Below are positions 1-64,000 of a stretch of 64,000 nt of DNA, piece after piece. Below the pieces are notes generated by a model, which did no database searches, was not told where the DNA came from, and worked only from the letters and a program-made list of their open reading frames with translations. The DNA is from Clostridiales bacterium (GTDB taxonomy: Bacteria; Bacillota; Clostridia; Oscillospirales; Oscillospiraceae). The DNA lies in the NCBI GenBank assembly GCA_021203185.1, contig JAJQBR010000075.1, forward strand, positions 1-64,000. Reading direction: 5' to 3'. Position 1 is the stretch's first letter. Every line of letters starts with the position of its first letter. The position numbers and the translations under genes were made by a program.

Positions 1-1024
1 AGGCCCAGGTGTCGCCGCCGCCGCCGGCGTCGCCGGACTCGGTGACCCACATCTCTGCGCCGGGGACGTATTTGTCCCGCATGGGGGCGTAGGTGCGGGC
101 AAAGTTGGCAGCGGTGTCCAGATACTCCTCGCACAGAGCTTCATCGGCCAGCCAGTGGGCGGAAGGCATGACGGAGGCCAGCCGCTCGGAGACGCCGTTG
201 TAGTAGTGATAGCTGAACACGTCCAGCGGCACGGTGGTGCCTTCCATCAGGTCGGCGCAGTTGCAGGTCTCGCTGGCGAGCTGCTCGATGCCGCCGCCGG
301 ACTTCCGGCCGAAGGTGAGGTTATCGCCGCCGGTGGAGCTGGGGCCGACCTTCAGGCAGTCGGGGTAGTTCTCATCCAGCCACTTGAAAAACAGATCCTG
401 ATCCCGACGGTAGTCGGCAGGGGTGTATCCGGGAGGGAAGCCGGTGTCCGCCATCATGTTCGGCTCGTTGGTGAACTCCGCCGCGTCGATGGGTACGCCG
501 TACTCGGCACTCAGGCCAAACAGCTTTTCTGCCTCGGTGGGAGGCCAGGGTTCGTGGGCGCTGTGCAGACCGGGGCAGTTTGCCACGGAGACGATCAGCT
601 TTGCGCCGATAGCCTTGACAAAGTCCAGCACGCCGATCCACTGCTCTTTGGTCAGTACGTTCAGATAGCCTTCGGGAACCTGGCCGTTGGTGGTTCCGTC
701 GAAGTCATAATAGGTCTTGGTGGCCCAGGTGCCCGAGACTCGCACCCACGCGGTGCCAAGTTCTTTGGCCAGGGCGCGGAGTTTTTCGTTATAGAGATCG
801 ATGGGGGGATAGACCTGCATCAGATCCTTGTACATGGCGGCAATGCCCTCGTCGGTAGCCTCCACATAAAACTCCTCTGTGCCGGCCACCTGTCCGGGGG
901 TGTACGCCTTCCAGAAGGTGCCGCCGGTGACCTCGGCAAACTCCACGTTGTAAGACATCATCATGGGGTTGCCGTCCCGCAGGGCGGGCAGACCCTCAGC
1001 CTGGATTTTGATAAACTCTGCCAT
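1..1024 (-). CDS. GH79-like (heparanase/beta-glucuronidase-type) glycoside hydrolase, 3' end truncated by the window edge
   Basis: My reverse-strand translation is open from ATG at 1024 to base 1: MAEFIKIQAEGLPALRDGNPMMMSYNVEFAEVTGGTFWKAYTPG...LAKELGTAWVRVSGTWATKTYYDF...EFTNEPNMMADTGFPP...DVFSYHYYNGV...EMWVTESGDAGGGGDTWA. NEP acid/base and WxxES nucleophile contexts resemble heparanase-like GH79. RBS AAAGGAG. Absent from the ORF track because it runs off the edge. Confidence 0.7.
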   Translation of the reverse strand, partial: MAEFIKIQAEGLPALRDGNPMMMSYNVEFAEVTGGTFWKAYTPGQVAGTEEFYVEATDEGIAAMYKDLMQVYPPIDLYNEKLRALAKELGTAWVRVSGTWATKTYYDFDGTTNGQVPEGYLNVLTKEQWIGVLDFVKAIGAKLIVSVANCPGLHSAHEPWPPTEAEKLFGLSAEYGVPIDAAEFTNEPNMMADTGFPPGYTPADYRRDQDLFFKWLDENYPDCLKVGPSSTGGDNLTFGRKSGGGIEQLASETCNCADLMEGTTVPLDVFSYHYYNGVSERLASVMPSAHWLADEALCEEYLDTAANFARTYAPMRDKYVPGAEMWVTESGDAGGGGDTWA

Positions 1025-1092
1025 AAAAACGCTCCTTTCATCGCGTCGCGTCTTGTTGCGCCGCAGAGGGTTGCGGCGCTTTCTTATGTATT

Positions 1093-1126
1093 ATTATACA
1101 CAAGGCGATTTCTGTTCGCAAGCGAA
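1093..1126 (-). promoter_or_regulatory. Promoter TTGCGA-N17-TATAAT with inverted repeat TTCGC-AA-GCGAA over the -35
   Basis: Minus-strand -10 TATAAT = 1093-1098, -35 TTGCGA = 1116-1121, IR 1115-1126. Confidence 0.55.
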
Positions 1127-1196
1127 CTTTTACAAAAAACGCGGTAAAATCTTTGCGTTTTTGTGCAGAATTTATGAATGGATGAAAAACAGAACT

Positions 1197-1592
1197 TTAA
1201 AAAGTGATAACTTCCGGCTCGTGCGTAAAGGCGGAGATGGTGGCGGTGGCGTCTTTGAAGTAAAACACAGAGGTGTTTCCCTCCGGGCCGGTGGTGTACA
1301 TCTCCCGCAGGCTGGGGTAAGCGTCCAGCATGGATTCCTGGGCCTCCGTCCGTTGATCCAACTCCACGGAACCGGCCAGACGTAACCACTCGCCGCCCTT
1401 CATGGCGCAAATCTCCACTTTGGGGTTCTCCAGCATTTGCCGCTCCACCTGTTTGCCCTTGCCGGTCTGGAGGTACAGCTTGCCCTCAAAAACGTGGATG
1501 GTCCCAAAGGGGCGAACACGGGGCTGGCCGTGGTCGTCGGTGGCCAGGTAATAGGTTTGGGCTTCCTTTAAAAATTCGTAAACTCGGTTCAT
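1197..1592 (-). CDS. Pyridoxamine 5'-phosphate oxidase-like (FMN-binding split barrel) family protein
   Basis: MNRVYEFLKEAQTYYLATDDHGQPRVRPFGTIHVFEGKLYLQTGKGKQVERQMLENPKVEICAM is typical of small PNPOx-like proteins. Confidence 0.85.
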   Translation of the reverse strand: MNRVYEFLKEAQTYYLATDDHGQPRVRPFGTIHVFEGKLYLQTGKGKQVERQMLENPKVEICAMKGGEWLRLAGSVELDQRTEAQESMLDAYPSLREMYTTGPEGNTSVFYFKDATATISAFTHEPEVITF

Positions 1593-1642
1593 GGTGCGTT
1601 CCTTTCTGAGAAAAACAGGGGTGTTTTGGACGTTTATAGTAT

Positions 1643-1674
1643 AACACGCCTTGCGGGGAAGGACAAGGCGTGTT
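1643..1674. repeat. Inverted repeat AACACGCCTTG...CAAGGCGTGTT (11-bp arms) in the upstream region of the PNPOx-family gene
   Basis: Arms 1643-1653 and 1664-1674; abuts a possible minus-strand -10 (TATACT, about 1636-1641). Confidence 0.5.
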
Positions 1675-1810
1675 TTCCGGAATGACTCTTACTCCCCTGC
1701 GCCTGGGAAATTTCCGTTTTTTGTGGTTGCAATTTCTTCGGGAAACGAGTAAAATATCGTAGGGGATAAACTGTCCCCAGTATTTTTGCGCCTTTTCCAG
1801 AAGCGACGCC

Positions 1811-2020
1811 GCTTGTGCGGCGCTGCCCAAAAGATGAAAGGAGATGAGACAGGAATGGACGCAGGCGGTCGAAGTCGCAGAGCTGATGGCAATGACACTC
1901 CGGTACCCTTATGGGTTCCTGTTATCCACCGGTCTCACCCTTCTGTGAGACTGTCGGTTCTGCGAGTGTAGTGCGCAGTTCTGCCTCCCGACTTATTTCC
2001 CAAAGTAAGAAGGAGGTAGT
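1811..2020 (+). promoter_or_regulatory. Candidate structured 5' leader of mgtE (family not recognised)
   Basis: GAGACaGGAA can pair with TTCCTGttatccaccgGTCTC, while the same GTCTCAC can pair with downstream GTGAGAC. M-box signature strings (AGGTGAGGCTCC, GCCAATGGGTCAACAG) are absent. Confidence 0.35.
1844..1948 (+). CDS. Candidate 34-aa leader peptide (uORF) upstream of mgtE
   Basis: ATG AGA CAG ... CTT CTG TGA = MRQEWTQAVEVAELMAMTLRYPYGFLLSTGLTLL*; AAAGGAG directly abuts the ATG (suboptimal spacing). Confidence 0.3.
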   Translation: MRQEWTQAVEVAELMAMTLRYPYGFLLSTGLTLL

Positions 2021-2025
2021 TCCCA

Positions 2026-3396
2026 ATGAACATCGAAATCAACATGGAGGAGCTGAAAGAGCTTGTCAAGGACAAGGAATTTCGCAAGCTGAAATTCCTG
2101 CTGGAACGGATGAACGAAGCGGACGTGGCGGAGTTCCTGGAGGAGCTTCCCATGCAGCAGTCCGTTCTGGTGTTCCGAATGCTCCCCAAGTCCACGGCGT
2201 CAGACGTGTTCGCCTTTCTGCCGGTGGAAATTCAAAAGGAGATCATCCTGGCCATCACCGACAAGGAGTTGCAGACCATCGTAGAGGACCTCTACATGGA
2301 CGACGTGGTGGATATGCTGGAAGAACTCCCCGCCTCCGTGGTTCGCCGGGTGCTGGAAAACGCCACCCCGGAGACCCGCACGACCATCAACCAGTTTTTA
2401 AATTACCCGGAGAACTCCGCCGGGAGCATTATGACGGCGGAATACATCTCCCTGAAACGGGGGATGACAGTCAGTCAGTCCTTCGACTATATCCGCGCCC
2501 ACGGGCAGGATAAGGAGACCATCTACGTCCTCTATGTTACCGACGCGGAGCGGCACCTGGAGGGCGTGGTCACGGTGAAGGACCTGTTGATGCACGGCTA
2601 TGAGGTACCCATCGAGGAACTGATGGACGTCAATGTCATCAGCTGTGTCACCACCGACGACCAGGAAGACGCCGCCAACCTGATGAAAAAGTACGACCTG
2701 CTCTCTCTGGCGGTGGTGGACACCGAAGACCGTCTGGTGGGCCTTATCACCGTGGACGATGCGGTGGACGTCATGCAGCAAGAGGCCACGGAGGACATGG
2801 AGAAGATGGCGGCTATGCTGCCCTCGGAGCGGGCCTACCTGAAAACCAACGTATTCGACACCTGGAAGGCCCGTATCCCCTGGCTGATGCTGCTGATGAT
2901 CTCCGCCACCTTCACCGGAGCCATCATCGACAGCTTTGAAGACGCGCTGGCTGTCTGTACGGTGCTGACCGGCTTCATTCCCATGCTGATGGACACCGGC
3001 GGCAACTCTGGCTCTCAGGCGTCGGTGTCGGTCATCCGCGGCCTGTCCCTGAAAGAGATTGAGTTTGACGACCTGTTCCGGGTCATCTGGAAAGAAATTC
3101 GCGTGGCGGTGCTGTGCGGCGTCACCCTGGCGTGCATCAACTTTGTCAAAATCCTTGTGGTGGACAAAATGCTCATGGGCCGGGAGGGAATCACCCTAAT
3201 GGTGGACGCAGTGGTCTGCGCCACGCTGATGCTGACTATCATCTGCGCCAAGTGCATTGGCTGCATCCTGCCCATGCTGGCCGACCGGCTGGGCTTCGAC
3301 CCGGCGGTGATGGCCTCTCCCTTCATCACCACCCTGGTGGACGCGGTCTCGCTGCTGATTTACTTCCAGCTGGCCAGCGCCGCGCTGGGCTTCTAA
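2026..3396 (+). CDS. mgtE: Magnesium transporter MgtE
   Basis: MgtE N domain, tandem CBS, and C-terminal TM domain (DTGGNSGSQASVSVIRGLSLKEI); RBS AAGGAGG. Confidence 0.95.
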   Translation: MNIEINMEELKELVKDKEFRKLKFLLERMNEADVAEFLEELPMQQSVLVFRMLPKSTASDVFAFLPVEIQKEIILAITDKELQTIVEDLYMDDVVDMLEELPASVVRRVLENATPETRTTINQFLNYPENSAGSIMTAEYISLKRGMTVSQSFDYIRAHGQDKETIYVLYVTDAERHLEGVVTVKDLLMHGYEVPIEELMDVNVISCVTTDDQEDAANLMKKYDLLSLAVVDTEDRLVGLITVDDAVDVMQQEATEDMEKMAAMLPSERAYLKTNVFDTWKARIPWLMLLMISATFTGAIIDSFEDALAVCTVLTGFIPMLMDTGGNSGSQASVSVIRGLSLKEIEFDDLFRVIWKEIRVAVLCGVTLACINFVKILVVDKMLMGREGITLMVDAVVCATLMLTIICAKCIGCILPMLADRLGFDPAVMASPFITTLVDAVSLLIYFQLASAALGF

Positions 3397-3425
3397 GGTG
3401 CTGTTGCCGAAAAACGATCATATGT

Positions 3426-3475
3426 AGAAAGAGGAAATGCGCCGTTTTGTGGGCGGGCGTTTCCTCTTTCTGTCC
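3426..3475 (+). terminator. Hairpin/terminator after mgtE
   Basis: AGAAAGAGGAAA (3426-3437) and TTTCCTCTTTCT (3460-3471), 12-bp perfect arms. Confidence 0.7.
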
Positions 3476-3641
3476 GTTCATAAAAATTTAATAAATTTTT
3501 TCTGCAGGAAAGAGGAATTTTCGCCCCTTCTTGCGTATTAATACACTAGAAGGGTAAAATCCAATTTGTCAAGGGGAAATCTGGCGGTTTTTTGCGCCTG
3601 GTTCGCCTTGCAGCGCCGGTTATCGGGGAGGAGGGGACGCG

Positions 3642-5380
3642 ATGGCAATTCCGGAGTCGTTTTTGGACGAGGTCAACGCTCGCACAGACATTGTTGACCT
3701 GGTCTCCAGCTATGTCCAGCTGCAAAAGAAGGGCAGCCGGTATTGGGCCTGCTGTCCCTTCCACAGCGAAAAGACTCCCTCCTTCTGCGTCTCGCCGGAC
3801 AAGCAGATGTTCTACTGCTTCGGCTGCCACAAGGGGGGCGGGGCCATCAGCTTCGTCATGGAGGAGGAAGGCGCCGCCTTTGTGGACGCGGTGGCGATTC
3901 TGGCCCAGCGGGCGGGGCTGCAAATGCCTGAAGCCGACGAGGATCGGGGTCGCCAGAAGCAGCGGGAGCGGCTCTACGCCCTGAACCGGGAGGCCGCGAA
4001 ATACTTCAACCAGAACCTGAGCAGTCCCCAGGCGGAGAATGCCCGGCGCTACCTGGTGGATCGAGGGCTGTCCCGGCGGACCCTTACCAACTTCGGCATG
4101 GGCTACGCCTTCAACCAGTGGGACGCCCTCATCAAGGCCATGGCCGAGAAAGGGTACAGCAAAAAAGAGCTGCTGGACGCCGGATTGGTTGTGTCCAACC
4201 AGAAGGGCAACATCTACGACCGCTTCCGAGGCCGGGTGATTTTCCCCATCATCGACCTGCGGGGCAACGTCATTGGCTTCGGAGGTCGGGTGTTGGACGA
4301 CACCAAGCCCAAGTACCTGAACTCGCCGGACACTCCTGTTTACAACAAGAGCAAGAACCTCTTCGCCATGAACATCGCCAAAAAGTCCAAGGCGGGACGG
4401 CTGATTCTGACCGAGGGCTATATGGACACCATCTCCCTCCACCAGGGCGGCTTCGACTGCGCGGTGGCCTCCCTGGGGACTTCTCTGACCGAGGATCACG
4501 CTCGCCTGATGGCCAAATACACCAAAGAGGTGGTGCTGGCCTACGACGGCGACGCGGCAGGAGTTGCAGCGGCACAGCGGGCCATCGGCATTCTGAGCCG
4601 GGTGGGGTTGGAGGTTCGGGTGCTGAACGTTACCGGAGCCAAGGATCCCGACGAGTTTATCAAGAAATATGGCCGGGCCGCCTTCCAGAAGCTGCTGGAC
4701 GGCTCGGAGGGCCAGGTGGAATACCGGCTGCTGCAAATCCAGAAGAAATACGACCTGAGCGAGGACAGCCAGAAGGTGGAGTACCTCCAGGAGGCCGCCC
4801 GGCTCATCGCCCAGCTCTCCAGCCCCGTGGAGCGGGAGATTTACGGCGGACGGGCCGCCGCCGCCGCCGGAGTGGATCGGAAGGCCATGGACGACGAGGT
4901 GACCCGGCAGCGCAAGCGCTCCAGTTGGCAGCAGCGCCGCCAGGAGGAACGGCGGGCCATGACCCCTACCGCCAGCCTCCAGCCGGAGGAACGCAAGCTC
5001 CGCTACCAGAATATGCGCTCCGCCATGGCGGAGGAGGGTGTCATCGCCCTGGCGCTGATGGACAGCGACCTGCTGGCCCTGGCGGAGGAACTGGGGCCGG
5101 AGCAGTTTTCCTCGGAGCTGCTGGGCCGGGTATACGGCATCCTGCGGCAGCGGTGGCAGGAGGGCAAGAGCAGCACTCTGGACAACCTGACCGCGCTGCT
5201 GGAGCCGGAGGAAATCAGTCACCTGACGAAAATCATGCAGCAGCCCCAGACCCGCGCCAACAACGAACGGGCGCTGGCCGATTACATCAAAACCATTCAG
5301 ACCGAATGTGTCAAACGCCAGGTCGCTGACGACAGCGACCTACTGGCAGTCATCCAAAGAAAAACGATGGAGGAACCAAA

Positions 5381-5384
<4 letters not shown>
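3642..5384 (+). CDS. dnaG: DNA primase
   Basis: [29 protein letters not shown] zinc finger, TOPRIM ([19 protein letters not shown]). Confidence 0.97.
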
Positions 5385-6634
<1,250 letters not shown>

Positions 6635-6656
6635 ACGAGACAGAATTAAACCAGCC

Positions 6657-6691
6657 CGCCCCTTCCTGCGGCCACCCGCCGGGGAGGGGCG
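6657..6691 (+). terminator. GC-rich hairpin after rpoD, possible terminator
   Basis: CGCCCCTTCC...GGGGAGGGGCG; no long U tract. Confidence 0.4.
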
Positions 6692-6718
6692 ATTCGTTTC
6701 CGGATTTGCCAAACCCTC

Positions 6719-6747
6719 TTGCGGCCAGAGGGAGAATTGGGTATAAT
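6719..6747 (+). promoter_or_regulatory. Sigma-A-type promoter of the cobamide block: TTGCGG-N17-TATAAT
   Basis: -35 at 6719-6724, -10 at 6742-6747; expected TSS about 6753, only about 25 nt before the cbiD start. Confidence 0.65.
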
Positions 6748-6779
6748 AATGTTCGGTCATGCAGAAAGGAGGCGCCGCC

Positions 6780-7931
6780 GTGCGGAAACTGGAACACTAC
6801 ATTCAGGTAGGCCAACAGCGTCTGCGCTGCGGTTACACCACCGGCACCTGTGCCGCCGCCGCCGCCAGAGGCGCGGTAGAGCTGCTGCTGACCGGCGTAG
6901 CTCCCGACCTGCTGCGGGTGGAGACCCCTTCCGGCCTCACCGTAGAGGTAGAGGTGGAGGAGGCCCAGTTGCTGGAGGGCTGCGCCCGCTGCGCTGTCCG
7001 CAAGGATGCCGGGGACGACCCGGACATCACCGACGGCGTATTGGTCTGGGCGGCGGTGGAACGCACTGAGGCCCCCGGCGTGACCGTCGACGGGGGAGAA
7101 GGCGTGGGCCGGGTGACCCGGCCCGGATTGGACCAGCCCCCCGGCGCGGCGGCCATCAACAGCGTTCCCCGGCAGATGATAACAGAGCAGTTGGAAGCAG
7201 CCCTCCGGGATGCGGGAGGTGACTGCGGCCTGCGGACGGTCATCTCTATCCCCCAGGGAAGGGAACTGGCGCAAAAGACCTTCAATCCCCGTTTGGGAAT
7301 CGAGGGCGGTCTGTCTGTGCTGGGAACCTCCGGCATTGTCCGGCCTATGAGCGAGGCAGCGCTGATGGCCTCTATCCATACAGAGCTGGATATGCGCCGG
7401 GCGGAGGGAATCCTTGATTTGCTGGTTTCACCGGGGAACTACGGGGCGGATTTTGCCCGCAGTGTCCTGGGGCTGAACCTGGCGCATAGCGTTCAATGCT
7501 CCAACTACATCGGTGACACGCTGGATTACGCCGCCGCAAAGGGTTTTCGTTCCTTCCTGCTGGTGGGACACCTGGGCAAACTGGTGAAGTGCGCCGCCGG
7601 GGTGATGAACACCCACTCACGGGTAGCGGACTGCCGCATGGAGACGCTGGCGGCCCACGCCGCCCTGTGCGGCGCAAAGCAGGAGACGGTGAGGGCCATT
7701 TTGCAAGCCGTCACAACTGAAGCTGCAATTTCAAACCTGCAAGAAGCGAATTTGCTGGATGAAACGATGGGCAGTGTAATGGAGGCGCTTTCGCGCCACC
7801 TTCGCCACAGGGCAGGGGAGGCCCTGCGGGTGGAAGCGGTGCTGTTCACCAACCAACATGGCGTTTTAGGCGAAACGGAGGGCGCGGCGGAGCTGCTGGC
7901 CTTCCACCGGAAGGGGGAACAGGAACCATGA
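6780..7931 (+). CDS. cbiD: Cobalt-precorrin-5B (C1)-methyltransferase CbiD
   Basis: LRCGYTTGTCAAAAARGAVELLL signature. GTG start at 6780 preferred over the track's 6759 because AGAAAGGAGG (6763-6772) lies 7 nt before it. Confidence 0.93.
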   Translation: MRKLEHYIQVGQQRLRCGYTTGTCAAAAARGAVELLLTGVAPDLLRVETPSGLTVEVEVEEAQLLEGCARCAVRKDAGDDPDITDGVLVWAAVERTEAPGVTVDGGEGVGRVTRPGLDQPPGAAAINSVPRQMITEQLEAALRDAGGDCGLRTVISIPQGRELAQKTFNPRLGIEGGLSVLGTSGIVRPMSEAALMASIHTELDMRRAEGILDLLVSPGNYGADFARSVLGLNLAHSVQCSNYIGDTLDYAAAKGFRSFLLVGHLGKLVKCAAGVMNTHSRVADCRMETLAAHAALCGAKQETVRAILQAVTTEAAISNLQEANLLDETMGSVMEALSRHLRHRAGEALRVEAVLFTNQHGVLGETEGAAELLAFHRKGEQEP

Positions 7932-8680
7932 TTCATTTCGTAGGCGCGGGGCCTGGCGCCCCCGACCTGATCACCCTCCGGGGCGCGAAGCTGCTGGCGA
8001 AGGCGGACGTGATTCTTTACGCCGGTTCCCTGGTGAACCCGGTGCTGCTGGAGGGCAGAAAGGCGAATTGTCAGGTCTACAACACCGCCCGCATGACGCT
8101 GGAGGAGGTCCTGGCGGTCATGGAGCGGGCGGGAAATAACTGTGAAGTAGTTCGCCTTCACACAGGCGATCCCTCCCTCTATGGGGCTATCCGGGAGCAG
8201 ATGGACGCTCTGGATCGACTGAATATCCCCTATGATGTGACCCCCGGCGTCTCCGCCTTTTCCGGGGCGGCTGCGGCACTGCGGGCAGAATACACCCTGC
8301 CCAATGTCTCGCAAACGGTCATTATCACCCGCGCCGAAGGGCGCACTCCCGTCCCAGAGGGGGAAAAACTGCGGGATTTGGCCCGCCATCAGGCCACGAT
8401 GGTGCTGTTTCTCTCCGCCGGGCTGCTGCCAAAGGTACAGGAGGAGCTGCTGGCGGGGGGCTACCCGCCGGATACCCCCGCCGCTATCGTCTATAAAGCT
8501 ACATGGCCAGATGAAAAGGTATTTTACTGTACAGTGGATTCTCTGGCGGACACCGCCGCACAGAATGGTGTCAGCCGGACGGCGCTGGTCACAGTAGGAC
8601 GATTTTTAGCGGGAGACTATGCCCGTTCCCGGCTCTATGACCCCTCTTTCAGCCACAGCTGGCGGGAGGCGCAGGTGTGA
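7928..8680 (+). CDS. cbiF: Cobalt-precorrin-4 methyltransferase CbiF
   Basis: MIHFVGAGPGAPDLITLRGAKLLAKADVILYAGSLVNPVLL; tetrapyrrole methylase. Confidence 0.93.
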   Translation: MIHFVGAGPGAPDLITLRGAKLLAKADVILYAGSLVNPVLLEGRKANCQVYNTARMTLEEVLAVMERAGNNCEVVRLHTGDPSLYGAIREQMDALDRLNIPYDVTPGVSAFSGAAAALRAEYTLPNVSQTVIITRAEGRTPVPEGEKLRDLARHQATMVLFLSAGLLPKVQEELLAGGYPPDTPAAIVYKATWPDEKVFYCTVDSLADTAAQNGVSRTALVTVGRFLAGDYARSRLYDPSFSHSWREAQV

Positions 8681-9699
8681 GCCTTGTTTTGACTGCCTTC
8701 ACCCAGCGGGGAACGGCGCTGGCCTGCCGCATCGCTTCGTCGATGGACGGGCAGGTTTACACCCTGCCGAAGTTCCAGCGGGAGGGGACGGAGACGTATC
8801 CCTCCCTCTCCCAGTGGACGGGAACGCACTTCGCCGCCGGGGACGACATCATTTTCGTTTCGGCGGTGGGCATTGCTGTCCGAGCTGTCGCGCCTTATTT
8901 GCAGGATAAGTACACTGATCCTGCAATTTTGGCAGTGGACGAGGCGGGGCGATTCGTTGTTCCTGTCCTTTCCGGTCACATAGGCGGGGCCAACCGGCTG
9001 GCCCGACAGGTGGCACAAATTATCGGAGGCACGGCGGTCATCTCCACCGCCACCGATGTCAACGAACGCTTTGCCGTGGACGAGTGGGCGGCGGCGCAGA
9101 GACTTCCCATCACTGACCGGGCGGCGGCGAAAGCCATCTCTGCCGCACTGCTGGCGGGGGAACCGGTGGGGTTTACCTCGGAGTTTCCCCACGATCCGCT
9201 GCCGGAGGGCGTGACGGAAGGGGAAGGCATTCCCGGTTTTACGGTCACCTGCCGGACGGACGACACGTTTCCCGCCGGAACGCTGGTGCTGCACCCCAAA
9301 GCGTTGGCTGTAGGTATCGGCTGCAAGAAAAAGCTTCCCCCGGAACGGGTGGGAGAAGCAGTCTCCGACCTCTTTTGCCGCCGGGGGCTGGCGTTGGAGA
9401 GTGTGTTCTGTCTGGCCTCCATCGACATCAAGCGGGAGGACGCGGGTATCCGCCGCCTGGCGGTGCGGCTGGGCGTTCCCTGCCGGTTCTACACGGCGGA
9501 GGAGCTTGCGTTGGTGGAGGGAAACTTTCCCGGCTCCGCCTTTGTCCGCAGCGTCACCGGGGTGAGCAGCGTCTGTGACCGGGCTGCGTGTCTGGCATCG
9601 GAGAGCGGCCCTCTCCTGGTGGAAAAAACAGCCTGTGACGGCGTCACTGTAGCAGTGGCCCGGCGGGATTATTTTGTGCGATTCGAGGTGGGAGAATGA
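8677..9699 (+). CDS. cbiG: Cobalt-precorrin-5A hydrolase CbiG
   Basis: AVGIAVRAVAPYLQDKYTDPAILAVDEAGRFVVPVLSGHIGGANRLA; GTG start in GTGA overlap. Confidence 0.93.
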   Translation: MSLVLTAFTQRGTALACRIASSMDGQVYTLPKFQREGTETYPSLSQWTGTHFAAGDDIIFVSAVGIAVRAVAPYLQDKYTDPAILAVDEAGRFVVPVLSGHIGGANRLARQVAQIIGGTAVISTATDVNERFAVDEWAAAQRLPITDRAAAKAISAALLAGEPVGFTSEFPHDPLPEGVTEGEGIPGFTVTCRTDDTFPAGTLVLHPKALAVGIGCKKKLPPERVGEAVSDLFCRRGLALESVFCLASIDIKREDAGIRRLAVRLGVPCRFYTAEELALVEGNFPGSAFVRSVTGVSSVCDRAACLASESGPLLVEKTACDGVTVAVARRDYFVRFEVGE

Positions 9700-10421
9700 A
9701 GCTCTACATTGTGGGACTTGGCCCCGGCGGTGGCAGAGATCTGACCCTCCGGGCCAGAGAAGCTCTGGCGGATAGCGACCTGCTGGTGGGCTATCGCACC
9801 TATATCGACTTGGTGAAGGGGGATTTCCCCGGAAAACCCACGCTCTCCACCCCCATGCGCCATGAGGAGGAGCGGTGTCGAATGGCGCTGCAGGCGGCGG
9901 AGACCCAGACCGTGGCCGTGGTCTGCTCCGGCGATCCCGGCGTCTACGGCATGGCCTCCCTGTGCTACGAGCTGGCGGAAGAGTACCCGCCTGTTGAAAT
10001 CGAAGTGATTCCCGGTGTGACGGCGGCCACCGGCGGCAGCGCGGTGCTGGGCGCGCCGCTGGGCCACGACTTTGCCGTGATTTCATTGTCAGATTTGATG
10101 ACCCCCATGGATGTCATTGAGAAACGGCTGGACTGCGCCGCCTGCGGGGACTTCGTTCTCTGCCTGTACAACCCCGCCAGCCGCCGGAGAAAGGACCACC
10201 TGCGCCGGGCTTGCGACATCGTCCTGCGCCACAGGTTCCCGGAGACCCCTTGCGGCTATGTGCAGAACATTGGTCGGCAGGGAGAACGGGCGGTGCTGCT
10301 GCCCCTGTCCCAGCTGCGGGAGGCGGAGGTGGATATGTTCACCACCGTTTACATTGGCAGCAGCCAGACGAAAATCATCGGCGGCAAGCTGGTGACGCCC
10401 AGGGGGTATCTCCAGCGATGA
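9696..10421 (+). CDS. cbiH: Precorrin-3B C17-methyltransferase CbiH/CobJ
   Basis: MKLYIVGLGPGGGRDLTLRAREALADSDLLVGYRTYIDLV; CSGDPGVYGMA. Confidence 0.93.
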   Translation: MKLYIVGLGPGGGRDLTLRAREALADSDLLVGYRTYIDLVKGDFPGKPTLSTPMRHEEERCRMALQAAETQTVAVVCSGDPGVYGMASLCYELAEEYPPVEIEVIPGVTAATGGSAVLGAPLGHDFAVISLSDLMTPMDVIEKRLDCAACGDFVLCLYNPASRRRKDHLRRACDIVLRHRFPETPCGYVQNIGRQGERAVLLPLSQLREAEVDMFTTVYIGSSQTKIIGGKLVTPRGYLQR

Positions 10422-11173
10422 GCGGCGAGTTGCTGATTTTCGGCGGCACTGCCGAAGGTACAAAGCTGGCCCGGTTGCTGCCTCAACGGGGTTATCGGGT
10501 CACGGTCAGCGTGGCCACGGACTACGGCGCGCTGATGCTGGCGGACAGCGCTGTCCAGGCGCGGGTGGGGCGGCTGGACGTGGCGGAGATGGCGGAGCTG
10601 ATGCAGTCCCGCCCCTTTCTGGCGGTTATTGACGCCACCCACCCTTACGCGGATCGGGCCACCGAGAACATCCGCGCTGCGGCGGAGGAGGCGGGGTTGT
10701 CCTACCGGCGGCTGCTCCGCCCGGAGGGGCAGGAGGAACCAGGCTGGCTGACCGCTGCCACCGCGCAGGAGGCCGCTCAACAGCTGAATCATTTACCGGG
10801 AAATATCCTGCTGACCACCGGCAGCAAGGAGCTGGAGGCGTTTACTGCTGTGGAAGGGTATCAACAGCGGCTGTGGGTACGGATTCTCGCCAGCGAGGAA
10901 TCGCTGCACAAGGCCCTCTCTCTGGCATACCCCCCAAATCATATCATTGCCATGCACGGCCCTTTTTCCAAAGAGCTGAATTTGGCGCTGTTGCGGCAGT
11001 TCCAAATTCAGACGCTGGTGACCAAGCGCTCCGGCCGGGCCGGGGGTTTTTGGGAAAAGGCGGAGGCCGCCGGGGAAGCTGGGGCGGCGCTGTTGGTAAT
11101 CCAGCGACCCAGCCGGGAGACGGGCCTAACCCTGGAGGAACTACTGGTAGAATTTGGAGGAGAGACCCCATGA
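10418..11173 (+). CDS. cbiJ: Precorrin-6A/cobalt-precorrin-6A reductase CbiJ/CobK
   Basis: MSGELLIFGGTAEGTKLARLLPQRGYRVTVSVATDYG; VIDATHPYADRATENI. Track start 10211 is upstream; ATGA overlap places the start at 10418. Confidence 0.92.
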   Translation: MSGELLIFGGTAEGTKLARLLPQRGYRVTVSVATDYGALMLADSAVQARVGRLDVAEMAELMQSRPFLAVIDATHPYADRATENIRAAAEEAGLSYRRLLRPEGQEEPGWLTAATAQEAAQQLNHLPGNILLTTGSKELEAFTAVEGYQQRLWVRILASEESLHKALSLAYPPNHIIAMHGPFSKELNLALLRQFQIQTLVTKRSGRAGGFWEKAEAAGEAGAALLVIQRPSRETGLTLEELLVEFGGETP

Positions 11174-12372
11174 AGGTTTACCTGATCGGCGTGGGCATGG
11201 GCAACCCGGATCTGCTGACGCGAGAGGCGGAGCGGGCCATTCGTGGCAGCGATCTGCTGCTGGGCGCGGAACGGCTGTTGGCGGAATTTTCTGAGTTGAA
11301 CATCCCCAAAAAGCCCCTGGTGCGGCCAAACGACATCGCCGCCGCCCTTTCGGACTGGGTCGGCGAGCAGGTTTCAGTCCTGCTGTCCGGGGACATTGGC
11401 TTTTACAGTGGGGCGAAGGGCCTCTATCCGCTGCTGGACGGCTACGAGGTGGTCAGTCTGCCCGGTGTCTCGTCTCTGTCCTACTTCTGTGCCAAATGCC
11501 GCATCCCCTGGCAGGACGTTTACTCCATTTCCTGCCACGGGCGGGACGGAGGCATCGTCTCCGCCGTCCAGAGTCACGGGAAAACATTTGCTTTGACTGG
11601 TGGCGCATTTCGCGTGGAACAGCTCTGCCGCCAGCTGGCAGACGCAAGGCTGGGACATCTCACCGCATGGGCGGGGGAGTGGCTTTCCTATCCCAACGAG
11701 CGGATTTTGCGCAGCACTGTGGCAGATCTGGTGGAGCAGCGCTTTGAAAATCTGGCGGTGCTGCTGGTGGAAAATCCCCACCCGATACAGCCGGAATTTC
11801 AGGCCCCCGGCCTGCCAGACAGCGTTTTTCAACGGGGAAAAGTCCCCATGACAAAGGAGGAAGTGCGCGCCCTGGCGGTGTCCAAGCTCCGGCTTGGCCG
11901 CCGGGATGTAGTCTGGGACGTGGGGGCCGGCACTGGCTCCGTCTCGGTGGAGTGCGCCCTGCGCGTGCCGGAAGGAAGGGTCTGCGCCGTGGAGCGGAAT
12001 CCTGACGCGGTCAGCCTGATTTGCCAAAATCGGGATAAATTCCATCTCTCCAACCTCTTTTTGACCCAGGGCGAGGCCCCCGCCTGTCTGGAAGGACTGC
12101 CCACGCCAGACCGGGTCTTTGTGGGGGGCAGCGGCGGACAACTGCACGGTATTGTCTCTGTTGCATTGGAGAAAAACGCCGCCGTGCGCATCGTCGTCTC
12201 CACCGTCACGCTGGAGACGCTGACCGCCGCTGTGGACGTGATGAAACAGTTCCGCTTTCAGGAGACAGAGGTGGTGCAGGTGTCCGTCTCCAAGTCTGCC
12301 CCGGTAGGACATTACCACGTGATGAGGGCGGAAAACCCGGTCTATCTCCTTTCGATGGAGTGTCCGGTATGA
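11170..12372 (+). CDS. cobL: Fused CbiE-CbiT (C5,15-methyltransferase/decarboxylase, CobL-like)
   Basis: N-term MKVYLIGVGMGNPDLLTREAERAI (CbiE); C-term VVWDVGAGTGSVSVECALRVPEGRVCAVERNPDAV (CbiT). Start at ATGA overlap 11170. Confidence 0.92.
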   Translation: MKVYLIGVGMGNPDLLTREAERAIRGSDLLLGAERLLAEFSELNIPKKPLVRPNDIAAALSDWVGEQVSVLLSGDIGFYSGAKGLYPLLDGYEVVSLPGVSSLSYFCAKCRIPWQDVYSISCHGRDGGIVSAVQSHGKTFALTGGAFRVEQLCRQLADARLGHLTAWAGEWLSYPNERILRSTVADLVEQRFENLAVLLVENPHPIQPEFQAPGLPDSVFQRGKVPMTKEEVRALAVSKLRLGRRDVVWDVGAGTGSVSVECALRVPEGRVCAVERNPDAVSLICQNRDKFHLSNLFLTQGEAPACLEGLPTPDRVFVGGSGGQLHGIVSVALEKNAAVRIVVSTVTLETLTAAVDVMKQFRFQETEVVQVSVSKSAPVGHYHVMRAENPVYLLSMECPV

Positions 12373-13730
12373 CCCCGCAGCTGCTGATTACCGGGACAGG
12401 CAGCGGCTGCGGCAAGACCACCTTCACCTGCGGCATTTTGCAGGCGCTGGTGAACCGGGGCCTGCGGCCTATGGCCTGCAAGAGCGGCCCGGATTACATC
12501 GACCCCATGTTCCACAGCCGGGTCATTGGGGCGGAGAGCTGCAACCTGGATTTGTTCTTCTACGGGCCGGACACCACCCGCTTTCTCCTGCGCCGCCACG
12601 GGGCGGGGCGGGATGTGGTGGTGCTGGAAGGGGCGATGGGCTACTATGACGGCGTCGCCCTGACCAGCGACGACTCCGCTTGGGCGCTGGCCTGTGAGAC
12701 CCAGACCCCCGCCGTGTTGGTGGTGGATGGGCGTGGCGGCGCGGTCTCCCTGTGCGCCACGATTTTGGGGTTTTTGCGATTCCAGCCGGAGAGCCATATC
12801 CGGGGCGTACTGCTGAATCGGGTCTCTACTGGCCTGTACCCCCGGCTGAAAGAGGCCATCGAAGGGCGGTGCGGGACGCCGGTGTACGGCTATTTGCCCA
12901 ACCTGCCCCAGTGTACCATCGAGAGCCGTCACCTGGGACTGCTCACCGCCGACGAGGTGGAGGGGCTGCGGGAGAAAATGACTCTCCTGGCGGTTCAGGT
13001 GGAGCAAACGGTCGACTTGAACGGTCTGCTCACCCTGGCGAACACCGCTCCCGCGCTTGAAGCGATTCCTCCGGCTCTGCCGAAGCCGGTGCGGGGCAAG
13101 CCGGTCATCGCCGTGGCGAAGGACGAAGCCTTTTGCTTCGTCTATCAGGACAATCTGGAGCTGCTGGAGCAACTGGGTGGAAAACTGGTGTATTTCTCCC
13201 CCCTCCGGGACGAAAAATTGCCCCCCTGTCAGGGCTTGTATCTGCCGGGGGGCTACCCGGAGCTATATGCCGCCCGGCTTAGCGGACAGACCGACCTTCG
13301 GAAGGAAATCCGACAGGCCGTGGAGGGAGGACTGCCCACCGTTGCGGAGTGCGGCGGGTTCCTCTACCTGCAACAGGAATTGGAGGACGGCGAGGGCAAC
13401 CGCTGGCCCATGTGCGGCGCGCTGCCGGGGCGGGGCTATCGCACCCCTCGGCTCCAGCGGTTCGGCTATGTGACCCTGACCGCAGGTTGGGACAATCTGC
13501 TCTGCGGGGCGGGGGAGACCCTCCGCGCCCACGAGTTCCACTATTGGGACAGCGACAGCCCCGGCGATGCCTTCCACGCCCAAAAGCCCTGTTCCCGCCG
13601 GGGCTGGAACTGCGCCGTCGCAACAGAGACCCTTTACGCGGGGTTCCCCCATCTGGCCTTTTACGCCAATCCCAACGCGGCGGCGCGGTTTTTGTCCAAA
13701 GCTGCGGCGTACCGGAGGAAAGGAAAATGA
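12369..13730 (+). CDS. cbiA: Cobyrinate a,c-diamide synthase
   Basis: LLITGTGSGCGKTTFTCGILQAL...CKSGPDYIDPMFHSRV; class I glutamine amidotransferase domain (GGYPELYAARL). Confidence 0.95.
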   Translation: MTPQLLITGTGSGCGKTTFTCGILQALVNRGLRPMACKSGPDYIDPMFHSRVIGAESCNLDLFFYGPDTTRFLLRRHGAGRDVVVLEGAMGYYDGVALTSDDSAWALACETQTPAVLVVDGRGGAVSLCATILGFLRFQPESHIRGVLLNRVSTGLYPRLKEAIEGRCGTPVYGYLPNLPQCTIESRHLGLLTADEVEGLREKMTLLAVQVEQTVDLNGLLTLANTAPALEAIPPALPKPVRGKPVIAVAKDEAFCFVYQDNLELLEQLGGKLVYFSPLRDEKLPPCQGLYLPGGYPELYAARLSGQTDLRKEIRQAVEGGLPTVAECGGFLYLQQELEDGEGNRWPMCGALPGRGYRTPRLQRFGYVTLTAGWDNLLCGAGETLRAHEFHYWDSDSPGDAFHAQKPCSRRGWNCAVATETLYAGFPHLAFYANPNAAARFLSKAAAYRRKGK

Positions 13731-14785
13731 ACCTGAAGGAAACATGTCAAAGAATCGAACCGCTCAATACCTCCGCCATGGAACAGGCCCGGCGGAATTG
13801 GGACAGCGTGGCAAAGCCCCTCCATTCCCTGGGAAAACTGGAAGATTTACTCGTCCAAATTGCGGGGATTACCGGCAGCGCTCAGATTGACCTGCGCCGC
13901 AAGGCGGTGGTGGCCTTCTGTGCCGACAACGGCGTGGTGGCCGAGGGCGTGACCCAGTGTGGCCAGGAGGTGACGGCACTGGTGGCGGAGAGCTTCGCCC
14001 GGGGGACCACCCCGGTTTGCCGCATGGCACAGGTGGCCGGAGCGGACATCCTCCCTGTGGACATCGGTCTCTGCCGGGCGACAGCAGAGCCGGGGGTGCT
14101 GCAACGGGCGGTGCGCCGGGGGACCGCCAACCTCGCCCAGGAACCGGCCATGAGCAGAGCCGAGGCGATACAGGCCATCGAGACGGGGATTTCTCTGGTC
14201 AAAGAGTGCAAGGATAAGGGCTATCGCCTCCTCGCCACCGGGGAGATGGGCATTGGCAACACCACCACATCCTCTGCGGTCACTGCCGTTCTGCTTGGCG
14301 CGCCCGTGGAACGGGTGACGGGCCGGGGCGCTGGCCTCTCCACCGCCGGACTGGAGCGGAAACGGGCGGTGATTTCCCGCGCCGTTGAACTTCACCAGCC
14401 CAACCCCAACGACAGCATTGACGTGCTTTCCAAGGTGGGCGGGTTGGACCTGGCGGGCATGGTGGGGCTGTACCTGGGCGGCGCGGCCTACCACATCCCC
14501 GTGGTGATGGATGGCTTCATCGCCGGGGCTGCGGCGCTGGCGGCGGTGCGGCTCTGCCCCACCGTCCGGGAGTACCTCATCCCCAGCCACCAGTCCAGCG
14601 AACCGGCGGTGACGCTGCTGATGGAGGCGCTGGGTCTTTCCCCCGTCCTCCGGGCGGAGATGTGCCTGGGGGAGGGAACCGGCGCGGTGGCGCTGATGCC
14701 CCTGCTGGACATGGCGCTGGCGGTCTACCGGGACACCCCTTCTTTTGGGGAGATGCATATGGAGGCGTACACGAAGCAGCTATGA
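13727..14785 (+). CDS. cobT: Nicotinate-nucleotide--dimethylbenzimidazole phosphoribosyltransferase
   Basis: FCADNGVVAEGVTQCGQEVTALV, GEMGIGNTTTSSAVTAVLLG, GRGAGL. Confidence 0.95.
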   Translation: MNLKETCQRIEPLNTSAMEQARRNWDSVAKPLHSLGKLEDLLVQIAGITGSAQIDLRRKAVVAFCADNGVVAEGVTQCGQEVTALVAESFARGTTPVCRMAQVAGADILPVDIGLCRATAEPGVLQRAVRRGTANLAQEPAMSRAEAIQAIETGISLVKECKDKGYRLLATGEMGIGNTTTSSAVTAVLLGAPVERVTGRGAGLSTAGLERKRAVISRAVELHQPNPNDSIDVLSKVGGLDLAGMVGLYLGGAAYHIPVVMDGFIAGAAALAAVRLCPTVREYLIPSHQSSEPAVTLLMEALGLSPVLRAEMCLGEGTGAVALMPLLDMALAVYRDTPSFGEMHMEAYTKQL

Positions 14786-15303
14786 TGACATTGGTATCCG
14801 GCGGGGCGGGCAGCGGAAAATCCGCTTATGCGGAGTCCCTGATTCTCCAATCCGCCGCCGCCCCCCGCGTTTACCTGGCCACCATGCAGGCGTGGGACGA
14901 GGAAAGCCGACAGCGGGTGGAGCGCCACCACCGTCTCCGCGCCGGGAAGGGCTTTTTCACAGTGGAGCAGCCCCGAAATCTGTCTGAAGTAAAAATCACC
15001 CAGGGCGGCGCGGTGTTGCTGGAGGATTTATCCAACCTGACGGCCAACGAGTGCTTCGGCGGTGCAGGTTTTGCCGGGGCGGAGCAGCGGATTTTGACAG
15101 GTATTGACGCCCTCCGCGCCCAGGCAGGGGAGCTGGTGGCAGTCACCAACGAAATTTTTTCCGATGGGGTGGAATATCCCCCGGAGACGGCCCGTTATTT
15201 GGACGTGCTGGCCCGATTGAACCGCCAGTTGGCAGAGCAGGCTGACCGGGTGGTGGAGGTAGCCGCCGGGATACCGATTTTCTGGAAGGGGGAAAAGCCG
15301 TGA
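14782..15303 (+). CDS. cobU: Adenosylcobinamide kinase/guanylyltransferase
   Basis: MMTLVSGGAGSGKSAYAESL Walker A, RVERHHRLRAGKGFFTVEQP. Confidence 0.88.
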   Translation: MMTLVSGGAGSGKSAYAESLILQSAAAPRVYLATMQAWDEESRQRVERHHRLRAGKGFFTVEQPRNLSEVKITQGGAVLLEDLSNLTANECFGGAGFAGAEQRILTGIDALRAQAGELVAVTNEIFSDGVEYPPETARYLDVLARLNRQLAEQADRVVEVAAGIPIFWKGEKP

Positions 15304-16055
15304 ACCTGTTTCGTTCGCTGACGCTGACCTTTTCCCTCTATTCTGCCATTCCCATGCCCAACGTCCAGTGGAAAGAGGAAAATATGCAGTGGGTGTTTCC
15401 CTGCCTGCCGGTGGTGGGCGGGGTCATCGGCGGGGTACTGTGGCTGTGGCTGCGGCTGGCCCTGTGGCTGGATTTGGGACAGGCGCTGACTGGTGCGGTG
15501 GCGCTGTTGCTGCCCATCGCCCTCTCCGGCGGCATCCACCTGGACGGGCTGTGTGACACCTGTGACGCCCAGGGTTCCCACCAGAGCCGGGAGCGCAAGC
15601 TGGAAATTATGAAAGACCCTCACATCGGGGCCTTTGGCGTGATGGGCTGCGTACTATATCTGCTGCTGTTCTTCGCCGCCTGGCTGGAAGTGGATTTGAC
15701 GCCGGGAAATCTGGCGGTGCTGACGGTCATTCCGGTGGCCTCCCGGAGTTGGACGGCGCTGGCCGCCGTCACCCGAAAAAACGCCCGTGGCTCCGGCCTG
15801 CTGGCTACCTTCACCGATGCCGCCGCCACCGGCTGGAACCGGCTGCTGTGCGGCTTGTGGCTGGGGGTATGTCTGGCGTTCCTGCTGTGTTGGAGCGCCG
15901 GGGGGCGGTGGGCGGCAATCTGTTCCGCGCTGGTGGCGCTGGGCTTTTACCGCATGACCAAAAAGCAATTCGGCGGTCTCACCGGCGACCTGGCGGGCTG
16001 CCAGCTCCAGCTGCTGGAGCTGGGGATGGTGCTGGCAGTAGCCGTGGCCGGATAA
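15300..16055 (+). CDS. cobS: Adenosylcobinamide-GDP ribazoletransferase
   Basis: LTLTFSLYSAIPMPNVQW...SGGIHLDGLCDTCDAQGSHQSRERKLEIMKDPHIGAFG. Confidence 0.94.
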   Translation: MNLFRSLTLTFSLYSAIPMPNVQWKEENMQWVFPCLPVVGGVIGGVLWLWLRLALWLDLGQALTGAVALLLPIALSGGIHLDGLCDTCDAQGSHQSRERKLEIMKDPHIGAFGVMGCVLYLLLFFAAWLEVDLTPGNLAVLTVIPVASRSWTALAAVTRKNARGSGLLATFTDAAATGWNRLLCGLWLGVCLAFLLCWSAGGRWAAICSALVALGFYRMTKKQFGGLTGDLAGCQLQLLELGMVLAVAVAG

Positions 16056-16065
16056 GGGGGAAACT

Positions 16066-16434
16066 ATGCACTTGATTATCGGCGGCGCGGGACAGGGTAA
16101 GCTGCCCTATGCCCTGCGCACCTATCACTGCACCCCGGCGGACGTGTCGGAGACCTTTTCTGTTGCGAGAACGAAACGGATTTTTGACCGGTTTCATGTC
16201 GCCGTCCGCGCCGCGCTGGAGGCAGGGGAGGATCCCCAACAACTGACCGAGGAACTGTTGGAGGCGAATCCAGACATCATCATTCTCTGTGATGAAGTGG
16301 GCTGCGGGGTCATTCCGGTGCAGCCAGAGGAACGGATCTGGCGGGAGACGGTGGGTCGTCTCTGCTGCGCCCTGGCGGAACAGGCGGAGAGCGTGGAACG
16401 GGTGTTCTGCGGTCTCCCAATGTGTTTGAAATGA
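16066..16434 (+). CDS. Short CobU-like paralogue with degenerate P-loop
   Basis: MHLIIGGAGQGKLPYA plus CDEVGCGVIPVQPEERIWRETVGRLCCALAEQAESVERVFCGLPMCLK, resembling the N- and C-terminal ends of CobU without the middle. Confidence 0.7.
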   Translation: MHLIIGGAGQGKLPYALRTYHCTPADVSETFSVARTKRIFDRFHVAVRAALEAGEDPQQLTEELLEANPDIIILCDEVGCGVIPVQPEERIWRETVGRLCCALAEQAESVERVFCGLPMCLK

Positions 16435-16442
16435 GGAAAGGT

Positions 16443-17042
16443 ATGCGATTGCTGCTGCTGCGCCACGGGGCTACCCCTGGCAACCTGAAAAAGCAATACA
16501 TCGGCTCCACCGACGAGCCGCTGGCCCCCCAGGGGGTGGAGCAGGCGAAGGAGAGGGCGAAAACCCTGCCCCCGGTGAAAAAAATCTGGGTCAGCCCCAT
16601 GCGCCGGGCCAGACACACGGCGGAGTTGTTTTATCCAGACGCACCCAGGGTGTACCTGGAGGGCCTGCGGGAGATGGACTTTGGCGGCTGCGAGGGAAAA
16701 ACCTGGGAGGAGATCAACGACCCCAGCATCTACGACGGCTGGTTTGTGGAGGACCCACAGGCTGGGTTCCCCGGCGGGGAGACGCTGGGGGGCTTCGTCC
16801 AGCGCACAACCGACGCTCTGCAACTCGTGGCGGAGCAGGTGCAAGCGGAGGGCATTTCCACCGGCGCGGTGGTGGCCCACGGCGGGGTGCTGATGGCGCT
16901 GATGAGTCAGCACGGCGTTCCCGCCCGGAACAACTACTTCGACTGGCAGAGTACCAACTGCGGCGGCTTTGACACAGACTTCGACCCGGAGACGCTGACG
17001 CTGACCCTCCGCGCCCAGCTGGGCGAGAACAACATATGGTGA
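16443..17042 (+). CDS. cobC: Histidine phosphatase, alpha-ribazole phosphatase (CobC)-like
   Basis: MRLLLLRHGATPGNLKKQYIGSTDEPLAPQG; RBS AGGAAAGG; ATG 16443 preferred. Confidence 0.8.
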   Translation: MRLLLLRHGATPGNLKKQYIGSTDEPLAPQGVEQAKERAKTLPPVKKIWVSPMRRARHTAELFYPDAPRVYLEGLREMDFGGCEGKTWEEINDPSIYDGWFVEDPQAGFPGGETLGGFVQRTTDALQLVAEQVQAEGISTGAVVAHGGVLMALMSQHGVPARNNYFDWQSTNCGGFDTDFDPETLTLTLRAQLGENNIW

Positions 17043-18004
17043 GGCTTTCCATCCTGCTGGCCGGGTGCCTGCTGGACGCGCTGCTGGGGGACCCCTACTG
17101 GCTGCCCCACCCTATCCGCTGGATGGGACGGCTGATTGCCTGGCTGGAAAAGGTTCTCCGTCCTCGGTTTCTCAGGACAGCGCGGGGGGAACGGGCCGGG
17201 GGAATCGTGATGGTTCTGCTGGCGTTGTCGGTCACAATTGGATGTACAGAGATTTTACTTTACACTTGCAGAAGGTTCTCTTTTTGGCTGTGGTGGGCGG
17301 TTTCCGCCGTGATTTGCTACTATATGCTGGCGGCCCGTTCCCTGGCAGGGGAGAGCGGCAAGGTGTACCACGCCCTGCGAACCGGTACACTGGAGGAGGC
17401 GCGGGAGGCGGTCTCCCGCATTGTGGGACGGGACACCGCCCAGTTGGATCGGGCAGGGGTGACCCGCGCCGCTGTGGAAACGGTGGCGGAAAACACCTCC
17501 GACGGCGTTGTGGCCCCGCTGGTCTATATGGCCCTGGGTGGGCCGGTGTGGGGCGTGGCCTACAAAGCGGTCAACACTATGGACTCCATGGTGGGCTACC
17601 ACAACGAGAAGTACGAAAACTGGGGCCGCGCTGCGGCGAAGCTGGACGATGTGGCGAACTTCCTTCCCGCCCGGCTGGCGGGAACGCTGATGTGTACCGC
17701 CGCACCCCTCTGCGGACTGGACGGGCGGGCCGCCTGGCGGGTGTTCCGCCAGGACCGGCTGAACCACAAATCCCCCAACTCCGCCCACACCGAAGCGGCC
17801 TGCGCCGGGGCGCTCCACCTCCAACTGGGAGGAAACAGCTTTTATTTTGGCAAGCTGGTGGAAAAGCCAACCATTGGGGACGATTTGCGTCCCATTGAGC
17901 CGGAGGACATCCGCCGGGCCAACCGGCTGATGGCGGTTACGGACTGCCTGACGGCGGCGCTGGCTGGACTGGGATTATTGCTATGTGAGGTGCTTTTGGC
18001 TTGA
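17036..18004 (+). CDS. cbiB: Adenosylcobinamide-phosphate synthase
   Basis: AGCLLDALLGDPYWLPHPIRWMGRLIAWLE; VAENTSDGVVAPLVYMALGGPVWGVAYKAVNTMDSMVGY. Confidence 0.95.
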   Translation: MVRLSILLAGCLLDALLGDPYWLPHPIRWMGRLIAWLEKVLRPRFLRTARGERAGGIVMVLLALSVTIGCTEILLYTCRRFSFWLWWAVSAVICYYMLAARSLAGESGKVYHALRTGTLEEAREAVSRIVGRDTAQLDRAGVTRAAVETVAENTSDGVVAPLVYMALGGPVWGVAYKAVNTMDSMVGYHNEKYENWGRAAAKLDDVANFLPARLAGTLMCTAAPLCGLDGRAAWRVFRQDRLNHKSPNSAHTEAACAGALHLQLGGNSFYFGKLVEKPTIGDDLRPIEPEDIRRANRLMAVTDCLTAALAGLGLLLCEVLLA

Positions 18005-19065
18005 AACAAGTGACCCACGGAGGGGATGTCTACGCCTGGGGAGAACGAGAGATTTTGGACTTTTCCGCCAGCCTGAACCCTCTGGGAATGCCGCCCGAAG
18101 TGGCGCAAGCCGCCGTGAAAGGCGTCGCGGCCTCCGACCGCTACCCAGACCCCCAGTGCCGTGCCCTGCGACAGGCCATTGCCGAAGTTGAGGGCGTATC
18201 CACGGAGCAGATTTTCTGCGGCAACGGGGCGGCGGAACTGCTGGACCGACTGGTGCTGGCGCTGCGGCCACGTCGGGCTATGCTGTTGGCCCCCACCTTT
18301 GGGGAATATGAGCGTTCCCTTCGTGCGAACGGGTGTAAAGTAATTTTCCATTACCTCAAACCGGAGCGGGAATTTGATGCGACAGAGGATCTTCTGCGGG
18401 TGCTGCGGCCCGGACTGGATCTGCTCATTCTCTGCAACCCCAACAACCCCACCGGGCGGACGATTGCGACCCCGCTGCTGGAACAACTTTGCCGCTGCTG
18501 TCAGGCGCAAAACACGATGCTGGCGGTGGACGAGAGCTTTCTCTCCCTGACCGATGAGGCGGCCCAGACCGACCTGCGGCACCTGCTGGCAGAGTGTCCC
18601 CGGCTGGTGCTGCTTCGCTCCCTGACCAAAAGCTATGCCATGCCCGGTCTGCGGCTGGGATATCTGCTGTGCGGCGACCCCGCGCTGCTGGAGGGGGTGG
18701 CACTGGCAGGACAGCCCTGGGGGGTCTCCGTCCCCGCCCAATACGCGGGAATCGCCGCCATGCACCGTCCCGACTGGCCTCGACTGGGACGGGAGGCCGT
18801 GGCACCCCAGCGGCGGCGGCTGACAGAGGAACTGCGAAAAATGGGCTTTCGGGTGTGGGACAGCCGCATCAATTACCTGCTGTTTTATTCCGCCTTCCGG
18901 ACGGATTTGCAGGAGCGGCTGCTAAAGCGGGACATCCTCATCCGGGACTGCTCCGGTTTCCCCGGCCTTGGGACGGGGTATTACCGCATCGCCGTACGGA
19001 CGGAGGAAGAGAACGCCCGCCTGCTCCGGGCGCTGGGAGAAGTATGCAAAGAGGGGAGAGGTTAA
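18001..19065 (+). CDS. cobD: CobD-like PLP-dependent threonine-phosphate decarboxylase
   Basis: THGGDVYAWG...LDFSASLNPLGMP; SLTKSYAMPGLRLGYLLC; TTG start in TTGA overlap. Confidence 0.9.
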   Translation: MKQVTHGGDVYAWGEREILDFSASLNPLGMPPEVAQAAVKGVAASDRYPDPQCRALRQAIAEVEGVSTEQIFCGNGAAELLDRLVLALRPRRAMLLAPTFGEYERSLRANGCKVIFHYLKPEREFDATEDLLRVLRPGLDLLILCNPNNPTGRTIATPLLEQLCRCCQAQNTMLAVDESFLSLTDEAAQTDLRHLLAECPRLVLLRSLTKSYAMPGLRLGYLLCGDPALLEGVALAGQPWGVSVPAQYAGIAAMHRPDWPRLGREAVAPQRRRLTEELRKMGFRVWDSRINYLLFYSAFRTDLQERLLKRDILIRDCSGFPGLGTGYYRIAVRTEEENARLLRALGEVCKEGRG

Positions 19066-19067
19066 GC

Positions 19068-20558
19068 GTGGCAAAGCCCATTATGGTACAGGGTACCACC
19101 TCCAACGCGGGGAAAAGCGTCCTGTGTGCGGCGTTGTGCCGCATCTTCCACCAGGACGGTCTGCGGGTGGCCCCGTTTAAGAGCCAGAACATGGCGTTGA
19201 ATTCCTATATCACCGAGGAGGGCCTGGAGATGGGCCGCGCCCAGGTGACCCAGGCCCAGGCCGCCGGGGTAAAGCCCTCGGTGAGGATGAACCCCATCCT
19301 GCTCAAGCCCACCACCGATGTCGGTTCCCAGGTCATCGTCAACGGGGTCAGCCGGGGAAACTATCCCGCCAAAAACTATTTCCGCATGAAAAAGTCGCTG
19401 ATTCCCGACATTTTAGCAGCCTATCAGACCCTCTCGGTGGAAAACGATGTCATTGTCATCGAGGGGGCGGGCAGTCCGGCGGAAATCAACCTGAAACAGA
19501 ACGACATCGTCAACATGGGTCTCGCCGAGATGGTGGACGCACCGGTGCTGCTGGTGGCGAACATCGACCCCGGCGGCGTGTTCGCCTCCCTCTACGGCAC
19601 GGTGGCCCTGTTGGAGCCAAAGGAGCGGGCCAGAATCAAGGGCCTTATCATCAACAAATTCCGGGGAGATGCGTCCATTTTAGAGCCGGGACTACGGAAA
19701 ATTGAGGCATTGACCGGGATTCCGGTGGCGGGGGTGGTCCCCTATCTGGATCTGGATTTGGACGATGAGGACTCCCTGGCTCAACGGTTCCAGCAGAGCG
19801 GCGAGGGCGGTGCGGTGGATGTGGCGGTCATCCGCCTGCCCCGGCTGTCCAACTTCACCGACTTCAACCCCCTGGCCCGGATGGAGGAGGTCTCCCTGCG
19901 GTACGTCCGCACAGCGGCGGAGCTGGGCGCGCCGGATGTCATTATCCTACCCGGAACAAAAAGTACCATCTCCGATCTGCGCTGGCTGAAACAGAACGGC
20001 CTCGCCGGAGCAATTTGCCGCCACGCGGCGGCGGGCGGGCCGGTGATCGGTATCTGCGGCGGCTATCAGATGTTGGGCAGAAAGGTTTCTGACCCGGAAG
20101 GAGCCGAGTCCGGCGGCGCGGAGGACGGGCTGGGTCTGCTGGACCAGGAGACGGTGTTCTGGGACGAAAAGGCCCGCACCCGCGTCACAGGCCAGGTGAC
20201 AAATGTCTCCGGCATTTTCGCAGCTCTGGAGGGAGAACCTTTCCGAGGCTATGAAATTCACATGGGACGCACACAGGGACAAGAGAAGCCCTTCGTCCAA
20301 CTGGACAGCGGGGAAGCGGACGGCGCGGCCTGCGGCAACGTCTGGGGCAGCTACGTCCACGGCATTTTTGACCGGGGAGACTTTGCCGCCAAGCTGGTGA
20401 ACTGCCTGCTGACGGCAAAAGGGCTGGAACCCACCGCCCGGAGCGGCGACTGGAACGCCTGGCAGGAAGCCCAGTTGGACAGACTGGCCGACGCCGTCCG
20501 CAGGGCGTTGGATATGGATTTGATTTACCGATTGATTGGACAGGAGAAGCCACGATGA
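19068..20558 (+). CDS. cbiP: Cobyric acid synthase
   Basis: VAKPIMVQGTTSNAGKSVLCAALCRIFHQDGLRVAPFKSQNMALNSYIT; GICGGYQMLG. GTG 19068 is the homology-supported start; track start 18594 overlaps cobD. Confidence 0.94.
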   Translation: MAKPIMVQGTTSNAGKSVLCAALCRIFHQDGLRVAPFKSQNMALNSYITEEGLEMGRAQVTQAQAAGVKPSVRMNPILLKPTTDVGSQVIVNGVSRGNYPAKNYFRMKKSLIPDILAAYQTLSVENDVIVIEGAGSPAEINLKQNDIVNMGLAEMVDAPVLLVANIDPGGVFASLYGTVALLEPKERARIKGLIINKFRGDASILEPGLRKIEALTGIPVAGVVPYLDLDLDDEDSLAQRFQQSGEGGAVDVAVIRLPRLSNFTDFNPLARMEEVSLRYVRTAAELGAPDVIILPGTKSTISDLRWLKQNGLAGAICRHAAAGGPVIGICGGYQMLGRKVSDPEGAESGGAEDGLGLLDQETVFWDEKARTRVTGQVTNVSGIFAALEGEPFRGYEIHMGRTQGQEKPFVQLDSGEADGAACGNVWGSYVHGIFDRGDFAAKLVNCLLTAKGLEPTARSGDWNAWQEAQLDRLADAVRRALDMDLIYRLIGQEKPR

Positions 20559-21193
20559 TTCATTTGGAACACGTCGCACCGGCGGACATCGAGGCCAAGA
20601 GCATGGAGCTCATCGCTGCGGAACTGCCCCACCCTCTGAACCCGGAGAATGAGGCGGTCGTCAAACGGGTCATTCACACCACGGCAGATTTCGACTATGT
20701 GGACAACCTGTGCTTCACCCCCGGCGCGGTGGAAAAGGGTGTCGCCGCGCTGCGGGGCGGCTGTTCCATCGTCACCGACACCACCATGGCCCAGGCCGGC
20801 ATCAACAAACGGACGCTGGCCCGGCTGGGGGGCCGGACGATAAACTTTATTGCCGACCCCCAGGTGGCTGACGAAGCCAAAGCCCGGGGTGTCACCCGCT
20901 CGGCGGTGTCCATGGAGCGGGCGGCGGCGCTGGGGGAGCCGCTGATTTATGCCATCGGCAACGCGCCCACCGCCCTCATTCGCCTGTGTGAGCTGGTGCA
21001 GGCGGGGGAGACAGTTCCTCCGGCGCTGGTCATCGGCGTACCGGTGGGGTTCGTCAACGTGGTAGAGGCAAAAGAACTGCTGTTGCAGACGGAGGTCCCC
21101 TCCATCGTGGCCAGAGGGCGGAAAGGCGGCAGCAACGTGGCCGCGGCCATCTGCAACGCACTCCTGTACCAGGCTGCCGGGGCGCGGGACTGA
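20555..21193 (+). CDS. cbiC: Precorrin-8X / cobalt-precorrin-8 methylmutase
   Basis: VKRVIHTTADFDYVDNLCFTPGAVEKGVAALRGGCSIVTDTTMAQAGINKR. Confidence 0.95.
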   Translation: MIHLEHVAPADIEAKSMELIAAELPHPLNPENEAVVKRVIHTTADFDYVDNLCFTPGAVEKGVAALRGGCSIVTDTTMAQAGINKRTLARLGGRTINFIADPQVADEAKARGVTRSAVSMERAAALGEPLIYAIGNAPTALIRLCELVQAGETVPPALVIGVPVGFVNVVEAKELLLQTEVPSIVARGRKGGSNVAAAICNALLYQAAGARD

Positions 21194-21220
21194 CTTGAGA
21201 GCGAGAAGAGGAGCGAGAGC

Positions 21221-22012
21221 ATGAAAAAGGCATTGCTGGTGGTGTCCTTTGGCACCAGTTACCCGGAAACCCTGCGCAGGAGCATTTGCGCCATGGAAAA
21301 CGAGTTGGCGGCAGCCTTCCCGAACCGGGATTTTTACCGGGCGTTCACCAGCAGCGTCATTCGGCGCAAGTTATACCGGCGGGATCGGACCCGCATCGAC
21401 GGCGTGGTGGAGGCGCTGGAGGCCCTGCGGCTGGAGGGTTACGAAGATGTGCTGCTCCAGCCCACCCACATGATTAACGGCGCAGAGACCCAGCGGCTTC
21501 TGGCGGAAGCCGCTCTCTACTCCCACCAGTTTCCCCGGTTTTCCATCGGGACGCCGCTGCTGACCCGGCAGGAGGACTACGAACTGCTGGCGGAGGCTAT
21601 TATGGCGGAAATGCCCCCTATGGCCTACGATGAGGCGCTGGTGCTGATGGGACACGGCACCGATCACTTTGCTAACCCGGCCTATCCCGCTCTGGAGTAC
21701 GTGTTCCATGCCAGAGGCTACACCAACGTCTTTGTGGGGACAGTGGAGGGCTATCCCCCCATCGGGGAGGTCATTCACCGGCTGGACGAGACACTGAACG
21801 CCCGCCGGGTCTATGTGTCCCCTCTGATGATCGTGGCAGGGAATCACGCTTACAACGACATGACGGGCAGCCAGCCAACCTCTTGGACTAACCAACTGCT
21901 GGCCCACAACTATCAGCCCATGCCCATTCTGAGGGGGCTGGGGGAATACCCCGCCGTCCGGCGCATTTTTGTGGCGCACGCCAGAGCCGCGCTGGAGGGA
22001 AAGCAGGGATGA
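21221..22012 (+). CDS. cbiK: Sirohydrochlorin cobaltochelatase CbiK
   Basis: MKKALLVVSFGTSYPETLRRSICAMENELA; VLMGHGTDHFANPAYPALEYVF; no signal peptide seen. Confidence 0.93.
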   Translation: MKKALLVVSFGTSYPETLRRSICAMENELAAAFPNRDFYRAFTSSVIRRKLYRRDRTRIDGVVEALEALRLEGYEDVLLQPTHMINGAETQRLLAEAALYSHQFPRFSIGTPLLTRQEDYELLAEAIMAEMPPMAYDEALVLMGHGTDHFANPAYPALEYVFHARGYTNVFVGTVEGYPPIGEVIHRLDETLNARRVYVSPLMIVAGNHAYNDMTGSQPTSWTNQLLAHNYQPMPILRGLGEYPAVRRIFVAHARAALEGKQG

Positions 22013-22737
22013 GCAGTGGAAAAGGAACCCTCTACGGCATCGGCGTAGGGCCGGGAGACCCGGAACTGCTGACCGTCAAGGCGGTGCGGCTGCTGCAAGC
22101 CGCCGATGTCATTGCCGCGCCGAACAGCGGCGGCGAGAGCCGGACGGCGCTGAACATCGTCAAAGAATATATCGAGGATAAACCGGTGCTGCTGTGTCCC
22201 ACCCCAATGACCCGTGACAGGGAGACACTGAACCGGGCCTGGGAGGACAACGCCCAGCAAATCTGCGCCCTGCTGGGGCAAGGCAAGCAAATAGCTTTTG
22301 TCACGCTGGGAGACCCCACTGTATACTCCACTTACTTTTACCTCCACAGACGGGTGCTGGCCCGAGGCTACCGGGCGGAGATTGTGCCGGGGGTGCCGTC
22401 CTTCTGCGCGGTGGCGGCAAAGTTGGGGGTACCCCTCTGCGAGGGGGATGAGCGGCTGCTGGTGGTTCCCGCCTCCCACGGGGACCTGGCCGACAGCCTG
22501 GACGCGGACGCCAACAAGGTGCTGATGAAGGCGGGGCGGCAGCTGGGAACCCTGAAAGAAACCCTCCGGCAGCGGGGTGAGCTGGAAGACGCCTCTCTCG
22601 TGGTCAACTGCGGTCTGCCAGGAGAACAGGTGTGGCCCTCCTTTGCCCAGGCGGAGGGGGACGCCGGTTATTTCTCCCTGGTGCTGCTTCGGCAGGGAGA
22701 GCAGACCGAACACAGGAAAGCAGGTGAGACGGAATGA
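22009..22737 (+). CDS. cbiL: Cobalt-precorrin-2 C20-methyltransferase CbiL
   Basis: GTLYGIGVGPGDPELLTVKAVRLLQAADVIAAPNS; FVTLGDPTVYSTYFYL. Confidence 0.94.
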   Translation: MSSGKGTLYGIGVGPGDPELLTVKAVRLLQAADVIAAPNSGGESRTALNIVKEYIEDKPVLLCPTPMTRDRETLNRAWEDNAQQICALLGQGKQIAFVTLGDPTVYSTYFYLHRRVLARGYRAEIVPGVPSFCAVAAKLGVPLCEGDERLLVVPASHGDLADSLDADANKVLMKAGRQLGTLKETLRQRGELEDASLVVNCGLPGEQVWPSFAQAEGDAGYFSLVLLRQGEQTEHRKAGETE

Positions 22738-24371
22738 AGCTGTGGATGTCCGGGCTGGACTACGGGCAGACGGAAATGACGCTGCGGGAGCGGCTGTCCT
22801 TCCCAACCGAGCGGGTCGAGGCGCTGAACCGGATCCTTGCCGGAATGGAGGACGTGACCGGGGCGGTGCTGCTCTCCACCTGTAACCGGACGGAACTGTA
22901 TCTCACCGCTGAGGACGATTCTGCTGCCCCGCCGGGACAGCTCCTGTGTCAGGCGGCGGGGGAGAAGTGGGAGACCTTTGCCCCCTGCTTCGTCACACGG
23001 GAGGGGGAGGAGGCGGCCCGGCATCTGCTGGAGGTGGCCTCCGGTCTGCGCAGCCAGATTTGGGGGGAAGATCAAATCATCACCCAGGTGGGACGGGCCA
23101 TCGAACTGGCGCAGGAAGCGGAATCCGCCAATGCTGTCCTTTCCACTCTGTTTCGTACCGCAGTGGCGGCGGGCAAGGACGTGAAAACCCACGTCCGCTT
23201 GACGGCAGTGCCGTCCTCCGCCGCAGAGGAGGCGGTGGCGCTGCTGGAGCAGCGGCTGGGCGGCTTAGATAACCACCGGGCGGTGGTTATCGGCAACGGC
23301 GAAATGGGCCGCCGCGCGGCGCGGCTGCTGCGGGCGGCAGGCTGTCAGGTGACGGTGACGCTGCGTACCTACCGCCACGGGGAAACCGTGGTACCCTTCG
23401 GGTGTGAGACTGTGGCCTATGACCGGCGGTATACCGCCATCGACGGGGCGGATATCCTCTTCTCCGCTACCACCAGCCCCCACTATACCGTCACACGGGA
23501 AGAACTGGCGCGGCTGACCGCTCGTCCCGCCTGGGTGGTAGACCTGGCCGTTCCACGAGATGTGGAACCGGCAGCGGGGACGCTGGAGGGTATAACATTA
23601 TTCAATGTAGACGACTTCTCCGGCACCTCACAGGAAACGGACGAGGCCAGCCTTGTCCAGGCGGAGCAAATCGTGGGGCGGCATCTGCGGGAGTTCTACC
23701 AGTGGTGGGACTACCGGGAGTGCCTCCCTGTCATGGCGGAACTGAAAGCCGCTCTGGGCCGCCGGTTCGCGGCGGAGGGTGTGGAGGGCTGCCAGAGCGT
23801 GGTGGACAAAACCGTAGATCTGCTGCTGGGCGGGCTGAAAGGCTGCGTCCGCCCGGATGACCTGCGGGAGTGCGCCGCCAAAATCGACGCCTTTACCCGC
23901 CCCCGTCATGGGAGCAGGGAGCGGGATATTCCCTTCCGCTTCCCGGTGTTCACTGACCTGCGGGGCAAAAAAGTGGTCATTGTGGGCGGCGGCGCGGTGG
24001 CCCGGCGGCGCATCGACACATTGCGCCCCTTCGGACCGGAATTGGTAGTCGTCGCGCCGGAACTGGAAGGAGACAGCCGGGGGCTGGAATGGCAACAGCG
24101 ACCTTATCGCTCCGGCGACCTGGAGGGCGCGTTTCTGGCGGTAGCAGCCTCCGGCAGCCGGGAGGTGAACCGTCAGGTGGGCCAGGAGGCCCGGCAATTG
24201 GGCATCCCGGTCAGCGTGGCGGACCGGAGGGAGGAGTGTACCTTCTTTTTCCCCGCCATCTGTCAGGGAGAAACCGTGTTGGCCGGGGTGGTCTCTCATG
24301 GGAACGACCATCGGGCCACAGCAGCAGCGGCAAAACGGATTCGCACCGTATTGGAGGAGGAACAGCTGTGA
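22734..24371 (+). CDS. hemA: Fusion: glutamyl-tRNA reductase (HemA) + precorrin-2 dehydrogenase-like (SirC/Met8) domain
   Basis: HemA: LLSTCNRTELYL, EVASGLRSQIWGEDQIITQVG. C-term: FPVFTDLRGKKVVIVGGGAVARRRIDTLRPFGPELVVVAPEL...SVADRREECTFFFPAICQGETVLAGVVSHG. Confidence 0.93.
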   Translation: MKLWMSGLDYGQTEMTLRERLSFPTERVEALNRILAGMEDVTGAVLLSTCNRTELYLTAEDDSAAPPGQLLCQAAGEKWETFAPCFVTREGEEAARHLLEVASGLRSQIWGEDQIITQVGRAIELAQEAESANAVLSTLFRTAVAAGKDVKTHVRLTAVPSSAAEEAVALLEQRLGGLDNHRAVVIGNGEMGRRAARLLRAAGCQVTVTLRTYRHGETVVPFGCETVAYDRRYTAIDGADILFSATTSPHYTVTREELARLTARPAWVVDLAVPRDVEPAAGTLEGITLFNVDDFSGTSQETDEASLVQAEQIVGRHLREFYQWWDYRECLPVMAELKAALGRRFAAEGVEGCQSVVDKTVDLLLGGLKGCVRPDDLRECAAKIDAFTRPRHGSRERDIPFRFPVFTDLRGKKVVIVGGGAVARRRIDTLRPFGPELVVVAPELEGDSRGLEWQQRPYRSGDLEGAFLAVAASGSREVNRQVGQEARQLGIPVSVADRREECTFFFPAICQGETVLAGVVSHGNDHRATAAAAKRIRTVLEEEQL

Positions 24372-25246
24372 AAGTGAGAGTAGGAAGTCGGGCCAGCGCG
24401 CTGGCCGTCGCCCAGAGCAAGCTGGTGATGGAGCAGATTCAGAAATTGAACCCAGACGCAGAGTTGGAGCTGGTGACTATGACCACCACCGGAGACCGAA
24501 TTTTGGACCGCACCCTGGATCAGGTGGGGGGCAAGGGCCTGTTCGTCAAGGAACTGGACCGGGCATTGCTGGACCGGGAGATAGACATCGCCGTTCACTC
24601 CCTGAAAGATATGCCCATGGAACAGGACCCGATGCTGCCGCTGGCTGCATTCTCCAAGCGGGAGGACCCCAGAGATGTGATGGTGCTGCGGCCCGGTTTG
24701 GAGAAATTTCCCCTCCAGGGGGGCGTGATTGGCTGCGCCTCCCAGCGGCGAACGCTGCAAATCAAGGAGTTTTACCCTACGGCGGAGGTGCGGCCTGTCC
24801 GAGGTAACCTTCAAACCCGGCTCGCCAAATTGGACGGCGGGGAGTTTGACGGCTTGCTGCTGGCTGCCGCAGGACTCAAGCGGCTGAGGCTGGAAAACCG
24901 CATTTCCCGGTATTTTGCCACCGACCAGCTGATTCCCGCCGCCGGGCAGGGCATTTTGGGGATTCAGTGCAGGGCGGACGCGGATTTGCCGTGGATTACC
25001 CAGCTCAACGACCCGGACGCCTGCGCCTGTGCCGTGGCGGAGCGGTCTTTCGTCCGCACGTTGAACGGCGGATGCACCGACCCCACCGCCGCCCACGCCA
25101 CGATCCGCAATGGCGTTCTGAGCCTGGTGGGGTTGTACGTCAGTCCCGCAAGGGAAACCCGACGGGGTACCATCGCGGGGCGAGCCGTTCGTGCCGCTCA
25201 GCTGGGGGAGAACCTGGCCCACCGCTTGAAGGAGCCTACTCCGTGA
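24368..25246 (+). CDS. hemC: Hydroxymethylbilane synthase
   Basis: VKVRVGSRASALAVAQSKLVMEQI; VHSLKDMP; LNGGC. GTG start in GTGA overlap. Confidence 0.96.
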   Translation: MKVRVGSRASALAVAQSKLVMEQIQKLNPDAELELVTMTTTGDRILDRTLDQVGGKGLFVKELDRALLDREIDIAVHSLKDMPMEQDPMLPLAAFSKREDPRDVMVLRPGLEKFPLQGGVIGCASQRRTLQIKEFYPTAEVRPVRGNLQTRLAKLDGGEFDGLLLAAAGLKRLRLENRISRYFATDQLIPAAGQGILGIQCRADADLPWITQLNDPDACACAVAERSFVRTLNGGCTDPTAAHATIRNGVLSLVGLYVSPARETRRGTIAGRAVRAAQLGENLAHRLKEPTP

Positions 25247-26736
25247 CCGGCAAGGTGACGCTGGTGGGGGCCGGACCGGGAGACCCCGGTCTGCTGACCC
25301 GGAAGGGGGAGGCGGCGCTGCGAACGGCGGAGGTGGTAATCTATGACCGGCTCATCGCGCCGGAGCTGCTGGAGCTGCTGCCCCCTTCGGCGGAGCGCAT
25401 CGACGTGGGCAAACAGGCCGACCACCACCCGGTTCCCCAGTGGCGTATCAACGAAATCCTGTTGGAAAAGGCCCGCGAGGGCAAAAACGTGGTGCGATTG
25501 AAGGGCGGCGACCCCTTCCTCTTTGGCCGGGGCGGGGAGGAACTGGATCTGTTGGCGCAGCACCACATTCCCTTTGAGGTGGTTCCCGGCATCACCTCCG
25601 CACTGGCGGCGCCCGCCTATGCCGGCATTCCAGTGACCCACCGGGACTATGCCTCCTCGCTGCACATCGTCACCGGCCACGCAAAGGCCGGTTCCCCGCT
25701 GCAAATCAACTTCAAGGCTCTGGCGGCGGCCGGAGGAACCTGTGTGTTTCTGATGGGAGTCTCTAACCTGGAACGCATCTGCGGCGGTCTGCTGGGCGCG
25801 GGTATGGATGAAAGCACCCCCGCCGCCGTGGTGGAGCGGGGGACGCTGCCGGGCCAGCGCAAAGTCATCTCTACCCTGGGGCGGCTGGCGGAGGAGACCC
25901 GCCGGGCAGAGCTGCGCAGCCCCGCCGTCATTGTGGTTGGCGAAGTGGCGGCTCTGTCTGTCCGGTTCGACTGGTTTGACGCGCTGCCTCTGAAAGGGCG
26001 TACCATCGTCGTCACCCGGCCCAAACGCCGGGCGGGGGCGCTGAGGAGCCGTCTGCGGGAACTGGGGGCCGACGTGGTGGACTACCCCTGCATTGAGACA
26101 ATTCCCCGGCAGGAGAACCGGGTGCTGGAACGGTGCCTCGCCCAAATCAACCGCTTCGACTGGGTTGTGTTCACCAGTTCTGCCGGGGTGGAGGTGTTCT
26201 GCGATGCCCTCTGGCGGCGGGGGATGGATGGCCGTGTCCTGAGCGGTGTGAAACTGGCGGCAGTCGGCCCCTCCACCACCCATGCGCTGGAGGAGCGGCA
26301 TTTACGGGCGGACTATATGCCCTCAGTTTACGACACGGAACATCTGGCCCTGGGCCTGGCCAAACGGACGAAAGGCCCGATCCTGCTGCCGCGGGCAGCC
26401 ATGGGCAGCCCCATTTTGCCCCGTGTGCTGAAAGAGCAGGGGGTGCAGTTCACCGATGTTCCGGTTTATGACACCGTCTTTCCCGGCGAGAACGCGGATG
26501 TCTTGTGTTCACTGCTGGCGGCGAGAGGAACCTGGGTCACGTTCACGTCAGCCTCCACAGTGCGGGGGTTCGTGGGTTCTTTGCCGGAGGGAACCGACCT
26601 GAGCCGGGTGTTGGGGCTGTGCATCGGCCCCCAGACGGCGGCGGAGTGTACCCGCCACGGCATCCGCACCCGCATTGCGCGGGAGGCGACGATCCCCGCC
26701 CTTGTGGAGTTGATTTTGAACGCTTCGCGGGAATAA
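25243..26736 (+). CDS. cobA: Fusion: uroporphyrinogen-III C-methyltransferase (CobA) + uroporphyrinogen-III synthase (HemD)
   Basis: VTGKVTLVGAGPGDPGLLTRKGEAALRTAEVVIYDRL; C-term GRTIVVTRPKRRAGALRSRLRELGADVVDYPCIE. Confidence 0.95.
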   Translation: MTGKVTLVGAGPGDPGLLTRKGEAALRTAEVVIYDRLIAPELLELLPPSAERIDVGKQADHHPVPQWRINEILLEKAREGKNVVRLKGGDPFLFGRGGEELDLLAQHHIPFEVVPGITSALAAPAYAGIPVTHRDYASSLHIVTGHAKAGSPLQINFKALAAAGGTCVFLMGVSNLERICGGLLGAGMDESTPAAVVERGTLPGQRKVISTLGRLAEETRRAELRSPAVIVVGEVAALSVRFDWFDALPLKGRTIVVTRPKRRAGALRSRLRELGADVVDYPCIETIPRQENRVLERCLAQINRFDWVVFTSSAGVEVFCDALWRRGMDGRVLSGVKLAAVGPSTTHALEERHLRADYMPSVYDTEHLALGLAKRTKGPILLPRAAMGSPILPRVLKEQGVQFTDVPVYDTVFPGENADVLCSLLAARGTWVTFTSASTVRGFVGSLPEGTDLSRVLGLCIGPQTAAECTRHGIRTRIAREATIPALVELILNASRE

Positions 26737-26837
26737 AACTGCCGTTTCAGCTTCTTCTCCCTGCTGTCATGCAAAAGGATGATTTTTCCGAAAAAGCTGA
26801 GAAACTATCGCTTTTTTACAGACGCAGGTTGTAGACT

Positions 26838-26860
26838 TTCCCGAAAGGATATGATATAAT
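26838..26860 (+). promoter_or_regulatory. Extended -10 promoter (TGATATAAT) upstream of the DJ-1/PfpI gene
   Basis: TATAAT at 26855-26860 preceded by TGA; weak -35 TAGACT 17 bp upstream. Confidence 0.5.
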
Positions 26861-27027
26861 GACGCAGTAAGATAAAAAATGGATTATCTTGCCCTTGCGG
26901 GAGGCGTCCCGCCTGGTATGTAGAGACGAATCTCCGCATTCGACAACCAAACCTGTTTGAGAAAAGAAAAGGATAACCGGGTCCGCGCCTCTGCGCGGCG
27001 CTGCACAACCGAAAGGAGAAATGAAGG

Positions 27028-27576
27028 ATGGTTTACATTCTGCTTGGCAACGGATTTGAAACGATCGAGGCGCTGGCCCCCTGTGATGTTATGCGCAGAG
27101 CGGGCATCGAGGTGGCCATGGTGTCGCTGACGGACAGCCTGGAGGTGGTCTCCGGGCAGGGCGTCAAGATCCTGGCGGACATCACCCTGGATCAGGTGGA
27201 TTCTGGCAAAATGGAGCTGCTGATGCTGCCCGGCGGTCTGGGCGGCGTGGATGCCATTTTGAACTCCATGCCCGCAATGGTGCTGATCCAAAAGGCAGCT
27301 GAGAAGGGAAAATGGGTCTGCGCCATCTGCGCCGCCCCCACCATCCTGGCCCAGCTTGGTCTGCTGGACCGGCGCAACGCCGTTGTCTACCCCGGTCTGG
27401 AGGATCAGATGTTCTCCGCCGTGGTGCTGAAAGGGGAGCGGGTGGTCACCGATGGCCGGTTCATCACCGGCGAAGCCGCCGGAAGCTGTATTGACTTTGG
27501 ACTGCGGCTGGTGGAGGTCCTGAAGGGAACCGAGGTCATGGAGCAGGTCAAGAATGGTATCCACTACCACGGCTAA
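27028..27576 (+). CDS. DJ-1/PfpI family protein
   Basis: MVYILLGNGFETIEALAPCDVMRRAGIEVAMVSL; VCAICAAPTILAQLGLL nucleophile elbow. Confidence 0.93.
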   Translation: MVYILLGNGFETIEALAPCDVMRRAGIEVAMVSLTDSLEVVSGQGVKILADITLDQVDSGKMELLMLPGGLGGVDAILNSMPAMVLIQKAAEKGKWVCAICAAPTILAQLGLLDRRNAVVYPGLEDQMFSAVVLKGERVVTDGRFITGEAAGSCIDFGLRLVEVLKGTEVMEQVKNGIHYHG

Positions 27577-27622
27577 ATGACAAAACAACACCGACTGCCC
27601 ACGCAGCGGGAAGGAGGCGCTT

Positions 27623-28933
27623 ATGTCCAACGAAGAAAAAAACTGGGGCGATGAGGAACAAATCCCCGACACAGCGAAAAACCAGCCCGAAGGAGCGGCA
27701 GCGCAAGGTGACGCCGACAGCTGGGACAACTTTGATTGGACAGAGGGCTTCTGCTCCTGGGAGCCGCAGTCGAAGGAAGACGAACCGCTTCCCACACAGG
27801 GAAGTTTCTTCGCAGAGCCGCCTGAACCGCCTCAGCCAGCCGCCGGAAAGCGTCAGCCCAGAACGCTGCCGGAATCCCTTCTGGCCGCCTTGCTTTATGT
27901 GGCGGGGGTGCTGGTTATCTCTCTTGTGCTGGCCACAGTGGGCTGGCGGTGGGCCAACGATCTGCTGGCCCTGGACAAGACAGAACTGACGGTTTCCTTC
28001 ACCGTTTCAGAGGGAGACAGCATCGCCGACGTAGCGGATAACCTGAAAGAAGAAGGGCTGATCGAATACAAATTCCTCTTTCAGCTCTTTGCTGCCATTA
28101 CCAACAAGACCGGCAAAATCACCACCGGCACCTATGAGCTGAACACGGAGATGGACTATTCCGCGCTGCTGAACAACATCAGTTCCACTTCCGTCTACCG
28201 GGAGACGGTCACCGTCACCATCCCGGAGGGCTATACGGTGGAGGAGGCGTTCCAGCTGCTGGAGGACAGCGGCGTCTGCTCGGTGGAGGATCTGACCGCC
28301 TCGGCGGAGAGCGACACCTTCGACTATTCCTTCCTGGAGGACGTAGACCGCACCGGCACAGCGCTGCTGGAGGGTTACCTGTTCCCCGACACCTACGAGT
28401 TCTATAAGGACGCGGACGCGGAGAACGTCATCAAACGGCTGCTGTCCAACTTTGCCGGCCAGATGAGCGAGGTTCTCAGTGAGGAGACTCTCTCCTATGA
28501 CCTGGATGACGTTATTATCATCGCCTCCATTATCGAGAAGGAAACCACCGGCGGCAGCGACGACCGCAGCAGCATTGCCTCCGTCATTTACAACCGGCTG
28601 GAAAACCCTGACTACGATGGAATCGGCGGCTACCTCCAGATGGACTCCACCGTGCAGTATCTGCTGGAGGAGCGCAAGGAGGATTTGACACAGCCCGACC
28701 TGGAAATCGACAGCCCCTATAATACCTATCTGTATGCGGGTCTGCCGGAAGGTCCCATCTGCAACCCCGGCATGGATTCCATTGAGGCGGCGCTGAACCC
28801 CAGCGACACGGACTACTATTACTTCATGCTGGGCGACGACGGGGAGAACCATTTCTTCACGGAAAGCTACAGCTTCAACACCTTTAAGGCCGCCCAGACC
28901 GGTACAACCGAGGATGACACCGGCGATGAGTAA
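27623..28933 (+). CDS. mltG: Endolytic transglycosylase MltG
   Basis: TM segment, LysM-like region, IIASIIEKETTGGSDDRSSIASVIYNRL. Confidence 0.92.
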   Translation: MSNEEKNWGDEEQIPDTAKNQPEGAAAQGDADSWDNFDWTEGFCSWEPQSKEDEPLPTQGSFFAEPPEPPQPAAGKRQPRTLPESLLAALLYVAGVLVISLVLATVGWRWANDLLALDKTELTVSFTVSEGDSIADVADNLKEEGLIEYKFLFQLFAAITNKTGKITTGTYELNTEMDYSALLNNISSTSVYRETVTVTIPEGYTVEEAFQLLEDSGVCSVEDLTASAESDTFDYSFLEDVDRTGTALLEGYLFPDTYEFYKDADAENVIKRLLSNFAGQMSEVLSEETLSYDLDDVIIIASIIEKETTGGSDDRSSIASVIYNRLENPDYDGIGGYLQMDSTVQYLLEERKEDLTQPDLEIDSPYNTYLYAGLPEGPICNPGMDSIEAALNPSDTDYYYFMLGDDGENHFFTESYSFNTFKAAQTGTTEDDTGDE

Positions 28934-30146
28934 ACTGGAGCTGTTGGCCCCCGCTGGGGATATGGAGCGGCTGAAAATGGCTGTGGCCTATGGAGCCGAT
29001 GCCGTCTATCTGGCGGGGACATCCTTCGGGATGCGGGCCTATGCGGGCAACTTCTCTCAGGACGAGCTATATCAGGCGGTGCGGCTGTGCAAAACCCACG
29101 GGGTTCGGGTACACGTCACCATCAACACCATGCCCCGTGGCGACGAAATCGCCCACCTCCCCGCCTGGCTGGAGGTTCTGGACGACGCCGGAGTAAACGC
29201 GGTCATCGTGGCCGACCTGGGGACCTTCCGTTTGGCCCAGAAGTACGCCCCCCACGTGCAAAAGCACATCTCCACCCAGGCCAGCGTGTCCAATGCGGTC
29301 ACCGCCACTGCCTGGTACGAGCTGGGAGCCAGCCGGGTCATTCTGGCGCGGGAGTGTTCTCTGGCGGAGATACGGGAAATCAGGGCCAAAACGCCCAAGT
29401 CGTTGGAGTTGGAAGCCTTCGGCCACGGGGCCATGTGCGTATCCTATTCGGGCCGGTGTCTGCTCAGCAATTATATGACGGGCCGCAGCGAACGGGACTC
29501 CAGCCGGGGTGCCTGCGCCCAGCCCTGTCGCTACCAATACACCCTGATGGAGGAAAAGCGCCCCGGCGAGTATTTCCCTGTCTACGAGGACGAAAAGGGC
29601 AGCTATATCCTCTCCTCAAGAGATATGTGCATGATCGACCATGTGCCGGAGCTGCTGGAGGCAGGGTTGGATTCCCTCAAAATCGAGGGGCGGGCCAAAA
29701 GCGCCTATTACGCCGCCCTGGTCACCGGGGCCTACCGACACGCCATCGACGCGGCGGAGGCGGGGCAGCCGCTGCCCCAGGTCTGGCGGGACGAAGTGGA
29801 AAAGGTCAGTCACCGGCCCTACTCCACCGGGTTCTACTTCGGCGACCCCGGTCAGTATTACGAGGACGCCCGGTATATCAGGGAGTGGCAAATCACAGGT
29901 ATCGTTCAGTCCTGCGACAGCGATGGCAACGCACTGGTCAGTCTGCGCAACAAGTTCCGAGTGGGGGACGCCCTTGAGTTGGTAGGGCCGGATCTGGCTC
30001 CGGTGGCGTTCAATGCTCCCATGATGGAGGATATGGACGGGCTGCCCCTGGAGGAGCCGAAGAAACCGCAAATGCTGTTTCAGATGCGTCTGCCGTTACA
30101 GGCTCCGCCGCTGAGCATCCTGCGCCATCAGGTGGAGGGGTTGTAA
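28926..30146 (+). CDS. U32 family peptidase
   Basis: MSKLELLAPAGDMERLKMAVAYGADAVYLAGTSFGMRAYAGNF; EAFGHGAMCVSYSGRCLLSNYMTGR. Confidence 0.93.
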   Translation: MSKLELLAPAGDMERLKMAVAYGADAVYLAGTSFGMRAYAGNFSQDELYQAVRLCKTHGVRVHVTINTMPRGDEIAHLPAWLEVLDDAGVNAVIVADLGTFRLAQKYAPHVQKHISTQASVSNAVTATAWYELGASRVILARECSLAEIREIRAKTPKSLELEAFGHGAMCVSYSGRCLLSNYMTGRSERDSSRGACAQPCRYQYTLMEEKRPGEYFPVYEDEKGSYILSSRDMCMIDHVPELLEAGLDSLKIEGRAKSAYYAALVTGAYRHAIDAAEAGQPLPQVWRDEVEKVSHRPYSTGFYFGDPGQYYEDARYIREWQITGIVQSCDSDGNALVSLRNKFRVGDALELVGPDLAPVAFNAPMMEDMDGLPLEEPKKPQMLFQMRLPLQAPPLSILRHQVEGL

Positions 30147-30225
30147 ATTTCACCAATTCTTCCGCTCAGTGAAATGCGCTTGATAAAAATTTAACAAAAA
30201 ATTTGTTTTTGCCCCCGTGCGCCCC

Positions 30226-30254
30226 TTTACTTTTGCGCGCGGGGGTGCTATTCT
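30226..30254 (+). promoter_or_regulatory. Candidate promoter of the pantothenate operon: TTTACT-N17-TATTCT
   Basis: -35 at 30226-30231, -10 at 30249-30254; spacer carries the right arm of a CCCCCGTGCGC/GCGCGCGGGGG inverted repeat. Confidence 0.4.
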
Positions 30255-30400
30255 ATCCGTTGATGGACTGTATCCGGGGCAGACCGGAACGGTAACCATG
30301 ACAAACCACGCAATCTCACATCCTTTTGATCGGCTGGTATCCCTCAAATTCGGGAACTGGACTGAGCGCCGCCTTTTTCAAATGAGAAAGAGGTGACAGC

Positions 30401-31255
30401 ATGAAAATTGGATTCATTGGAGCAGGCAAGGTGGGCTTTTCCCTGGGCAAGTATTTTACCACCCACGGGATCCCGGTCTCCGGCTACTATAGCCGCACCG
30501 CCCACCATGCGCAGCAAGCAGCAGACTTTACCGGCACGACCGCTTTTGATTCTCCGGCAGCCGCAGCCCAGGCCAGCGACGCTCTGTTCCTCACTGTTCC
30601 CGACGGGGCCATCGGGGAGGTCTATCACGACCTGCCGCGAGACGCCATCAAAGGCAAGCTGATTTGTCATTGCAGCGGGGCGCTGCCCTCCACCCAGGCG
30701 TTTCCTGGGGTGGAAGAGGTTGGCGGCTTCGGGTATTCGGTCCATCCGTTGTTCGCGGTGAGCGATCCCTATCGCTCGTATCGGGAGCTGGCGGATGTTT
30801 TTTTCTGCGTAGAGGGCAGTCCCGCCCATCTGGACAGCGTGAAAGCGCTGCTGGAGGGCTGCGGAAACCCGGTGCAGATCATCCGTCCTGAGGACAAGGT
30901 GCGCTATCACGCCGCCGCCGCCGTAGCCAGCAACCATGTAGTGGCGCTGGTGGCCGAGAGCCTGGACCTGCTGGAGACCTGCGGCTTCACCCGCGAGGGA
31001 GCGTTACAGGCCCTGCGTCCCATTCTGGTGGGCAACATGGCCCATCTGGCTCAGGCCGGACCGGTGGAAAGCCTGACCGGGCCGGTGGAGCGGTGCGACA
31101 CCGCCACGGTGCAGAAGCACCTGGACGCCATGCCCACGGCACAGGAGCGGGAACTATACGCTCTCCTGTCCCAAAAGCTGGTGCAGGTGGCCGAGGAAAA
31201 GCACCCGGACCGCAGCTATGAACCCATGAAACAAGTGCTGAAAGGAGCAGTATAA
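30401..31255 (+). CDS. Rossmann + DUF2520 protein, candidate PanG-type ketopantoate reductase
   Basis: MKIGFIGAGKVGFSLGKYFTTHGIPVSGYYSRT; next to panB/panC/panD; no panE seen in the window. Confidence 0.75.
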   Translation: MKIGFIGAGKVGFSLGKYFTTHGIPVSGYYSRTAHHAQQAADFTGTTAFDSPAAAAQASDALFLTVPDGAIGEVYHDLPRDAIKGKLICHCSGALPSTQAFPGVEEVGGFGYSVHPLFAVSDPYRSYRELADVFFCVEGSPAHLDSVKALLEGCGNPVQIIRPEDKVRYHAAAAVASNHVVALVAESLDLLETCGFTREGALQALRPILVGNMAHLAQAGPVESLTGPVERCDTATVQKHLDAMPTAQERELYALLSQKLVQVAEEKHPDRSYEPMKQVLKGAV

Positions 31256-31257
31256 CC

Positions 31258-32109
31258 ATGCCGAAGAAAAACACCGTCGCCACGCTGATGGCCATGAAGG
31301 AGCGGGGCGAGAAAATCACCCAGCTGACCAGCTATGACTTTTCCACCGCCCGCCTGGTGGATGCCGCCGGGATTAACACCATTTTGGTGGGGGACAGCCT
31401 GGGCATGACCATGCAGGGCTATGAGGACACCCTGCCCGTCACCATGGACGAGATGGTGGTCTATGGCCGCAGCGTGGGCCGGGCCTGTAAGAACGCCTTT
31501 GTCATTTTGGATATGCCCTTTATGAGCTATCAGGTCTCCGTAGAGCAGGCTGTGGAGAACGCGGGCCGTCTGATGAAGGAGTGCCGTGCCAACGCCGTCA
31601 AGCTGGAGGGCGGCGCCACTGTGGTGGAACAGATTAAGGCCATCACCGCCTGCGGCATCCCCGTCTGCGCCCACATCGGCATGACCCCCCAGTCGGTCAA
31701 CGCCTTTGGCGGCTTCAAGGTACAGGGCAAAGGCGAGGTCAACGCCCGCCGGGTGCTGGAGGATGCTTTCGCCGTTCAGGAGGCGGGCGCTTTCATGGTG
31801 GTGCTGGAGTGCGTACCCCCCAAGCTGGCCGCCCTCATCACCAAAAAGGTCAAGATGATCACCATCGGCATCGGCGCTGGCGCTGGCTGTGACGGTCAGG
31901 TGCTGGTGTATCAGGATATGCTGGGGATGTCCGGCGACTTCGTACCCAAGTTCGTCAAGCCCTTCGCCCACATCGGCGACGCCATGAGCGAGGCGTTCCG
32001 GGCTTATGACGCCGAGGTCAAGGCCGGGACCTTCCCCGACGCGGCCCACTCTTACGTTAAGAGCGACTGCTCGGACGAATTCCTGGCAAAGCTGGATGCA
32101 GAGTATTAA
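31258..32109 (+). CDS. panB: 3-methyl-2-oxobutanoate hydroxymethyltransferase
   Basis: LTSYDFSTARLVDAAGINTILVGDSLGMTMQGYEDTLPVTMDEM. Confidence 0.97.
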   Translation: MPKKNTVATLMAMKERGEKITQLTSYDFSTARLVDAAGINTILVGDSLGMTMQGYEDTLPVTMDEMVVYGRSVGRACKNAFVILDMPFMSYQVSVEQAVENAGRLMKECRANAVKLEGGATVVEQIKAITACGIPVCAHIGMTPQSVNAFGGFKVQGKGEVNARRVLEDAFAVQEAGAFMVVLECVPPKLAALITKKVKMITIGIGAGAGCDGQVLVYQDMLGMSGDFVPKFVKPFAHIGDAMSEAFRAYDAEVKAGTFPDAAHSYVKSDCSDEFLAKLDAEY

Positions 32110-32131
32110 AATACCGTAAAAACACCTATAA

Positions 32132-32150
32132 GCGGCCCCCTTGGGGCCGC
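32132..32150. repeat. Intergenic hairpin GCGGCCCC-CTT-GGGGCCGC between panB and panC
   Basis: Perfect 8-bp stem, no following T tract. Confidence 0.6.
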
Positions 32151-32197
32151 ACCTCCAACACCCCCCGCCTCCGGCGGAAAAAGGAGCAGATGAAAAG

Positions 32198-33046
32198 ATG
32201 AATGTTGCAACAACCATCCAGCAGGTCCGGGAGCAGGTTCGCGCCTGGAAAAAAGCCGGACTGACCGTGGGCCTGGTTCCCACCATGGGCTACCTCCATG
32301 AGGGCCACGCCAGTCTCATCAAGGCTTCGGTGTCTCGGTGCGACCGGACCGTGGTCTCCGTCTTTGTCAACCCCACCCAGTTTGGCCCCAATGAGGATTT
32401 GGAGAGTTATCCCAGAGACTTTGACCGGGACAGCGCTCTGTGCGAATCTCTGAACGCGGATCTGGTGTTCCACCCGGAGGTTTCGGAGATGTACGCCGAG
32501 GACGCGGCCACCTATGTGGAGATTCTGTCCGATATGCCCAAGCAGCTTTGCGGCAAGACCCGCCCCATCCACTTCCGGGGGGTCTGCACCGTGGTGGCCA
32601 AGCTGTTTAACATCGTCCAGCCGGACCGGGCCTTTTTCGGGGAAAAGGACGCCCAGCAGCTGGCCGTCATTCGCAAGATGGTACGGGATATGTCCTACGG
32701 CATCGAAATCGTGGGCTGCCCCATCGTCCGGGAGCCGGACGGTCTGGCCAAGTCCAGCCGGAACACCTACCTGAACGCCGAGGAGCGGAAGGCCGCCCTG
32801 TGCCTGTCCCGCGCCATTGGACTGGGCAAGCGGATGGTGCTGGACGGGGAGCGGGACGCCCGCTGCGTGGTCAACGCCATGTCCAACCTGATTATGCAGG
32901 AACCGCTGGCCAAAATCGACTATGTTCAGGCGGTGGATGGCGTGACGATGGAACCCACCGACGATATCTATCAGGACGTGCTGGTGGCGATGGCGGTTTA
33001 CATCGGCAAGACCCGTCTCATCGACAACTTTAGCGTCAAACTGTAA
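32198..33046 (+). CDS. panC: Pantothenate synthetase
   Basis: [54 protein letters not shown] 32198. Confidence 0.96.
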
Positions 33047-33063
33047 AGCGAGGCGAATCGGGC

Positions 33064-33459
33064 ATGGAGATCACACTGCTCAAGGGGAAAATTCACCGTG
33101 CCACCGTGCGTCAGGCGGAGCTGGATTACGTCGGCTCCATCACCGTGGACGAGGATCTGCTGGATCAGGCGGGCATTCTGGAATACGAAAAGGTGCAAAT
33201 CGTAGACATCAACAACGGCAGCCGTTTTGAGACCTACACCATCGCCGGGGAGCGGGGCAGCGGCATGATTTGTCTCAACGGCGCGGCGGCCCGTTGCGTC
33301 AGCCCCGGCGACAAAATTATCCTCATGGCCTATGCCACCATGACACCGAAGGAGGCCGCCCACCATCGTCCCAGAGTTCTTTTTGTGGACGAGGAAAACC
33401 GGCCCGTCCGGCTCACTACCTACGAAAAGCACGGGCGGCTGGAGAATATGATGGAATAA
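33064..33459 (+). CDS. panD: Aspartate 1-decarboxylase
   Basis: [34 protein letters not shown] (G-S cleavage site). Confidence 0.97.
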
Positions 33460-33481
33460 CAACCGAAAATCTTACAATAAC

Positions 33482-33510
33482 TTGACGAATCGACCCGCCT
33501 CTGTTACAAT
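33482..33510 (+). promoter_or_regulatory. Sigma-A-type promoter TTGACG-N17-TACAAT
   Basis: -35 at 33482-33487, -10 at 33505-33510. Confidence 0.65.
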
Positions 33511-33520
33511 ACAAAAAAGG

Positions 33521-33601
33521 GCGGCATCGCACAGGCCCCAAAGGATGCCTGTGCGATGCCGCAGGAATATGATGTTCTGTCGCAATCAGCGGCAGAACAT
33601 C
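33521..33601 (+). promoter_or_regulatory. Two strong tandem hairpins in the 5' leader of the CDP-glycerol transferase-like gene
   Basis: Hairpin 1: GCGGCATCGCACAGGC (33521-33536)/GCCTGTGCGATGCCGC (33547-33562), 16-bp perfect. Hairpin 2: GATGTTCTGTCGC (33571-33583)-AATCA-GCGGCAGAACATC (33589-33601), 13 bp with one G-U. Confidence 0.7.
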
Positions 33602-33631
33602 CTTACTGTTAGACGAATGGAAGATTGCTAT

Positions 33632-36600
33632 ATGGAGGAAAAAAGGATAAAAATCGAATTGTCTCAATCTTTGTATGCTTGGTTACAGAAGGCGGACAGC
33701 AGTGAGTGGTCACCACTGACTGTAAGTGAGCTGGGTGTGCAGGATGAGATTCTGTCCTTCCTGCCGCTGGAGGACAGCGGCCCATGGCGGGAGGGCCAGA
33801 CGGCTCTGCTGGTGAAACGCGGCGCAAAACGCCTGGTATTTCCTGTCCAGATTGGCATGGATAAACGTCTGTCTGTTGATTTGTCGCAGGTGGAGGAGTT
33901 GATTCAATCCGAAAAGGACAAATCTGCGGGGGTATTTCTGGCGGCGGCAGGGGACAACGGTTCCCCAGTGGCGTGGCAGCTTTACGGCGCCAGCCTGTTG
34001 GGACAGGCACCCCAGGAACGCCCCGACCAACCTTCCATGTTGATGCGCCAGATCTGCCGTCACACCCAGCCTGTGGCCCGCAAAACGGTGAATGGCGCGC
34101 AGTTGTGCGCCCAGCCCTACCTCCAGCTCAACACCGGAAAGCTGCTCATCCAATTCACTACGGCAGAACGAGCGGAACGCATGGCCGGAGAGCGCTGGAC
34201 CCAGAGCCGGGAGGAATACCATGGCGGGGAGCGATATCAGCTCTCGGTGGTTCTGACGGCGGATGCCGAGACCTTTTCTCTGCGGGGAGTGGTTGAAAGT
34301 CTGCTCAACCAGGATTGGGACTTCAAAAAGCATATCCAGCTGATTCTCTGTGATTTCCACACGGACGAGGCGGTGAGCGCCCTCTGCGCGGAATACCGGG
34401 ACAAGTACCCAGAAAACATTCAGCTTTTGGATGTCTCCGGCTGCTCGGTGGCCCAGGCGAAGAACCTGGGGATGGCCCAGGCGGAGGGGAAGTACCTGGT
34501 TTTCCTCAGCGCCCACCACCGCTTTTCCGCCGACGCCTGCGGGCAGATGTACGACTTCGCGGAGCAAAACTATCAGTCCACCGACGTGTTTGTGTTGCCC
34601 ACCGTTTTCAGCGGGGCGCAGATTAAAGAGTATTGGCGCAACGTCTGGTGCAATGTTCCCCAGGTGGTCAACCTGGAGGAGAAGCCGGGTTATGCCCAGT
34701 GTACGCTGGCTGCCTCCTTCCTCAAAAGAGAGCTGGCACAAAAGTACCGCTTTGAGGCGGAGGAGGCGGAGGGCGGCGACACTCTGTTTCTGCTCAAGCT
34801 GCTGCTGCAAAAACGCACCATAGGCGTAAACGACAGGGGACGCAGCATTTATGACTGCGACAACAAGGAGAAGGAGCCAAAAGCCTGGGACTATGCCGGG
34901 GACCCGGCCTGGTATGACCGATACTTCGACAACCTTCCCGGAGGGATTCTGGCGTATTGTCAGGAGACTCTGGGGTGGATACCGTGTTTCGTCCCCCGCT
35001 ATCTGGTCACAGAGTTGATGTGGCGGTTCCGGCAAAAAGAGCTTCCCCCGGAGCTGGCCGGGCAGGAGGCGGACTACGAGGCCTGTCTCCGCGCTGCGCT
35101 GAACCGGCTGGACGACCGGGACATTCTGGCGGCTCAGAAGCTGTTGACGCCCTTTGAGTTGGTTCAGATTTTTACGCTCAAATATGGTCAGGCACCGTCA
35201 ATCGAATACCGCTGGCACGACGCTGTCCTGCGCACAAATGGGACGGCCATTGCGTTCCTGGGGATGAACCCGGTCAATGTGGACTTTATGGAGTTACAGG
35301 ACGGTCATTTCTCCATGGAAGGCTATATTCCGCTGCCGCCAACTGTTGACCCGGAACGGGTATCCGTCTGGCTCCAGGCAGGCAGCCAGTGGCTGCCCTG
35401 TACGCGCCCGCCCCGGGCGCTGGACAACCAGAATTTCCTGGGAACACTGTTCCGGTACGTCACCTTTTATGGGGAGGTTCCTCTCACCGGGGAGATGATG
35501 GACAAAAACATCATTCTCTTTTATGCCATCGACGGGCATTTGATCCGCTGTCGGTATCTCTCCATGAAAAAGGGCTGCCCGTTGAACAGCTTCTGGAACA
35601 GCCCCTACTATTACAAAGACGGTATCGTGTTGACGCGGGAACACAGCGCCCTGATCCTCCACCGCTGCAAGGGAATCCAGCAGCGCATGGAATACGAGAA
35701 GTCTTTCATGGCCGAGGTGCGGGAGGTCGTCAGCCATCTGCCCCCTTACCACCAACTGGCAGGCATGGATGTGGAAGCGGTGGCTCGTCTGCGGGAGAAG
35801 GCCATCCGCTACAAGATGAACCCGCGCCGCCGAGAGGTCTGGCTGGTCTCTGACCGCATCAACCGGGGGGACGACAACGGCGAAGTCTTTTTCAAATATA
35901 TGCAGACGGAGCAGAAAAAGTGGGGCCGGAAGGTTTACTTTGTCATTGAAAAGGACTGCGAGGACTACAGCCGCATCCGCAAAATCGGCCCGCTACTCTC
36001 CACCCTCTCTGAGGAGCACAAATACAACCACCTGATTGCCGACTGGGTGATTTCGTCCCAGGCCAACGACCCGGTGCTGCGGCCCTTTGGACAGGAGACG
36101 CTGCTCTATCAGGATCTTTGCCACGACTATAAATTTGTATTCCTGCAGCACGGCGTCACCAAGGACGACATCTCCGGCTGGCTGAACCGCTACAACCGGA
36201 AGATGGAGGGCTTTGTGGTCAACACTCGCCCGGAATACCAGTCGATTTTTGACTACAACTACTATCATCCGGCGGACAAGGTCTGGCTGACCGGAATGCC
36301 CCGGTTTGACGCCCTCTATCACGATGAAAAGAGGTATATCACCATCATGCCCACCTGGCGCAAGACCCTGACCAAGGGCATGGACCCGGTGACCTCAGTG
36401 TGGCTGGCAGTGGACAACTTTGAAAGCAGTGACTACTACCAGTTTTACAACGGCCTGCTCAACAGCCCCAGACTGCTGGACAGGGCGGAGGAATTGGGGT
36501 ATACCATCTGTTTGAAGCCTCATCCCAACACGCTTTCCGTTTTGGATCGGTTCCAGCGGGACGAGCGGGTCATCTTCTTTGAGGGGAGCAAAAGCTACCG

Positions 36601-36949
36601 GGATATTTACGCACAGTCCAACCTGATTGTAACCGATTATTCCTCCGCTGTGTTCGACTTTGCTCTGCTGGACAAACCGGTGATTTACGCCCAGTTCGAC
36701 GTGGCAGACTTTTTCAGCGGCGGCCACTCCTATGTAGAGGGGTATTTTGACTACCCACGAGACGGCTTCGGCGAGGTGGAGTACACACTGGAGGGAACCA
36801 TTGACCGGATTATCGAGTACATGGAGCGGGGGTGCAAGCTCAAACCTCTGTATGAGGAGCGCATCCAGCATACCTTCGCTTTCCACGACAAGCACAACTG
36901 TCAGCGCGTCTACGAAAAAATCGTGGAACACTCTGACAAAAAATGCTGA
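33632..36949 (+). CDS. Large protein: GT2-like domain + CDP-glycerol:glycerophosphotransferase domain (teichoic-acid-type)
   Basis: C-term FLQHGVTKDDISGWLNRYNRKMEGFVVNTRPEYQSI...GMPRFDAL...TDYSSAVFDFALLDKPVIYAQFD. ATG 33632 (MEEKRIKIELSQ) preferred because the track start 33482 is the -35 hexamer. Confidence 0.85.
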   Translation: MEEKRIKIELSQSLYAWLQKADSSEWSPLTVSELGVQDEILSFLPLEDSGPWREGQTALLVKRGAKRLVFPVQIGMDKRLSVDLSQVEELIQSEKDKSAGVFLAAAGDNGSPVAWQLYGASLLGQAPQERPDQPSMLMRQICRHTQPVARKTVNGAQLCAQPYLQLNTGKLLIQFTTAERAERMAGERWTQSREEYHGGERYQLSVVLTADAETFSLRGVVESLLNQDWDFKKHIQLILCDFHTDEAVSALCAEYRDKYPENIQLLDVSGCSVAQAKNLGMAQAEGKYLVFLSAHHRFSADACGQMYDFAEQNYQSTDVFVLPTVFSGAQIKEYWRNVWCNVPQVVNLEEKPGYAQCTLAASFLKRELAQKYRFEAEEAEGGDTLFLLKLLLQKRTIGVNDRGRSIYDCDNKEKEPKAWDYAGDPAWYDRYFDNLPGGILAYCQETLGWIPCFVPRYLVTELMWRFRQKELPPELAGQEADYEACLRAALNRLDDRDILAAQKLLTPFELVQIFTLKYGQAPSIEYRWHDAVLRTNGTAIAFLGMNPVNVDFMELQDGHFSMEGYIPLPPTVDPERVSVWLQAGSQWLPCTRPPRALDNQNFLGTLFRYVTFYGEVPLTGEMMDKNIILFYAIDGHLIRCRYLSMKKGCPLNSFWNSPYYYKDGIVLTREHSALILHRCKGIQQRMEYEKSFMAEVREVVSHLPPYHQLAGMDVEAVARLREKAIRYKMNPRRREVWLVSDRINRGDDNGEVFFKYMQTEQKKWGRKVYFVIEKDCEDYSRIRKIGPLLSTLSEEHKYNHLIADWVISSQANDPVLRPFGQETLLYQDLCHDYKFVFLQHGVTKDDISGWLNRYNRKMEGFVVNTRPEYQSIFDYNYYHPADKVWLTGMPRFDALYHDEKRYITIMPTWRKTLTKGMDPVTSVWLAVDNFESSDYYQFYNGLLNSPRLLDRAEELGYTICLKPHPNTLSVLDRFQRDERVIFFEGSKSYRDIYAQSNLIVTDYSSAVFDFALLDKPVIYAQFDVADFFSGGHSYVEGYFDYPRDGFGEVEYTLEGTIDRIIEYMERGCKLKPLYEERIQHTFAFHDKHNCQRVYEKIVEHSDKKC

Positions 36950-36956
36950 ACCGCTC

Positions 36957-36984
36957 TTGACAAGTCAGATTCCCGTGATAAAAT
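36957..36984 (+). promoter_or_regulatory. Promoter TTGACA-N16-TAAAAT for the alaS T-box transcript
   Basis: -35 at 36957-36962, -10 at 36979-36984. Confidence 0.65.
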
Positions 36985-36989
36985 AGTAC

Positions 36990-37216
36990 TGTGAAATCGG
37001 CTGTGAGAAAACGAGCTGTGCGGAAGCGCCCAAAGAGAGCGGGGGACAGGTGAAAGCCCCGCGGCAGACCCGCTCAGCAGCCACTTTCGAGCCGCCCGGG
37101 AGGACCGGGACGCCTCATCCCCGTTAGCGGATGAACTGAGCGATCCGGCTTTGGGCCGGGTCATCAGGGTGGTACCGTGGATCATTCCGCCCCTGAGCAA
37201 TCAGGGGCGGTTTTTT
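36990..37216 (+). ncRNA. T-box leader upstream of alaS
   Basis: Stem I elements (GAGAG, GGTGAAAG), T-box motif AGGGTGGTACCGTGG (37166-37180), terminator CCGCCCCTGA-GCAA-TCAGGGGCGG-TTTTTT (37187-37216). Confidence 0.93.
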
Positions 37217-37279
37217 CGGCTATACACCCTTTCCGATAGCATACTCTTTTTGATTTGGTTATAATTTGGAGGTATAGCG

Positions 37280-39922
37280 ATGAAACCCTTTGGCGTAAAC
37301 GAGCTGCGGGAGATGTTTTTGTCCTTCTTTGAGACGAAGGGCCATCTCCGGCTCCCCAGCTTTTCTCTGATTCCCCAAAACGACGCGTCCTTGCTGCTTA
37401 TCAACTCCGGCATGGCTCCCATGAAGCCCTGGTTCACCGGGGACCAGACGCCGCCCCGCACCCGCGTCACCACCTGCCAGAAGTGCATCCGCACCGGCGA
37501 CATCGAGAACATCGGCAAGACCGCCCGCCACGGCACCTATTTTGAGATGCTGGGCAACTTCTCCTTTGGCGACTACTTCAAGAAGGAGGCTATCGCCTGG
37601 TCCTGGGAGTTCCTGACCAGCCCAGAGTGGGTGGGCATCGACCCGAATCGGCTTTATCCCTCCGTCTATCTGGAGGACGATGAGGCGTTTGAGATTTGGA
37701 ACAAGGATATCGGCATCCCCGCCGAGCGCATTTTCCGCTTCGGCAAGGAGGACAACTTCTGGGAACACGGCTCCGGTCCCTGCGGCCCCTGCTCCGAGAT
37801 TTACTATGACCGGGGTCCCAAGTATGGCTGCGGCAAGCCCGGCTGCACCGTGGGCTGCGACTGCGACCGGTATATGGAGGTGTGGAACAACGTCTTTTCT
37901 CAGTTCGACAACGATGGCCACAACCACTATACCGAATTAAAGCAGAAGAACATCGACACCGGCATGGGTCTGGAGCGGCTGGCGGTGGTCTGCCAGGACG
38001 TGGATTCTCTGTTTGACGTGGACACAGTGATGAACATCACCAACAAGGTCAGCGAAATCACCGGCGCCCACTACGGCGAGACCTACGAAAAGGATGTGTC
38101 CCTGCGCATCATCACCGACCACATTCGCTCCGCCACCATGATGATCGCTGACGGCGTACTGCCAAGCAACGAGGGCCGGGGCTATGTGCTGCGCCGCCTG
38201 CTCCGCCGCGCCGCCCGGCATGGCCGACTGCTGGGGGTGACCCGCCCCTTCCTCTATGAGGTCTGCGACACCGTCATTCACGAGAACCAGGGGGCTTACC
38301 CCGACCTGGTAGCCCGGCGGGATTATATTGTCCGCATCATCAAGCTGGAGGAGGAGAACTTTGGCCGCACCATCGACGGCGGCATGAAGATTTTCGCCGA
38401 CCGGCTGGCGGATTACAAAGCCAGAGGCGAAAAGACCTTCTCCGGCGCGGATGCCTTCAAGTTGTACGACACCTACGGCTTCCCCATCGACCTGACCATT
38501 GAGATGTGCCAGGATGAAGGTATGACCGTAGACCAGGAGGGCTTCGCCGCCGAGATGGAGGCCCAGAAGGTCCGCGCCCGGGAAGCACGGAAGGCGCTGG
38601 GCGACCTGGGCTGGGAGCGCATCGACCTGGGCGATGTGGACAAAACCCCCACCACCTTCCTGGGCTATACCGACCAGGCGGCTCAGGGCAAAATCATCGC
38701 CATCGTGGAGGATGAGGAACCCTGCGGCACCATCTCCGCCGGAAAGAAGGGTATTTTGGTGTTGGATCAGACACCCTTCTACGCGGAGATGGGCGGCCAG
38801 GTGGGGGATCACGGCGTTATCTCCTGCGGAGAGTCCGCTTTCATAGTGACAGACACTCAAAAGACCAAGGCCGGGAAGTACCTCCACTACGGCGAGGTGA
38901 CAAGCGGCTCCTTCTCCGTGGACGATGTGGTGACCGCCACGCTGGATATGGAGCGCCGCCGGGCCATTGCACGCGCGCACTCCGCCACCCACCTGATGCA
39001 GAAAGCTCTGCAAACCGTCCTGGGCGACCACGTCCAGCAGGCCGGTTCTCTGGTGGAGCCGGATTACCTGCGGTTTGACTTTACCCACTTCGTTGCCATC
39101 ACTCACGAGGAGCTGGTGAAAATCGAAGAGGTGGTCAACGACTCCATCCTGGAGGGTCTGGACATCGAGACCAAAGAAATGCCCATCGACGAAGCCAGGG
39201 CGATGGGGGCCATGGCGCTGTTCTCTGAAAAGTACGGCGACGTGGTTCGTGTAGTCAATATGGGCGGTTACTCCGTGGAGCTGTGCGGCGGCACCCACTT
39301 GGACAACACCGCCAAGGTCGGCTCCTTCCACATCCTCAGTGAAGGTTCCGTGGCCTCCGGCGTCCGCCGCATCGAGGCCGTCACCGGTAAACGCAATGTG
39401 GAGGGCCTGCTTGATATGCAACAGCACTTCTTTGAGGCGGCGGCCCTGCTGAAGGTGAAGCCGGACGACTTGGCCCAGCGCATCCACGGTCAGATGGACG
39501 AAATTCGGGAGATGAGGAAGTCCATTGAGCAGTACAAGAGCCGGGAGGCCCTGGGCGAAGCCCGCTCCTTCCTGGCGGCGGCCCATGACGTGGGTACCTT
39601 GAAGGTGGTCACCGCCAACCTGGGCGCTGTGGCTGTGCCGGAGCTGCGGAAGATGGGCGACTTCCTCCGGGATAAGCAGCCCAACGTGGTGGCCGTCCTG
39701 TCGGCAGTCAATGGGGAGAAGCTCTCCTTCCTGGCCGTCTGCGGCAAGGAAGCTGTCAAGGCCGGAATCAAGGCGGGCGATGTCATCAAGAGCGTCACAA
39801 AGGTCTGCGGCGGCTCCGGCGGCGGCAAGCCCGACTCCGCCATGGGCGGCGGTAAGGATGTTCTCAAGCTGGACGACGCGTTGGCCACTGTGGACGATTT
39901 CGTCGCCAGCAAGTTAAAATAA
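37280..39922 (+). CDS. alaS: Alanyl-tRNA synthetase
   Basis: LINSGMAPMKPWFTGDQTPPRTRVTTCQKCIRTGDIENIGKTARHGTYFEMLGNFSFGDYFKKEAI. Confidence 0.98.
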   Translation: MKPFGVNELREMFLSFFETKGHLRLPSFSLIPQNDASLLLINSGMAPMKPWFTGDQTPPRTRVTTCQKCIRTGDIENIGKTARHGTYFEMLGNFSFGDYFKKEAIAWSWEFLTSPEWVGIDPNRLYPSVYLEDDEAFEIWNKDIGIPAERIFRFGKEDNFWEHGSGPCGPCSEIYYDRGPKYGCGKPGCTVGCDCDRYMEVWNNVFSQFDNDGHNHYTELKQKNIDTGMGLERLAVVCQDVDSLFDVDTVMNITNKVSEITGAHYGETYEKDVSLRIITDHIRSATMMIADGVLPSNEGRGYVLRRLLRRAARHGRLLGVTRPFLYEVCDTVIHENQGAYPDLVARRDYIVRIIKLEEENFGRTIDGGMKIFADRLADYKARGEKTFSGADAFKLYDTYGFPIDLTIEMCQDEGMTVDQEGFAAEMEAQKVRAREARKALGDLGWERIDLGDVDKTPTTFLGYTDQAAQGKIIAIVEDEEPCGTISAGKKGILVLDQTPFYAEMGGQVGDHGVISCGESAFIVTDTQKTKAGKYLHYGEVTSGSFSVDDVVTATLDMERRRAIARAHSATHLMQKALQTVLGDHVQQAGSLVEPDYLRFDFTHFVAITHEELVKIEEVVNDSILEGLDIETKEMPIDEARAMGAMALFSEKYGDVVRVVNMGGYSVELCGGTHLDNTAKVGSFHILSEGSVASGVRRIEAVTGKRNVEGLLDMQQHFFEAAALLKVKPDDLAQRIHGQMDEIREMRKSIEQYKSREALGEARSFLAAAHDVGTLKVVTANLGAVAVPELRKMGDFLRDKQPNVVAVLSAVNGEKLSFLAVCGKEAVKAGIKAGDVIKSVTKVCGGSGGGKPDSAMGGGKDVLKLDDALATVDDFVASKLK

Positions 39923-39967
39923 GCTGCTAAAAGCTGCAATCATTTATAAAAAAGGAGGATAACAACT

Positions 39968-40303
39968 ATGGATTGTCTGTTTTGTTCCATCGTCAGCGGG
40001 GATGTCCCCTCCAAGAAGGTCTACGAGGACGATCAGGTCTATGCCTTTTACGACATCGACCCCCAGGCTCCAGTCCACTTCCTGGTGATTCCCAAGGAAC
40101 ACATCCCCTCCGCCGGGGCGGTCACGGAGGAGAACTCTGCTGTGGTGGCCCACTGCTTTGAGGTCATCGCCAAAATCACGGCTGAACAGGGTATCACTGA
40201 CTTCCGCGTGGTCTCCAACTGCGGCGACCAGGCGGGGCAGAGCGTTCACCACCTGCACTTCCATGTGCTGGCCGGGCGGGACATGACCTGGCCTCCGGGC
40301 TGA
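39968..40303 (+). CDS. HIT family protein (HinT-like)
   Basis: MDCLFCSIVSGDVPSKKVYEDD; QSVHHLHFHVLAGR. Confidence 0.95.
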   Translation: MDCLFCSIVSGDVPSKKVYEDDQVYAFYDIDPQAPVHFLVIPKEHIPSAGAVTEENSAVVAHCFEVIAKITAEQGITDFRVVSNCGDQAGQSVHHLHFHVLAGRDMTWPPG

Positions 40304-40315
40304 GTTCCAATTAAA

Positions 40316-40356
40316 AACAGCAAGATTGCCGCAGCATCCGCTGCGGCAATGCTGTT
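40316..40356. repeat. Strong intergenic hairpin AACAGC-ATTGCCGCAGC/GCTGCGGCAAT-GCTGTT
   Basis: T-rich tail present only in minus-strand orientation (GCTGTTTTTAATT). Confidence 0.6.
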
Positions 40357-40430
40357 AACACAGACGACGGTGAGAGAGTGGAAATGGAGAAAACGAGAGA
40401 AATTTTGCGGCTTGGAACGCCGCGCAGCCG

Positions 40431-42701
40431 GTGACGCGGCGGTGGGCTTTCCTGGCCGGGGCGGCAATTGCCTGCCTGCTGGTCAGTCAGACCTACGCCT
40501 GGTGGCTGAGTTTCCCACTTGGATTGGTGGCGCTGTTCTACTTTTCCATTGAGCGACGGGCGTGGACAGGGAAGCGCTATAACTGGTTCGCCCTGGGTGT
40601 GTCCGTCCTGCTGCTGTGGTTTGGGCTTTATGGGATCTTCCGCGTCCGTCCCGCCCAGCGGCTGTGGAACCAGACGGGGACTTACACCGCTGTTGCCCTG
40701 GACTATCCAGGCGAGACAAGCTGGGGCAGTCAGTTAGATGTGGCGCTGCAAACGACCTCCGGCGCGAAGGTTCGCACCCGCATCTATACCAGCCTGGACT
40801 GCGCCGAGGTGAAGCCCGGCGACACGCTGGAACTCACGGCGACCATCATTTCCCCGCAGAAAGCCTACGCCGACGCACCCACCTACTACACCTCCCGGGG
40901 AATTTTTGCAGTCAGCAGCAAGGTGACGGAGCTGACGGTTACGCCCAACGAGAAAATTCCGCTCCGGTTTCTGCCGCAGGTTGCGGCGAAGGTCATGCAG
41001 GTGCGGGTGAAGGAGCTTTATTCCGGTGACGCGGGAGGGGTTTTGATGGCCCTCCTGACCGGAGAGCAGGACGAGCTTTCTGACTCCATCGGCGACCAGC
41101 TCAGCCGAACGGGGCTGCGCCATCTGGTGGCGGTGTCCGGCTTACACGTCTCGCTGCTCATCGGCGGGCTTCTGCTGTTGCCGGGAGACCGACGGCTCAA
41201 GTCGCTGCTGGCGGTTCCCGTGTTGCTGTTCTTCTGCCTGCTGACCGGGGCGGGGCCGTCTGTCGTGCGGGCCACGGTGATGGGACTTTCGGCGCTGTTG
41301 GCCCCTTTCTTCCGCCGGGACAGCGACGGTCCCTGGTCGCTGGGATTGGCGCTGCTCCTGCTGCTCTTTTGCAATCCCTTTTCCATCAACAGCGTGGGAT
41401 TGCAGTTGTCGTTTACCGCCGTGACAGGGATTTTCCTGGTGACACAGCGGCTGAACCGCTGGATGCTGGAGCGCGGCCCCATGCCAACCGGTAAAATCGG
41501 GAAAGGGGCCAAGCGCTGGGTCTGTGGCTGTGTCTCCGTCACGGCGGGGGCAACCGTGCTTACTCTGCCTATCAGCATTTACTACTTTGAGACCCTCCCT
41601 CTGGTGGCGCCGCTGGCAAATCTGCTGGTGCTGTGGTCAGTGGCGCTGCTGTTCGGCGGCGGATTGCTGACGCTGGGGGTATCCTTTTTGAGTTTGCCCC
41701 TGGCCCGGCTGCTGGCGCTGCCGGTGAAGGCCCTGTTCGCTTACTTCTTCGGCGTGGTAGACCTTCTCTCCCGGCTGCCTTATAGTTCCCTGACCAGCCA
41801 CACCGCCAGCTATTGCGTTTGGCTGGTTGCGGTGTACGCCGTTGTGCTGCTGCTGGCGCTTCATCCCAAATGGCGAAAGTGGGCGGGACAGTGCTGTGTT
41901 GGCCTTCTGGTGCTGCTGGCAGTGCTGATTGGGTTCAACCGTTTCAGCCTGACTGCCGGAGGACTAACCGTCCAGGTACTGGATGTGGGCCAGGGACAGA
42001 GCGTCCTGTTCCTCTCCCAGCAAGAGGCCGTAGCGGTGGATTGCGGCGGCGACGACGCGGGAAACGTCCTGGCGGACGCCCTGGGCGATGTGGGGGAAAG
42101 CGGGCTGGAACTGCTGATGCTGACCCATTTTGACAGCGACCACATAGACGGCGTAGAGCAGCTGTTGGAGCGGGTGACGGTGGAGGCCATTGCAGTCCCT
42201 GACATTGAGGACGACAGCGGCCACTGGGCGGAAGTTGAAGCGCTGGTGGAGGAATACCAGGTGGAACTGATGAAGGTAACTGAGGACACGACAGTTTCCT
42301 TTGGCTCTGCTGAGATTGAAATTTTCGCACCGGTGACCCAGGACGAGGATGATAACAACAGCGGTCTCTCCGCCCTGGTCTGGGATGAGAGCTTTGAAGT
42401 TCTCATAACCGGTGACATGGACAGCGAGACAGAACTGCTGCTGGCGGAGGAAAAGAACCTCTCCGCCGTGGACGTGCTGGTGGTGGGGCACCACGGCTCC
42501 AGGTACTCCACCGGCGAGACGTTTTTGAGCATCGTGCAGCCGGAGACGGCCATTATCTCCGTTGGGGCAAACAATTCCTACGGCCACCCCACTCAGGAGA
42601 CGCTGGACCGATTGGCTGCGGCTGGGTGTACCGTCTACCGCACCGATTTACAGGGGAACGTGACTGTATCCGCATCAACAACCGGCGGAGAGGAGGATTA
42701 G
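40431..42701 (+). CDS. comEC: ComEC/Rec2 DNA internalization protein
   Basis: Competence TM domain (GLRHLVAVSGLHVSLLIGGLLLL) and metallo-beta-lactamase-like domain (VLDVGQGQSVLFL, LTHFDSDHIDG, VGHHGSRYSTGETFL). Confidence 0.93.
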   Translation: MTRRWAFLAGAAIACLLVSQTYAWWLSFPLGLVALFYFSIERRAWTGKRYNWFALGVSVLLLWFGLYGIFRVRPAQRLWNQTGTYTAVALDYPGETSWGSQLDVALQTTSGAKVRTRIYTSLDCAEVKPGDTLELTATIISPQKAYADAPTYYTSRGIFAVSSKVTELTVTPNEKIPLRFLPQVAAKVMQVRVKELYSGDAGGVLMALLTGEQDELSDSIGDQLSRTGLRHLVAVSGLHVSLLIGGLLLLPGDRRLKSLLAVPVLLFFCLLTGAGPSVVRATVMGLSALLAPFFRRDSDGPWSLGLALLLLLFCNPFSINSVGLQLSFTAVTGIFLVTQRLNRWMLERGPMPTGKIGKGAKRWVCGCVSVTAGATVLTLPISIYYFETLPLVAPLANLLVLWSVALLFGGGLLTLGVSFLSLPLARLLALPVKALFAYFFGVVDLLSRLPYSSLTSHTASYCVWLVAVYAVVLLLALHPKWRKWAGQCCVGLLVLLAVLIGFNRFSLTAGGLTVQVLDVGQGQSVLFLSQQEAVAVDCGGDDAGNVLADALGDVGESGLELLMLTHFDSDHIDGVEQLLERVTVEAIAVPDIEDDSGHWAEVEALVEEYQVELMKVTEDTTVSFGSAEIEIFAPVTQDEDDNNSGLSALVWDESFEVLITGDMDSETELLLAEEKNLSAVDVLVVGHHGSRYSTGETFLSIVQPETAIISVGANNSYGHPTQETLDRLAAAGCTVYRTDLQGNVTVSASTTGGEED

Positions 42702-42702
42702 C

Positions 42703-43749
42703 ATGGCGGCAAAGAAAACCGGCCCGGATGCCGGGTTAGCTCAACTGAAAAAAGACCTTTCCGACGGAAATTTAGGGACCTGCTACCTCTTTTATGGGGA
42801 AGAAGACTACCTGCGGGACGACTATCTCAAAAAGATCCAAAAACAGCTCATTCCCCAGGGGATGGAGAGCTTTAACCTCCACATCTTCCAGGGAAAAGAT
42901 TTGGACCTGCGGGAACTGTCAGAGGCGGTGGACGCTTTCCCCATGATGAGCCAGAGGACGCTGATTCTGGTCTATGATTTTGACCTCTACAAAAACGAGA
43001 GCCGCAGAAACGCGCTGGAGGAGCTGCTTTCCGACCTGCCGGAGTATGTCTGTTTGATTTTTGTGTTCGACCAGTTGGAATACAAAACCGGGGGCAATAC
43101 CCGGCTGGGCAAACTGGTCAAAAAGACGGCTACGGCGGTTCAGTTCCAACCCCAGAGCCAGAGCGACTTGAACGCCTGGGTGCGCCGCCGGTTCAAAGCC
43201 TATGGCAAGGAAATCGACATGGGCATGGCGGAGTACCTGACTTTCCTCTGCGGGGGATTGATGACCGGCTTGCAGAGCGAAATCGACAAAATCGCCAACT
43301 ATGCCGCCGGGACGAACATCCAAAAGGCGGACATCGACACAGTGGCCGACCCGGTGCTGGACGCGCGGGTGTTCCAGATGACCGACGCGATCAGCGCCGG
43401 AAATTTCCGCCGGGCGGCAGAAATTCTATCTGACTTATATCTGATGCACACGGAACCCATTATGATTCTCTCTGTCCTGGGCCGCCAGATGCGGCAGCTG
43501 TGGTCGGCGCGGCTGGCGCTGGAGAACCGGAAGGGTCAGAACGCGCTGGCGGCGCTATGGGACATCCGCAGCGACTGGCAGGCCCGGAAACTGATGAACG
43601 CCGCCCGGCAATTCGACTTGGGCTGGTGCCGCCGGGCGGTGACCCTCTGCGCGGAGACCGACCTTGCCATGAAGTCCAGCGGCCTGGACAATGAGGAACT
43701 GCTGACCGAACTGCTGCTCCGGCTGGCGAACGGGGGTTCAAAATGCTAA
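42703..43749 (+). CDS. holA: DNA polymerase III subunit delta
   Basis: CYLFYGEEDYLRDDYLKKIQKQLIPQGMESFNLHIFQGKDLD. Confidence 0.93.
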   Translation: MAAKKTGPDAGLAQLKKDLSDGNLGTCYLFYGEEDYLRDDYLKKIQKQLIPQGMESFNLHIFQGKDLDLRELSEAVDAFPMMSQRTLILVYDFDLYKNESRRNALEELLSDLPEYVCLIFVFDQLEYKTGGNTRLGKLVKKTATAVQFQPQSQSDLNAWVRRRFKAYGKEIDMGMAEYLTFLCGGLMTGLQSEIDKIANYAAGTNIQKADIDTVADPVLDARVFQMTDAISAGNFRRAAEILSDLYLMHTEPIMILSVLGRQMRQLWSARLALENRKGQNALAALWDIRSDWQARKLMNAARQFDLGWCRRAVTLCAETDLAMKSSGLDNEELLTELLLRLANGGSKC

Positions 43750-44345
43750 AGCTGAAAGAAGCTATAGTGGTTGAAGGCCGTTATGACAAAAATACCCTTT
43801 CCCAACTGGTGGACACTCTGATTCTGACCACGGACGGGTTCCAAATCTTTCACCGGAAGGAGCAGGAAGCCCTCCTGCGGCGGGTGGCCGCCCATCGGGG
43901 GCTTATCATCCTGACCGACAGCGATGGGGCGGGGTTTCTCATTCGGAACCACTTGAAAAGCATCCTCCCGCCGGAGCAGGTAAAGCAGTGTTATATTCCT
44001 GACGTGTACGGCAAGGAAAAGCGCAAAAAGGCCCCCGGCAAGGAAGGCAAGCTGGGGGTGGAGGGAATGTCTCCCGCCGTGCTGGAGACAGCGCTGCGCA
44101 GTTGTGGAGCCACGATTTTGGGAGAGACCGCTCCTGACCAGACCGCCGGGCGGGAAATCACCAAGCTGGACCTGTATCAGGTGGGACTTTCCGGCGGAGC
44201 GGGCAGCGCCCAGCGGCGGAAAGTTCTGCTGCGGACGCTGGATTTGCCGGAACATCTGACCGCGAATGCCCTCGTGCCGGTGCTGAACACGCTGTTGACC
44301 TACGAGGAGTTTTTGGCGATAGTGGAACAAATCGAAACCATTTGA
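43743..44345 (+). CDS. rnmV: RNase M5-like TOPRIM protein
   Basis: KEAIVVEGRYDKNTLSQLVDTLILTTDGFQIF; IILTDSDGAGFLIRNHLKSILP. Confidence 0.85.
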   Translation: MLKLKEAIVVEGRYDKNTLSQLVDTLILTTDGFQIFHRKEQEALLRRVAAHRGLIILTDSDGAGFLIRNHLKSILPPEQVKQCYIPDVYGKEKRKKAPGKEGKLGVEGMSPAVLETALRSCGATILGETAPDQTAGREITKLDLYQVGLSGGAGSAQRRKVLLRTLDLPEHLTANALVPVLNTLLTYEEFLAIVEQIETI

Positions 44346-44394
44346 GCTTTCTATGTCGAACCTGCGGCGACATAAAAAGTTTACAACTCGTTTT

Positions 44395-44436
44395 AATAGC
44401 GCGCTATTGACTTTTTGCAGAGTGCCGCCCTATAAT
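44395..44436 (+). promoter_or_regulatory. marR promoter TTGACT-N18-TATAAT with 14-bp palindrome AATAGCGCGCTATT overlapping the -35
   Basis: Palindrome 44395-44408; -35 at 44407-44412; -10 at 44431-44436. Confidence 0.65.
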
Positions 44437-44503
44437 AATGTCTGCGTAATGGAGGATGGTCAGATACCAAAAAACATCTTTTATGTGAAACGAGGTGAAT
44501 GGG

Positions 44504-44950
44504 ATGAGTGCCAAACCGGACGTTGCGGAGTTGCCGCCGGACAGCGGGTTCCTGCTAAAAAAAATTGACGAAGCCCTGAAAAAGCGGGCAGACCAGAGTT
44601 TGCGGGAGCTGGATCTGACCATCACCCAGAGCCATATTTTGCGTGTGCTGGACAGCCAGGAGAACGGAACCTGCACATTGAAGGAACTGGAACGCTTTTT
44701 TTGTGTGGCGCAGCCCACCATCGCCGGAACAGTCTCCCGCCTGGAGAAAAAGGGATATGTGGAGGCCCTGGCCGACGAATCAGACCGGCGGGTCAAGGTC
44801 GTTCGCCTGACGGAGCTGGGAAAGCGTCAGAATCGGCTGAGCCGGGAAAAAGTGCAGGAGACAGAATGGCAGATGACGGCCGGTATGACCGAGGAGGAGC
44901 AGAGAGAGTTGAAGCGTCTGCTGCAAATGGTCTACGAAAATATTCGGTAG
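44504..44950 (+). CDS. MarR family transcriptional regulator
   Basis: LDLTITQSHILRVLDSQENGTCTLKELERFFCVAQPTIAGTVSRLEKKGYVEALADESDRRVKVVRLTELGK; ATG 44504. Confidence 0.93.
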   Translation: MSAKPDVAELPPDSGFLLKKIDEALKKRADQSLRELDLTITQSHILRVLDSQENGTCTLKELERFFCVAQPTIAGTVSRLEKKGYVEALADESDRRVKVVRLTELGKRQNRLSREKVQETEWQMTAGMTEEEQRELKRLLQMVYENIR

Positions 44951-44975
44951 CGGCGCAATTCATCGTCTCTGTCGA

Positions 44976-45004
44976 TTGACAGAATCAAAACGATTCTTTA
45001 TAAT
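44976..45004 (+). promoter_or_regulatory. Consensus promoter TTGACA-N17-TATAAT of the ABC exporter, with IR AGAATC-N5-GATTCT in its spacer
   Basis: -35 at 44976-44981, -10 at 44999-45004, IR 44981-44997. Confidence 0.75.
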
Positions 45005-45048
45005 GTTCTTTATGGAAGCAAAAAACAAACTGAGGAGGTATATCCACT

Positions 45049-46800
45049 ATGCTCAAAACCCTTGGCGCGCACCTGGGCGAGTACAAGCGGCCATCCATTC
45101 TGACGCCGCTTTGTATGCTGCTGGAGGTACTCATGGAAACCGTCATCCCCTTGTTGATGGCCTCCATTGTTGACAACGGCATTGAGGCGGGGGACATCAC
45201 CCATGTATACCAAATGGGCGGCTGGATGATTCTCTGCGCCCTGGTCGGGCTGCTGGGCGGTGTGCTGGGCGGCAAGTTTGGCGCTCAGGCATCCGCCGGA
45301 CTGGCCCGGAACCTGCGGGAGGCTATGTTCACCAACATCCAGCGTTTCTCTTTTGCCAACATCGACAAGTATTCCACTGCCGGACTGGTGACCCGGCTGA
45401 CCACCGACGTGACCAACGTCCAGAACTCCTACCAGATGATTCTGCGGATGTGTACCCGCGCCCCGGCATCGCTGATTTGCGCCATGGCGATGGCATTCTT
45501 CATCAACGCGCGGCTGGCCAGCATCTACCTGGTAGCGGTCGTCGTCCTGGGCGCGCTGCTGGTTTTCATCTCCACCCGCGCCATGAAGTATTTCAGCCAA
45601 GTCTTTAAGAAGTACGACGACCTGAACGCCTCTGTGCAGGAGAACGTCTCCGCCATCCGGGTGGTCAAAGCCTACGTCCGGGAGGACTATGAGACCTCCA
45701 AGTTCACCAAAGCCAGCCAGAACCTCTACCGGATGTTCATCAAGGCGGAGGGCATCGTGGCCTGGAACACCCCGCTGATGATGGCCACCGTTTACACCTG
45801 TATCCTGCTGCTGAGCTGGATCGGCGCAAGGATGATTGTGGTGGGCAACCTGACCACCGGCGAGCTGATGAGCCTGCTGACCTACTGCATGAACATCCTG
45901 ATGAGCCTAATGATGCTGTCTATGGTTTTTGTAATGATTACCATGTCTGTGGCTGCGGCCCGGCGTATCTGCGAGGTGCTGGAGGAGGAACCCACGCTGG
46001 TCAACCCGGAGCAGCCCGTCATGGAAGTGCCGGACGGTTCCATCGACTTCAACCATGTGAACTTCGCCTATAAAGAGGACGGCAACCTGGTTCTGAGCGA
46101 CATCGACCTGCACATTAAGTCCGGCGAGACCATCGGCGTCATCGGCGGCACCGGCAGCGCCAAGACCAGCCTGGTGAACCTGATTTCCCGGTTGTACGAC
46201 GTGCGGGACGGCAGCGTCTCTGTGGGCGGCCTGGATGTGCGGCAGTACGACATGGAGGTCCTGCGAAATCAGGTCTCCGTGGTGCTGCAAAAGAACGTCC
46301 TCTTCTCCGGCACCATCCTGGATAACCTGCGCTGGGGCAAGGAGGACGCCACCGAGGAGGAGTGCATCGAAGCCTGCCAGTTGGCCTGCGCCGATGAGTT
46401 CATCGAGCGGATGCCCGACCGATACAACACCTACATTGAGCAGGGCGGCAGCAATGTCTCCGGCGGTCAGAAGCAGCGGCTGTGCATTGCCCGCGCTCTT
46501 TTAAAGCACCCCAAGGTGCTGGTGCTGGACGACTCCACCAGCGCCGTGGACACCGCCACCGACGCGAAAATCCGCAAGGCTCTGGCCGAGTTCATTCCTG
46601 AGACCACGAAAATTATCATTGCCCAGCGTATTTCCAGCGTCCAGAACGCGGATCGCATCCTGGTGATGGAAGACGGCAAAGTAAACGGCTTCGGCACCCA
46701 CGAGGAGCTGCTGGCCACCAACAAGATTTACCGCGAGGTCTACGAAGGCCAGACCCAGGGCGGCGGCGACTTCGACCATGCGACAGGAGGTGAGCAGTAA
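45049..46800 (+). CDS. ABC transporter ATP-binding/permease subunit 1
   Basis: Walker A IGGTGSAKTS (GSAKT instead of GSGKT), NVSGGQKQRLCIARALLKHPKVLVLDDSTSAVD. Confidence 0.95.
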   Translation: MLKTLGAHLGEYKRPSILTPLCMLLEVLMETVIPLLMASIVDNGIEAGDITHVYQMGGWMILCALVGLLGGVLGGKFGAQASAGLARNLREAMFTNIQRFSFANIDKYSTAGLVTRLTTDVTNVQNSYQMILRMCTRAPASLICAMAMAFFINARLASIYLVAVVVLGALLVFISTRAMKYFSQVFKKYDDLNASVQENVSAIRVVKAYVREDYETSKFTKASQNLYRMFIKAEGIVAWNTPLMMATVYTCILLLSWIGARMIVVGNLTTGELMSLLTYCMNILMSLMMLSMVFVMITMSVAAARRICEVLEEEPTLVNPEQPVMEVPDGSIDFNHVNFAYKEDGNLVLSDIDLHIKSGETIGVIGGTGSAKTSLVNLISRLYDVRDGSVSVGGLDVRQYDMEVLRNQVSVVLQKNVLFSGTILDNLRWGKEDATEEECIEACQLACADEFIERMPDRYNTYIEQGGSNVSGGQKQRLCIARALLKHPKVLVLDDSTSAVDTATDAKIRKALAEFIPETTKIIIAQRISSVQNADRILVMEDGKVNGFGTHEELLATNKIYREVYEGQTQGGGDFDHATGGEQ

Positions 46801-48716
46801 TGCCCGGACCCAACGGAGGAGGAAGAGGCCCTCAGGCTCACGGTCCTCGACCCAAGATCAACAACCCCATGAAACTGCTGTTTCGTCTGCTGGCGTACAT
46901 CATGAAGAGCTACGCCCTGGCCTGGATTGTGGTGGTCATTTGTATCGTGACCACGGTGCTGTCCACTGTGCAGGGTACGCTGTTCATGCAGACCCTGATC
47001 GACGACTATATCACCCCGCTGCTGACCCAGCCCGATCCCGATTTCAGCGGACTGGCCGCAGCCATCACTCGTGTTGCGATTTTCTACGTCTGCGGTGTGC
47101 TGGCGTCTCTGGTTCAGAGTCGAGTGATGATTTATATCAGCCAGGGGACCCAGAAAAAGTTGCGCGACGATGTGTTCTCCCACATGGAGACCCTGCCCAT
47201 CAAGTATTTTGACACCCACGCCCATGGCGACATCATGTCCATCTACACCAACGACATCGACACCATGCGGCAGATGATTTCCCAGTCCATCCCTCAGTTG
47301 CTGAACAGCGTCATCACCATTGTGGCCGTGCTGATTTCCATGATTCGGATGTCGCTGCCGCTGACCCTGCTGTCCCTGGTGGTGGTGTGCGGTATGCTGC
47401 TGGTCACCAGGAGCCTGGCCGGACAGTCCAGCCGGTACTATGTGGCCCAACAGAGGGACATCGGCAATGTGAACGGCTACATCGAGGAGATGATGGAGGG
47501 CCAGAAGGTGGTTAAGGTCTTCTGCCACGAGGAAAAGACCCTGGAGGAGTTCAAAAAGCGCAACGACCAGCTGTTTGACAGCGCCTACAACGCCAACCAG
47601 TTCGCCAACTTCCTGGGACCCATCAACTCTCAGCTCGGCAACCTGAACTACGTACTCTGCGCAGTGGTGGGCGGCCTGCTGGCCATCAACGGCTTCGGCA
47701 ACTTCACCCTGGGTCGCCTGGCCTCTTTCCTGACCCTGAACAAGAGCCTGATGCAGCCCATCAACCAGATTTCTCAGCAGTTCAACTTCATCATTATGGC
47801 TCTGGCCGGCGCGGATCGTATCTTTGCCCTGCTGGACGAGGAGCCAGAGGTGGACGACGGCTACTGCGAGTTGGTCAACGTGGTCAAAGCCGGCGGCACT
47901 CTGCTGGAAAGCCCCACCCGCACCGGTGTCTGGGGCTGGAAGCACCCTCACCGTCAGGAGGGCAACACCTCTATCACCGAACTGACCGGCGACATCGTCA
48001 TGGACGATGTGGACTTTGGCTACACCGACGACAAGATGGTGCTGCATAACATCAAGCTCTACGCCACGCCCGGCCAGAAAATCGCCTTTGTCGGCTCCAC
48101 TGGCGCAGGCAAGACCACCATCACCAACCTGATTAACCGCTTCTACGACATTCAGGACGGCAAGATTCGCTATGACGGCATCAATATCACCAAAATCAAG
48201 AAGCCGGATCTGCGGCGATCCCTGGGCATCGTCCTTCAGGACACCCACCTCTTCACCGGCACCGTCATGGAGAACATCCGCTATGGCAAACTGGACGCCA
48301 CCGACGAGGACTGCATTGCGGCCGCAAAGCTGGCCAATGCCGACGCTTTCATCCTCCACCTGCCAGAGGGCTACAACACCATGCTCACGGGCGACGGCGC
48401 AAACCTGTCTCAGGGCCAGCGGCAGCTGCTGGCTATCGCCAGAGCTGCGGTGGCCGACCCGCCGGTGCTGATTCTGGACGAGGCCACCAGCTCCATCGAC
48501 ACCCGTACCGAGCAGCTGGTGCAGGACGGCATGGATAAGCTGATGAACGGGCGCACCACCTTCGTCATTGCACACCGGCTGTCCACCGTCCGCAACTCCG
48601 ACTGTATTATGGTGCTGGAGCAGGGCCGCATCATCGAACGTGGCACCCATGACCAGCTCATCTCCGAGAAGGGCAAGTATTATCAGCTCTACACCGGCAA
48701 CGCCATCAACAGCTAA
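46800..48716 (+). CDS. ABC transporter ATP-binding/permease subunit 2
   Basis: FVGSTGAGKTTITNLINRFYD, NLSQGQRQLLAIARAAVADPPVLILDEATSSID. Confidence 0.96.
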   Translation: MPGPNGGGRGPQAHGPRPKINNPMKLLFRLLAYIMKSYALAWIVVVICIVTTVLSTVQGTLFMQTLIDDYITPLLTQPDPDFSGLAAAITRVAIFYVCGVLASLVQSRVMIYISQGTQKKLRDDVFSHMETLPIKYFDTHAHGDIMSIYTNDIDTMRQMISQSIPQLLNSVITIVAVLISMIRMSLPLTLLSLVVVCGMLLVTRSLAGQSSRYYVAQQRDIGNVNGYIEEMMEGQKVVKVFCHEEKTLEEFKKRNDQLFDSAYNANQFANFLGPINSQLGNLNYVLCAVVGGLLAINGFGNFTLGRLASFLTLNKSLMQPINQISQQFNFIIMALAGADRIFALLDEEPEVDDGYCELVNVVKAGGTLLESPTRTGVWGWKHPHRQEGNTSITELTGDIVMDDVDFGYTDDKMVLHNIKLYATPGQKIAFVGSTGAGKTTITNLINRFYDIQDGKIRYDGINITKIKKPDLRRSLGIVLQDTHLFTGTVMENIRYGKLDATDEDCIAAAKLANADAFILHLPEGYNTMLTGDGANLSQGQRQLLAIARAAVADPPVLILDEATSSIDTRTEQLVQDGMDKLMNGRTTFVIAHRLSTVRNSDCIMVLEQGRIIERGTHDQLISEKGKYYQLYTGNAINS

Positions 48717-48730
48717 CAGATTACACCAAA

Positions 48731-48770
48731 AGCAGCCTGTTCCGCCGTTTTCCGGAACGGGCTGCTTTGT
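48731..48770 (+). terminator. Terminator-like hairpin after the ABC genes
   Basis: AGCAGCCTGTTCCG/CGGAACGGGCTGCT then TTGT. Confidence 0.6.
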
Positions 48771-48803
48771 CAGGCAAAAAACCGAAGAGGGGAGAGGGAG
48801 CAT

Positions 48804-50192
48804 ATGAAAAAAGAAGCGAACCAGACCAGTCAATCCGCCAGCCGCGACCTGGGCAGCGGCAGCGTCGGCGGCCTGCTGGCGCAGCTGGCCATCCCGGCGG
48901 TGGTGGCGCAGGTCATCAACCTGCTCTATAACATCGTGGACCGCATTTACATCGGTCACATTCCAGAGGTGGGAGCCACCGCCCTGACGGGCGTGGGCCT
49001 GTTCACCGCCATTTTGATGCTGCTCAACGCCTTTGCAATGCTGGCCGGGTCGGGCGGCGCGCCTCGCGCAGCCATCGCCATGGGCACCAAAAAGAACGAT
49101 GCGGCGGAGAAAATCATGGGCAACTGCTTTACGCTGCTGCTGTGCATGGCGGTAATACTGACCGCGGTGTTCTACGCCGCCGCGCCTACGCTGCTGCGGC
49201 TGTTTGGGGCCAGCGACGCCACACTGCCCTATGCCGTGTCCTATGCCCACATCTACATTTTGGGGTCGATTTTCGTCCTTATCGTCCTGGGCATGAACCC
49301 CTTCATCACCACCCAGGGCTTCTCCCGTGTCAGTATGCTGACCACAGTTATCGGGGCAGTCATCAATATCATCCTGGATCCCATTCTCATCTTCGGGCTG
49401 GGACTGGGGGTGCGGGGCGCCGCCATTGCCACGGTGTTCAGTCAGGCGGTGAGCGCGGTGTGGATTTTGCGCTTCCTGACCGGGAAAAAGACCATCCTGC
49501 ACCTGCGGCGGGAGAACCTGCGGCTGGAGGGGAATGTTGTTCTGCCCTGCCTGGCCCTGGGCATTTCCAGCTTCGTCATGCTCAGCACTGAGGGCCTGCT
49601 GTCCATCAGCTTTACCTCCAGCCTGTCCCGCTACGGCGGCGACCTGGCCGTGGGCGCTATGACCATCATCACCAGCGTCAGCCAAATGGCGGTGCTGCCC
49701 ATCCAGGGCATCTGTCAGGGCGGGCAGCCCATTATGAGCTTCAACTTCGGTGCAAAGAAGGAGCAGCGGGTCCGGCAGACCTTCAAGCTGCAACTGACCG
49801 CCTGCGCGGTCTACGCCACCGTTTTCTGGGCGCTGCTGATGCTGGTTCCCCAGGTGTTCGCTTCCGCCTTTACTGCCAACGCGGAGCTGGTGTCGTATAC
49901 CGCTTGGGCGCTGCGCATTTATGCGGCGGGTATTTTCGCCTTGGGCTTCCAGATGGCCTGCCAGCAGAGCTTTATGGCCCTGGGACAAGCGCGAACCAGC
50001 CTGTTGATGGCCTGTCTGCGCAAGTTGATTTTGCTGATTCCGCTGATTTTCATTTTGCCTCACATCTTCACGGGCAATCAGGTCATGGCGGTGTTCCTGG
50101 CGGAACCGGTCAGCGATGTTCTGGCCGCCGCCGTCACCGTGACCACCTTCCTGTTGAGCTTCAACAAAATCCTAGAAAAGGGCGCAGCATAA
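48804..50192 (+). CDS. MATE family efflux transporter
   Basis: LAIPAVVAQVINLLYNIVDRIYIGHIPEVGATALTGVGL; PIQGICQGGQPIMSFNFGAKKEQRVRQTF. Confidence 0.95.
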   Translation: MKKEANQTSQSASRDLGSGSVGGLLAQLAIPAVVAQVINLLYNIVDRIYIGHIPEVGATALTGVGLFTAILMLLNAFAMLAGSGGAPRAAIAMGTKKNDAAEKIMGNCFTLLLCMAVILTAVFYAAAPTLLRLFGASDATLPYAVSYAHIYILGSIFVLIVLGMNPFITTQGFSRVSMLTTVIGAVINIILDPILIFGLGLGVRGAAIATVFSQAVSAVWILRFLTGKKTILHLRRENLRLEGNVVLPCLALGISSFVMLSTEGLLSISFTSSLSRYGGDLAVGAMTIITSVSQMAVLPIQGICQGGQPIMSFNFGAKKEQRVRQTFKLQLTACAVYATVFWALLMLVPQVFASAFTANAELVSYTAWALRIYAAGIFALGFQMACQQSFMALGQARTSLLMACLRKLILLIPLIFILPHIFTGNQVMAVFLAEPVSDVLAAAVTVTTFLLSFNKILEKGAA

Positions 50193-50288
50193 AAAACCGT
50201 TGCGTTCGCGCTTTCCTTTTTGCCCGACTTGTGGTATCCTATCCTCAAGGTGATTTTCCAACCGGGACGGGCATAAGATACAGCGGTG

Positions 50289-51005
50289 ATGAAAATGGTG
50301 AAACCCCGACAAACCGCGTTTCTGTTCCTGCTGCTGTTCCTGTTGGCCCTGTCGTACCTGCTGTATTATCTACAGGGAAGCGTTCAGACCGCCAACTATT
50401 GCCGCTTTCCTGCTCAAACGCTGGTGATTGACGCTGGGCATGGCGGGGAGGACGGCGGCGCGGTGGCCCTTTCCGGTACGGCGGAGAGTTCTATCAACCT
50501 GGCCATTGCCCTGAAAATGGACCAGCTCTGCGGTCTGTACGGTGTGCAAACCAGGTTGGTTCGCACGGAGGATGTCTCCCTGGCCGACGTGGACGCTGCA
50601 ACCCTCCGGGAGAAGAAGCACTCTGACCTTTTGAATCGGGTGGCGCTGATTGAAGAAACGGAAAACGCCGTACTGCTCAGCATCCACCAGAACAACTACA
50701 CCAGTGCGTCCTCCCACGGGGCGCAAGTCTTTTACCGGGCCGATGGGTCGAGCCAGCAGTGGGCGGTGCAGCTCCAGGAGCTGCTGCGGAAGAGTCTGGA
50801 TCCGGAAAACACCCGCCAGGCCACGGAGATTCCCGACACCGTCTATCTGATGAACCACGTCTCCTGTCGGGCGGTGCTGGTGGAGTGCGGTTTTCTCTCC
50901 AATCCGGCAGAAAACGCTCTGTTGAAGACAGATGGATACCAGACCCGTATCGCGGCGGCGTTGACGGCTTCCTATTTGCGATACAATGAATCTTTAGGTG
51001 ATTGA
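50289..51005 (+). CDS. cwlD: N-acetylmuramoyl-L-alanine amidase, CwlD-like
   Basis: N-terminal TM anchor; LVIDAGHGGEDGGAV; ESSINLAIALKM; LVECGFLSNPAENALL. Confidence 0.8.
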   Translation: MKMVKPRQTAFLFLLLFLLALSYLLYYLQGSVQTANYCRFPAQTLVIDAGHGGEDGGAVALSGTAESSINLAIALKMDQLCGLYGVQTRLVRTEDVSLADVDAATLREKKHSDLLNRVALIEETENAVLLSIHQNNYTSASSHGAQVFYRADGSSQQWAVQLQELLRKSLDPENTRQATEIPDTVYLMNHVSCRAVLVECGFLSNPAENALLKTDGYQTRIAAALTASYLRYNESLGD

Positions 51006-51008
51006 CGA

Positions 51009-52367
51009 ATGAGAGCGAAAACCCTGTTTTATTGCACCTCCTGCGGCAACGAGTTTCCCAAATGGCAGGGGAAATGTCCCGCCTGCGGCAGCTGGAACAC
51101 CATTGTGGAGCAGCCCGCCGAGAGCCAAAAGGCTGCGTCTCCGGCCCGCTCCGGCCTGCGGCAAAAGGCCGTTCCCCAGCGGCTGGCAGATGTGACCACG
51201 TCGGAGGAGTTGCGGTTTTCCACAGGTATGAGCGAGTTGGACCGGGTGTTGGGCGGCGGAGCCGTCCAGGGGAGCCTGGTGTTGGTGGGCGGCGCACCGG
51301 GCATCGGCAAATCCACACTGATGCTTCAAATCTGCAACGAACTGTGCAGGCAGTACACCGTTCTCTATGTCTCCGGGGAGGAATCCACCCGACAAATCAA
51401 GCTCCGCTCCCAGCGGCTGGGCGTGACAGGGGAGACCCTGTATCTGCTTTCCGAGACCCATTTGGAGGACATCACCGACGCCGTTCACCAGGTCAGGCCA
51501 AATATTTTAATTGTGGACTCCATCCAGACCGTCCTGACCGGCAGCTCCGATTCTCTCCCCGGCAGCGTCACCCAGGTGAAGCAATGCACCATGGCGCTGA
51601 TGGAGCTGGCGAAAGGGGAGGGACTGACCGTTTTCGTCATCGGTCACATCAACAAAGAGGGATCCATCGCCGGGCCAAAGGTGCTGGAACACATCGTAGA
51701 CTGCGTGCTTTCCTTCGAGGGGGAGCAGCACCTGTCTTATCGCATCCTACGGGCCACCAAAAACCGCTTCGGGGCGACCAATGAAATCGGCGTATTTGAG
51801 ATGCTGGACGAGGGACTGGCGGAGGTACCCAACCCCTCGGAAATGCTGCTCAGCGGCAGACCGGAGGGCGCGCCGGGGACCTGCGTCACCTGCGTGATGG
51901 AAGGAGTGCGGCCCGTGCTGGCGGAGGTGCAGGCGTTGGTTACTTCTTCCAGCTTTGCGGTGCCGCGGCGCACCAGCAACGGCATCGAATACAACCGGGC
52001 TATGATGCTGATGGCGGTGCTGGAGAAGCGGGGCTGTCTGAACGTGGGGGGCTGCGATGCCTACCTCAACGTGATCGGCGGGCTGAACCTGGGGGAACCG
52101 GCGGCGGATTTGGCCACGATATTGGCCTTTGCGTCCAGCTTTCGGGGCAGGCCGGTGCCAAACGACTTGGCCGCCATCGGAGAAGTGGGGCTGACCGGCG
52201 AGCTGCGTACCGTTAATGGCCTGAGCCAGCGACTCAGCGAAGTGCATCGAATGGGCTTTACCAAGTGCATGATCCCCAGCCGGAACAGCAGTCGGCTTCA
52301 GGAGATTTCCGGGTTGCAGCTGATTCCCGTGAAGAACATCCGGGAGGCGCTGGCGGTGCTGCTGTGA
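51009..52367 (+). CDS. radA: DNA repair protein RadA
   Basis: YCTSCGNEFPKWQGKCPACGSWNT zinc finger; GGAPGIGKSTLMLQI; C-terminal Lon-like domain. Confidence 0.96.
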   Translation: MRAKTLFYCTSCGNEFPKWQGKCPACGSWNTIVEQPAESQKAASPARSGLRQKAVPQRLADVTTSEELRFSTGMSELDRVLGGGAVQGSLVLVGGAPGIGKSTLMLQICNELCRQYTVLYVSGEESTRQIKLRSQRLGVTGETLYLLSETHLEDITDAVHQVRPNILIVDSIQTVLTGSSDSLPGSVTQVKQCTMALMELAKGEGLTVFVIGHINKEGSIAGPKVLEHIVDCVLSFEGEQHLSYRILRATKNRFGATNEIGVFEMLDEGLAEVPNPSEMLLSGRPEGAPGTCVTCVMEGVRPVLAEVQALVTSSSFAVPRRTSNGIEYNRAMMLMAVLEKRGCLNVGGCDAYLNVIGGLNLGEPAADLATILAFASSFRGRPVPNDLAAIGEVGLTGELRTVNGLSQRLSEVHRMGFTKCMIPSRNSSRLQEISGLQLIPVKNIREALAVLL

Positions 52368-52379
52368 GGAGAGAGAGCT

Positions 52380-52643
52380 ATGAACGACAACGATGTTTAT
52401 ATCTCAAAAACCAAGCTGATGCGCTATCTGGAGGAGCAGCTGGATTTGTGCCGCTATTGTTTGGAGTACGACACCGGCGTCAGTCTGTCCGATGAACAGC
52501 TTGGCGCCGCCGAAGCGGTTTTGTTGGATGTCATCCAAAAAGTGAATGAGCAGCCCGTCCTCATCCAAACGAACTTCGGTATCTCCCGGTCTGGACTGAC
52601 AGTGGACAAGCCGGAAGAACCGTCCTTAAAAAATGAGAACTGA
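52380..52643 (+). CDS. Hypothetical 87-aa protein downstream of radA
   Basis: Uninterrupted ORF with upstream purine-rich RBS (GAGGAGAG). Confidence 0.65.
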   Translation: MNDNDVYISKTKLMRYLEEQLDLCRYCLEYDTGVSLSDEQLGAAEAVLLDVIQKVNEQPVLIQTNFGISRSGLTVDKPEEPSLKNEN

Positions 52644-52687
52644 CCCCTCTCTAAGCCCGTTCCCTCCGGGGAGGGAGCCTGAAAAAA

Positions 52688-52717
52688 AAGTCAACAAAAT
52701 AAAAATTTTGTTGACTT
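52688..52717. repeat. Near-perfect 30-bp palindrome AAGTCAACAAAAT-AAAA-ATTTTGTTGACTT
   Basis: 13-bp perfect arms, 4-nt loop; about 80 bp upstream of the recombinase start. Confidence 0.85.
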
Positions 52718-52744
52718 GGAGGGAGGCAAAATCCAGCCTCCCTC
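52718..52744. repeat. GC-rich hairpin GAGGGAGGC...GCCTCCCTC next to the palindrome
   Basis: 9-bp perfect stem, 8-nt loop. Confidence 0.7.
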
Positions 52745-52798
52745 GGGCAGGCAACCGATTTTCAGCCATTTTACCACCGAGAAAGGAACTCGATTTTT

Positions 52799-53776
52799 AT
52801 GGATTATCGCAGCGCACCAAAGATTTTGGTGGATTTCCTCTCATACCACGAGAGCGTTCAGGGACATTCCTCCGGTACCGTAGATGAATACTTCCTGGAT
52901 CTGCGGAGTTTCCTCCGCTACATGAAGCAGCGCCGAAACCCGGCGCTGGCCGACCTGAACCCGGATGCCGTAGACATCACCGATGTTGACTTGGCTTTTG
53001 TCCACAGCATTTCCCTCAGTGAGGTTTACGACTACCTGGCCTATCTGTCCCGGGAAAAAAAGCTGAACAATGCCTCACGCGCCCGCAAGGTCTCCAGCAT
53101 CCGATCGTTCTTCAAGTACCTCTCCAACAAGACCCACCAGTTGGATAACAACCCCGTTCAGGATCTGGACTCCCCCCGCCATAAGAAAGCCTTGCCCCGT
53201 TACCTGACGCTGGACGAAAGCATCCAACTTCTGGAAGCCGTTGACGGCAGAAACCAGGAACGGGACTACTGCATTTTAATGTTATTCCTCAACTGTGGTT
53301 TGCGTATCTCCGAGTTGGTGGGCCTGAATGTCATGGACGTGCGGGAAAACACCATTCGGGTGCTGGGCAAGGGCAACAAAGAGCGGATTTTGTTCTTAAA
53401 TGACGGGTGCAAACGGGCGATTTCCGACTATCTGGCGGTGCGTAACGGTATGACGCTGATCGACAAACAGGCTTTTTTTGTCACCTCCCGCCGGACGCGG
53501 ATGACCACCGCCGCCGTCCACAAAATGGTGAAAAAGCGGCTGCTGGAGGCTGGACTGGACCCCACGCTCTACTCCGCCCACAAGCTGCGGCACACCGCCG
53601 CCACGCTGATGCTGCAAAATGGCGTGGATGTGCGTACCCTTCAGGAGGTGCTGGGCCACGACAACCTGAACACCACCCAAATTTATACCCATGTGGACAG
53701 CGACAGCCTCCGTATTGCGGCAAAGGCCAACCCTCTCAGCCGGGAAAAACGGAAGAAGTCCTCCTCCCCGGAATAA
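52799..53776 (+). CDS. Tyrosine recombinase, XerC/XerD-like
   Basis: LFLNCGLRISELVGLNVMDV; HKLRHTAATLMLQNGVDVRTLQEVLGHDNLNTTQIYTHV. Confidence 0.93.
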   Translation: MDYRSAPKILVDFLSYHESVQGHSSGTVDEYFLDLRSFLRYMKQRRNPALADLNPDAVDITDVDLAFVHSISLSEVYDYLAYLSREKKLNNASRARKVSSIRSFFKYLSNKTHQLDNNPVQDLDSPRHKKALPRYLTLDESIQLLEAVDGRNQERDYCILMLFLNCGLRISELVGLNVMDVRENTIRVLGKGNKERILFLNDGCKRAISDYLAVRNGMTLIDKQAFFVTSRRTRMTTAAVHKMVKKRLLEAGLDPTLYSAHKLRHTAATLMLQNGVDVRTLQEVLGHDNLNTTQIYTHVDSDSLRIAAKANPLSREKRKKSSSPE

Positions 53777-53782
53777 GGGGAT

Positions 53783-54209
53783 TCAGACGGGCATTACTCC
53801 CAATATGTGCAGAAAACGCAGTTTTTTTGCGGGATAACTACCGAGGGGACGATTGTCCGCGTCGTCGCTGTGGGCTGCCACCAATGTTGTCTCAAGTTTT
53901 ACAGGGCGGGAGACGGACACAATGACCAGGCTGTGGGCAAATATCTCCCCGTCAAAGCTCAGCTGCACACAGTCCCCCGGCTGGCACTCCCCTATCGCCG
54001 CGACTGCCGCCAGCGGTCCGGGAGAACGCTCCTTTCGGGTTATAAAGTTGAAAAAATAAGGCACACCAGTCCAGGACGGTGTGCGGTCAGCGGCGGTATG
54101 GTAATACCAGCCAGGGGTCAAAATTCAGATAGGCGGGATTCCGGCCAAGGGCCCAGCGGTGGGCGTAGTCCACCGCCGTCTGCCGCCGGTATGGGAGGAA
54201 GTCTGGCAT
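53783..54209 (-). pseudogene. Amidase_6-like (putative amidase domain) gene with internal deletion and frameshift
   Basis: Reverse strand: MPDFLPYRRQTAVDYAHRWALGRNPAYLNFDPW, then frame changes and continues GWYYHTAADRTPSWTGVPYFFNFITRKERSPGPLAAVAAIGECQPGDCVQLSFDGEIFAHSLVIV. RBS GGAGAGGTG precedes the ATG. Confidence 0.7.
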
Positions 54210-54237
54210 AGCAATCACCTCTCCCCTATCCTATGCG

Positions 54238-54603
54238 TCAATCCTCCATCACATGATCGAAACCGATGGAGAACAGGCTCTTGATGTGTTCATCGTCCAG
54301 AGAGTAGTAGACCACCTTCCCTGCCCGCCGATTTTTGACGATGCGCCCCTGCTTCAAAATGCGCAGCTGGTGGGAGACGGCGGACTGGGACATATTTAAA
54401 ATGCAGCTCAGGTCGCACACGCACAGCTCCGAGATGGTCAGCGCGCAGATAATACGGGTGCGAGTGGAGTCCCCCAGCACCTTGAACAACTCCGCCACCT
54501 CATAAACCGGGCCTTCATCGGGCATTTGCGCCTTCACCTTCGCCACAGAATCCTCGTGAATGACGTTGCTGTCGCACATTTCTGACAGTTCGATACGTTT
54601 CAT
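54238..54603 (-). CDS. ArsR family transcriptional regulator
   Basis: VAELFKVLGDSTRTRIICALTISELCVCDLSCILNMSQSAVSHQLRILKQGRIVKNRRAGKVVYYSLDDEHI. Confidence 0.94.
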   Translation of the reverse strand: MKRIELSEMCDSNVIHEDSVAKVKAQMPDEGPVYEVAELFKVLGDSTRTRIICALTISELCVCDLSCILNMSQSAVSHQLRILKQGRIVKNRRAGKVVYYSLDDEHIKSLFSIGFDHVMED

Positions 54604-54690
54604 AGTTCCCTCCGGGAATGATAGAAAACCCCCGGCGAGGCGTTGGCCCCGCCGGGAGCGATGCGTTGGGTCAGTGACAGATGCGCAAAA

Positions 54691-55668
54691 TCAGATCTTG
54701 CCGTCGGAGCCAAGGACGTTGACGATCTTATGGGCGACCATGTCCTTGACAGCCTGACGAGCGGGCTTCAGGTACTGGCGCGGATCGAAGTGGTCGGGAT
54801 GCTCGACAAAATACTTACGGATGTTGCCGGTCATGGCCAGACGGATGTCGGAGTCGATGTTAATCTTGCAGACAGCCAGTTTAGCGGCCTTGCGCAGCTG
54901 ATCTTCGGGGATGCCGATGGCGTCGGGCATATTGCCGCCGTAAGTGTTGACCATCTTCACGAACTCCTGCGGAACGGAAGAGGAACCGTGCAGCACGATG
55001 GGGAAGCCGGGCAGACGCTTGATGCACTCTTCCAGCACGTCGAAACGCAGGGGAGGCGGAACCAGGATGCCGTCCTCGTTGCGGGTACACTGAGCGGGAG
55101 TGAACTTATAAGCGCCGTGAGAGGTACCGATGGCGATGGCCAGGGAGTCGCATCCGGTGCGGGAGACAAATTCCTCGACCTCTTCGGGGTGGGTGTAGCT
55201 CTCCTTGCCGGACTCGACGACGACCTCGTCTTCCACGCCGGCCAGGGTACCCAACTCAGCCTCGACCACAACGCCGTGGTCATGGGCATACTCAACGACC
55301 TTTTTGGTCAGAGCGATGTTGTCCTCAAAGGACTTGGAGGAGGCGTCGATCATGACGGAGGTGAAACCGCCGTCGATGCAGGACTTGCACAGCTCGAAGG
55401 TGTCGCCATGGTCCAGATGCAGCGCGATGGGGATCTCGGGGTTCTCGATGACAGCGGCCTCCACCAGCTTCACCAGATAGGTGTGGTTGGCATAGGCGCG
55501 GGCGCCCTTGGACACCTGCAGGATGACGGGGCTTTTCAGCTCGCCGCAGGCTTCGGTGATGCCCTGGATGATTTCCATGTTGTTGACGTTGAAGGCGCCA
55601 ATGGCGTACCCACCATTGTAAGCCTTTGCGAACATATCTTTTGTGGTAACGAGAGGCATACGGATCAA
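54691..55668 (-). CDS. fba: Class II fructose-bisphosphate aldolase
   Basis: YAIGAFNVNNMEIIQGITEAC; ALHLDHGDTFELCKSCIDGGFTSVMIDASS; VLHGSSSVPQEF. Confidence 0.93.
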   Translation of the reverse strand: MIRMPLVTTKDMFAKAYNGGYAIGAFNVNNMEIIQGITEACGELKSPVILQVSKGARAYANHTYLVKLVEAAVIENPEIPIALHLDHGDTFELCKSCIDGGFTSVMIDASSKSFEDNIALTKKVVEYAHDHGVVVEAELGTLAGVEDEVVVESGKESYTHPEEVEEFVSRTGCDSLAIAIGTSHGAYKFTPAQCTRNEDGILVPPPLRFDVLEECIKRLPGFPIVLHGSSSVPQEFVKMVNTYGGNMPDAIGIPEDQLRKAAKLAVCKINIDSDIRLAMTGNIRKYFVEHPDHFDPRQYLKPARQAVKDMVAHKIVNVLGSDGKI

Positions 55669-55691
55669 CTCCTTCTAAAATTTACGTTATT

Positions 55692-55720
55692 ATTTTAACA
55701 GAAGCGATTGAAAAAAGCAA
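55692..55720 (-). promoter_or_regulatory. fba promoter (minus) TTGCTT-N17-TAAAAT
   Basis: Plus-strand AAGCAA 55715-55720 and ATTTTA 55692-55697. Confidence 0.5.
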
Positions 55721-55736
55721 GAGGGTGTGGTATGAT
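55708..55736 (+). promoter_or_regulatory. pfk promoter TTGAAA-N17-TATGAT overlapping the fba promoter
   Basis: -35 at 55708-55713, -10 at 55731-55736. Confidence 0.5.
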
Positions 55737-55878
55737 TTAGATGAAATTCCAAAAAGATATTTCGTGGAACGAGCCATACGAGGAGTTTGACGCGGTTTGT
55801 GCCAGGAATTTCCACAAAAGTACGGGTCATTTCCCAGGTGGCGGTCACTAAAACAACCAAATAGGAGGAAATTTCAAC

Positions 55879-57120
55879 ATGAGTGAACTCAAAGGCGCAA
55901 TGATCATTGGCCAGTCCGGCGGCCCCTCTTCCGTTATCAACTCCAGCTGCTACGGCGCAATCAAGGCCGGCCTGGACAGCGACGCCATCACCACCGTCTA
56001 CGGCGCAGCCAACGGCATCGTTGGCGTACTCAACGACAAGCTGTATATCATGGACGAGGAGGATCCTGCGGAGCTGGCGCTGATGCAGTATACCCCATCC
56101 TCTGCTCTCGGCTCCTGCCGTTATAAGATTGCCGATCCTGATGTGGACGACACCGATTATAAGCGCATCCTTGAGGTCTTCCAGAAATACGACGTCCGTT
56201 ACTTCTTCTACAACGGCGGCAACGACTCCATGGACACCTGCAACAAAATCTCCAAGTATATGAAGCGGGTAGGCTATGACTGCCGCGTCATGGGCATCCC
56301 CAAGACCATCGACAACGACCTGTTCGGCACTGACCACTGCCCCGGCTATGCCTCCGCCGCCAAGTATATCGCCACCTCTCTGGTGGAGGTCTATCAGGAT
56401 GCCCATGTCTACGACAAGGGCCAGGTCACCATCGTGGAGATTATGGGCCGTCACGCAGGCTGGCTGGCTGGCGCCGCTTCCCTGGCCAAAGTCACCGGCT
56501 ATGGTCCCGACCTGATTTATCTGCCTGAGGTAGACTTCAAGATGGATGAGTTCCTCGAGGACGTGGAGCGCATCTGGAACGAAAACAAGAACGTCCTCAT
56601 CGCTGTGTCCGAGGGCATCCACTACGCCGACGGCTCCTTCGTCTCCGAGGCCAAGACCTCTGCCACCGACGGCTTCGGTCATGCCCAGCTGGGCGGCCTG
56701 GCCGCTATGCTGGCCGACGTTGTCAAGAGCAAAATCGACGGCGTGAAGGTTCGTCCCATCGAGCTGTCTCTGCTCCAGCGCTGCGGCGCGCACCTGGCCT
56801 CCCAGACCGACATCGACGAGGCATTCATGGCCGGTCAGGCTGCGGTCAACTGCGCCGTCGCCGGTGAGACCGACCACATGGTCGCCTTCAAGTGTACCCG
56901 GGACGAGAACGGCTACAAATGTGAGACAGAGTTGCTGCCCTTGTCCAAGGTCGCCAACTACGAGAAGAAGGTTCCCGTGGAGTGGATTAACGAGCGCGGC
57001 AACGACGTCTCCGATGAGTTCATTAAGTACGCTCTGCCCCTCATCCAGGGCGAAACCCAAATGAAGAAGGAGAACAGCCTGCCTCGCTTCGTCCACCTGA
57101 AGAAAGTCGTGGCCAAGTAA
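55879..57120 (+). CDS. 6-phosphofructokinase, probably PPi-dependent type
   Basis: IGQSGGPSSVINSS; FFYNGGNDSMDT; GIPKTIDNDLFGTDHCPGYASAAKYIA. GGND and PKTIDND context resembles PPi-PFK rather than GGDGS/PGTIDND ATP-PFK. Confidence 0.88.
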   Translation: MSELKGAMIIGQSGGPSSVINSSCYGAIKAGLDSDAITTVYGAANGIVGVLNDKLYIMDEEDPAELALMQYTPSSALGSCRYKIADPDVDDTDYKRILEVFQKYDVRYFFYNGGNDSMDTCNKISKYMKRVGYDCRVMGIPKTIDNDLFGTDHCPGYASAAKYIATSLVEVYQDAHVYDKGQVTIVEIMGRHAGWLAGAASLAKVTGYGPDLIYLPEVDFKMDEFLEDVERIWNENKNVLIAVSEGIHYADGSFVSEAKTSATDGFGHAQLGGLAAMLADVVKSKIDGVKVRPIELSLLQRCGAHLASQTDIDEAFMAGQAAVNCAVAGETDHMVAFKCTRDENGYKCETELLPLSKVANYEKKVPVEWINERGNDVSDEFIKYALPLIQGETQMKKENSLPRFVHLKKVVAK

Positions 57121-57214
57121 TCTGCCCGTAAGGTTTTTCAAATGCTACCCCTCTCCCCTGCCGCATCTGCGGCGGGGGAGATTGCTCTGTTTGCAGAACC
57201 AAAAAAGTTCGCAG

Positions 57215-57252
57215 AAAAAAATTCGCAGGACGAAACGCCTGCGAATTTTTTT
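57215..57252. terminator. Bidirectional intrinsic terminator between pfk (+) and tRNA-Ser (-)
   Basis: AAAAAAATTCGCAGG-acgaaacg-CCTGCGAATTTTTTT: A tract and T tract flank the stem. Confidence 0.85.
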
Positions 57253-57340
57253 GGCGGAGTGGGTGGGATTCGAACCCACGGTACCCAAAGGTACAACTGA
57301 TTTCGAGTCAGTCCCGTTATGACCACTTCGATACCACTCC
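57252..57340 (-). tRNA. tRNA-Ser(CGA) with encoded CCA
   Basis: Reverse strand GGAGTGGTATCGAAGTGGTCATAACGGGACTGACTCGAAATCAGTTGTACCTTTGGGTACCGTGGGTTCGAATCCCACCCACTCCGCCA; loop CTCGAAA, long variable arm. Confidence 0.95.
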
Positions 57341-57465
57341 AGTTCTCACGTTTGTTTATTATGCCACAAAACGGCAGGAAACGCAAGGGGTTCCCGCCGG
57401 ATTTCGCAAAATTCTTGTATGTGCCGCGCCGGGAGCAGAACCTGACCCGGCGCAGCGGGATGTAC

Positions 57466-57630
57466 CTACAGGGCGGCGAACAGCGTCGTCAGCGCGCCGG
57501 ACATACCGCCCCACAGCAGGAGCAGCACGATGGCGAACATGACGATTTTCAGGGCTTTCCGGACGACGCCCAGGAGAAGCGTTACCAGTCCCAGCAGGAG
57601 GAACAGCCCCAGCAAACTATCCATAGTCAT
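57466..57630 (-). CDS. 54-aa hydrophobic membrane sORF coupled to murE
   Basis: MTMDSLLGLFLLLGLVTLLLGVVRKALKIVMFAIVLLLLWGGMSGALTTLFAAL*; start overlaps the murE stop as ATGA. Below the ORF-track size cutoff. Confidence 0.65.
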   Translation of the reverse strand: MTMDSLLGLFLLLGLVTLLLGVVRKALKIVMFAIVLLLLWGGMSGALTTLFAAL

Positions 57631-59090
57631 TGTTTTGCCTCCCGGATAATCTCCTCGATGAGTACCCGCTCATCCATCGGGTATTTGACGCCGCAAATTT
57701 CCTGGTAGTCCTCGTGGCCCTTGCCCGCCAGAATGACGATGTCTCCGGCCTGGCCGATGCTCATGCAGTAGGCGATGGCCTCCTTCCGGTCCGGGATGGT
57801 GACATAGGCCCCGTCCGCCTTGGCAACCCCGGTGAGGATGTCGTTAATAATATCCATCGGCTCCTCGAAGCGGGGATTGTCGCTGGTGACAACAGTCAGG
57901 TCGGCCAGCCGGGAGGCCGCTTCGCCCATCTCGTACCGGCGGCTCTTGGCCCGGTTGCCGCCGCAGCCGAACAAACAGATGATGCGCTTCGGCCCGTAGG
58001 CCCGGATGTTGGTCAGCAGGGCCTCCAGGCTCATGGCATTGTGGGCGTAGTCGATCATCAGGGTGTACTGGCCAGGCGTGGGATAAATCTCCAAGCGCCC
58101 TTTGACCTGGATGGTGTCCAGCGCGGCAAGGACGTTCTTCTGGCTGACCCCCAGGTGGCGGCACAGAGCGATGGCCGCCAGGGAGTTATAAACGGTGAAG
58201 TCGCCGGGAATGTCCACCCGGACGGAATAGTTCTCCAGCCCCGTCAGGTCGTAGGAGACACCCAAATAGCCGGGCTGGTGAATGCGCTGGACGTTCACCG
58301 CCCGCAGGTCGGCGTTCTCGCCCATGCCGAAGGTCTCCAGCTGGCAGGTGTGGCCCGCCATGACCTGCTCCAGATAGTCGGCCTCGGCGTTGGCCAGGCC
58401 GATTTTGCACCGCTGGAACAGCAGGCCCTTGCAGGCGATATACTCCTCCATGTTCTCGTGTTCACCGGGGCCAATATGGTCCGGCTCCAGGTTGGTGAAG
58501 ATGCCGTAATCGTAGGTGAAGCCGGAAACCCGATCCAGCTTAAGGGCCTGGGAGGAGACCTCCATGACCACGTATTTGAGACCGGCATCCACCATCTCCG
58601 CGAAATACTGCTGCACCAGATAACTCTCCGGGGTGGTGTTGACGGCGTGGATGTGCTTGTCGCCGATGATAACCTCGATGGTGCCGATAAGACCAGTGGG
58701 CAGGCCGGATTTCTCCAAAATGCCCTTGATCATATAGGTGGTGGTGGTTTTGCCCTTGGTGCCGGTGACGCCGATGGTGGTCAGCTTCTCTGCGGGGTGG
58801 CCGAACCAGGCGGCGGACAGCTCCGCCAGGGCCAGCCGGGCGTTTTCCACCTCAATGACGGTGATTTTTTCGGGAACCTCCACGGGATGCTCCACCACCA
58901 CCGCCGCCGCGCCTTTTGCGAGCACATCGGGGATATACTGGTGGCCGTCCGTCACCGCGCCGGGCATACAGATGAAAATGCAGCCGGGGACGGCCTTCCG
59001 GGAGTCGTAAACCAGCGCGGAAATGTCGCTGTCCAAAGAACCCTGCACCAGGGTGTAGTTCATGCGAAAGACCAAGTCGATCAGTTTCAT
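57627..59090 (-). CDS. murE: UDP-N-acetylmuramyl-tripeptide synthetase MurE
   Basis: DSRKAVPGCIFICMPGAVTDGHQYI; IGVTGTKGKTTTTYMIKGIL; TNLEPDHIGPGEHENMEEY. Confidence 0.94.
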   Translation of the reverse strand: MKLIDLVFRMNYTLVQGSLDSDISALVYDSRKAVPGCIFICMPGAVTDGHQYIPDVLAKGAAAVVVEHPVEVPEKITVIEVENARLALAELSAAWFGHPAEKLTTIGVTGTKGKTTTTYMIKGILEKSGLPTGLIGTIEVIIGDKHIHAVNTTPESYLVQQYFAEMVDAGLKYVVMEVSSQALKLDRVSGFTYDYGIFTNLEPDHIGPGEHENMEEYIACKGLLFQRCKIGLANAEADYLEQVMAGHTCQLETFGMGENADLRAVNVQRIHQPGYLGVSYDLTGLENYSVRVDIPGDFTVYNSLAAIALCRHLGVSQKNVLAALDTIQVKGRLEIYPTPGQYTLMIDYAHNAMSLEALLTNIRAYGPKRIICLFGCGGNRAKSRRYEMGEAASRLADLTVVTSDNPRFEEPMDIINDILTGVAKADGAYVTIPDRKEAIAYCMSIGQAGDIVILAGKGHEDYQEICGVKYPMDERVLIEEIIREAKQ

Positions 59091-59145
59091 AGATGAATCC
59101 CTCTTAATGAATGTTTATGGTGAATGGTCGGAAAAGTGTTCTGTC

Positions 59146-59970
59146 TCAGTCGCACTCGCCCTCGAACACGGTGACGGCAGGGCCGGTCATAAAGACGCTG
59201 CCGTCGGTGACTTCAATTTCCAAATCGCCGCCCCGCAGGTGGACGGTAACGTGGTCGTCGGTCAGGCCGTTCTGGCCGCAGGCCACCGCCGTGGCGCAGG
59301 CCCCGGTTCCGCAGGCCCAGGTCTCCCCTGCGCCCCGCTCCCAGACCCGCATCTGGACGTTCTGCCGGTCCATGACCCGGACGAACTCGGTATTCACCCG
59401 ATCGGGGAACATAGGGTGGTTCTCGAACTGGGGGCCGATTTTGTCGATGTCCAGCCCGTCCACGTCGTCGCACCAAACCACGGCGTGGGGGTTGCCCATG
59501 GAGACGCATGTCATGGTCCAATCCTGTCCAGCCACGTTCACCGGCTGCCCGATCACGGTGTCGCCCAGACCGGTAACAGGGATGTCCGTCGCCGCCAGAC
59601 CGGGCGCGCCCATGTCCACCCGCACCTTGGAGACCTTGCCGTTCTCCACGGTCAGGTTAAGGTATTTCATCCCGGCGTTGGTCTCCACCGCCAGGTGGGT
59701 TTTGTCGGTCAGGCCTTTGTCGTAGCAGAACTTCGCCACACAGCGGATGCCGTTGCCGCACATGGCTCCCTCGCTGCCGTCGGCGTTGTACATCCGCATC
59801 CGGAAGTCCCCCTTGTCGGAGGGGTAAATCAAAATCAGCCCGTCAGAGCCAATGCCGAAGTGCCGGTCGCTGAGCCGGAGGGCCGTGCCGTTGGGGTCGG
59901 CCAGCGGCTTTTGGGTACAGTCCACATAGATATAGTCATTGCCGCAGCCGTGCATTTTTGTAAATTTCAT
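59146..59970 (-). CDS. dapF: Diaminopimelate epimerase
   Basis: MKFTKMHGCGNDYIYVDC; MYNADGSEGAMCGNGIRCVAKF; RGAGETWACGTGACATAVA. Confidence 0.96.
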   Translation of the reverse strand: MKFTKMHGCGNDYIYVDCTQKPLADPNGTALRLSDRHFGIGSDGLILIYPSDKGDFRMRMYNADGSEGAMCGNGIRCVAKFCYDKGLTDKTHLAVETNAGMKYLNLTVENGKVSKVRVDMGAPGLAATDIPVTGLGDTVIGQPVNVAGQDWTMTCVSMGNPHAVVWCDDVDGLDIDKIGPQFENHPMFPDRVNTEFVRVMDRQNVQMRVWERGAGETWACGTGACATAVACGQNGLTDDHVTVHLRGGDLEIEVTDGSVFMTGPAVTVFEGECD

Positions 59971-60206
59971 TTGTTGTCCCTCCTAAATACGGGCGGTATG
60001 CAGCGGGTAAGGCGCGCATAAAATCCTACTCTTATTATACTGCCAAACGATTTAAAGTAAACTGGCGTTTCCGCTAAAAATTGCGCAAAAACCCCCTCTC
60101 CGCTGGGGAGAACCGGTAAGAAGAAAAGTTTTCCCATCGGCCCCATTTTCGCCAAAGTGTGGTATACTGGAGGTGGGAACAAACCAGCAGGCAGGAGGCG
60201 CGCACT

Positions 60207-60803
60207 ATGGCCAAGAAAAGCAACCGCAACACCCGGCGCAAAATCGTCAGCGCCGCATGGAAGCTCTTTTATGAGCAGGGCTACGACGAGACCACCGTGG
60301 ACGAAATTATCGCCGCCAGCGGCACGTCCAAAGGCTCCTTTTATCACTATTTCAGCGGCAAGGACGGGCTGCTCTCCTCTCTGTCCTCCCTGTTCGACGA
60401 CAAATACGAGGAACTGATGGAGGAGATGGATCCCCGGATGGACAGCTTTGAGAAGCTGCTCTACCTGAACCGAGAACTGTTCGCCCTCATTGAGAGCAGC
60501 ATCTCGGTGGAGCTGATGAGCCGGATGTACGCCACCCAGCTGACCACCTCCGGGGAACGGCACCTGATGGACCAGGGCAGGGTCTATTACAAGTTGCTGC
60601 GGCGCATCGCCGCCGAGGGCCAGACCAGAGGGCAAATCACCGCCGCCCGCTCTCCGGCGGAGGTCAGTCGCATTTACGCCATGTGCGAACGGGCGCTGAT
60701 CTACGATTGGTGCATCCGGGGCGGGGAATACTCCCTTGCGGCCTATGGCCGGGAGATGATGCCCCTGCTGCTGCACCAGCTCCGGGGCGAGGTGTACCGG
60801 TAA
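60207..60803 (+). CDS. TetR/AcrR family transcriptional regulator
   Basis: TRRKIVSAAWKLFYEQGYDETTVDEIIAASGTSKGSFYHYFSGKDGL; ATG 60207 with GGCAGGAGGCG RBS. Track start 60159 overlaps a possible -10 (TATACT). Confidence 0.93.
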   Translation: MAKKSNRNTRRKIVSAAWKLFYEQGYDETTVDEIIAASGTSKGSFYHYFSGKDGLLSSLSSLFDDKYEELMEEMDPRMDSFEKLLYLNRELFALIESSISVELMSRMYATQLTTSGERHLMDQGRVYYKLLRRIAAEGQTRGQITAARSPAEVSRIYAMCERALIYDWCIRGGEYSLAAYGREMMPLLLHQLRGEVYR

Positions 60804-60914
60804 GAGAACGGCCGCTCCAAAAAGTTTTCCTTTTCCCCTATTCTCTATCGAGTAAAATGTACAGTTATTTTCGATTGATATTTCAATAAAAATTTGAATT
60901 ACCATTTAAAAAAG

Positions 60915-60973
60915 TCTGTAGTTCGTTCTGTAATTTGTTCTGTATTGACGTACTCCTCCCAAAGGCGTAAAAT
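60915..60973 (+). promoter_or_regulatory. putP promoter TTGACG-N17-TAAAAT preceded by three TCTGTA repeats at 12-bp period
   Basis: TCTGTA at 60915, 60927, 60939; -35 at 60945-60950; -10 at 60968-60973. Confidence 0.7.
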
Positions 60974-61009
60974 AAAAACAATTTTGGGAGAAAAGAGGAA
61001 TCAATACCT

Positions 61010-62548
61010 ATGTTATCTTCATCCGTCATCTGTATGGTGATCGCTATCGTCTGCTATCTGGCGTTTCTGATTTACCTGGGCTTCCGCTGCGCGGGCGGCA
61101 ACCGCACCGTGGGCGACTACTACTTGGGCGGGCGCAAAATGGGGCCGCTGGTCACCGCCATGAGCGCCGAGGCGTCGGATATGTCCTCCTGGCTGCTGAT
61201 GGGTTTGCCCGGTGTGGCCTACGCCGCCGGTATCTGCGATGTGTTCTGGACCGCTCTGGGCCTGGGTATCGGCACCTATTTCAACTGGCTCATCGTAGCC
61301 AAGCGGCTGCGCCACTACTCCGCCTTGAATGACTCGGTCACCATCCCGGACTTCTTCGAGAACCGGTTCCGGGACAGCAGCCACATCCTGCTGGGGGTCT
61401 CCGCCCTGGTCATCGTGGTGTTTTTCATCCCCTACACCGCCTCCGGCTTCTCCGCCTGCGGCAAGCTGTTCTCCTCTCTGTTCGGCATTGACTACGTGCT
61501 GGCAATGATTCTCTCCGCCATTGTCATCATCGCCTATACCGCCGCCGGCGGCTTCCGGGCGGCTTCCCTGACGGACTTCGTCCAGTCCATTGTTATGACC
61601 GTGGCGCTGATTGCGGTGCTGTGCTTCGGCGTGGCCTGCGCCGGGGGCGTGGGCGAAGTGACCAGCTACGCCGGTTCTCTGCCCGGTTATATCGACCTGC
61701 TCAACACCCATGACTTTACCACCGGCACCGCCTCCTCTTACGGCGGCCTGCTGACCATCGTCTCCACAATGGCCTGGGGCCTGGGCTACTTCGGTATGCC
61801 CCACATCCTGCTCCGGTTTATGGCCATCGAGAACCCGGAGAAAATCAAGCTCAGCCGCCGGGTGGGAACCATCTGGGTGTTCATCGCTATGGGCATCGCC
61901 ATTTGCGTGGGTGTGGTGGCCCGCACCCTGACCCACGTGGGTATCCTGGAAGAGCTGGCCGACTCCGAGCGCGCCATCATCGGTATCGCTCAGTACCTCT
62001 CCAGCTTTGGCATTCTGCCCGCTCTGCTGGCTGGTGTGGTGCTGGCGGGCATCCTGGCCTGCACCATGTCCACCTGTGACTCTCAGCTGCTGGCAGCCTC
62101 CTCCTCCATCTCGGAGAACATCATCCACGGCGTGTTCGGCCTGAAGCTCAACGAAAGGCAGACCATGCTGATGGCTCGCGGCACCCTGTTGGTCATCGCG
62201 GTTATCGCGGTCATCTTTGCCCGCGACCCCAACAGTTCCGTGTTCGGCATCGTCTCCTTTGCATGGGCCGGATTCGGAGGCGCCTTCGGCCCGATTATGC
62301 TGTGCGCTCTGTTCTGGAAGCGCTGCAACCGCTGGGGCGCTATGGCCGGTATGGTCGGCGGCGGCGCGATGGTCTTTATCTGGGAGTACCTGGTCAGCCC
62401 CATGGGCGGCGTGTTCGGCATTTATGAGTTGCTGCCGGGCTTCCTGGTGGGTCTGTTGCTATGCTTTGTGGTCTCGCTGGCCACACCGGAGCCTTCCCAG
62501 GAGATTCAGGACGAGTTTGAGAAGGCCAAAGCGATGGACAAGGGCTGA
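61010..62548 (+). CDS. putP: Sodium/proline symporter (SSS family)
   Basis: GDYYLGGRKMGPLVTAMSAEASDMSSWLLMGLPGVAYAAG; LAGVVLAGILACTMSTCDSQLLAASSSISEN. Confidence 0.93.
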   Translation: MLSSSVICMVIAIVCYLAFLIYLGFRCAGGNRTVGDYYLGGRKMGPLVTAMSAEASDMSSWLLMGLPGVAYAAGICDVFWTALGLGIGTYFNWLIVAKRLRHYSALNDSVTIPDFFENRFRDSSHILLGVSALVIVVFFIPYTASGFSACGKLFSSLFGIDYVLAMILSAIVIIAYTAAGGFRAASLTDFVQSIVMTVALIAVLCFGVACAGGVGEVTSYAGSLPGYIDLLNTHDFTTGTASSYGGLLTIVSTMAWGLGYFGMPHILLRFMAIENPEKIKLSRRVGTIWVFIAMGIAICVGVVARTLTHVGILEELADSERAIIGIAQYLSSFGILPALLAGVVLAGILACTMSTCDSQLLAASSSISENIIHGVFGLKLNERQTMLMARGTLLVIAVIAVIFARDPNSSVFGIVSFAWAGFGGAFGPIMLCALFWKRCNRWGAMAGMVGGGAMVFIWEYLVSPMGGVFGIYELLPGFLVGLLLCFVVSLATPEPSQEIQDEFEKAKAMDKG

Positions 62549-62574
62549 GACCGCTCTATTAACGTAAAACCATA

Positions 62575-62619
62575 AAACCCGCCTGAGCATCGGCTTTTCG
62601 CTGCTGTTCAGGCGGGTTT
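62575..62619 (+). terminator. Terminator after putP
   Basis: AAACCCGCCTGA...TCAGGCGGGTTT, 12-bp perfect arms. Confidence 0.8.
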
Positions 62620-62721
62620 CCGTTTGTTTATCGCTCCTTCCTGCAAATGCTGTCAGCTCAAAATTGGCCCATCCACAGCCCTGTGCAGAAGCAGTTTATG
62701 ATATGTATCATCCGTAAACCA

Positions 62722-62754
62722 GCGCGGGAGCGTCTTTTCGGGACGCTCCCGCGC
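62722..62754 (-). terminator. Strong hairpin 3' of the P-type-ATPase-like gene
   Basis: GCGCGGGAGCGTC/GACGCTCCCGCGC, 13-bp stem, about 20 bp past the minus-strand stop; weak T tail. Confidence 0.55.
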
Positions 62755-62775
62755 ACAGGTTCGTATGTAATTGGT

Positions 62776-64000
62776 TCAGAACTGGTCCGCCGCACGGGAA
62801 ATGGCCAGATTTGGCACCGTCCACAGCAACAGGAAAATCAACATGGTCAGCGGCGTCAGCGATGCGAAGGCCAGAGACCAGGTCAGGTAGAAGGCAAGAA
62901 CCAGACCCACCAGCGAGGCCAGCACGGCGATCCAGGCGTTCAGCCGAACCACAGCACACAGCCGCCGTCCGCCCAGCACCGCGTCGGAGTAGGAACCCAT
63001 CCCTTCGCGGGTCAGCAGCGCCCCTAACACCGGATTGTGAGGCTGCCCCGGCTCAGAGAGATCCCACCGCCGCTCAATGGGCGGGAACTCCATTTGGCTC
63101 ACCGGCAGGTCGTAGAGAGTTTGCAGCATACTGGGAATCACGTTAAAGTCCCGGGTGACCAGCACCGGACGCACCCCGCCTTTCACCAGGGCGCGAATCG
63201 CAGCCTTGGAGTAGTGAGACATCTCGTAATCCAGGCTGAAAAAGCCCGCCAGTCTTTTGTTAATGACGCAGTAGACCGTCCGGCGCAGTTTCATGCCGTT
63301 TTCCAGCTTGATGTTCATAACGGTCAGGAACCCGGACGTGCCAATCAACACCTGTTCCCCTCGGATATCCGCCGTCAGGCCCCCCGCCTCGTAGCACTCC
63401 AGGTTGTCCACCCGGCGGTAGAACCCGCCTTGACGGCGCAGTTCGGCGTCGAACAGATGGTAGAGGCCGCTGCCAGCGCTGCGCAGCATGGAGGCGGTGC
63501 AGCCGGTGAGTTTCTCCAGGGAGACGCCTTCGCTGTGCTTGATGGACTTCATGATGACGCTGCCTTCCGGGAATAAATCCTCGTCCTTGACCAGGATGTT
63601 GGCCTTGCCCCGCATGGAGGCCGCGCCGTCCCAGCCCGCCAGCACCGCTCCGGAACGATCCAGCCGACGGGTCAGGCGGAGATAGGGCTGACCAAAGGCC
63701 AGCAGTCCGCTGACCGGCGCCGCCGCCACGAGGATGGTGGACAGGCACCAGGGCAGCAGCGCCGGGCGGCCACAGCCTACTGAGGACACCACCGCGCAGA
63801 CGACAGCGGCCACGATCAGCACAGGGACCCAGGTGCGGTAGATGCGCTGGGCGCCGTCCATGCCCTGAATTTGACTGCCGAAGTCCTCTGCGGTGCCTTC
63901 CTCCCGGTTAAAGGCGCTGATGCCGTCCCACTGGTTTTCATCCAGTGTCACCCGATAGGGTTGGGACGAATTGGATGCCGTCCGGCAGGAGAGGTAGAGG
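62776..64000 (-). CDS. Degenerate P-type-ATPase-like membrane protein (5' end beyond the window)
   Basis: Frame stays open past the track ATG at 63951 to the edge (...LYLSCRTASNSSQPYRVTLDENQW). P-ATPase-like layout: AAPVSGLLAFGQPYLRLTRRLDRSGAVLAGWDGAASMRGKANILVKDEDLFPEGSV; ADIRGEQVLIGTSGFL; INKRLAGFFSLDYEMSHYSKAAIRALVKGGVRPVLVTRDFN; paired C-terminal TM helices. Confidence 0.6.
   Translation of the reverse strand, partial: LYLSCRTASNSSQPYRVTLDENQWDGISAFNREEGTAEDFGSQIQGMDGAQRIYRTWVPVLIVAAVVCAVVSSVGCGRPALLPWCLSTILVAAAPVSGLLAFGQPYLRLTRRLDRSGAVLAGWDGAASMRGKANILVKDEDLFPEGSVIMKSIKHSEGVSLEKLTGCTASMLRSAGSGLYHLFDAELRRQGGFYRRVDNLECYEAGGLTADIRGEQVLIGTSGFLTVMNIKLENGMKLRRTVYCVINKRLAGFFSLDYEMSHYSKAAIRALVKGGVRPVLVTRDFNVIPSMLQTLYDLPVSQMEFPPIERRWDLSEPGQPHNPVLGALLTREGMGSYSDAVLGGRRLCAVVRLNAWIAVLASLVGLVLAFYLTWSLAFASLTPLTMLIFLLLWTVPNLAISRAADQF

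Follow-up and report, generated by a model that had tools for sequence, protein, structure and literature searches.

A conserved, degenerate relative of copper-type P1B ATPases encoded next to rlmB

At the end of the 64,000-nucleotide stretch of DNA analysed in this study (positions 1 to 64,000 of the contig, referred to below as the window) lies a frame with the architecture of a P-type ATPase in which the hallmark motifs are altered. Is it a decaying gene, an assembly artefact, or a protein that has been retained without pumping? A sequence-only reading had proposed an intact frame of more than 1.2 kb coding for a catalytically degenerate P-type ATPase, had taken the intact frame and the retained domains as an argument against simple decay, and had suggested a role as sensor, regulator or partner.

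An intact P1B-type fold

Inside the window the frame is stop-free (62776-63999, minus strand) and its remainder lies beyond the window end. The complete gene occupies contig positions 62776-65250 on the minus strand and encodes 824 amino acids without internal stop, from an ATG at contig 65250 that is preceded by GGAGG. The proposed intact frame therefore held, on a strand that the earlier reading had not given, and the extension past base 64000 that it had recommended shows the gene intact up to contig 65250. The protein, referred to below as the pseudo-pump, consists of an acidic and proline-rich N-terminal region of ~283 residues, followed by a folded core made of the last 541 residues. Because of this composition, the N-terminal third is probably disordered, an inference that rests on sequence alone. 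The features of the window part are collected in Table 1. The neighbouring gene within the window (61010-62548, plus strand) is sodium/solute-symporter-like and convergent with the pseudo-pump gene; between the two, a hairpin followed by a T-rich segment (62577-62628) resembles a terminator.

Table 1. Features of the pseudo-pump gene inside the window (residue numbers refer to the 824-residue protein)
Feature	Position	Strand	Remark
Portion of the pseudo-P1B-ATPase gene inside the window (residues 418-824 and stop)	62776..64000	-	Gene continues to contig 65250
Actuator (A) domain remnant (426-465)	63856..63975	-	One beta-hairpin of ~40 residues, without TGES
Transmembrane helix M3 (466-492)	63775..63855	-	P476 conserved
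Transmembrane helix M4 (496-533)	63652..63765	-	P522 conserved
CPC position in M4 (511-513)	63712..63720	-	Reads APV; no conserved Cys or His here in the family
Motif I region (551-563, NILVKDEDLFPEG)	63562..63600	-	K555 at the phospho-Asp position; the family motif xDxDLFP stands where pumps have DKTGTLT
SEHPL position of the nucleotide domain (592-596)	63463..63477	-	Reads AGSGL; His lost
GxG position of the nucleotide domain (622-624)	63379..63387	-	Last Gly in 100/101 relatives
TGD position (699-701)	63148..63156	-	Reads TRD; D701 in 98/101, T699 not conserved
Segment 702-748	63007..63147	-	GDGxNDxP and its surroundings missing
Helix M5 and cytoplasmic extension (751-791)	62878..63000	-
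Helix M6 (800-822)	62785..62853	-	W810 conserved

Taken singly, the pseudo-pump is almost silent in profile searches: only NCBIfam copper-ATPase models respond, with E-values of ~0.001-0.002, no Pfam model matches the family at its cut-off, and PADLOC gave no match. Matches to Pfam DUF4231 and Arm-DNA-bind_3, which were sub-threshold and restricted to single members, were dismissed. Its descent is visible in family profiles. In hhalign, a profile of 101 relatives shared 501 aligned columns with 28 genuine P1B pumps from the same class (probability 99.6%, E 2e-24). A search of the PDB with an order-wide profile of 41 rows returned 21 sequences, all of which (21/21) are heavy-metal P1B ATPases, the top match being LpCopA (3rfu, E 6e-30). 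When the order-wide members were scanned one by one, 21 of the 41 matched TIGR01525 and 19 matched the CopA model (best 4.5e-17).

Structure prediction led to the same place. The AlphaFold model of the core is confident (pLDDT 94.1, pTM 0.88) and the secondary structure of the model yields eight helices, the equivalents of MA, MB and M1-M6 in P1B pumps. All 50 matches listed by Foldseek for this model are P-type ATPases, headed by LpCopA (4bbj, E 1.7e-16). A far member (L243) gave an equally good model (92.2) and the same best match (4bbj, E 1.3e-18). A chance resemblance to P1B pumps is rejected because of the strength of the PDB profile match and of the conservation of the family across the order. 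The structure and profile searches that the earlier reading had called for thus returned P-type ATPases, copper P1B pumps leading, and its claim of catalytic degeneracy is supported by profiles, by AlphaFold and Foldseek, and by the motif counts in homologues given below. Taken together, these results demonstrate that the pseudo-pump is, by descent and fold, an intact, conserved and degenerate P1B-type ATPase.

The closest match by both profile and structure is to the P1B-1 copper ATPases (CopA; LpCopA 3rfu/4bbj; TIGR01511, NF007952), with which the pseudo-pump shares the eight-helix topology and the head formed by the P and N domains. However, most members lack the phosphorylated Asp, and KTGT, GDGxND, TGES and a full A domain are absent; so are the CPC motif, the SEHPL His and the GMxCxxC metal-binding domain, in place of which the protein carries a disordered acidic tail.

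Loss of the catalytic and metal-binding motifs

Motifs were counted in 101 aligned homologues of the same family and in 41 order-wide members. Three alignments (hhalign, an HMMER comparison with LpCopA, and MAFFT on a mixed set including genuine pumps) place the phosphorylated Asp opposite K555; the claimed replacement of this Asp by Lys therefore held, as did the readings APV, VKDEDLFPEG (554-563) and TRD and the absence of GDGxND. The position is variable, being occupied by T (61), K (12), R (5), E (5) and others in the family, and by T (15), S (7), R (5), D (4), K (3) and others across the order. The four far members that keep the Asp (4/41; L241, L242, L243 and L246) do so without KTGT. 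By contrast with this position, the xDxDLFP motif that stands in place of DKTGTLT is nearly invariant in the family: D558 is found in 101/101, F560 and P561 in 100/101 and D556 in 97/101. DKTGT, TGE[SA], GDGxND and SEHP were each found in none of the 101 family members and none of the 41 order-wide members, so that no homologue with an intact DKTGT, which would have pointed to a merely local pseudogene, was present in either set.

The remaining elements are altered to different degrees. At the TGD position D701 is kept in 98/101 relatives and Thr 699 in only 42/101, and in the nucleotide domain the final Gly of GxG persists in 100/101. Residues 702-750 have a median length of 49 residues compared to ~75 from TGD to the next ADxV in genuine pumps, which indicates that GDGxNDxP has been deleted. 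The actuator domain has shrunk to ~40 residues forming a single hairpin that lacks TGES. As for metal binding, [CS]P[CH] in M4 occurs in 0/101 family members, GMxCxxC is absent from the window protein, and no conserved Cys or His remains in the membrane helices except C397 at the edge of M2 (71%). Neither are the criteria of a HAD phosphatase met: the DxD is off the position of the strand-1 nucleophile, motif IV is missing and motif II is not conserved. The pseudo-pump family has thus lost the residues of the phosphorylation cycle and those that bind metal, and therefore neither a standard phosphorylation cycle nor a P1B metal site is expected.

Selection, distribution and genomic neighbourhood

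Calculated for the five closest pairs whose synonymous sites are not saturated, dN/dS is 0.046-0.077 for the core and 0.20-0.27 for the tail, demonstrating that the core is under strong purifying selection. Almost all listed genomes have the frame unbroken. Within the GTDB family of the window, 187/201 genomes carry the gene, and among order genomes at least 90% complete the order-wide profile (E < 1e-45) detected a pseudo-pump in 241/247, the six without a match being G132, G226, G260, G285, G298 and G325. Named relatives that carry it belong to Oscillospiraceae (Flavonifractor, Pseudoflavonifractor and Lawsonibacter). In 235 genomes of the class outside the order, matches did not exceed 125 bits and were limited to positions ~185-465; those examined were genuine pumps with DKTGT. 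Conservation of xDxDLFP and a dN/dS below 1 were the tests that the earlier reading had set, and its argument against simple decay held on the dN/dS values and on the order-wide retention. Separate genuine P1B pumps are encoded in the same genome as the pseudo-pump. On contig G000:C77 (L076, L077), an 856-residue P1B-like frame with DKTGT and TGD represents a divergent P-type ATPase, whose matches to the heavy-metal family are weak and split.

The tail varies from almost nothing (L251) to ~600 residues while the core is of constant length; several far members (L241, L246 and others) measure 1089-1169 residues. Near the start of the protein, a motif [FY][ST][LVI][ED][ED]I[LM]xE[FY] is present in its strict form in 44/122 members, and looser forms were seen in many others. 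At the DNA level the pattern occurs once in the genome of the window, at the pseudo-pump gene, and the strict pattern was not found in any other protein of this genome. In 59 order genomes it gave 8 matches, 6 of them at or just before a pseudo-pump start; a reversed control pattern gave none in the same genomes. By inference, a short conserved peptide held away from a membrane anchor by a long disordered segment would make a typical docking device.

The genomic context is constant. Of 138 evaluable loci, 133 have rlmB, encoding a 23S rRNA 2'-O-methyltransferase, as the gene directly upstream on the same strand; in the remaining 5 rlmB is nearby. In the other families of the order rlmB lies upstream in 20/20 loci, in one case not immediately adjacent. 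Within the window's own family, ftsH on the opposite strand is often the next gene beyond. In the assembly studied here rlmB itself (contig C107, ~65268-66060; L002 5269-6061, minus strand) contains an in-frame TAG and a frameshift near a run of Ns; since close relatives have an intact rlmB, an error of assembly is the probable cause.

Elsewhere in the class, rlmB is followed by varied genes (for a sigma factor, a YacP-like protein and others), except in one family, f40, in which a complete CopA lies behind rlmB in 5 of the 6 genomes looked at (L314-L318). Like the pseudo-pump, this CopA is encoded immediately after rlmB and on the strand of rlmB, but its catalytic and metal-binding motifs, including GDGINDSV, are all intact. 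Its presence points, without proof, to a copA gene in the rlmB-linked slot as the origin of the pseudo-pump; we regard this origin as possible only, a chance coincidence not being excluded. In trees of P1B ATPases the pseudo-pumps form one clade on a long stem, and the trees neither join them to the f40 CopA nor exclude the grouping (p-AU 0.26). Attachment to rlmB-linked CopA, to ZntA-like or to other CopA groups was in no case rejected, and the rlmB tree did not unite f40 with the order. A trimmed tree that joined the pseudo-pumps to L141 and L321 at 98/99 was distrusted because of the long stem.

Possible functions and significance

What, then, might a P-type ATPase without its cycle do? On balance, we lean towards a non-pumping membrane scaffold or receptor with a partner-recruiting tail. 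This function is inferred, and no partner or binding data support it. In this model, the descendant of a copper-type P1B ATPase, which keeps the eight-helix bundle and the P/N-domain head but has lost the pumping machinery, would act as a static, membrane-anchored protein. The disordered tail, peptide-tipped in many members, would bind a soluble partner in the cytosol, with the altered head (DxDLFP, TRD, Arg) as a possible docking or ligand-sensing surface. Since the gene is constantly paired with rlmB, the partner may act in ribosome biogenesis or translation, which is likewise inferred and not shown. Three reservations apply: (i) adjacency to rlmB may reflect co-regulation only, (ii) some members show no recognisable tail motif, and (iii) two helix residues, D381 (M1) and D351 (MB), are fairly conserved, which leaves transport by another route conceivable. 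The role of sensor, regulator or partner put forward in the sequence-only reading is neither confirmed nor excluded by these data.

Several other explanations were weighed. The protein could be an active enzyme of altered chemistry, a membrane phosphatase or slow ATPase using the DxD of motif I together with D701 and R728. HAD enzymes do employ a DxD motif, and the window's own family shows high conservation of D556, D558, D701 and R728. However, the aligned DxD is one residue off the nucleophile position, which holds K, T, S or R, the acidic residues of motif IV are deleted, the Thr of motif II is poorly kept, and the DxD itself decays in other families of the order; we consider this explanation unlikely. 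Equally doubtful is a passive transporter or channel whose bundle conducts a solute without ATP. In its favour, all eight helices are retained with high model confidence, D381 (85%) and D351 (77%) are conserved, and P476 and P522 are kept in kinked helices. Against it, the residues of the P1B metal site are gone, the helices hold few conserved polar residues, and the actuator domain, which gates the pathway, is nearly absent.

A regulatory subunit of a genuine P1B pump in the same cell, acting as a dominant-negative or sensor partner, would fit the presence of such pumps in the same genome, and the fold would allow heterodimers. Yet in the loci read it is rlmB that constantly adjoins the gene, with no genuine pump recurring beside it, and almost all order genomes carry the family, which makes this role improbable too. 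A decaying pseudogene or an assembly artefact would account for the destroyed hallmark motifs, and the stop and N gap in the adjoining rlmB could be taken as a sign of it, but it is all but excluded: the frame is unbroken in almost all listed genomes, the new motif is invariant, and dN/dS (0.05-0.08) and the presence in 241 of the 247 good order genomes refute it.

In the open-access literature searched, we found no description of a bacterial family of non-catalytic P-type ATPase relatives; the pseudo-pump family is a non-catalytic P1B variant undescribed in that literature and in the libraries searched. The nearest published idea is human TMEM94/ERMA, for which a P-type-like architecture without detectable ATPase activity has been reported (PMC12134183). 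Its status as a pump is disputed, the contrary view being given in PMC13322241, and unlike the pseudo-pump it is eukaryotic, has ten helices, is closest to Ca2+ pumps (SPCA) and possesses an A-like domain. For ATP13A5, a P5B relative, no autophosphorylation was seen, which may be technical as the authors could not reproducibly express the protein (PMC5837089); in contrast to the pseudo-pump, ATP13A5 keeps the typical P-type motifs.

P-type ATPases are textbook pumps, and a non-catalytic family in a dominant gut order stands out. Automatic annotation may miss these proteins or misname them metal pumps, and the f40 CopA and the pseudo-pump, found in the same slot, may be a before-and-after pair. 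Because it is near-universal in a large order of gut and digester bacteria, occupies a fixed operon slot and is not recognised by Pfam at its cut-off, the pseudo-pump is probably an important and overlooked cell component. Beyond the scaffold reading favoured above, a bolder and less probable version is possible, in which an order-defining core protein would have turned the fold of a copper pump into a membrane platform that tethers RlmB, maturing ribosomes or another core machine by a docking peptide at its N terminus and so connects ribosome biogenesis with the membrane. If this were true, the two would be tied together across a major gut clade.
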